From a virus: 30,511 nucleotides of DNA. The stretch spans positions 1-30,511 of the IMG/VR virus record IMGVR_UViG_3300025769_000543; one strand, written 5' to 3'. The notes under the pieces were generated by a model. It was not told where the DNA came from. It did not search any database and was given only the letters and a program-made list of their open reading frames with translations. The position numbers were made by a program, and so were the translations under genes. This document shows, piece after piece, positions 1-30,511 of this stretch. Position 1 is the first letter of the stretch, and each line of letters opens with the position of its first letter.

Positions 1-2821
1 GACCTGTTGGATTACCTGTTGTCGAAACATTTGCACGTGCAAGGGACACCTGTGGGTGTTTACCGTGTGCGGTCCCAGAGATATAGACTGCGTCTCCTTT
101 ATTGATTGCAGCACCAGTTAAGTTATGGACATAGAGGAATATCTCTTGTCCAATATTAAGAGTTACGTCAGGGTTTGGATTGTTCTGTGTATCAAGAACA
201 AGTGATAGACCCTTTTGGTGATCAGAGTCAAAATACAATGTTCCAGCAGCATTTGAATGTCTTGATGTTAGAACATTAAAGTTGATACCGTCAAGGATAG
301 CAGAGTCTAATGTTGTTTGTGCAAAGGTTACATTGTCAGTAGTTCCGACTGATTGACCAATCGCAACCTCACCATCGATAATTGTTACACCTGTACCACC
401 AGAAAAATGTGCGCGTGCTTCAGAGGCAGAAGGACCAGTATAAGTAAAGACGCCACTGGCGGCATCATAACCAAACGAACCATCGCCGCCTGCATCAGTA
501 GCAGATACTGCATTCTTTGCGTCAGAATCTGCACGAGCAGTCGTATAGTAGAGGTTTGTGCCTTCAGTAAGGTCAGTGGTTGACTTAGTCGCTAATCTAG
601 TGTCAAAATCTGCATTTGCTCTAGCAGTTGTGAAATAAAGATTGCTTGAACCTTCTGTTAGATCGTCAGTAGTGTTACCCCCAAAGTCGCTATCAAAGCG
701 AGCAGTGGTGTAATATAGGTTAGTTCCCTCTGTAAGATCAGAAGTTGTCTTTGCGCCGAAGTCAGAATCGAAATTTGCCTTTAAGTACAGAGTCTGTGTA
801 AAGGAAAATTTACCTAATGCAGAATCATAAGTTAGGTCTCCGCCAGCATTGAACATCCCTCGAATTTGGGCAACAGATCTTTCAGAGTCTGTGTAAGAAA
901 ATTGACCAGTGGTAGAATCGTAAGACAAGTCTCCAGCAGCAGAAAACAGTCCTTTTATTTGTGAAGCAGTTCTATCTGAATCTGTGTAAGAAAATTGACC
1001 AGTGGTAGAATCGTAAGACAAGTCTCCAGCAGCAGAAAACAGTCCTTTTATTTGTGAAGCAGTTCTATCTGAATCTGTGTAAGAAAATTGACCAGTGGCA
1101 GCATCATATGATAGGTCACCAGCACCAGAAATAAGCAACCTTATAGCAGAATCGGTTCTTTGGGTATACGAAAATTCACCAGTAGAGGAATCGTAAGACA
1201 AGTCTCCACCAGCAGAGAACAATCCCTTTATCTGATCCGCACTTCTGGCAGAATCCGTATAAGACATAACACCAGTATTGGCATCATAACTCAAGTCGCC
1301 AGAAGCAGAAATGAGCACTCTTATAGCAGAATCAGTTCTTTGAGTATAAGAAAATTGACCAGAGGTAGAATCGTAAGACAAATCCCCGCCAGCATTGAAC
1401 ATTCGCCTGATTTGGGCAACAGATCTTTCAGAGTCTGTGTAAGAAAATTGACCAGTGGTAGAATCGTAAGATAAGTCGCCGCCAGCAGAAAATAATGCAC
1501 GAACGCTATCATTTGTTCTTTGGGTAAAAAAGAACTTTCCTAGTGATGAATCGTAACTAAGTTCTCCTCCAGCATTGAACATACCTCGAATTTGGGCAAC
1601 AGATCTTTCAGAGTCTGTGTAGGAAATAACGCCAGTTGCTGGGTCATAACTTAAATCCCCTCCAGCAGATATAGCATTTTTAGCATCAGAGTCTGCACGA
1701 GCAGTTGTGTAGTAGAGATTAGAACCTTCTGCTAGATTATCTGTAGTCTTGTCGCCAAGGTCAGAATCGAAATATACAGTTCTATAATATTTGTTAGTGC
1801 CTTCACTTAAATTAGAAGTTGACTTGGTGCTAAAATCACTATCAAAATCTGAAGTGGTGTAAGTCGGCGATTCTGTGAAAGAAAATTTACCAGTAGAGGA
1901 ATCGTAAGATAAGTCGCCGCTAGCATTGAACATTCCTCTAATTTGAGCAACAGTCCTTTCTGAATCGACGTATGTGTTAGTAAATTTTCCTGTAGAAGAA
2001 TCGTACGACAAGTCTCCAGCAGCAGAGAACAACCCACGAATCTGGGTGACAGTTCTATCTGAATCTACGTCTGTGTAAGATATAATTCCAGTTACAGGGT
2101 CATATGACAAACTACCGGAAACAGAGATAGCATTTTTAGCATCACTGTCTGCACGAGAAGAAGTGTAGTAGAGATTTGTTCCTTCGGTCAGGTCTGATGT
2201 AGACTTCGTACCGAAATCAGAATCAAAATCTGCCTTTACATAAGAAGTGACGCCTGTTAAGTTGGAACCGTCGCCGTGAAACTCACTTGCAGTTACTTTG
2301 CCAGAAAAGTTTGCCGAGTCGCCGCTCAACAAACCTTTTACTGTCATACCTGAAAGAGTTATATAAACTCTTGCGTTAGTGGATGCGCTTTGAACAGCAG
2401 CGTCTGCTGCTCCACCATCAGGAACGTCTAAGTAGAAACCAATTCTTCGAACACCAGTGCTGTCAGCAGAATCAATACTAGCGAGCCAGAGTTCGTCACT
2501 TATATGCCCCATACCCGCTTGTATGGTGTTCGAAGTATACTCGGTGACAAACTTTAATTTGACAGTATCTTCTGGCCAGGAGACAAACTGAGAACCAGCA
2601 CCGCCGAGAGATAGGGTTTCTAATATGACTACAGAATCAAAAGACGTACTGGTATTAAAATACTTGGATCCAGTTATAGTTTGACCAGTAGACTTTGTTA
2701 CATATTCGTTTGCACCAGTTTTTATATCTGTCAAGTCAGAGTCTAGGGCAAGGAAGTTGGAATCCATCTCATCAAATGTAAGAGCACTGCCCTTATTATT
2801 TCTTAATGTGAGATCTGCCAT
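1..2821 (-). CDS. Tail fibre protein, N-terminal 940 aa (gene runs off left edge)
   Basis: An open frame runs from the ATG at 2821 to the window edge with no stop, so the 3' end is missing. AAGGA lies 9 bases before the ATG. The N-terminus (MADLTLRNNKGSALTF, then DEMDSNF) matches the short attachment motif common at the start of fibre proteins in marine T4-like phages. After about 240 non-repetitive residues come 13 modules of roughly 26-31 residues with the core F(S/N)AxGDL(S/T)YDxxTGxFxYT, linked by DSxRxxxQI. These are interleaved with blocks reading LTEGTNLYYTxxRxDSD. The last visible part (about residues 900-940) contains GDAVYISGTAHGKHPQVSLA, a motif I associate with the distal part of marine phage fibres, often before a C-terminal knob or chaperone domain. 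The role is presumably host recognition. Confidence in fibre identity is high; the receptor is unknown. Confidence 0.82.
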   Translation of the reverse strand, partial: MADLTLRNNKGSALTFDEMDSNFLALDSDLTDIKTGANEYVTKSTGQTITGSKYFNTSTSFDSVVILETLSLGGAGSQFVSWPEDTVKLKFVTEYTSNTIQAGMGHISDELWLASIDSADSTGVRRIGFYLDVPDGGAADAAVQSASTNARVYITLSGMTVKGLLSGDSANFSGKVTASEFHGDGSNLTGVTSYVKADFDSDFGTKSTSDLTEGTNLYYTSSRADSDAKNAISVSGSLSYDPVTGIISYTDVDSDRTVTQIRGLFSAAGDLSYDSSTGKFTNTYVDSERTVAQIRGMFNASGDLSYDSSTGKFSFTESPTYTTSDFDSDFSTKSTSNLSEGTNKYYRTVYFDSDLGDKTTDNLAEGSNLYYTTARADSDAKNAISAGGDLSYDPATGVISYTDSERSVAQIRGMFNAGGELSYDSSLGKFFFTQRTNDSVRALFSAGGDLSYDSTTGQFSYTDSERSVAQIRRMFNAGGDLSYDSTSGQFSYTQRTDSAIRVLISASGDLSYDANTGVMSYTDSARSADQIKGLFSAGGDLSYDSSTGEFSYTQRTDSAIRLLISGAGDLSYDAATGQFSYTDSDRTASQIKGLFSAAGDLSYDSTTGQFSYTDSDRTASQIKGLFSAAGDLSYDSTTGQFSYTDSERSVAQIRGMFNAGGDLTYDSALGKFSFTQTLYLKANFDSDFGAKTTSDLTEGTNLYYTTARFDSDFGGNTTDDLTEGSSNLYFTTARANADFDTRLATKSTTDLTEGTNLYYTTARADSDAKNAVSATDAGGDGSFGYDAASGVFTYTGPSASEARAHFSGGTGVTIIDGEVAIGQSVGTTDNVTFAQTTLDSAILDGINFNVLTSRHSNAAGTLYFDSDHQKGLSLVLDTQNNPNPDVTLNIGQEIFLYVHNLTGAAINKGDAVYISGTAHGKHPQVSLARANVSTTGNPTG
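891..1076 (-). repeat. Perfect tandem repeat, 2 x 93 nt, in the left fibre gene
   Basis: Bases 891-983 and 984-1076 are identical, and identity continues about 22 bases into the next, diverged unit. The period is 93 bases (31 codons), one fibre module, so the reading frame is kept. Neighbouring modules differ at many positions, so this copy looks recent. Confidence 0.93.
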
Positions 2822-2867
2822 TATTAGTTTTCCTTGCTAAACTCAATATAAAGATGCAATTAATGAG

Positions 2868-2887
2868 GGGGGCGATAAGTCGCCCCC
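2868..2887 (-). terminator. GC-rich hairpin between two structural genes (possible terminator)
   Basis: A perfect 8-bp stem (GGGGGCGA pairing with TCGCCCCC) closes a 4-base loop. It lies 31 bases after the stop of the 126-aa gene and 46 bases before the start of the left fibre gene. On the transcribed strand no clean run of T follows the stem, only a mixed AT stretch. It may therefore be a weak or attenuating terminator, or an RNA 3'-end stabiliser, not a strong intrinsic terminator. Confidence 0.6.
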
Positions 2888-2918
2888 AACTAAACTAGGT
2901 TCAAAACCAAACTTTGAA

Positions 2919-3299
2919 TCAGTTTGGTGCTTCGTAAGTCAAAGAAGAGATGGTGATCGTGTCGCCTTTACCGATAGAAGTAGACGACAAGATGATGTCA
3001 CCACCGCCACCAGTAGCAGTAACAGTGCCATTGAAGCAAGAATCGCCTGCGCCGTCGAACACAGTAAACTTACTTACAGTTCCTGCATTACAGTCACTGT
3101 CGCCTTTAATAGCAGCAGCAGTAGCGATTCCGCCAGTAGCAGCACCGAAGGCAGTTGCACTAAAAGTTAGAGTAGCGACAGCAGAGTCGTTCACCGAACC
3201 GTCTTGGAACACAATGGATCCTGGTCCGCTGACGTCAATTTTGTCTACTACGAGATTAGCGATGTCATTGCGAACATCAGTTGGATGAGTAACAGCCAT
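2919..3299 (-). CDS. Small beta-rich phage structural protein (126 aa)
   Basis: The start has a strong ribosome binding site, AGGAG 8 bases before the ATG. The protein opens MAVTHPTDVRNDIANLVVD and ends in alternating beta-strand-like segments (SKFTVFDGAG, GTVTATGGGGDIIL, GDTITISSLTYEAP). This looks like a family of roughly 120-residue proteins that I recall near fibre genes in several phages: an N-terminal helix, an Ala/Gly-rich middle, then a beta-sandwich-like C-terminus. The family's function is not established as far as I know, and a minor virion or adaptor component is the best guess. It lies between the 44-aa ORF upstream and the GC hairpin and left fibre gene downstream. The two cysteines (in GDSDCNAG and GDSCFNG) could form a disulphide, but this is speculative. 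Confidence 0.75.
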   Translation of the reverse strand: MAVTHPTDVRNDIANLVVDKIDVSGPGSIVFQDGSVNDSAVATLTFSATAFGAATGGIATAAAIKGDSDCNAGTVSKFTVFDGAGDSCFNGTVTATGGGGDIILSSTSIGKGDTITISSLTYEAPN

Positions 3300-3321
3300 T
3301 TTTTATTTCTCCTAAAACGTT

Positions 3322-3456
3322 TTATTTTTTTTGATCTTTAGATCGATCTACAGTTTTTTCTAAATCATTACTAGGCGAAGTTTTTTTGGTTTCTTTTCTA
3401 ATGATGTCTGCAACACCAGAAAGTTTTCCTGAATCGCCCTTTGCCCGTATACTCAT
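3322..3456 (-). CDS. 44-aa hypothetical protein
   Basis: The ATG at 3456 opens a 44-codon frame (MSIRAKGDSGKLSGVADIIR, then a Lys/Asp/Ser-rich tail ending RSKDQKK) and stops with TAA at 3322. AAGGA lies 8 bases before the ATG. The frame fills most of the gap between the 116-aa and 126-aa genes, leaving 26 bases upstream and 22 downstream, which is consistent with tight packing in an operon. The product is highly charged, predicted soluble, and lacks a signal peptide or membrane segment. I do not recognise a family. The octamer TATAAATA sits in its ribosome-binding spacer; if that is used as a late promoter, the resulting RNA would miss this start. It could also be an untranslated leader of the 126-aa gene. 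Confidence 0.55.
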   Translation of the reverse strand: MSIRAKGDSGKLSGVADIIRKETKKTSPSNDLEKTVDRSKDQKK

Positions 3457-3464
3457 TATTTATA
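3457..3464 (-). promoter_or_regulatory. Possible T4-type late promoter (TATAAATA)
   Basis: An exact T4 late promoter octamer lies directly against the ATG of the 44-aa ORF. Late transcription starts a few bases downstream, so it would begin inside that ORF and could serve the 126-aa gene. Because it also forms the spacer between AAGGA and the ATG, the match may be chance in an AT-rich leader. Confidence 0.45.
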
Positions 3465-3482
3465 TCCTTTTTGCTTTACAAA

Positions 3483-3833
3483 TCACTTCGTTACACTTTT
3501 AGAAACCATAAGTTTGCCTTCTAAAACCCTTTCGACTAGAGTGTCTCCACCTTGTTCATATTCTATCTCGATATCATAGACATATCTGCGCCGAGTTAAA
3601 GTTTCTGTTTGAGTATTAGTCAAACTAAATTCTATTATACCATCTGATCTGGGTGATAAGAAACTGACAGAAAAACTAACTGCCTCACTAGAGTCTGCAT
3701 CATAACTTCTATTAAGTTTTCCTCTGGCAGTATAATCTGTCAGATCTCTTTTGGTGCCGTCAGATTCAAGTAGTTTCAATCTCCACTTGGCATCTGCACC
3801 CTGATCTACTTCTAAGTCTTCGTATTGCGCCAT
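3483..3833 (-). CDS. 116-aa beta-rich structural protein
   Basis: The ATG at 3833 is preceded by AGCAGGT (AGGT 9 bases from the ATG) and by an exact late promoter octamer at 3862-3869, so expression as a late gene is likely. The sequence (MAQYEDLEVDQGADAKWRL, then TDYTARGKLNRSYD, then a C-terminal RRRYVYDIEIEY and RVLEGKLMVS) is dominated by alternating polar and hydrophobic residues typical of a beta-sandwich. The layout, an early extended strand, a 'DLTDYTARGKL' strand and a final 'VLEGKLMVS' strand, resembles small beta-domains at the N-terminus of baseplate or fibre adaptor proteins such as BppU. That resemblance is a weak inference. Its leader and first three codons are duplicated upstream (see the repeat at 3825-3988). 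Confidence 0.72.
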   Translation of the reverse strand: MAQYEDLEVDQGADAKWRLKLLESDGTKRDLTDYTARGKLNRSYDADSSEAVSFSVSFLSPRSDGIIEFSLTNTQTETLTRRRYVYDIEIEYEQGGDTLVERVLEGKLMVSKSVTK

Positions 3834-3861
3834 TATCGATTAACCTGCTTCTAACGATATT

Positions 3862-3869
3862 TATTTATA
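3862..3869 (-). promoter_or_regulatory. T4-type late promoter (TATAAATA), gene-proximal copy
   Basis: Exact octamer 28 bases before the ATG of the 116-aa structural gene, in an AT-rich leader. The spacing to the ribosome binding site is similar to that at the promoters before gp25 and the 277-aa gene. In T4-like phages this element is read by host RNA polymerase carrying gp55 and gp33. Confidence 0.75.
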
Positions 3870-3889
3870 TAAATTAGTTGGAGACAATC

Positions 3890-3931
3890 TTACTCAGAAG
3901 AATTATAATTTTTCGAATATTTTTGCGCCAT
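3890..3931 (-). other. 13-codon leader ORF created by the junction duplication
   Basis: The upstream copy of the duplication carries its own promoter, ribosome binding site and ATG. The frame reads MAQKYSKNYNSSE then TAA, sharing only the first three codons with the 116-aa gene. The stop falls exactly where the duplicated end of the 1795-aa gene begins. It is probably a by-product of duplication or the remnant of a lost gene, but it is fully equipped for translation. Confidence 0.5.
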
Positions 3932-3959
3932 TATCGATTAACCTGCTTCTAACGATATT

Positions 3960-3967
3960 TATTTATA
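3960..3967 (-). promoter_or_regulatory. T4-type late promoter (TATAAATA), distal copy
   Basis: Second exact octamer in the duplicated junction, 4 bases from the first base of the TAA stop triplet (3971-3973) of the 1795-aa gene. It would direct a transcript through the 13-codon leader ORF and into the same downstream genes as the proximal copy. Confidence 0.7.
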
Positions 3968-3970
3968 TAT

Positions 3971-6900
3971 TTAGTTGGAGACAATCTTTTTCTTTTTTGA
4001 CAAAATTGAGGAAACACCATAGGAACTAGTAGAATTAAACTCTATTGTACCAGTAACTTTCCTCGATTTAATTATAGTTGTTCTTGGTTTCTGTACCGTG
4101 AAACTTCCAGCAAGAGGAATAAGCGCAGAATTTCTGGTAATCGTTACAGTAGCAACCGTAGAAACATCCTGTGCTTCTAGTATGCCAACAGCATTTATAC
4201 TCCTTCGGGCAACAGAGGTAACAGAAGATTCTCCTGCCTCTAAAACAACAGAAGAAGAGATAACCCTTTCAGCAGCACAAACTACTTGAACATCGACGAC
4301 TGAAAGTGAACCGGAAGCAACGAGAACACGCTCAGAAACACCAGAGACAACTGAAGTTCCAGATATTACAGAATTTCCACCTTGGTCGTCAATTTCTCTT
4401 TCTGCATTACCAGCAACAGATTCTTCACTCTGTATGTTACCAGAGGCAACGAGAACACGCTCGGCGATGCCAGATAAAGTTGCTTCTTGTGACGTTAATG
4501 CGCTAGAAGAAACCAGAACACGTTCGGCAACACCAGAAACGGTTACATTTCCAGAGATAACAGAGTTGCCACCGTTATCGTCTATCTCACGTTCAGCGTT
4601 ACCAGCAACAGACTCTTCGCTCTGGATGTTACCAGAAGCAACTAGGACACGTTCAGAAATACCAGAAACAGTTACATCACCAGAAACGACAGAGTTGCCT
4701 CCTTGGTCGTCAATTTCTCTTTCTGCATTACCTGCTACCGACTCTTCACTCTGAATGTTGCCCGATCCAGTAATAATACGTTCAGATACACCTATTATTA
4801 TCGAGTCAGAAGCAAATATCGAATTACCTTCGTTATCGTCTATCTCGCGTTCTGCATTACCTGCTACTGATTCTTCACTCTGAATATTACCCGAAGCAAC
4901 TAGGACACGTTCAGAAACACCTGTTATGAGAGAATCTGTGCTTACAAGACCGTTACCACCTTGGTCATCAACAACTCTCTCTGCATTACCAGCAACAGAT
5001 TCTTCACTCTGAATGTTTCCAGAAGCAACCAATACACGTTCGGCAATACCGGAAACTAAGGATGAATCAGAAACTAATGTTCCTCTACCAACTTTTGTGA
5101 GTTCTGCTTCGCCAGATACTACTGCCTCTTGAGACGCTACTGCGCCAGAAGCAACAATGGTGCGTTCAGCAACACCCAATATTGTTGAGGCACCAACTGA
5201 CAAGGCATTGCCACCTTGATCATCAATTTCGCGTTCTGCATTACCTGCTACCGACTCTTCGCTTTGGATGTTTCCAGAAGCAACTAGGACACGTTCAGAG
5301 ATACCAGAAACAACTTCTTCTTGAGATGCCAGCGAACCAGAGGCAACCAATATGCGTTCAGCAATACCAGAAACTGTTACGTCGCCCGAAGAAATAGCAT
5401 TACCTTCATTATCGTCTATCTCACGTTCTGCATTACCTGCTACCGACTCTTCGCTTTGGATGTTTCCAGAAGCAACTAGGACACGTTCAGAAATACCAGA
5501 AACAATAGAACTTGTTACTGTTAGAGAATTACCACCTTGGTCATCTATCTCACGTTCTGCAATACCAGAAACCAGAGAAGCAGTAACTGTTAGAGAATTA
5601 CCACCTTGGTCATCTATCTCACGTTCGGCATTACCTGCTACAGACTCTTCACTCTGAATGTTGCCCGATCCAGTAATAGTTCGTTCAGAGACACCTACTA
5701 TTATCGAGTCAGAAGCAAATATCGAATTACCTTCATTATCGTCTATCTCGCGTTCTGCATTACCAGCGACAGATTCTTCGCTTTGGATGTTTCCAGAGGC
5801 GACAAGAACACGCTCGGAAATACCGAAGACGACTTCTTCTTGGGATATTAATACACCAGAGGCGACCAATACACGTTCAGCAACGCCAGAAACAGTTACA
5901 TCACCAGAGATGACAGAGTTGCCTCCTTGGTCATCGATTTCTCTTTCTGCATTACCAGCAACAGACTCTTCGCTCTGGATGTTACCAGAAGCAACTAGGA
6001 CACGTTCAGAGATACCAGAAACAAGGGAGTCAGTAACACCGAGAGAATTACCACCCTGATCGTCTATCTCTCGTTCAGCATTACCAGAAACAACAGAACT
6101 TGTTACTATTAGGGAATTGCCACCTTGGTCGTCGATTTCTCTTTCTGCATTACCAGCGACAGATTCTTCACTCTGTATGTTACCAGAGGCAACGAGAACA
6201 CGCTCAGAAACACCAGAGACAACTGAAGTTCCAGATACTAAGGAATTTCCACCTTGGTCATCAACAACTCTCTCTGCATTACCAGCAACAGATTCTTCGC
6301 CCTGTAAAGAACCTGAAGCAACCAACACACGTTCAGAGACGCCAGAGACAACTGAAGTTCCAGATACTAAGGAATTGCCGCCTTGATCATCAATTTCGCG
6401 TTCTGCGTTACCTGCTACTGATTCTTCACCCTGTAAAGAACCTGAAGCAACCAACACACGTTCAGAGACGCCAGAGACAGTTACATCAGAGGAAACCAAT
6501 GTCCCAGAAGATACCGAAGATCTTTCAGCAATGGCAGAAACAGTGGAAGATCCGGAAACAAGAGAATTACCACCGTTATCGTCTATCTCGCGTTCTGCAT
6601 TACCAGCGACAGATTCTTCACCTTGTAGAGCACCAGAAGCAACCAATACACGTTCAGAAACACCAGAGACAACTGAAGTTCCAGATACTAAGGAATTTCC
6701 ACCTTGGTCATCAATTTCGCGTTCTGCATTACCAGCGACAGATTCTTCACTCTGTATGTTACCAGAAGCAACTAGCACACGCTCGGATACACCAGAGACA
6801 ACTGCTTCTTGAGAAGTTAAAGTGCCAGAAGATACCAAAGACCTTTCAGCAATGGCGGAAACAGTGGAAGATCCGGAAACAAGAGCATTGCCGCCTTGGT

Positions 6901-9358
6901 CGTCCACAACTCTCTCAGCAACACCAGATATGACAGAAACACCAGTTACTAGTGCGTTTCCACCTTGGTCATTGATTTCTCTTTCTGATGTGCCAGCGAC
7001 AACCACTTCCTGAGTTGTTAAAGCACCAGAACTTGTGATTACACGTTCAGCGACACCAGATACAGTTTCTTCTTGAGATACTAATGTTCCAGAAGCAACC
7101 AGAACACGCTCTGCTATACCAGATACGGTTACATCTTGCGATACTAAAACCCCAGAACTTGTTACTATACGTTCAGAGACGCCAGAGATAACAGAAGATT
7201 GAGCAGACAAAGTTCCCGAAGGAACCATAATTCTTTCACCAACGCCATCTACAATTACATTTTCGTCAGACTCAACGCCAGAAACAACAGAAACAATTGA
7301 TCGTTCAGCGTCACCTGCGACTACGACGACACCAACTTCGTCAGCAGTTAGTTCTGCTTCTATTATAATCGTTTTTACAATAGATACAGATATATTTGAA
7401 TTATCTGCTTTAGGTGAACCAGAAGAATTTATGGTCCTTTCAGCAACTCCAGATACTAAACTGTCTGAGGTTACTAACGAGACCGAAGAAGCGATAACAC
7501 GCTCTGCTATACCAGATACGGTTACATCTTGCGATACTAAAACCCCAGAACTTGTGATTACACGTTCAGCGGCACCAGATACGGTTACATCTTGCGATAC
7601 TAAAACCCCAGAACTTGTGATTACACGTTCAGCGGCACCAGATACAGTTTCTTCTTGGGATACTAATGCGCCAGAACTTGTGATTACACGTTCAGCGACA
7701 CCAGATACAGTTTCTTCTTGAGATACTAATGCGCCAGAACTTGTGATTACACGTTCAGCGACACCAGATACGGTTACATTTTGAGACACTAATGTGCCAG
7801 TGCTGTTAATTACTCTTTCTGCAACACCAGATGCTATAGAATCTGTAACAACGAGAGAATTACCGCTTTGGTCGTCTATCTCTCGTTCACCAACGCCAGC
7901 AACGGATTCTTCACTCTGAAGAACACCTGAAGCAACCAACACACGTTCAGAAACACCAGAGACAACTGATGCTTGAGAAGTTAAAGTGCCAGAAGATACC
8001 AAAGACCTTTCAGCAATGGCAGAAACAGTGGAAGATCCGGAAACAAGAGAATTTCCACCTTGGTCATCAACAACTCTCTCTGCATTACCAGCAACAGATT
8101 CTTCACTCTGTATGTTACCAGAAGCAACTAACACACGTTCAGAGACGCCAGAGACAACTGAAGTTCCAGATACTAAGGAATTACCACCTTGATCATCAAT
8201 TTCGCGTTCTGCATTACCAGCAACAGATTCTTCACCTTGTAGAGCACCAGAAGCAACCAACACACGTTCAGAGACGCCAGAGACAGTTACATCAGAGGAA
8301 ACCAATGTTCCAGAACCAGTGATCGTATTTTCAGCGAAACCGGAGACAGTAACATCGGTTGTTTCTAGTGTTCCAGAACCAGTGATTATTCTTTCAGAAA
8401 CGCCAGAGACAGTTACATCAGAGGAAACTAATGTTCCTGAACCAGTAATGATGCGTTCAGAAACACCAGAGACAACTGATGCTTGAGAAGTTAAAGTGCC
8501 AGAAGATACCAAAGACCTTTCAGCAATGGCGGAAACAGTGGAAGATCCGGAAACAAGAGAATTACCACCTTGATCGTCCACTTCACGTTCTGCGTTACCT
8601 GCTACTGATTCTTCACCTTGTAGAGCACCAGAAGCGACCAATACACGTTCAGAAATACCATCTACTGTAGATGGCGAATCAACTAAAGTTCCAGTGCTAT
8701 TAACGGTCCGTTCGGCAACAGCAGATACAGAAGAGGAACCAGAGGCAACAGAGTTGCCTCCTTGATCATCAATTTCTCTCTCACCAATTCCAGCAACAGA
8801 TTCTTCACTTTGTATGTTACCAGAGGCAACGAGTACACGTTCAGAAACACCAGATACAGTTGAAGCACCTGTAGAGAGAGCATTACCACCTTGGTCGTCG
8901 ATCTCTCGTTCTGCGTTACCAGCAACAGATTCTTCGCCTTGAAGAGAACCAGAACCAGTAATAACACGTTCAGAAACGCCAGAAAGGTCGGAAGTTTGAG
9001 ATACTAGAATACCAGTACTGACAATTATTCGTTCAGCAACAGCAGATACAGAAGAGGAACCAGAGGCAACGTTGTTGCCGCCTTGGTCGTCTATCTCGCG
9101 TTCTGCATTACCTGCTACTGATTCTTCACCTTGAAGGGCACCAGAAGCAACGAGAACACGCTCAGAGATACCAGAAACAGAAGAATTTTGAGACTGTAAA
9201 GAGCCAGAAGCAATTGATGTGACCAATAATGTAGCAACACCAGAAACGCTAGAAGATTGCGACTGTAGTTCTACGGTGAGGGTGTTTATGTCACCAATAT
9301 ATCCATCAGCAACATACCCGTCTACTACATATTTGTCTAGGGTGGCAGAAGAGGCCAA
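3971..9358 (-). CDS. 1795-aa tandem-repeat virion/fibre-like protein
   Basis: The start is TTG at 9358: AGGGA lies 6-7 bases upstream, an in-frame TAG sits three codons before it, and no early in-frame ATG exists. About residues 1-35 are unique (MASSATLDKYVVDGYVADGY). From there to about residue 1700 the protein is a run of roughly 80 units of 20, 21 or 23 residues, each opening with a [SA]Gxx[SA]ER-like motif. Common forms are SGVSERVLVASGNIQSEESV, a 23-residue form starting AGNAEREIDDQGGNSL, and SGVAERVITSSGALVSQEET. The last 80 or so residues are different and basic, ending SILSKKKKIVSN. There are no cysteines, no aromatic clusters and no membrane segments in the repeats. Regular beta-strand-sized alternation suggests a long fibrous beta-structure, perhaps a trimeric fibre shaft. 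I do not recognise a named family. It lies after the oxygenase-like gene with a 33-base gap. Confidence 0.8.
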   Translation of the reverse strand: MASSATLDKYVVDGYVADGYIGDINTLTVELQSQSSSVSGVATLLVTSIASGSLQSQNSSVSGISERVLVASGALQGEESVAGNAEREIDDQGGNNVASGSSSVSAVAERIIVSTGILVSQTSDLSGVSERVITGSGSLQGEESVAGNAEREIDDQGGNALSTGASTVSGVSERVLVASGNIQSEESVAGIGEREIDDQGGNSVASGSSSVSAVAERTVNSTGTLVDSPSTVDGISERVLVASGALQGEESVAGNAEREVDDQGGNSLVSGSSTVSAIAERSLVSSGTLTSQASVVSGVSERIITGSGTLVSSDVTVSGVSERIITGSGTLETTDVTVSGFAENTITGSGTLVSSDVTVSGVSERVLVASGALQGEESVAGNAEREIDDQGGNSLVSGTSVVSGVSERVLVASGNIQSEESVAGNAERVVDDQGGNSLVSGSSTVSAIAERSLVSSGTLTSQASVVSGVSERVLVASGVLQSEESVAGVGEREIDDQSGNSLVVTDSIASGVAERVINSTGTLVSQNVTVSGVAERVITSSGALVSQEETVSGVAERVITSSGALVSQEETVSGAAERVITSSGVLVSQDVTVSGAAERVITSSGVLVSQDVTVSGIAERVIASSVSLVTSDSLVSGVAERTINSSGSPKADNSNISVSIVKTIIIEAELTADEVGVVVVAGDAERSIVSVVSGVESDENVIVDGVGERIMVPSGTLSAQSSVISGVSERIVTSSGVLVSQDVTVSGIAERVLVASGTLVSQEETVSGVAERVITSSGALTTQEVVVAGTSEREINDQGGNALVTGVSVISGVAERVVDDQGGNALVSGSSTVSAIAERSLVSSGTLTSQEAVVSGVSERVLVASGNIQSEESVAGNAEREIDDQGGNSLVSGTSVVSGVSERVLVASGALQGEESVAGNAEREIDDNGGNSLVSGSSTVSAIAERSSVSSGTLVSSDVTVSGVSERVLVASGSLQGEESVAGNAEREIDDQGGNSLVSGTSVVSGVSERVLVASGSLQGEESVAGNAERVVDDQGGNSLVSGTSVVSGVSERVLVASGNIQSEESVAGNAEREIDDQGGNSLIVTSSVVSGNAEREIDDQGGNSLGVTDSLVSGISERVLVASGNIQSEESVAGNAEREIDDQGGNSVISGDVTVSGVAERVLVASGVLISQEEVVFGISERVLVASGNIQSEESVAGNAEREIDDNEGNSIFASDSIIVGVSERTITGSGNIQSEESVAGNAEREIDDQGGNSLTVTASLVSGIAEREIDDQGGNSLTVTSSIVSGISERVLVASGNIQSEESVAGNAEREIDDNEGNAISSGDVTVSGIAERILVASGSLASQEEVVSGISERVLVASGNIQSEESVAGNAEREIDDQGGNALSVGASTILGVAERTIVASGAVASQEAVVSGEAELTKVGRGTLVSDSSLVSGIAERVLVASGNIQSEESVAGNAERVVDDQGGNGLVSTDSLITGVSERVLVASGNIQSEESVAGNAEREIDDNEGNSIFASDSIIIGVSERIITGSGNIQSEESVAGNAEREIDDQGGNSVVSGDVTVSGISERVLVASGNIQSEESVAGNAEREIDDNGGNSVISGNVTVSGVAERVLVSSSALTSQEATLSGIAERVLVASGNIQSEESVAGNAEREIDDQGGNSVISGTSVVSGVSERVLVASGSLSVVDVQVVCAAERVISSSVVLEAGESSVTSVARRSINAVGILEAQDVSTVATVTITRNSALIPLAGSFTVQKPRTTIIKSRKVTGTIEFNSTSSYGVSSILSKKKKIVSN
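7511..7825 (-). repeat. 63-nt tandem array (5 units) inside the 1795-aa gene
   Basis: Five 63-base units (21 codons) start at 7511, 7574, 7637, 7700 and 7763. The first two are identical, the third and fourth differ from each other by one base, and the fifth is diverged. They encode successive SGxAERVITSSGxLVSQ units, roughly residues 512-616. Graded identity along the array suggests stepwise expansion by slippage or unequal recombination. Confidence 0.92.
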
Positions 9359-9391
9359 GGCGAATCCCTATTTTTTATTATTATCCTCTAT

Positions 9392-10054
9392 TTAGGGGGT
9401 TTCAATTTCCTCGATCAACATGTCGCACATTTTTTTGCCAGTTTCATCCCCGTTGAATATAAACGCGACTGTTGTTCTTAAACAATTAGTTTTGGCGGCA
9501 TGGTACAATACTTTATTGGGTTCGTCATATGGTCCATAGTACCCATACTTACACTGCCAACCTTTTACGTCTGGTATGACTACATGTTCTTTTGTCACTG
9601 GGTCAATATGTTCCCATTGACCGTCGCCAGTTTCTGACCAAGTGAACAACACATTAAACCCAGGAGCATTAGCATTGTTATGCCAACCAATGAAACCGCC
9701 TGGAGGATAAACCGCACTTAAAGCATTATTTCTAGCACCAGACCAAGAACAAAGATCTGATATACACCTTTGCATAGAGGTTATGATTTGAGATTTTTCA
9801 ACGGGGTCGTCGTACATGAACTTGCTATCTGAAGCAATGTCAGCACCCAAAAGCATTTCTGGATATCCATCGTGTTCTGTGCCTTTCCAGACTATGTGTT
9901 TTAGGTATTCTTCGCTGGTCCAATCTTCTGCCTTTTCGTCTCTTGGAATTTGCCTAACCTTTGAGAAGTCGACCCTTTTTACATTCTTTGTAATTTCTTC
10001 CAGAATTTCTAGCAACTCTGGGTTTTTTATCTCTACTGGATTCATACAACTCAT
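9392..10054 (-). CDS. 2-oxoglutarate/Fe(II) oxygenase-like protein (220 aa), HxN variant
   Basis: The segment YPPGGFIGWHNNANAPGFNV (about residues 116-135), then FTWSETGDGQWEHI, and a distal LYHAAKTNCLRTTVAFIF (about 183-200), has the order of a double-stranded beta-helix oxygenase. There is a proximal histidine (H125), a distal histidine (H185), and an arginine eight residues later (R193) placed to hold 2-oxoglutarate. The usual acidic ligand two residues after the first histidine is asparagine (HNN at 125-127). The protein may be inactive, use a different metal geometry, or belong to a phage subfamily with this change. The start at 10054 follows the glycosyltransferase stop by one base (TAATATG), with GGAG 13 bases upstream, so translation is probably coupled. 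Its position between the glycosyltransferase and a giant repeat protein suggests a role in protein modification; DNA modification is an alternative. Confidence 0.68.
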   Translation of the reverse strand: MSCMNPVEIKNPELLEILEEITKNVKRVDFSKVRQIPRDEKAEDWTSEEYLKHIVWKGTEHDGYPEMLLGADIASDSKFMYDDPVEKSQIITSMQRCISDLCSWSGARNNALSAVYPPGGFIGWHNNANAPGFNVLFTWSETGDGQWEHIDPVTKEHVVIPDVKGWQCKYGYYGPYDEPNKVLYHAAKTNCLRTTVAFIFNGDETGKKMCDMLIEEIETP

Positions 10055-10055
10055 A

Positions 10056-10808
10056 TTAAAGTTTTATCTCCGAAATCTTTCTTGTTGCTTTGGAAGATAA
10101 GTGAATAAGAGAAGTTCCTTCGGGCATAGGGTGAGTGTACCTGTTAAGCGATGCCCAATAATTCCACTTTAAATCTTCTTCAAAGATGGCAACCTTTAGA
10201 TCTTTATACTTAGGGTCTTTTTCAACCAACCAAAATAAACTAAACTGGTCCCAACATGCTAACTCTCTGGGATAGTTTTCAATATCCCAAGTAATCCCGT
10301 CCTCTTTGGTTGGCCACCATTCATTCGCCCATTGTTTGACGTATAGTTCGTACCAATCTTTCATAAATTCTATTACAAAATCAGTTTTCCTATAAAGGCA
10401 AACAGCACCGCAAAGAGTAAACGTTCCTCCAGGAAATTCGGTGTCCATAAAAATATGCCACCTATCTCTTGGAAGTCCTGTGAACATAACATCATTATCG
10501 CCAAGTTCGTCAAAAACGTTAGCAATATTTTCACTGATGCAAGTCATATCGGCATCGATATAAAAAGTTATATCAAATGGAGTTTGCGACATACCCCAAA
10601 GTTTTGCGCGATAATGATTGTCGCAGAATATTAAATGATCTGCTTCATCTGCTCTTGAGTCTATAAATCTTTCTTCTGTGACAAAGCAGATTTGCGCTTC
10701 GGGGTAATAATCTTTTATTTCTGAGATTAAATTGGTTGCCCAAGAATAATAGATTTCATCGTTGGAAGCGACGATCAAATAACCTTTAGTCAGACCCTGT
10801 TGCTTCAT
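10056..10808 (-). CDS. GT-A fold glycosyltransferase (250 aa)
   Basis: Sequence order fits nucleotide-diphospho-sugar transferases of the GT-A (glycogenin/GT8-like) type. It has an N-terminal Rossmann-like strand (GYLIVASNDEIYYSWATNLI), then RAKLWGMSQTPFDITFYIDADM with the metal/sugar-nucleotide DxD motif as DAD at residues 85-87. FTLCGAVCLYRKTDFV (about 130-144) is the acceptor-side strand, followed by CWDQFSLFWLV (185-195) and a late IHLSSK (about 235-240) with a histidine typical of metal or diphosphate contact. Length is normal for a single catalytic domain, and there is no signal peptide or membrane anchor, so it should act in the cytoplasm. The start overlaps the end of the upstream coiled-coil gene by 23 bases. 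The acceptor is unknown: adjacent Tyr/Ser-rich fibres are the nearest candidates, and DNA bases or a host glycan are alternatives. Confidence 0.82.
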   Translation of the reverse strand: MKQQGLTKGYLIVASNDEIYYSWATNLISEIKDYYPEAQICFVTEERFIDSRADEADHLIFCDNHYRAKLWGMSQTPFDITFYIDADMTCISENIANVFDELGDNDVMFTGLPRDRWHIFMDTEFPGGTFTLCGAVCLYRKTDFVIEFMKDWYELYVKQWANEWWPTKEDGITWDIENYPRELACWDQFSLFWLVEKDPKYKDLKVAIFEEDLKWNYWASLNRYTHPMPEGTSLIHLSSKATRKISEIKL

Positions 10809-11268
10809 TTAAAGAAAATCCTATGCCAAGTTCTTCCATCATGATCAATTGTGCAAAGAGATTTAATTCCACAATATTTTTAGATCTGCGCATTTTGCTC
10901 TTGAGTTCTTTATTTTTGGTATTTTTAATTTCGTCGATCTCAAGCATTTTAATTTTGGCGTCGAAAAGTCGCTCAAGTTCTCTTGCTTGCTCCTCTGCCT
11001 TCTTTCGATGCTGATCTTCTTCCTTTTCCCTTGCCTTGCGTTCTTTTCGCTCAGCAGTACTGGCATCTATTTGTTCTTCGCCAACCTGCTCAAGAAGTTC
11101 CTCAAAGTCTGGATTGATATTTCCATCAACATCATATTTACGAACTGTGAGAACTTGAGAAATTTCTCTTCCTGCTGCGTCCGTAATCACCAAGATCGCT
11201 TCAGCACGATCTTTCTCTTCATTATGCCAAAAAGCATTGTCTAACCATTTTCTACTACCGTGCGACAT
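10786..11268 (-). CDS. Coiled-coil protein of unknown function (160 aa)
   Basis: I chose the ATG at 11268 (MSHGSRKWLDNAFW) over one four codons upstream because GGAG lies 6 bases before it and nothing comparable precedes the upstream ATG. Residues about 1-65 look like a small folded domain (AEAILVITDAAGREISQVLT, then a KYDVDGNINPDF stretch). Residues about 70-110 are a highly charged Glu/Lys/Arg heptad-like region, surely a helix and probably a coiled coil. A final helical part ends ELGIGFSLNEATGSD. It sits between the 952-aa fibre gene and the glycosyltransferase gene, which it overlaps. A fibre-assembly chaperone or connector would fit the position and shape, but no family is recognised with confidence. 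Confidence 0.7.
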   Translation of the reverse strand: MSHGSRKWLDNAFWHNEEKDRAEAILVITDAAGREISQVLTVRKYDVDGNINPDFEELLEQVGEEQIDASTAERKERKAREKEEDQHRKKAEEQARELERLFDAKIKMLEIDEIKNTKNKELKSKMRRSKNIVELNLFAQLIMMEELGIGFSLNEATGSD

Positions 11269-11315
11269 TGTAATCTCCATTAGTTGCTAACATAATTAAT
11301 GTCATTTGTATATAT

Positions 11316-14174
11316 CTAGGTTTCAGACACCCTACAATAGAGGGTGTACGTTTCTATCGTCTCGGTCACTGCAACAAGAGTCTGTCCAGTAAACTGAGAA
11401 GAATATGTATCAGAGTAGTTTCTAGAACCAGCATAATCACCAGAATAGTTTCTGGTACCATCGAATTGTTGCGCGACAGATCTGTTTCCTGCATATTGAG
11501 CAGAATAATTCCTTGAACCACCGTACTGTCCTACTACTGATGCATAGTTTCTAGAACCAGCATACGCACCAGAATAATTTCTAGAACCACTATAGGTGCC
11601 AGAGTAATATCTGCCACCAGCATACTCTCCTGCTACTGATGCATAGTTTCTAGAACCACCATATTGACCAGTTACTGATGCATAGTTTCTAGAACCAGCA
11701 TACGCGCCAGAATAATTTCTAGTGCCAACGAAGTCTTGTGCGACAACTCTTGTCCCATCATATTGATCAGAATAATTTCTAGAACCGCTGAATTGCTGAG
11801 AAAGGGTTCGGACCCCAACATATTGGTCAGAGTAGTTTCTGGAACCAGTATAAGCAGCAGAGTAGTTTCTGGAACCGCCATACTGTCCGACTACTGATGC
11901 GTAGTTTCTGGATCCAGCAAATTGTTGTTCAACTACTCTTTGTCCGCCAAATTGTATACCAACTTGTCTGACTCCAGTATAGGTGTCAGAGTAGTTTCTT
12001 GAACCAGAATAAACAGCAGCATAGTTTCTGGAACCATCGAAGTTACCAGGAACAACTCCAAGGAAGTTTATATCTCTAGTTCCAAGGAAGTTTATATCTC
12101 TAGTTCCTGTAAATTGTTGTTCTACTTGGTTAGTAACACCGAAGTTCGCTGGGACGTTAACAGGGATTTGCCTAACTCCAGCAAAAGTGTCTACTCTCAC
12201 AGCAGCATTTGCAGTAAATTGAATGTCGCCAGAAGCAAACGGGAATTGAATTATTCGGGGACCGACATAAAAAGCATTACCAGCAAAGGTTCCAGGAGAA
12301 CCAAAGGTGCCTGGATTACTACCATCATACTTTCTTACTCCTGCATAACTTGCGACGTTTACGGTTGGTTCTTTTGCAGGTCCACCGAAAAAGGTTACGC
12401 TAAAGTTTGCGTTATATCCTCTGGTGAACGATCTCGTGCCGACAAAATTTCTTACTCCAGCATAGTTTGCAGGTCCAGTAAATTGTATTCCTTGAATATT
12501 TCTATTTCCAGTAAATGACCTAACACCAGCATATTGAGCACTATAAGATACTGAGAAATTACCAGGAGTAGGTAACTGCCCTGAGCGTACACCAGCATAA
12601 TTTACAGTAACATCTCTTTGTCCTCCGAACTGAATGCTTCTTACTCCGAGGAAGTTGATACTACGAACTCCAAGGAAGTTTATATCTCTAGTTCCAGCAT
12701 AGGTTCCAGCATAGTTTCTAGAACCACCGTACTGTCCTACTACTGATGCATAGTTTCTAGAACCATCGAAAGGTTGAGAAACCGCTCTTACTCCAGCGAA
12801 TTGTTGTTCAACTGTTCTTTGTCCTACATATTGGTCAGAGTAGTTTCTGGAACCAGCATAATCACCAGAATAGTTTCTGGAACCGCCATACTGTCCGACT
12901 ACTGATGCGTAGTTTCTGGATCCAGCAAATTGTTGTTCAACTACTCTGTTTCCTCCATATTGGTCAGAATAGTTTCTAGAACCTGCGAATTGCTGAGCAA
13001 CCACTCTTTCGCCAGCATATGTTGCTGGCCCATAGTTTCTGGAACCGCCATATTCTCCAACTACTGATGCATAGTTCCTAGAACCAGCATACGCACCAGA
13101 ATAATTTCTAGAACCAGAATAACCGATTACTGCTAACCAAAGTCTAACACCGGCATACTCTCCTACTACTGATGCATAGTTTCTAGAACCACCATATTGA
13201 ATTGGTGCTGATGCATAGTTTCTAGAACCAGCATATGCACCAGAATAAGTTCTAGAACCAGCGAATTGTTGTGCGACAACTCTTGACCCAGCATACTGTG
13301 CTGGACCATAGTTTCTTGAACCAGCATAAGTATCAGAATAGTTTCTAGACCCTGAGAAGTTTCCAGTATACTGTTGGTCTGATAACGTATTTCTTGTGTC
13401 AAGTGCTGTACCGCGAGCAACCCAAGTACCAGTTTCTCCGTTACCAGCAGGAGTTTGAGAAGAGGGCAGCAAAAGATAATCACCAACGCCAGAATGTTTT
13501 CTAGCATAAAGTGCTGATTGTCGAACAGAAATCTTTTGATCCGAGTCAGTAAACTCTTGAACTGCCATCGGAGAAGTAGATTTAATTTCTATAATATTAT
13601 ATGTTGGTGAAGAAGGTTCAACCGCTGTTTCCCTTCTCCAAATGCTATAGGTATTTGCTGTTCCGTTTGTTAATGTATCAGAAAATACATCAGAATCCCA
13701 TTTTTTCCAGTCTGCGCTTGGTGCAGATGTCGCAACTCTAAAAGACAATCCTGGATATTCGTTTCCGTGTAGTTCTTCTGCAACCCTTGTTGACCAACGA
13801 AGGAAAGCAACGTTGCTCATTTGATGAAGGTTTCCAGAACTATCTGCGGCGAGAGGAAGGTCGTTGTATGGAATAGCAGCAGAGTCGTCTAACTGATATA
13901 TTGTAGTTGTGGTAGTACCAGTAGACAAAGCACTAGCAGGATGAGTTCCTATTGCTTCGTTGTAAAACGTATCGGAGAAACTACCAATGCTGGTAGAATT
14001 GGTTGCATTAGCAGCAACAGAACCATTGTATCGACTTGATTTATTTGGAAAAGACTCTACAAGTTTTATACCTGCTTGGTATCCATACCATTCTTCTGAA
14101 GCAGCAGAAATCCCCTGAAAATCCCCAGAGTCATTTTTCAGAGCCAGAGGTATGGATTTGAAAAAGGCAGACAT
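11316..14174 (-). CDS. 952-aa fibre-like protein with YxGSRNY repeats (paralog of the 780-aa gene)
   Basis: Residues about 1-270 form a non-repetitive head domain (SIPLALK at the start, then SIGSFSDTFYNEAIGTHPAS, later TGTWVARGTALDTR). From there to near the end, the chain is 10-residue units such as YAGSRNYSGA and 13-residue units such as YAGSRNYASVVGQ, with variants ending VVAQQ or VVEQQ. Irregular islands of INFLGVRS and Pro-rich sequence lie in the middle. The C-terminus, ETIETYTLYCRVSET, is shared with the 780-aa protein. Tyr, Ser, Arg, Asn and Gly dominate, and almost every unit holds one arginine. This suggests a long fibre or adhesin with surface-exposed Tyr/Arg ladders. The start lies two bases after the stop of the 780-aa gene without a clear ribosome binding site, so it is probably translated by coupling. 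I know of no assigned function for this repeat. Confidence 0.78.
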   Translation of the reverse strand: MSAFFKSIPLALKNDSGDFQGISAASEEWYGYQAGIKLVESFPNKSSRYNGSVAANATNSTSIGSFSDTFYNEAIGTHPASALSTGTTTTTIYQLDDSAAIPYNDLPLAADSSGNLHQMSNVAFLRWSTRVAEELHGNEYPGLSFRVATSAPSADWKKWDSDVFSDTLTNGTANTYSIWRRETAVEPSSPTYNIIEIKSTSPMAVQEFTDSDQKISVRQSALYARKHSGVGDYLLLPSSQTPAGNGETGTWVARGTALDTRNTLSDQQYTGNFSGSRNYSDTYAGSRNYGPAQYAGSRVVAQQFAGSRTYSGAYAGSRNYASAPIQYGGSRNYASVVGEYAGVRLWLAVIGYSGSRNYSGAYAGSRNYASVVGEYGGSRNYGPATYAGERVVAQQFAGSRNYSDQYGGNRVVEQQFAGSRNYASVVGQYGGSRNYSGDYAGSRNYSDQYVGQRTVEQQFAGVRAVSQPFDGSRNYASVVGQYGGSRNYAGTYAGTRDINFLGVRSINFLGVRSIQFGGQRDVTVNYAGVRSGQLPTPGNFSVSYSAQYAGVRSFTGNRNIQGIQFTGPANYAGVRNFVGTRSFTRGYNANFSVTFFGGPAKEPTVNVASYAGVRKYDGSNPGTFGSPGTFAGNAFYVGPRIIQFPFASGDIQFTANAAVRVDTFAGVRQIPVNVPANFGVTNQVEQQFTGTRDINFLGTRDINFLGVVPGNFDGSRNYAAVYSGSRNYSDTYTGVRQVGIQFGGQRVVEQQFAGSRNYASVVGQYGGSRNYSAAYTGSRNYSDQYVGVRTLSQQFSGSRNYSDQYDGTRVVAQDFVGTRNYSGAYAGSRNYASVTGQYGGSRNYASVAGEYAGGRYYSGTYSGSRNYSGAYAGSRNYASVVGQYGGSRNYSAQYAGNRSVAQQFDGTRNYSGDYAGSRNYSDTYSSQFTGQTLVAVTETIETYTLYCRVSET
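11863..12947 (-). repeat. 77-nt exact direct repeat inside the 952-aa gene (11863-11939 and 12871-12947)
   Basis: Two identical 77-base blocks lie 1008 bases apart (336 codons), both in frame. They encode the end of one SRNY unit, a full YGGSRNYASVVGQ-type unit and the start of FAGSRVVEQQ. Exact identity over this length exceeds what conserved protein sequence alone requires. Confidence 0.9.
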
Positions 14175-14678
14175 GATTATGTTTCAGAAACTCGGCAATA
14201 TAGTGTATATGTATGTATAGTCTCTGTTGCGGAGATTATTGTTTCTCCATCAAAGTTGCTGGAAAAACTGCCTGTATATTGTCCTGTAAATTGAGTAGAA
14301 TAAGTTCCAGAATACTGTGCAGTGAAGACTTTCGCCCTAAACCCACCATACTGTCCAGCATAGTTACCAGCATACTGACTGGGGTTTGATGCATAGTTTC
14401 TGGAACCAGCATACTGCCCGACTACTGATGCATAGTTTCTAGAACCACTGTAATCAGCAGAGTAGTTTCTACTTCCAACGTAATTTCCACTGTAGTTTCT
14501 TGAACCACCATAAGCAGCAGAGTAGTTTCTTGAACCACCATAGTTGGCACTGAAAGGTCTGGTTCCAGCAAAGTCTTGACTTTTTGCTCGAACTCCAGAA
14601 TATTCCCCAACTACTGATGCATAGTTTCTAGAACCACCATATTGAATTGGTGCTGATGCATAGTTTCTAGAACCAGCA
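13165..14678 (-). repeat. 69-nt exact repeat shared by the two paralogous fibre genes (13165-13233 and 14610-14678)
   Basis: The same 69 bases occur once in the 952-aa gene and once in the 780-aa gene. They encode a unit ending in RNYASAPIQ, followed by YGGSRNYASVVGE. Elsewhere the two genes differ at many silent sites, even where the protein is the same. Confidence 0.9.
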
Positions 14679-16519
14679 AAGGAACCAGGAATCAAACGTA
14701 CACCTTCAAATTGAGCGTCCTCCAATCTATTTCCCCCAAACGGGAATGGTCCGCCAGTAAACTGAATATCGCCAGTTACAACTTGAAACTCTCGGGCACC
14801 ACCAAAAAGTTGTCCTGGTTGATTAACTCGCACGCCATCAAAACTTAGTGCAGGGGGTTGCTCGGGTGAGATGGGTCGGTACAGTCCGGTGAACTGAATC
14901 GGAGATGATACACGATTGCCGCTATATGTTCCTGGGACAACGTCACTAGAATATTTTACTGATCCCCTATAGTTAGTGTTTCCTGGGACCGGTTCTCGTT
15001 CCTGGGCGGGACCGGCTGGGACAGGGGGGTTTGTACTGCTGTAGGTTGCATAACCAACATTCTCGACAGTTCTTGACCCACTAAAATTTCCAGGTATTTG
15101 TCTGGTTCCAGTATATCCTGTTTGACGTTGACCGCTGAATATAACATAAGAGGTTACAAATTGTCGCTCAAATTGACTATATGCTCCAAGGGCAACCGTT
15201 CTTGTTCCAACAAAGTTTCTTTGTCCATTAAAATTACCTGGATTGAGAACTTGTGCAGGGCGTTGAATGGGAACTGGTCTGGTTCCTGCATACTCACCAG
15301 AATAGTTTCTAGACCCAGTATAAGCAGCAGAGTAGTTTCTTGAACCACCATAGTTGGCAGAAAATTGTCTCACTCCGGCAAAACTTTGGGGTATGTCTCT
15401 TACTCCGCTATATTCTCCAACTACTGATGCATAGTTCCTAGAACCAGCATATTGTCCAACCACTGATGCATAGTTTCTAGAACCACCATACTGTGCTAGA
15501 CCATAGTTTCTAGAACCAGCATATTGTCCAACCACTGATGCATAGTTTCTTGATCCAGCATAATTCGCAGAATAAGTCCTAGAACCAGAATAAATGTTTA
15601 CTCTAGAACCAGAATATTGATCAGCAAAGTTTGCATAAGAAACACCAGTGTACTGTCCAGTAAAATTACCAGTATACTGTCCTGTAAACTGAGATGTAAA
15701 AGTTCCGAGATATTGCTGAATTTGTGTTTGGTGACGGGTGTCTAATGCAACACCACGAGCAACCCAAGTGCCAGTGTATCCTAGATCTGTTGGAGATCCA
15801 TCAGAATCAGACAATAAAAGATAGTCACCCAATCCAGAGTTTTGTTCAGCATGGCGCATAGCAAAATATGCGGAACGAACAGCAGTAGTTCCTTGCATTT
15901 CTTGAATATGATGCGCGTCAGAATCCTTTAACTGTAATGTATAATAGGTTGGTGGGAAATAGACGCTGGTAGTAGATCTCTTTCTATATAGGTTATAATC
16001 TGTAGATCCGCTTGCCACAGTATCTTGAAATAAAACAGACTTGTAAACTTCATATTCGCCGCCAGGAATACTTGAATTTATTCTAAAGCAACCAGGTTCT
16101 TCGTTTGTTAAAGCAGTCTCAAGAAGTCGATACCCCCAACGATAAAATGAATCTGAATCCATTTCATAAATGTCGCCACTGGAATCAGCAGCAACTGTTC
16201 GAGACCATTCAGCAAAAGCATCTACAGAATCACCTTTGTTCTGGTAGAGAGTAGTGGTAGTAGAACCAATTGACAGAGAACTTCCAGGGTGGGTTCCAAC
16301 TGGTTCGTTGTAGAAAGTATCGGTGTAAGAACCTATGGAAGAATTATTTGGGTCTGTCGATAGAGCACCATAGTATGCTGAATCGCCCGAAGGAAATTCT
16401 GATATTAATACGCTGGCACCGTTCTGCGCGTAATAATTTTCTTGCGAAGAAGGAATGGCGTCTACAGCACCGTTCCCCAATGCAGAAAGCGTCAGCGGTA
16501 TAGATTTTTCTAACGACAT
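14177..16519 (-). CDS. 780-aa fibre-like protein with YxGSRNY repeats
   Basis: The start is preceded by AAGG about 7 bases upstream. The head domain (about residues 1-265) has the same landmarks as the 952-aa paralog: SIPLTLS at the start, SIGSYTDTFYNEPVGTHPGS, then GTWVARGVALDTRHQ. The repeat region begins with QFTGQYTGNFTGQYTG and continues with YAGSRNYASVVGQ and YGGSRNYSAA units. It is interrupted in the middle (about residues 400-600) by a Pro-rich, less regular section (VPAGPAQEREPVPGN, then RPISPEQPPALSFDG). The C-terminus ETIHTYTLYCRVSET matches the paralog. Keeping head and tail while the repeat number changes (780 against 952 aa) suggests that the ends mediate attachment and trimer closure and the repeats set length. 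It follows the 216-aa gene after 13 bases. Confidence 0.78.
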   Translation of the reverse strand: MSLEKSIPLTLSALGNGAVDAIPSSQENYYAQNGASVLISEFPSGDSAYYGALSTDPNNSSIGSYTDTFYNEPVGTHPGSSLSIGSTTTTLYQNKGDSVDAFAEWSRTVAADSSGDIYEMDSDSFYRWGYRLLETALTNEEPGCFRINSSIPGGEYEVYKSVLFQDTVASGSTDYNLYRKRSTTSVYFPPTYYTLQLKDSDAHHIQEMQGTTAVRSAYFAMRHAEQNSGLGDYLLLSDSDGSPTDLGYTGTWVARGVALDTRHQTQIQQYLGTFTSQFTGQYTGNFTGQYTGVSYANFADQYSGSRVNIYSGSRTYSANYAGSRNYASVVGQYAGSRNYGLAQYGGSRNYASVVGQYAGSRNYASVVGEYSGVRDIPQSFAGVRQFSANYGGSRNYSAAYTGSRNYSGEYAGTRPVPIQRPAQVLNPGNFNGQRNFVGTRTVALGAYSQFERQFVTSYVIFSGQRQTGYTGTRQIPGNFSGSRTVENVGYATYSSTNPPVPAGPAQEREPVPGNTNYRGSVKYSSDVVPGTYSGNRVSSPIQFTGLYRPISPEQPPALSFDGVRVNQPGQLFGGAREFQVVTGDIQFTGGPFPFGGNRLEDAQFEGVRLIPGSFAGSRNYASAPIQYGGSRNYASVVGEYSGVRAKSQDFAGTRPFSANYGGSRNYSAAYGGSRNYSGNYVGSRNYSADYSGSRNYASVVGQYAGSRNYASNPSQYAGNYAGQYGGFRAKVFTAQYSGTYSTQFTGQYTGSFSSNFDGETIISATETIHTYTLYCRVSET

Positions 16520-16532
16520 TATAAAACCTTAA

Positions 16533-17183
16533 TTATGGGTTTAGCAAAACAGAACTTCTATTGTATACGTTAGGAATCCTCGCATTGACCTCGTCTATTG
16601 CCCCGTGAACGGTATTCGCTGAAATTTCAGAACTAGTTATAGAACCTGTTCCACTAGATGGAAGAGTAATGCTACCCGCAACAGTAACGCTGGCACCGCT
16701 GAACGTCATCGCAGTTGTAGAACCTGATTTGAGTATAAGGTTGCCAGAGTTGTTGGTCAGGGAACCAAAGGTGACGCCATCATCTTTCAAGAAGATGTCA
16801 CCGTCATCTGCGTCGAGGATGATTGCCTCTCCTGCGTCGACAGTCAGGTTAGCAGAGGTGGTGATAGTCTCAGCACTTGCGTCAAAGACTGCTTCAACTT
16901 CGTTGATCGCTCCTACGATAGTCTTTGCTTGAGTAGTTAGGTCAGAACCACTACCGCCACCAGAACCATGTAGATCTGTGTCTAGTTCGTTTAATGCATC
17001 TACCAGAGTTCCAGCAGTAAAATCATCAAGACCACGGAGACTTTTAGTACCACCAGGACCGATTGCTGAATCTAGGTAACTTAAATCTGAGTCGACATTA
17101 TCTCCAAAGTAATTCAGATCTTGAATTAACTGCTGGAAAGTGTCAGTAGTTTGAAAAAGTGGGTGTGCGTTATCAAATGCCAT
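16533..17183 (-). CDS. 216-aa fibre-like structural protein
   Basis: AGGA lies 7 bases before the ATG, inside the 3' end of the 80-aa gene, which this gene overlaps by 11 bases. The N-terminal half is helical and linker-like (HPLFQTTDTFQQLIQDLNYF, then TLVDALNELDTDLHGSGGGS, then KTIVGAINEVEAVFD). The C-terminal half is a beta-rich fibre motif seen in many marine phage fibres (ANLTVDAGEAIILDADDGDI, FLKDDGVTFGSLTNNSGNLI, TAMTFSGASVTVAGSITLPS). The AINEV and ALNEL segments are typical of trimeric fibre helices. It is short for a complete fibre and could be a proximal connector between the baseplate and the long fibres coded downstream. Confidence 0.75.
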   Translation of the reverse strand: MAFDNAHPLFQTTDTFQQLIQDLNYFGDNVDSDLSYLDSAIGPGGTKSLRGLDDFTAGTLVDALNELDTDLHGSGGGSGSDLTTQAKTIVGAINEVEAVFDASAETITTSANLTVDAGEAIILDADDGDIFLKDDGVTFGSLTNNSGNLILKSGSTTAMTFSGASVTVAGSITLPSSGTGSITSSEISANTVHGAIDEVNARIPNVYNRSSVLLNP

Positions 17184-17415
17184 TTTGCTTTCCTACCAGT
17201 CCTCTTATAAGGTCTTTAAGTTCTGAGATCTCGTCTTTTAAAGAAGCGACTTCGCTCTCTAATTTCAATTTATTTTCTTTTTCTTCTAAAGAGATCTTTT
17301 TTCTTTGACGAGCAAGACGAATCTCTTCTTCGTTAGTATTTATAACAACGCCAGTAGCGAGGTTCTTGTATAGACTAGAAGAACCTTGCACCTTTTTATA
17401 ACGTTCGTCATACAT
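17173..17415 (-). CDS. 80-aa coiled-coil protein
   Basis: The ATG at 17415 shares one base with the TGA of the 1960-aa gene (TGATG), a classic coupled start. The N-terminus (MYDERYKKVQGSSSLYKNLA, then TGVVINTNEEE) resembles short virion-associated proteins I recall from other T4-like marine phages. Residues about 33-75 (RLARQRKKISLEEKENKLKL, then SEVASLKDEISELKDLI) form a clear heptad coiled coil. It could trimerise and bridge two structural parts or act in assembly. Function is not known. An exact TATAAATA lies within its coding sequence. Confidence 0.7.
   Translation of the reverse strand: MYDERYKKVQGSSSLYKNLATGVVINTNEEEIRLARQRKKISLEEKENKLKLESEVASLKDEISELKDLIRGLVGKQNGI
17337..17344 (-). 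promoter_or_regulatory. Possible internal late promoter (TATAAATA)
   Basis: Exact octamer inside the 80-aa gene, about 155 bases before the start of the 216-aa gene. If active it would boost the fibre genes relative to the baseplate genes. It also simply encodes part of VVINTN, so chance is quite possible. Confidence 0.3.
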
Positions 17416-20400
17416 CAGATTAGAGCAATCGTACGAATATTACCAAGTACTGGTGCTTGACAAGTATTTGTAGAATGCATAACAATCTTCAGTTGGTAAG
17501 AAACAAAATCAGGTAGACTTCCGTCTAGACCGCCAATCAAATAGCGATACTCAGTAAACGTTATATCATCGTCGTTATTTGCCCAGAGAGAAGCAGCAGG
17601 ATTATTATCTTGGGTTGCCAGTATCCATGAATTTTCGTATAGGTCTTCATCAGGGTCTGCTCCCGTTCTATAATACACATCAAAACTGGATAATGGTGGG
17701 CGATACATGTCCAAGAGAACTTTAATTCCGTTTGCTGCTTGGTTCAACTGAACCACCTTCGTAATGTGCTTAGAAGGACTAGTTCCTAAAGTTGGATGAG
17801 ACTCAGGAATAAAGTTTGCTGGACGGTTTTCTCCTGTTCCTGCTGCAGAGGAATCAACGGGTTGATTGTCAATAACGTTGTTCATTACAACCATGCCAAT
17901 CGTTTGAGTGTCAATTACAGGAGAAATATCAGAAACATAACCACTACTTGCATTTTTCGATCCACCGAAAGTAGAGGTTTGTTGTGTCGATAAACTTGCG
18001 CCGATAATTATCGAAGGCGAAGAATCACCGATAGTTGCTATTTCAGCAGTTTCCTGACTTTGGTTTGCAACATACTTTGGAGTAGAGAAAAAGAACGTAT
18101 CTTTATTACTCAAGAGAGTGTCAGCGTTGTCAAGATTAAATCTAGGATCGCTAACTCCAGTAGAAGCAATGTTTGAGTGAGAAACCCCGCTTACAAAATT
18201 GCCTTGATATTTTATACCAGTTCTCTCGAATTGCAGATCTTGGAAGTTTAATATCGCTCTGTCAACGTTAAACCCTCTATTGGTTTCTACACTATCGGCA
18301 CCAAAGGTTCCTAATGAGGTAAACTTTACAGGTTTTCCAGGACTGCTGTCAGGGAGACTCACATAGTACCCATTTACATCTGGATCTTCCACCAAGTTTG
18401 CGGTGTTCATAATGTAAGAACCCAATACACCCTTATAGGTTCCTGTTCCGCCAGGACCAGTAGTTTGTAGTCCAGCTAACTCAACTTTATCACCTACACC
18501 CAATCCGTGTCCGATATGAGTTACTCGGAATCTGTTAAGATCTGACGGGTCAACACTCAAACTAGTTGCGTAGTTGTGTCGATATTTTTCTAATGGTTCA
18601 CTATAGAAATTAGCAGCACCAGATGCCTTAAACTTAGCAGTGTGTATTCTGTATGCCAAATCTTGGTTTTGCTTTGGGGTCCAAGTTGAACCGTTTTGAG
18701 AAAGGAACAAGGAACCCTTTGATGGTTGCTTAGAAACTCTCTTAGAAGTAGAACCAAGAACAAGGTCATATGTTGATGCAACATATGCTTCATACTTGTC
18801 GCATTCTGCTAGAAGCACAAAAGAATACTCTTCACCAGAACGCAAGTATACAGGTTCTTTAAACTTGAATGATACTTGGTTACTAAGAACGCTTGTTAGG
18901 TTTTCTTTGTCCATACCAGAAACTACATCATAAGCAGAATCAGCAGTAACAAATACTCTGTGTTGTTCGCTAATTGTGTCTCTATCTGGAACGCCTGCCA
19001 CTACTGGTCTGATTTGTAATTCAATAGGTATCGCTTCGTCTTGACCACCGTTTGTGGCTGTCCGTGGCGCGTTTCTTAAGAATACGTCGATCTTAGTTAC
19101 GAATACACCAGGAACCCCAGTACCAGCATCAACTGTGAATGTTTGTGCAAGAGGGTCTCTTGGCGTCCAGTCAATCCATGTTGTTTCGGTTGAAGTAGTT
19201 CTACCAATGTGTTCAGTGTTTTCAACTAATTCATCTCGAACTGTTACAACTCTTGTGTGCCGCAGAGTTCTTTGTACGACAGAAACACTACCCCAAGAAG
19301 AGTAATTTGTTCTTGCTCTAGAAAGAGCGGCATTTTCATTATCGACTGAAATGTCTAAGAGTTTTACATTCTGTGTTCCGCAACGGAACTTCCACCCCAT
19401 AGCATCCAAGGCAGCAACAGACTTCGCAGAACCATATTGTTTTGCATACCTTCTTTGATCTTTTATCCACTGTCCCCACTCTGCTTCTGCGCTAAATTGT
19501 GTAGACATAGGCACAGAACGAACAGCATTATTTGGAATCCAAATTTGGAAGTATAACTCACCCTTAGAATCTGTGATGAGTTTTTGATCAGAAGCTCCGG
19601 TGTAATCTGGGTGCCTTCTTAAAGAAACATTAGCAGGAGTGATTGCTCTCCTATGATCTCCGTTTTGTATATGAGTATCATAGGTAGATTTATCTGCTAT
19701 TTTCTTAACCCATTGATCCATTTTAATTCCGTTCATAAACAACCAATAGCGAGTATTAGGTCTCAATCCTTGCGCTTGAGCAAAGACTCGACGCTGGCGC
19801 ATCCAAGGGACAGAAAGTATATCGATAGTTCTGTCACCGAGGTCGACAGTAAACGTTTGGTCGTTGACAACTCTTGTTCGAACAGATTGTGTTACACGGA
19901 AGGTATCAGTAGTTGTGGTTGCTTCTATACCAATCTGACGCTGCTGTCTTGGTTCAGGTCTTGGACGACCCCTTTGATCTTGAACAGAACCTAGAAGGTT
20001 AAAGAATGGGTTATTTGCAGGTTCTGCACTAACAGTTCTGGATACCCATCGAAGACTTACGCTAGTTCTAGAAAAAGTAAATGTTCTAGGGATTAAGGGT
20101 TCGCCGATTCGCCGAATAACCGTACCGCCATTCTCATGCCGATCAGGAAGTCTTAGGGTGTCGAACCAAACGTCTCGGTTAGGGTTAAGTCTAAGTACAC
20201 CTTCCCCCATGAACACGTTAAATGGGTTTACATTATAATATCCATGCTCTTCGTATGGTTGGTCTGGTCCTTTCCAAGAAATAACTTCTTGCTTCATCGT
20301 AGAATCCAAAACTTCGACATAGTCTAGCATGATATTGTCGCCTTTTAAGACAACATCAGAAGTTTGTACTCCTCTTAATTGACCACCATAAGCATCATAA

Positions 20401-23297
20401 TAATCATTATTCGCATCGAAATTAAATCCAATGTTATCGTGATCCAACTTACAATGCATTGTAAAGTTACCCTCGTCGATAGATGAGGTGGCAAAAGATG
20501 CATCGTCAATAAACTCATTGCTTATTGTAGAACCAGTAAGAGCATATCCCTTTGTGAAATCATCAACAAAAAATCCGGTTTTAGATCTAACCTCGCCTGT
20601 CGAAGTAAGTTCTACCAAATTGCTCGCTTCCTGTTCTAGAGCAGTCAAAGAAACAGTTTCTTCTAGACGAGCAACTCGACGTTCAATGTCGTTGACATCG
20701 GTCATCTTATAACCGCGATATCTCCTTCTATTGAAGGCGAGGTCATTGATATTTTTAGTATTACCCGCGAGAGCAACATCAAACAGAACCATTTGATTTT
20801 GTTTTTCAGTTGGGGGGATTGGTTGTAATGCTTCCTCTCCCTTATTAACCATTATCATTGGCTTAAACTTTTCGTTGTATCCTACTACAACGTGGTCAAT
20901 ACGATTGTTGTATAGTTGTGCTCCGTATTGAATATCATCTCCGTCTCTAGGCAAATCAAATCTGTCTGAAGCGGAACCAGAGGAAGAAAGAGGGTCTAGT
21001 TTAGAACGAAAATCTAGATAATCGTGTAATGGATACCCATTTCCTGTTGCGCGAGAAACGTAATTCGGAATGTCGCCATAATCGAACCATGTAGAATCTG
21101 TGATGTTATAAGAATTTACAGAGAAATAGTTTCCTCCACCTCCCCATTCAAAATAACCGATCTTCGCTCGAATTGCGGAGTCTTTTGCGTCTACGCCGTC
21201 TGGGCGCAAGAAAACTGGCCCATAAAAATTGTCTCTTTGTCCGCCATCGAACTCTACTGAGTGTAAAACAGAAGAACCAAACTTACTCCTATCTTGAGGC
21301 ACTGTAGCTGAATCAATAGCATATGCTTCTAGGATATCAACACCATCATATAAAGTAGTAAGAGTATGTGTTGTGGTATCAGTGCTGTCGGTATAGTCGA
21401 GGAAGGGTCCTTCAACAAGATTTAAACTAGAAAACGCGCTGTCTACTGTAGAGCGTTTAAAGGTAAACCACTTTTCTCTATAGGTTTTCGTTTTGGGGGC
21501 AACACCACTAGCATCAAACTTTTTGACATAATAGTAGATATCGTAAAAATTATTCGCTACAGCACCTGTAATATCTTTAACATTTGGTTCTTCGCCAATA
21601 GCACCAACGCCAAATTGTTCTACTTGGTTGGTTGTTCTGTTAATAAAAATCCATCTTCCTTCGTCAGTAAAGGTATCGGGGGAAGTTACGGTTAAATCTA
21701 ATACACCAGAACCATTCGCTTGAACATATGCTTGTTTCTGAACAGTATAAAAATCTACTGTAATTTCTTTAACCCTACCGCCAGGAATCCTAAAAAGACT
21801 AGTGCTGTTGGATGGCTGGGTTAAATATGCTGAAGTGTCTTCCAAAGTGACTGTTATAGCACCACCCACACTGTCCTCAACCCCAATCTTTCTGGTGTCT
21901 CTAAAATTATTCGCTCCGATCATGGAAGTGTTGTATAAATGCAAGCGATAATTATCTTTATCGTTTGACTGTGTATCGACAAGACTCTTAATTCTTGTTG
22001 TGCCGATAACGGTGTTAGATGCATTAAATAGGTTCAGTCTTTGTTGTGTCGCTAATCCATCATCATAATTATTGAAAGCACCAAGATACGCCACATCACT
22101 ATCGCTAATCGTAACATAATTTTTGTAGTCTACAAACATGCTTTGGTTTAAATCTACAGCGAAGGTGGTTGGTTTTGGTACACTAATTGCAACCGGAACT
22201 TTATGTTCTAATCTAAACCCATCTAAAAAGGCAACTGGGTTAATACCCAACTGAGAAGAAGGAATCTCATAAATCATCTCAGAACTATCGTTGCCTTCGA
22301 CAAATTGTATTTCAAAATTATTTACAAGAAAATTGCCATGAGTGTCGTGATGACGGTCTGCAATCCTCTTTTCAAATTGATTGAAGTTGTCTGTGCCTTC
22401 TTTAATTTGTACAATGGCAGAAGCGCGAACAATAGCAAAAGAAACGAAGTCTTCAACAGAAGAAACTGATTCTTTCTTTGTAAGAATCATAGAGATTCTA
22501 TATCGATCTGCTCCAGGAGAAGAAAGATTTGGCCGAGTGCCTTGATTATCATATAATGCGTCATCGTCACCTACAGTGACAATGTCTTGGACTACTTCAA
22601 ATCCAACCTCAGCATCAACATACTCTGAGTATTTTGATATTGCTATAGTTTGTTTTGGCACATATACGAAATGCCCTTGCACATAAAACTCTGCTCTTTG
22701 AACAGAAAACAACACTCCCTTTCCTACAGGAGTAACGTTATCGTCTGGAGATACTCCACCTCTATTTTCTCCTAAAATTGTTTGAGAAACAGTTAGGTCT
22801 GCTCCGTTGACTGTGCGGTTGCTGATTTCTTGCCCTGCGTTAAACCTTAAACTTTCCGTTTGAACATCTGTGGAGACGGCATCGGTTTGGTTGTTTGAAA
22901 TATATCTTCCGTAAAGGGTTGGTTTGTCTCCTGTTGTTGTGGCATCAACTATGAAGTTTACTTGGAATTTGACTCCGGAAGTTCCAGTGCCGCTTGGACC
23001 CTCTAATATGTTCCCGATATATTCACTTTTATCTCTACCATTTAAAGAATCGACGACGACATATTCTACAATATCAGTTCCTGCGCCAGAAGATTTTGGA
23101 TTTACAGCAGCACCATCAAAAAAGATGTTGTTTGCCATCCTTGTAATCTGTCTTTGTAAAATAGTCTGAAGTTGATTGAGTTCCCTTGCTTGGAGAGCAC
23201 GACCAGAGTTAAACAGGACTTTGTGATATCCTGCACTATCGGCAAAATCGTCCTTATAGGTTTCTGAGAACGTAGTTGAGGTAAACTGCTCTGGCAT
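17415..23297 (-). CDS. DUF4815-type giant tail/baseplate-associated protein (1960 aa)
   Basis: AAGGA lies 7 bases before the ATG. The N-terminus (TFSETYKDDFADSAGYHKVL, then FNSGRALQARELNQLQTILQ and RQITRMANNIFFDGA) is the signature I associate with the DUF4815 family of large proteins in marine T4-like phages. Around the middle, VPWMRQRRVFAQAQGLRPNT and RYWLFMNGIKMDQWVKK resemble a fibre-type domain. Further on, DPLAQTFTVDAGTGVPGVFV and TKIDVFLRN are typical of the C-terminal half of the same family. The gene sits directly after gp8, where T4 carries genes 9 to 12, so the protein probably replaces some combination of the fibre socket, tail pin and short fibre functions. It is the largest protein in the window. 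Domain-level function is not established. The stop overlaps the next start. Confidence 0.85.
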   Translation of the reverse strand: MPEQFTSTTFSETYKDDFADSAGYHKVLFNSGRALQARELNQLQTILQRQITRMANNIFFDGAAVNPKSSGAGTDIVEYVVVDSLNGRDKSEYIGNILEGPSGTGTSGVKFQVNFIVDATTTGDKPTLYGRYISNNQTDAVSTDVQTESLRFNAGQEISNRTVNGADLTVSQTILGENRGGVSPDDNVTPVGKGVLFSVQRAEFYVQGHFVYVPKQTIAISKYSEYVDAEVGFEVVQDIVTVGDDDALYDNQGTRPNLSSPGADRYRISMILTKKESVSSVEDFVSFAIVRASAIVQIKEGTDNFNQFEKRIADRHHDTHGNFLVNNFEIQFVEGNDSSEMIYEIPSSQLGINPVAFLDGFRLEHKVPVAISVPKPTTFAVDLNQSMFVDYKNYVTISDSDVAYLGAFNNYDDGLATQQRLNLFNASNTVIGTTRIKSLVDTQSNDKDNYRLHLYNTSMIGANNFRDTRKIGVEDSVGGAITVTLEDTSAYLTQPSNSTSLFRIPGGRVKEITVDFYTVQKQAYVQANGSGVLDLTVTSPDTFTDEGRWIFINRTTNQVEQFGVGAIGEEPNVKDITGAVANNFYDIYYYVKKFDASGVAPKTKTYREKWFTFKRSTVDSAFSSLNLVEGPFLDYTDSTDTTTHTLTTLYDGVDILEAYAIDSATVPQDRSKFGSSVLHSVEFDGGQRDNFYGPVFLRPDGVDAKDSAIRAKIGYFEWGGGGNYFSVNSYNITDSTWFDYGDIPNYVSRATGNGYPLHDYLDFRSKLDPLSSSGSASDRFDLPRDGDDIQYGAQLYNNRIDHVVVGYNEKFKPMIMVNKGEEALQPIPPTEKQNQMVLFDVALAGNTKNINDLAFNRRRYRGYKMTDVNDIERRVARLEETVSLTALEQEASNLVELTSTGEVRSKTGFFVDDFTKGYALTGSTISNEFIDDASFATSSIDEGNFTMHCKLDHDNIGFNFDANNDYYDAYGGQLRGVQTSDVVLKGDNIMLDYVEVLDSTMKQEVISWKGPDQPYEEHGYYNVNPFNVFMGEGVLRLNPNRDVWFDTLRLPDRHENGGTVIRRIGEPLIPRTFTFSRTSVSLRWVSRTVSAEPANNPFFNLLGSVQDQRGRPRPEPRQQRQIGIEATTTTDTFRVTQSVRTRVVNDQTFTVDLGDRTIDILSVPWMRQRRVFAQAQGLRPNTRYWLFMNGIKMDQWVKKIADKSTYDTHIQNGDHRRAITPANVSLRRHPDYTGASDQKLITDSKGELYFQIWIPNNAVRSVPMSTQFSAEAEWGQWIKDQRRYAKQYGSAKSVAALDAMGWKFRCGTQNVKLLDISVDNENAALSRARTNYSSWGSVSVVQRTLRHTRVVTVRDELVENTEHIGRTTSTETTWIDWTPRDPLAQTFTVDAGTGVPGVFVTKIDVFLRNAPRTATNGGQDEAIPIELQIRPVVAGVPDRDTISEQHRVFVTADSAYDVVSGMDKENLTSVLSNQVSFKFKEPVYLRSGEEYSFVLLAECDKYEAYVASTYDLVLGSTSKRVSKQPSKGSLFLSQNGSTWTPKQNQDLAYRIHTAKFKASGAANFYSEPLEKYRHNYATSLSVDPSDLNRFRVTHIGHGLGVGDKVELAGLQTTGPGGTGTYKGVLGSYIMNTANLVEDPDVNGYYVSLPDSSPGKPVKFTSLGTFGADSVETNRGFNVDRAILNFQDLQFERTGIKYQGNFVSGVSHSNIASTGVSDPRFNLDNADTLLSNKDTFFFSTPKYVANQSQETAEIATIGDSSPSIIIGASLSTQQTSTFGGSKNASSGYVSDISPVIDTQTIGMVVMNNVIDNQPVDSSAAGTGENRPANFIPESHPTLGTSPSKHITKVVQLNQAANGIKVLLDMYRPPLSSFDVYYRTGADPDEDLYENSWILATQDNNPAASLWANNDDDITFTEYRYLIGGLDGSLPDFVSYQLKIVMHSTNTCQAPVLGNIRTIALI

Positions 23298-23308
23298 TTT
23301 TTATTCCT

Positions 23309-24826
23309 TTATAGGTCTATAACGATTTTGATGTCTTCAGTCTGCTCATTATCTCTAGTTACAGGAGATCTATTGTCTATGTATAATACATCCCCAGAGA
23401 ACCTGTTAACTTCTGCTGGTCTCAAAATTCTCTGTCCGACTGGAAAAGTAACGCCTGCTGATATGGGTGCAACCCCTGATTGAGAACCGACATAGATTGT
23501 ATCTGTAGAATCAAACCGCTGAAACCCTGTTTCCCTTGTTTGATGCACGTATAAAATGTTGTTTGCTTCATCAAAATAGTCTAGAATCGCACTTGACCCA
23601 GACTGATTAGTAACTATTTCATCTCCAAGAATGTTACTATAAGTCAACCCAGGTTGAACATAAAGTTTCTTAAGGGCATTCAACGTTACGTTAGTGGCAG
23701 CAGAATCACCTAACGTTCCAGTAAAAGAACTATACTGCGCACTATCTTTCAATGGGTTTCGAACTATCCCAATTTGACGGAAATCGTTAGTTACTTGAAA
23801 GTCGCCACCTTCTGTTCCGTCTAATAGTGCGTGAAACATTATGGCTGAAGAGTTCAAATCCTTTCTTGGGTCCGCCCCCATACCAGAATCTGATGTAACG
23901 ATTGCTCTCAGAACTGCATTACCATCTACTGTAACAGAAGCATCAAAGTAATCTTTCCCAAACTTAAATCCACCTGCACTATCACCAGCAGTAGAATCTG
24001 CCTTCATAATCACTTCATATATCGAACCATTATGAATACGGGCGAATGCTTGTGCCGGAACAACATCAGAGTCTATATTCCCGTTTACTAAAGGAAACCT
24101 CGGAACAGGAGTGATGGTTATATCTGGTGGTGTCAAATACCCGCTTCCGCCATCATCAACGGCGATGCCTATGACCTGCCCTCCAATCGCAGCATTTTGA
24201 ATATCTAATTGCCCCTTTCTAGAAACAGAAAGGTCGTCTAAACTTGGACCTCCTTGCGCTTCTGACAATATTTTTTCAACAGAAAAATAAGAGGAAGTTA
24301 AAAACTTTCTAACTTCTGCTGCACCTATATTAAAAAGGAATTTCCATATGTATCCGTCTTCTCCGGCAGCAAACGGATCACCAGAAGTATCGATTGGTTT
24401 ATATTGAGAGTTTCTAATTGTACCAGTTGCGTCCTTACCTTGTTGAATACAAACATAGACATTATTATCGTCTGTAATAACATAATACGGGTCTTTAATA
24501 TCTCCGCCAGCACGTATCGTTGTATTTGAATTATATTTGTTGTCCCAAGCACTGTATTGTGCTCCATTAGTCCAACTATATCTTGGTACTACATAAGAAA
24601 CATCGGCAACCAACTTCATAGATTGAATCGATGATTGAAACTCTCTAGAATCAGAAATACCTGCGACGGGAGTTGGCGGAGAAAGGTCGCTATCCCATTC
24701 TTCTGATCTTCCTATTGCGAGGTAAAATCTATCTGAATCTCCAGAAGCAACATTGATGTTTTGAGTACTGTTATAGAGGTCTATTAAAACTTCTCTCTTT
24801 AAAGTATCTGTTATAGTAGCAGCCAT
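23309..24826 (-). CDS. gp8: Baseplate wedge subunit gp8
   Basis: Several blocks align by eye with T4 gp8 in the right order. They are FYLAIGRSEEWDSDLSPPTP then VAGISD near the N-terminus (T4: FITFGRSEPWS...PPYP), VVPRYSWTNG (T4: VIPRRDW), GEDGYIWKFLFNI (T4: GDGYVWEYLFEI), FRQIGIVRNPLKD (T4: FRQISIITNPLE), and the C-terminal end GDVLYIDNRSPVTRDNEQTE then DIKIVIDL (T4: GEMIYMENRPPIIMAMDQTE then EINILFTF). At 505 aa it is longer than T4 gp8 (334 aa), with an added middle region around GSGYLTPPDITITPVPRFPL and a second near YVQPGLTYSN. In T4, gp8 dimers sit in the wedge and contact gp10, gp7 and gp6. AGGT 7 bases before the ATG serves as the ribosome binding site. Confidence 0.93.
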   Translation of the reverse strand: MAATITDTLKREVLIDLYNSTQNINVASGDSDRFYLAIGRSEEWDSDLSPPTPVAGISDSREFQSSIQSMKLVADVSYVVPRYSWTNGAQYSAWDNKYNSNTTIRAGGDIKDPYYVITDDNNVYVCIQQGKDATGTIRNSQYKPIDTSGDPFAAGEDGYIWKFLFNIGAAEVRKFLTSSYFSVEKILSEAQGGPSLDDLSVSRKGQLDIQNAAIGGQVIGIAVDDGGSGYLTPPDITITPVPRFPLVNGNIDSDVVPAQAFARIHNGSIYEVIMKADSTAGDSAGGFKFGKDYFDASVTVDGNAVLRAIVTSDSGMGADPRKDLNSSAIMFHALLDGTEGGDFQVTNDFRQIGIVRNPLKDSAQYSSFTGTLGDSAATNVTLNALKKLYVQPGLTYSNILGDEIVTNQSGSSAILDYFDEANNILYVHQTRETGFQRFDSTDTIYVGSQSGVAPISAGVTFPVGQRILRPAEVNRFSGDVLYIDNRSPVTRDNEQTEDIKIVIDL

Positions 24827-24840
24827 TATTATTACCTGTT

Positions 24841-25674
24841 TTAAACTATCTCTATTCCGCCAGAATCAGTGGCACCAAGCAACCGCCAAGAGGATCCTGT
24901 TTCTGACCAAATTAACGAGCAAGCACGATCTTGTGATATCCTTATACTGGTTCCTCCAGAAAAACTTCCTGGGGTTACTTCTACAGTTGTTGCGTTAATG
25001 TTAACGAACCTTTTTTCATCACCGTCAGAAATTCCACCGGAAAGACTAACCGAAAACTCTGCACTTCCGTCGTTTACGTTACAAAACGTCGTAAGTATCT
25101 TAGGGTCGGCAACGCTTGCGCCAGCACTATCTAGACGTTCTGTTTCGTGAACAATACGGGAATCAGCATGAATTATGCCATTATTTAGCGGATGAAGGTG
25201 AAGGTCTACGTCGCCTGAATCACCAGCAACTCCGATGGTAACACCTACCGAAGAATCTCCACTAGAAATTTCAACGTAGTTCGCTGAGTCGTTTGCATTC
25301 AACGACAATATTGTGTCACCATTGGAGTCAGATATTGTACTAATTATCGGTGCTGTTAATGTTTTATTCGTCAGGGTGTCTGTCGTATCTTTCAATACAA
25401 CAGTGCCAGTAGCATTAGGGAAAGTTATAGTTTTACTGCTACCTGAAGTAGCAACTGAAACCAACTTTGTATCATATGTTCCGTTTTCAAAAATTAGTGC
25501 GCCTGATTGGTTGCCAGAAGAATCAAACCTAACATATGGCGTCGCTGCTACCGAGTCTCCGAATAAAAGAAACAACTCTCTAAAGTTGTCATTTATTTTG
25601 TCTGCTGCTTGGCGCAGAGTATCACCTGTTCCGTCGTTAGCGGTTGTACCATTATTCAATATTTGTCTGGTCAT
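24841..25674 (-). CDS. Baseplate/fibre protein with gp10-like N-terminus (277 aa)
   Basis: The N-terminus (MTRQILNNGTTANDGTGDTL, then RQAADKINDNFRELFLLFGD) closely parallels the first 45 residues of T4 gp10 (INIGNVVDDGTGDYLRKGGI, then KINENFDELYYELGD), a segment also seen in gp9. The remainder is not gp10: it has the phage fibre motif DTTDTLTNKTLTAPIISTIS, then a His-containing GDVDLHLHPLNNGIIHAD strand, and a C-terminal beta domain (SRILSQ-type strands ending SLIWSETGSSWRLLGA). T4 gp10 is 602 aa, so only the wedge-attachment segment appears to be retained. A late promoter lies 28 bases upstream and GGAAG 7 bases before the ATG. It probably plugs a fibre-like domain into the baseplate rim. 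gp8 follows after 14 bases. Confidence 0.8.
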   Translation of the reverse strand: MTRQILNNGTTANDGTGDTLRQAADKINDNFRELFLLFGDSVAATPYVRFDSSGNQSGALIFENGTYDTKLVSVATSGSSKTITFPNATGTVVLKDTTDTLTNKTLTAPIISTISDSNGDTILSLNANDSANYVEISSGDSSVGVTIGVAGDSGDVDLHLHPLNNGIIHADSRIVHETERLDSAGASVADPKILTTFCNVNDGSAEFSVSLSGGISDGDEKRFVNINATTVEVTPGSFSGGTSIRISQDRACSLIWSETGSSWRLLGATDSGGIEIV

Positions 25675-25702
25675 GCCAATTCTTCCGTTAATCTGTATTG
25701 AC

Positions 25703-25710
25703 TATTTATA
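25703..25710 (-). promoter_or_regulatory. T4-type late promoter (TATAAATA)
   Basis: Exact octamer in the 42-base gap between the 439-aa gene and the 277-aa gene, 28 bases before the downstream ATG. It is one of the few true intergenic sites in this dense region, which supports real use. Confidence 0.78.
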
Positions 25711-25716
25711 AGGGTT

Positions 25717-27036
25717 TTATTCAAAATCAACTATGTGGTCGCCATTATATCCCAAAATAGGAGCAGAGTCGCCGTTACCGACACTATCAACAGAATGCAA
25801 ATAACTGAAGTGCCAAACATCTTCGTCTATCAAATTGATTATGTTGGATAGGTCAGCATAACTATCATCAAGAGTTCTAGCATTTATATCATCCGCATCA
25901 GCAAGAGAACCATACTGGGTGTGCCATTTGTCGATAGTTCTTGGGTGGAACATATCATTAATTCTGGTCCTAATATTGTATCCGTTTGGACCTGGACCGA
26001 TTTCTGTGGTAGAAGTGGTAAACAGACTTTTTGGCGCAAGATCCACTGATTGTTCTATCAGTATAGGTAATGGTGGTTGAATTATTGCTGGAGGAACGGG
26101 ACCGAACCCAAAATCAAATATCGATAGTATGTCAACCTGTCCTGCCAAATACATCCCAGCTGGATGAATAAAAGTTTTGTATGCTCTTTGCCAAACAGAA
26201 ACTGATATCGGAGTAGAAATTAATAATCCATAAAGTTGAAAAAACCTATTATCTGTTAACCTTTTATCCGTTACGTCTGCTCCAATAGCAGTTTGACTTC
26301 TTTTTTCCGAAACGATTCTTATTTTTTTGCCTACAGAAAGCAATCCGTTATTTGCGACATACAGTAAAGAAGGGTCGTTAGCATAAGAAGTAGGGTTTCC
26401 TAACTGGTCGGTTGTCCAACTAGGGGTTGTGGTTTTCTTTAAAATGATAGATTTTTGAACATAGTTTAGGTCGTAATCTTCCCCTTCCCGTATTTCCACA
26501 AATGCGCCTGAAGATGTTTCTAAGTATACAATAACGGTTGAATCCTCAAAGGTTATACCGAAAATATTTCCTGATTCAGAAGAACCAGTATACTCTATAG
26601 TTTCTTCTTTAGGATCACCAATTAAGAAGAGTCTATCTTTACCATATTCAACCTCAATATCTACTCCATAAAAAATTCTAAAAAACTGTTTTATAGAATA
26701 TTCTGTACCCTTTGAACGATAGAGTAGATTAGAGTTTTGAACAGCAGACCTCTTATCGGTAAAGGACTCAAAGTATGGTTCTCCCAGCAATAATTCGCTT
26801 GCTATAAAAGTTAAAAACTCTGTTTTAGTTTGGGTCACGTCCCTAGAAAGCAAAAGGTCTTGCACATTAGAAACGGGGTTTTCGTCTTCCTCTAAACTTT
26901 TATAATATTTTTCTAAAAATTTTATTAAATTAGGGTACTTGGCATCAAAATGAGAAGGCAAAGCATTAAAGACTTCGTAACGATCAAAGTCTAACTCAAA
27001 TCGGTTTATATCCTTTAATGTTTTATCTACTGACAT
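25717..27036 (-). CDS. Baseplate wedge protein in gene 7 position (439 aa), tail-protein-I-like
   Basis: The gene lies directly after gp6 (6-base gap) and ahead of the gp10-like gene and gp8, the place of gene 7 in T4. T4 gp7 has 1032 aa, so this would be a reduced version. The N-terminal part (ALPSHFDAKYPNLIKFLEKY) and the block LLYRSKGTEYSIKQFFRIFY (about residues 104-123) recall phage P2 tail protein gpI, which has a similar RxKGTxxxxxxxxR motif. P2 gpI and T4 gp7 are regarded as counterparts in the wedge. The Pro-rich stretch FGFGPVPPAIIQPPLPILIE (about residue 315) marks a flexible link before a C-terminal segment of about 110 residues. Wedge membership is well supported by context; the gp7 equivalence is inference. 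No clear ribosome binding site is present, so coupling to gp6 is likely. Confidence 0.72.
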   Translation of the reverse strand: MSVDKTLKDINRFELDFDRYEVFNALPSHFDAKYPNLIKFLEKYYKSLEEDENPVSNVQDLLLSRDVTQTKTEFLTFIASELLLGEPYFESFTDKRSAVQNSNLLYRSKGTEYSIKQFFRIFYGVDIEVEYGKDRLFLIGDPKEETIEYTGSSESGNIFGITFEDSTVIVYLETSSGAFVEIREGEDYDLNYVQKSIILKKTTTPSWTTDQLGNPTSYANDPSLLYVANNGLLSVGKKIRIVSEKRSQTAIGADVTDKRLTDNRFFQLYGLLISTPISVSVWQRAYKTFIHPAGMYLAGQVDILSIFDFGFGPVPPAIIQPPLPILIEQSVDLAPKSLFTTSTTEIGPGPNGYNIRTRINDMFHPRTIDKWHTQYGSLADADDINARTLDDSYADLSNIINLIDEDVWHFSYLHSVDSVGNGDSAPILGYNGDHIVDFE

Positions 27037-27042
27037 TCAATA

Positions 27043-28965
27043 TTACTCAGTTTCTGTGATAACTGCTTTAGAAGAAGATGCATCATCATCATACTTTATA
27101 ACAACATTTCTAATCGAAGTTACTGTCGATTTATTTGCAGGTATGGCAAAAACTTTAATGTAATTTTTGTCGCCACCAATAGAACTTACTTCTAAAGAAT
27201 TAATAGTAATTTTACCTGTAGTTGGATCATAAGAACCCACATTTTCAAACCCCGAAACCACTTTACCAGAGGTGTCTATCATTTCCAACACGTTTGTTGG
27301 TCTTAGTACATTACTTGCTGTATTGTTTCGATCCGCTGTATTAACTTTCACGTTCAATTTATTTCTTAAACGAACTGTCTTGTTATTATATGAGAAATTT
27401 GATGTGGAAACTGTTTCATTATTGGATAAAGTTGGTTCTCTTATGGAAACAGGAAACTGTACGATATAATCTCTTGCGACTGTCAACTGTGGATATAATT
27501 TTTGATTTAAAGTTATTTCTGCACGGGAAGATAGAACAGAAGGGTCTGTTGCATCTACATCTGTTAGCAAATTAGAGAGTCTAAAAACTTGTCCAAACTT
27601 TCCAGTGTTTTCTAAGAAATAGTTGTCGATAGAATTTTTGACAGCTTCTCTGATTGTAGATTGAGTAAACCCAGTCAATGCAGGGTTGAATTGAAAAAAC
27701 ACATCAACACCAATGAAAGTTTCTACTGGGTCTTGAAACTTCAATTTAAAAGAAGTTATTGAGTATTGGTCGGCAAGATCTAAAATACCTTTCCTTACGT
27801 TAGTAATAGTTTGAGAAAGCAACCCTTCTTTCCAAACAATGGAAACATACACTGCGCCGAAGTCTGGATTTGGGTCGTCTTGTCCCCCCCAAGATTTTAT
27901 GTCATCTATAAAAGAAGAATACTTTTTCAAAATCAAAGTGGAATAATCGTCAGCAGTTACCATTCTGTTTTGTGCGGCAAATTGATAGGGGGCATTTTTA
28001 CGAATAGACTCTATATCTTCCTTATCTGCGCCACCAGAGGAAGGTTTTTTTTCTAATATTCTACCACTAATATTTCCAGGGTCAACCAAATATCCATCTA
28101 ATAAAATGTCTGATGCCAGTTTTACAGTTGTTATTCCGTTTGCGTCAGTTCCAGAAGAGCGCAAATATTCTACCGATATTACATTACCACTAGTGGGAGA
28201 AACACCTAGTGAAGTCCCATTGCCAAAAGATAATTCGAAAAACCCATTAGGGGATTCTCTCAAAACATATAATCTTGATTCTTCACTAACAGTAGTGGCG
28301 TCTAGTAAGTTTTGATAAATTGTAAACTCTGTACCGCCATCAACTTCTGAAGACGATTGGTCTTCAAATACTCTAACTATAACGGTGGATATGTCAATAT
28401 CTGGGTCTGGGATAACATAAACAGCATCGAGTTCAGTTCCAACCACAAAGTCTTGTTTCCTTTGTTGTCCCTCGTGAAGAAAAATAGTTCCTTCTGGGTC
28501 TCCAGCTGGATAGAAACTATAAATGCCATTTCTATTTTCTGCGTAAAGAGAAACTCTATTGCTAAATGTATAGTCTATTGAATCTTTTTCTCCTCTATAG
28601 ACCACAGTACCAGGAAGCAAAGTGTAGTTGGACCTGAAAGTATCTCCCTCAATGTCTGCTAAATTTATCTCAAGTTTAAACGGAATTGTAGAAGATTTTT
28701 TAGAGTCTGGAATATAACCCAAAGATTCTGCTAGAGAAACTACAGAAGGTCGTAGTTGAGCAGTTACAAGGAAAGACTCATTCAAAGCAAAGTTGCTAAT
28801 CAATGCGTTGAAGTGTGTATTGTAGGCAAGAACGTCTAGTATATTACTGAGACCAGAACCCTCAAAATCGTAATCGCTGAATTCTTCTTTATTCTTTAAA
28901 AAGTTTTTTAGATTTTCTTTTATATTTTGAAAATCTAATTCAGTCGATTTTATTACAGTTGCCAT
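27043..28965 (-). CDS. gp6: Baseplate wedge subunit gp6
   Basis: At 640 aa the length matches T4 gp6 (660 aa). The N-terminal region (ELDFQNIKENLKNFLKNKEE, then FSDYDFEGSGLSNILDVLAY, then NTHFNALISNFALNESFLVT and LRPSVVSLAESLGYIP) is the hallmark of gp6 and its P2 gpJ relatives. Further on, ELSFGNGTSLGVSPTSGNVI and the segment IRKNAPYQFAAQNRMVTADD are also characteristic of this family. In the virion, gp6 dimers form the inner ring joining the six wedges around the hub. The start overlaps the gp25 stop by one base (TAATG). AGGT 7 bases before the ATG lies within gp25's last codons, so gp25 and gp6 should be made in fixed proportion. Confidence 0.95.
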   Translation of the reverse strand: MATVIKSTELDFQNIKENLKNFLKNKEEFSDYDFEGSGLSNILDVLAYNTHFNALISNFALNESFLVTAQLRPSVVSLAESLGYIPDSKKSSTIPFKLEINLADIEGDTFRSNYTLLPGTVVYRGEKDSIDYTFSNRVSLYAENRNGIYSFYPAGDPEGTIFLHEGQQRKQDFVVGTELDAVYVIPDPDIDISTVIVRVFEDQSSSEVDGGTEFTIYQNLLDATTVSEESRLYVLRESPNGFFELSFGNGTSLGVSPTSGNVISVEYLRSSGTDANGITTVKLASDILLDGYLVDPGNISGRILEKKPSSGGADKEDIESIRKNAPYQFAAQNRMVTADDYSTLILKKYSSFIDDIKSWGGQDDPNPDFGAVYVSIVWKEGLLSQTITNVRKGILDLADQYSITSFKLKFQDPVETFIGVDVFFQFNPALTGFTQSTIREAVKNSIDNYFLENTGKFGQVFRLSNLLTDVDATDPSVLSSRAEITLNQKLYPQLTVARDYIVQFPVSIREPTLSNNETVSTSNFSYNNKTVRLRNKLNVKVNTADRNNTASNVLRPTNVLEMIDTSGKVVSGFENVGSYDPTTGKITINSLEVSSIGGDKNYIKVFAIPANKSTVTSIRNVVIKYDDDASSSKAVITETE

Positions 28966-29513
28966 TATCGTAACCTGCTCAAGTTTATTGTTGTTGAGAA
29001 CCCTTTATCTTCTATCAACAGATCGAGTATTATACTTATGTCATGATCGTTAGGTCTATTTAAGTTAGCAGCGGATTGACTAACGATTTCCTTTCCTCTT
29101 TTATATTTCACGCTCAAAACTGAAACTCTTGGTTCCCACCTACCAAGTTCTTGCTTTATCAAATCGGACACGTAGTTGGCAGAAACGTTACTACCATTAT
29201 CAAATAACATTCTTCTGAGGTTTCCGCCAAAAGAAGGTTCAAAAGGTTTCTCTCTTGTATTTGTCAATAGAATATTTTCTACCGATTGTAAAATAGCAGC
29301 CACGTCAGTTTTCTTATAGATGTCGCCCTTTCTTTCTATAAAGACATAATTACCGTCATCGCCCCTAAGCAGATTACCAGAACCGTCGCTATCGATTTTG
29401 GTAAAACCACCAGGTTTTGGTGTAAAGGAAAGATCTATATCTCTAGAGAATTTTCTTTTCCCAGTTAATAGAGTCTTTTGACTTAATCCTGGGGCGATTC
29501 TTTGTAATGCCAT
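28965..29513 (-). CDS. gp25: Baseplate wedge subunit gp25
   Basis: The C-terminal two-thirds match the gp25 family: DVAAILQSVENILLTNTREK, then PFEPSFGGNLRRMLFD, then LIKQELGRWEPRVSVLSVKY with the conserved EPR motif. gp25 is a lysozyme-fold-related wedge protein that sits by the central hub and is thought to help start sheath polymerisation. The protein is 182 aa against 132 in T4; the extra length is an N-terminal extension (about residues 1-60) containing FTPKPGGFTKIDSDGSGNLL. A late promoter lies 28 bases upstream, and AGGT 7 bases before the ATG. gp6 follows with a one-base overlap. Confidence 0.93.
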   Translation of the reverse strand: MALQRIAPGLSQKTLLTGKRKFSRDIDLSFTPKPGGFTKIDSDGSGNLLRGDDGNYVFIERKGDIYKKTDVAAILQSVENILLTNTREKPFEPSFGGNLRRMLFDNGSNVSANYVSDLIKQELGRWEPRVSVLSVKYKRGKEIVSQSAANLNRPNDHDISIILDLLIEDKGFSTTINLSRLR

Positions 29514-29540
29514 TAGAAGTACCTGCTAATTTGCTTTATT

Positions 29541-29548
29541 TATTTATA
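29541..29548 (-). promoter_or_regulatory. T4-type late promoter (TATAAATA) upstream of gp25
   Basis: Exact octamer in the 41-base gap between the upstream structural gene and gp25, 28 bases before the gp25 ATG. The same 28-base distance to the start is seen at 25703-25710 and 3862-3869, which supports a genuine, conserved arrangement. Confidence 0.82.
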
Positions 29549-29554
29549 CGCAAA

Positions 29555-30511
29555 TCAGTCAAGTATTTCTACTAAGTCATCTCCAGAGAGTAACCTTCTA
29601 TTAAAATATGTACCTATGTTCATTTCAAAAGTCGCTTTGAAACTTGAGTCAACTGTAGGCATCACGATCAATAGTTGTTGTGACATAATACCATCTGGTC
29701 TGGTAAAATCATAGTCGAGACTCAGCTGATCATAAAAGAACGTATCTCGAATATACAAAGAAAGGTCAAAAGTCGCAGAATAGTCTACCTTTCCTCTGGA
29801 ATTAAACAACGTGTAGACAACTGCGCGACCTTCATATTTTAATTGGTTAATCGTTGGGCGACCGGAAACTAGAGAACGTTGAGTAGAACCACCGTCTTCA
29901 GTTCTATATGGTTCTCTCCAATAACGAGTTTCTGGAGTTTCTTTTGACGCGTCATATATTTCTCGAATACCATTAGCAGGGTTGTAATATCCTTCGGTAA
30001 CTTGTAATCTATATCGAGAAAATTCTTTTGCAGAGGCGACACCCTCCATCAACCATGCGTGTAAGTACCATTGCCTTGCAAGGTTTTGCCTCTGTTCCAA
30101 CAGAGGAATATAATCCAAAGAAGATTTAGATCCAGGTGCACCAAGGAACTTAGAGATAGTGCAAGACTTTGACAACTTTGTATTGCTTGTTATCGGAGAA
30201 CTATGACGATCTGGGTTGTAAAAAGGGTCTGCTAATATTGTTCTAATTGTAGCAGTACGGTTCTTAGGTTGAAACGTCTTAGAAGAACGCTCCAGAGGGT
30301 TTCCGAGCAAGGTATACCCAAACTTAGGGGTAGGCAGTTGTTGACCTGTTCTGTTAATCTCGTAAGGTGCAGGAGGTAGAGACAGGGTGTAGTGTGGATG
30401 TAACCTATTCTCGTCGAGTAGTGATTGAATACACTTGGCGCCATCAGTCTGCTCTTCGGGAGAAGTTTGTGCGTCGTTAGCGCCGTCCATCGTTCGCAAC
30501 TTAGAGCGAAT
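29555..30511 (-). CDS. Virion structural protein, C-terminal 318 aa (gene runs off right edge)
   Basis: The frame is open to the right edge, and the first visible codons read IRSKLRTMDGAND with no ribosome binding site near the internal TTG or ATG codons, so the real start is almost surely outside the window. The visible part has a proline-rich early section (HPHYTLSLPPAPYEINRTGQ), a helical middle (DYIPLLEQRQNLARQWYLHA) and a beta-rich end (GRAVVYTLFNSRGKVDYSAT, then LSLDYDFTRPDGIMSQQLLI). It ends NRRLLSGDDLVEILD. Its place directly ahead of gp25 suggests a baseplate or hub component. I do not find the motifs of T4 gp53 or of the gp5 lysozyme domain in this fragment. The missing N-terminus could hold a recognisable domain. 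Confidence 0.65.
   Translation of the reverse strand: MRSKLRTMDGANDAQTSPEEQTDGAKCIQSLLDENRLHPHYTLSLPPAPYEINRTGQQLPTPKFGYTLLGNPLERSSKTFQPKNRTATIRTILADPFYNPDRHSSPITSNTKLSKSCTISKFLGAPGSKSSLDYIPLLEQRQNLARQWYLHAWLMEGVASAKEFSRYRLQVTEGYYNPANGIREIYDASKETPETRYWREPYRTEDGGSTQRSLVSGRPTINQLKYEGRAVVYTLFNSRGKVDYSATFDLSLYIRDTFFYDQLSLDYDFTRPDGIMSQQLLIVMPTVDSSFKATFEMNIGTYFNRRLLSGDDLVEILD

What the first reader, a model, noticed from the sequence alone, without database searches (positions are those of the whole stretch)
9392..11268. A possible fibre-modification cassette: glycosyltransferase plus oxygenase-like protein between repetitive fibres
Three tightly packed genes (coiled-coil protein, GT-A glycosyltransferase, 2OG oxygenase-like protein) interrupt the fibre genes, and all overlap or lie within one base of each other. 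Neither enzyme type is part of the standard T4 baseplate set. The adjacent fibres are extremely rich in Tyr, Ser, Asn and Asp in regularly spaced repeats. The idea is that the oxygenase-like protein hydroxylates or binds, and the transferase glycosylates, the fibre repeats, much as collagen is hydroxylated then glycosylated; glycogenin-type enzymes use tyrosine as acceptor. A rival idea is DNA hypermodification, as with base J where a 2OG enzyme and a glycosyltransferase act in series, but late-operon placement among fibres favours a protein target.
Basis: partly seen in the sequence, partly recalled or inferred. Interest (0 to 1): 0.74.

Follow-up and report, generated by a model that had tools for sequence, protein, structure and literature searches.

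The report
Fibre-linked glycosyltransferase and oxygenase cassette
A family of T4-like aquatic phages always carries, directly behind a regularly repeating tail-fibre gene, a small helper protein, a glycogenin-like sugar-attaching enzyme and an unusual iron-oxygenase-like protein, which probably decorate that fibre chemically.

Summary
The three packed genes are real: coiled-coil protein 10786-11280, glycosyltransferase (GT) 10056-10808, oxygenase-like protein (OXY) 9392-10054, all minus strand, between fibre genes. The order fibre-cc-GT-OXY holds in every related phage locus with enough sequence. Starting from the GT it held in 159 of 159 loci, and in 25 of 25 divergent ones. Starting from the fibre it held in 51 of 51; the other 24 fibre loci end in or just past the fibre. 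In 88 distinct loci the upstream fibre has a conserved N-domain, usually a conserved C-end (..ETYTLYVR), and a middle that in 86 is enriched for a tetrapeptide-type repeat, [Y/F]-x-[G/R]-[N/D/T]. The window's YxGSRNY fibres are one variant. The GT model (pLDDT 95) is glycogenin-like (Z 16.9) with DxD kept. The OXY model (pLDDT 96) has the prolyl-hydroxylase fold (Z 10.4), but Asn replaces the iron-binding acid (HxN...H...RxT, 113 of 113 sequences, three paralogue clades). Divergent cassettes add one or two more GTs. Best reading: a fibre-specific post-translational modification module. Coupling and folds are shown; glycosylation is likely; what OXY does is open. Repeats are poor in Pro and Lys, so a literal collagen analogy fails.

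The parts
9392..10054 (-). OXY: prolyl-4-hydroxylase/PHD2-fold 2OG-oxygenase-like protein, 220 aa; H125-x-N127 ... H185 ... R193-x-T195
   Evidence: AF2 pLDDT 96.2; PHD2 3oui Z 10.4, rmsd 3.6 over 147 residues; motif invariant in 113 of 113
10056..10808 (-). GT: GT-A fold, glycogenin-like glycosyltransferase, 250 aa; D85xD87, D187-Q188, N216, H236
   Evidence: AF2 pLDDT 95.1; glycogenin 3t7n Z 16.9, rmsd 3.1 over 191 residues; conserved residues in 67-row alignment; PF03407 in 2 of 19 members, best 3.3e-7
10786..11280 (-). cc: 164-aa coiled-coil-like protein with conserved W..NaFW N-terminus; probable fibre-specific chaperone or scaffold
   Evidence: directly upstream of GT in 159 of 159 loci with room; no Pfam, PHROG or PDB profile match of note
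11316..14174 (-). fibre B, 952 aa: conserved N-domain, YxGSRNY repeat region, conserved C-end TYTLYCRVSET; most likely target of the cassette
   Evidence: same fibre family upstream of cc in 88 distinct loci
14177..16519 (-). fibre A, 780 aa: second tandem copy of the same fibre family
   Evidence: tandem copies also in other phages
3971..9358 (-). fibre C, 1795 aa, SGxxER repeats, TTG start; accessory, only in close relatives
   Evidence: 0.2% Tyr
3483..3833 (-). small protein matching phrog_1084 and phrog_3304 (L-shaped tail fibre assembly); follows OXY directly in most related phages
   Evidence: phrog_1084 E 1.7e-23, phrog_3304 E 1.6e-16; same gene after OXY elsewhere

Best explanation
The three genes are a dedicated maturation cassette for the fibre encoded just upstream. 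The fibre is a long tail fibre whose middle is built from a [Y/F]-x-[G/R]-[N/D/T] tetrapeptide-type repeat (YxGSRNY variant here). The coiled-coil protein probably holds or chaperones the nascent fibre. The glycogenin-like GT then transfers a sugar from a nucleotide-sugar donor to many repeat positions, most likely Thr/Ser, or hydroxylated Asn/Asp, or Tyr. The OXY protein, a prolyl-hydroxylase-fold protein with a His-Asn-His site and a retained RxT motif, either hydroxylates repeat residues (Asn/Asp is the favoured guess) to prepare or tune the site, or works as a substrate-binding partner of the GT. Shown here: gene order, obligate linkage, folds, conserved residues. Inferred: glycosylation of the fibre. 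Speculative: the OXY reaction and the modified residue.
For: Linkage from the GT side: 159 of 159 loci with room have cc directly upstream and OXY downstream; 18 have another YxGSRNY-type fibre between GT and OXY. 25 of 25 complete loci in the most divergent GT branches keep fibre-cc-GT-OXY or, where the contig starts later, cc-GT-OXY. Linkage from the fibre side: 51 of 75 fibre loci have all three; the other 24 end inside the fibre array, or within 461 bases of it, or in one case just after the query fibre's start. Among 50,697 phage records, fibre N-domain, GT and OXY each hit only the same one, Phage C48C1, with the same order. 86 of 88 upstream fibres are enriched for [YF]xG repeats (median 8.4 per 100 aa, 2.0 shuffled); aromatics recur at lags 4, 8, 12, 16 at about 3 times expectation. 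GT: glycogenin fold with DxD, DQ and N216 invariant and H236 nearly so. Extra phrog_1962 glycosyltransferases follow OXY in divergent cassettes. OXY fold and invariant HxN...H...RxT. Each of 15 long phage records has one full-length GT of this family.
Against: No biochemical or mass-spectrometric evidence exists. Obligate linkage would also fit three assembly factors with no catalysis. HxN at the iron site usually means a damaged or atypical oxygenase. OXY has two paralogue clades away from any fibre (beside the tail-tube/uvsY genes, and beside dnaB), so the fold is not fibre-specific in itself. No single acceptor residue is present at a high level in all fibres.
Confidence: 0.6

Rival explanations
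1. Glycosylation-only module: the GT glycosylates the fibre, while OXY is a catalytically dead oxygenase fold that binds the fibre, 2OG or a sugar and serves as adaptor or chaperone.
For: Asn replaces the carboxylate ligand in 113 of 113 sequences; the GT keeps its catalytic-type residues; extra GTs but no extra fibre-linked oxygenases appear.
Against: Both His, the invariant Asn, D162 and RxT are kept in three paralogue clades, which is more than a mere scaffold needs. AspH shows that a carboxylate-free two-His site can be fully active (PMC13168262).
Confidence: 0.27
2. Pure assembly module: cc, GT-like and OXY-like proteins are fibre chaperones or minor virion components that have lost enzyme activity.
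For: Fixed linkage to one fibre family; many phage fibres need dedicated chaperones (general knowledge).
Against: DxD, DQ, N216 and other residues of a GT-A enzyme are invariant in 67 GT sequences; the accessory genes that join the cassette are again glycosyltransferases.
Confidence: 0.1
3. DNA hypermodification in the manner of base J: OXY hydroxylates a base and GT glucosylates it.
For: A 2OG enzyme followed by a GT is the base-J logic; AlkB structures are among the weak Foldseek matches of OXY.
Against: Every complete locus ties the pair to one fibre gene rather than to DNA metabolism; OXY aligns best to protein hydroxylases.
Confidence: 0.03

Closest known systems
Glycogenin (GT8) and its relative Gat1 of the Skp1 pathway
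   Same: GT-A fold over the whole protein (Z 16.9 and 14.9); DxD metal motif; a prolyl-hydroxylase-type enzyme belongs to the Skp1 pathway (general knowledge)
   Different: About 12-15% identity; no GT8 Pfam match; acceptor and donor unknown; phage late operon
Prolyl-4-hydroxylase / PHD2 group, including chlorella-virus vCPH
   Same: Same double-stranded beta-helix fold (Z 9.4 to 10.4); two His and the Arg
   Different: HxN instead of HxD; about 10% identity; repeats poor in Pro
Human AspH (aspartate/asparagine beta-hydroxylase)
   Same: Iron site without a carboxylate ligand; protein substrate
   Different: AspH uses a water at that site, held by D721 (PMC13168262); no Pfam match to that family
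Mycobacteriophage virion glycosylation (Che8 and relatives, as cited in PMC11256854)
   Same: Phage-encoded GTs decorate virion proteins
   Different: Capsid glycans; no oxygenase partner and no fibre-locked three-gene cassette known to me
Collagen lysyl hydroxylases with glycosyltransferase activity, including the Mimivirus relative (general knowledge)
   Same: Hydroxylase and GT on one repetitive fibrous protein
   Different: Fused enzyme acting on Lys in collagen repeats; here Lys and Pro are rare in the repeats

Membership tests
2OG/Fe(II) oxygenase, P4H/PHD2 group | double-stranded beta-helix fold | tested here: met
   AF2 pLDDT 96.2; best rows PHD2/P4H, Z 10.4, rmsd 3.6, 147 residues aligned
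2OG/Fe(II) oxygenase, P4H/PHD2 group | HxD/E...H facial triad | tested here: not met
   HxN...H in 113 of 113 sequences
2OG/Fe(II) oxygenase, P4H/PHD2 group | 2OG-binding basic residue after the distal His (RxS/T type) | tested here: inconclusive
   R193-x-T/S195 present in 113 of 113 by sequence; binding not tested
AspH family | iron bound by two His with no acid ligand, in an AspH-family domain | tested here: inconclusive
   no acid at that position, but Asn occupies it; no Pfam hit to the family
GT8 / glycogenin-like glycosyltransferase | GT-A fold of this type | tested here: met
   3t7n Z 16.9, rmsd 3.1 over 191 residues; the 27 top rows are all glycogenin
GT8 / glycogenin-like glycosyltransferase | DxD motif and later His metal ligand | tested here: met
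   D85 and D87 invariant in 67 rows, H236 at least 90%; equivalence of the His is from motif order, not from a residue-level superposition
GT8 / glycogenin-like glycosyltransferase | match to the family's own sequence profile | tested here: not met
   no GT8 Pfam match; weak PF03407 in 2 of 19 and PF00535 in 4 of 19 members
GT8 / glycogenin-like glycosyltransferase | tyrosine acceptor (glycogenin) | not testable with these tools
   needs enzyme assay; Tyr and Phe share the repeat position equally
Phage virion-protein glycosylation system | glycan on a virion protein | not testable with these tools
   needs mass spectrometry; genetic coupling to the fibre was tested and holds
Base-J-like DNA hypermodification | modified base in virion DNA | not testable with these tools
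   needs nucleoside analysis; gene context argues against

The most novel reading that the evidence does not exclude
A phage-encoded hydroxylation-then-glycosylation pathway, a prokaryotic counterpart of the collagen and Skp1 pathways, acts on many sites of a tetrapeptide-repeat tail fibre, using an oxygenase with a new His-Asn-His iron site.
Probability: 0.33. Interest if true: 0.87.

Novelty: new variant of a known kind. Interest (0 to 1): 0.68.

Why it matters
Phage fibres set host range, yet post-translational modification of fibres is almost unexplored. Here a fibre family and its putative modification enzymes are inseparable in all complete metagenomic loci examined, while only one of 50,697 catalogued phage records carries them, so the system has been invisible to culture-based work. 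If active, it gives a phage-borne protein hydroxylase and glycosyltransferase pair, a new iron-site variant of the 2OG oxygenase fold, and a simple repeat substrate on which both can be tested in the laboratory.

Tried and rejected
Pfam and PHROG scans of single proteins gave nothing usable. Sequence profiles against PDB chains gave only chance matches. Kinship of cc with the annotated tail assembly chaperone of C48C1 was tested and not found. A link of the cassette to the SGxxER fibre was rejected: in most phages OXY is followed directly by the phrog_1084/3304-type gene. Literal collagen-type Pro/Lys hydroxylation was rejected on composition. Tyr as universal acceptor was judged unlikely. Cyanobacterial host: no psbA-type gene in 15 long records, so no support. 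Nucleotide-sugar epimerases (14 of 17 records) and UDP-sugar dehydrogenase-type genes (12 of 17, 10 over the cut-off) occur in these phages, but I recall such genes as common in T4-like marine phages, so they count little. Literature searches found no paper on this cassette in the open library.

Full report
What is there. The window is a 30.5-kb viral record from a T4-like phage, with its late genes on the minus strand. Reading in transcription order, baseplate genes lead to fibre A (16519-14177), fibre B (14174-11316), a 164-aa coiled-coil-like protein (cc), a 250-aa protein (GT), a 220-aa protein (OXY), the giant SGxxER fibre C (9358-3971), and a small phrog_1084/phrog_3304-type protein. Intergenic distances from fibre A onward are 2, 35, -23, 1, 33 and 137 bases, consistent with one operon.

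Single-sequence profile searches were silent, so I built families. OXY relatives were fetched from viral contigs and one from 84,980 prokaryote genomes (a MAG contig with the same fibre neighbourhood, so probably a phage). With 86- and 67-row alignments AlphaFold2 gave models with pLDDT 96.2 and 95.1. GT aligns best to glycogenin (Z 16.9, rmsd 3.1 over 191 residues), then GlyE, Gat1, UGGT and the ABO and LgtC enzymes; D85xD87, D187-Q188 and N216 are invariant and H236 nearly so. OXY aligns best to PHD2 and other prolyl hydroxylases (Z 10.4, rmsd 3.6 over 147 residues). Its site reads H125-x-N127 ... H185 ... R193-x-T195 in 113 of 113 representative sequences (Ser in two at the last position): two His and a 2OG-type Arg are kept, but the carboxylate ligand is always Asn. 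That fails the standard facial-triad test. Carboxylate-free sites can be active: AspH uses two His plus a water (PMC13168262).

Linkage. Among the loci fetched up to then plus the window, 159 of 159 GT genes with room have cc directly upstream and OXY downstream on the same strand; 141 have OXY within 150 bases and 18 have another YxGSRNY-type fibre inserted. These loci are partly redundant; the GTs form 66 clusters at 85% identity. Because that set was the top-scoring part of 494 GT loci, I sampled the most divergent GT branches separately: 25 of 25 complete loci keep cc-GT-OXY, with the fibre upstream wherever the contig reaches that far. The reverse test started from the fibre N-domain: 51 of 75 loci hold all three genes; the remaining 24 all end inside the fibre array, within 461 bases of it, or (L301) just after the fibre's start. 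Among 50,697 phage records, fibre N-domain, GT and OXY each hit only Phage C48C1, a Kyanoviridae genome with the same order.

The fibre. The protein upstream of cc has an N-domain starting like SIPLKIK..GDLQ..T..EENY and usually a C-end like IETYTLYVRTA. The middle is a simple repeat: around [YF]xG, the aromatic recurs every four residues, G or R sits two after it and N, D or T three after it; aromatic autocorrelation is about 3 times expectation at lags 4, 8, 12 and 16 and below 0.5 at the other lags. 86 of 88 distinct fibres are enriched for [YF]xG. The window's YAGSRNY repeats are a variant with spacings of about 4, 6 and 10. Repeat regions have 0.5% Lys, 1.4% Pro and practically no Cys, but 14% Thr, 12% Tyr and 8% Asn. 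So collagen-type hydroxylysine or hydroxyproline is not a plausible main product; Thr/Ser, Asn/Asp and Tyr are the candidates. Tyr and Phe alternate equally at the aromatic site, which points to a structural role for the ring.

Further support for glycosylation. In divergent cassettes OXY is followed by one or two additional glycosyltransferases of phrog_1962 (L047, L185, L188, L192 clearly; L067, L074, L082 more weakly). Each of 15 long records has one full-length GT of this family. OXY, by contrast, occurs in one to three copies: the cassette copy in all, a clade beside the tail-tube/uvsY genes, and a clade beside dnaB. The last two each form one well-supported clade (100/99), so the oxygenase fold has been reused, presumably for other substrates, in the same phages.

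Mechanism. I propose that cc, GT and OXY mature the fibre: cc binds nascent fibre, OXY binds or hydroxylates repeat residues, GT adds sugar. The linkage and the folds are shown; sugar transfer to the fibre is inferred; the OXY reaction is a guess, with Asn/Asp beta-hydroxylation favoured by residue abundance (57% N or D right after the repeat Gly) and by the AspH parallel. Fibres of some branches are poor in Asn/Asp (about 4 to 7%), which weakens that guess.

Comparison and novelty. Phage-encoded glycosylation of virion proteins is known (mycobacteriophages, PMC11256854). I know of no phage system in which an oxygenase-fold protein and a GT are locked to one fibre. I rate it a new variant of a known kind, with a real chance of being more.

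Noticed in passing
L303:6131-6805; L304, L305, L306, L307, L308, L309, L310, L311, L312: A third OXY paralogue clade (motif GWHTN) lies downstream of dnaB or near thyX-like genes, in C48C1 and one other record directly before a NifU-like gene.
   Followed up: partly
L002:18267-18920; L313-L317: A second OXY paralogue clade sits between a tail-tube-like gene and uvsY among the head genes, with the HNN motif kept; its target could be a head or tail protein.
   Followed up: partly
window 3971-9358: Giant 1795-aa fibre C of SGxxER repeats with a TTG start, almost free of aromatic residues, Lys and Pro; only in close relatives.
   Followed up: partly
L047:10031-11394; after OXY in L188, L192, L185, L067, L074, L082: Additional phrog_1962 glycosyltransferases next to the cassette; in L067, L074 and L082 one of them is on the opposite strand.
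   Followed up: partly
window 2919-3299: A 126-aa protein (MAVTHPTDVRN...) follows the small assembly-type gene in several relatives with the SGxxER fibre; no function assigned.
   Followed up: no
C48C1 (OQ984149) 35326-37226: Adjacent nucleotide-sugar epimerase and UDP-glucose dehydrogenase genes; similar pairs in most long relatives, possible donor supply.
   Followed up: partly
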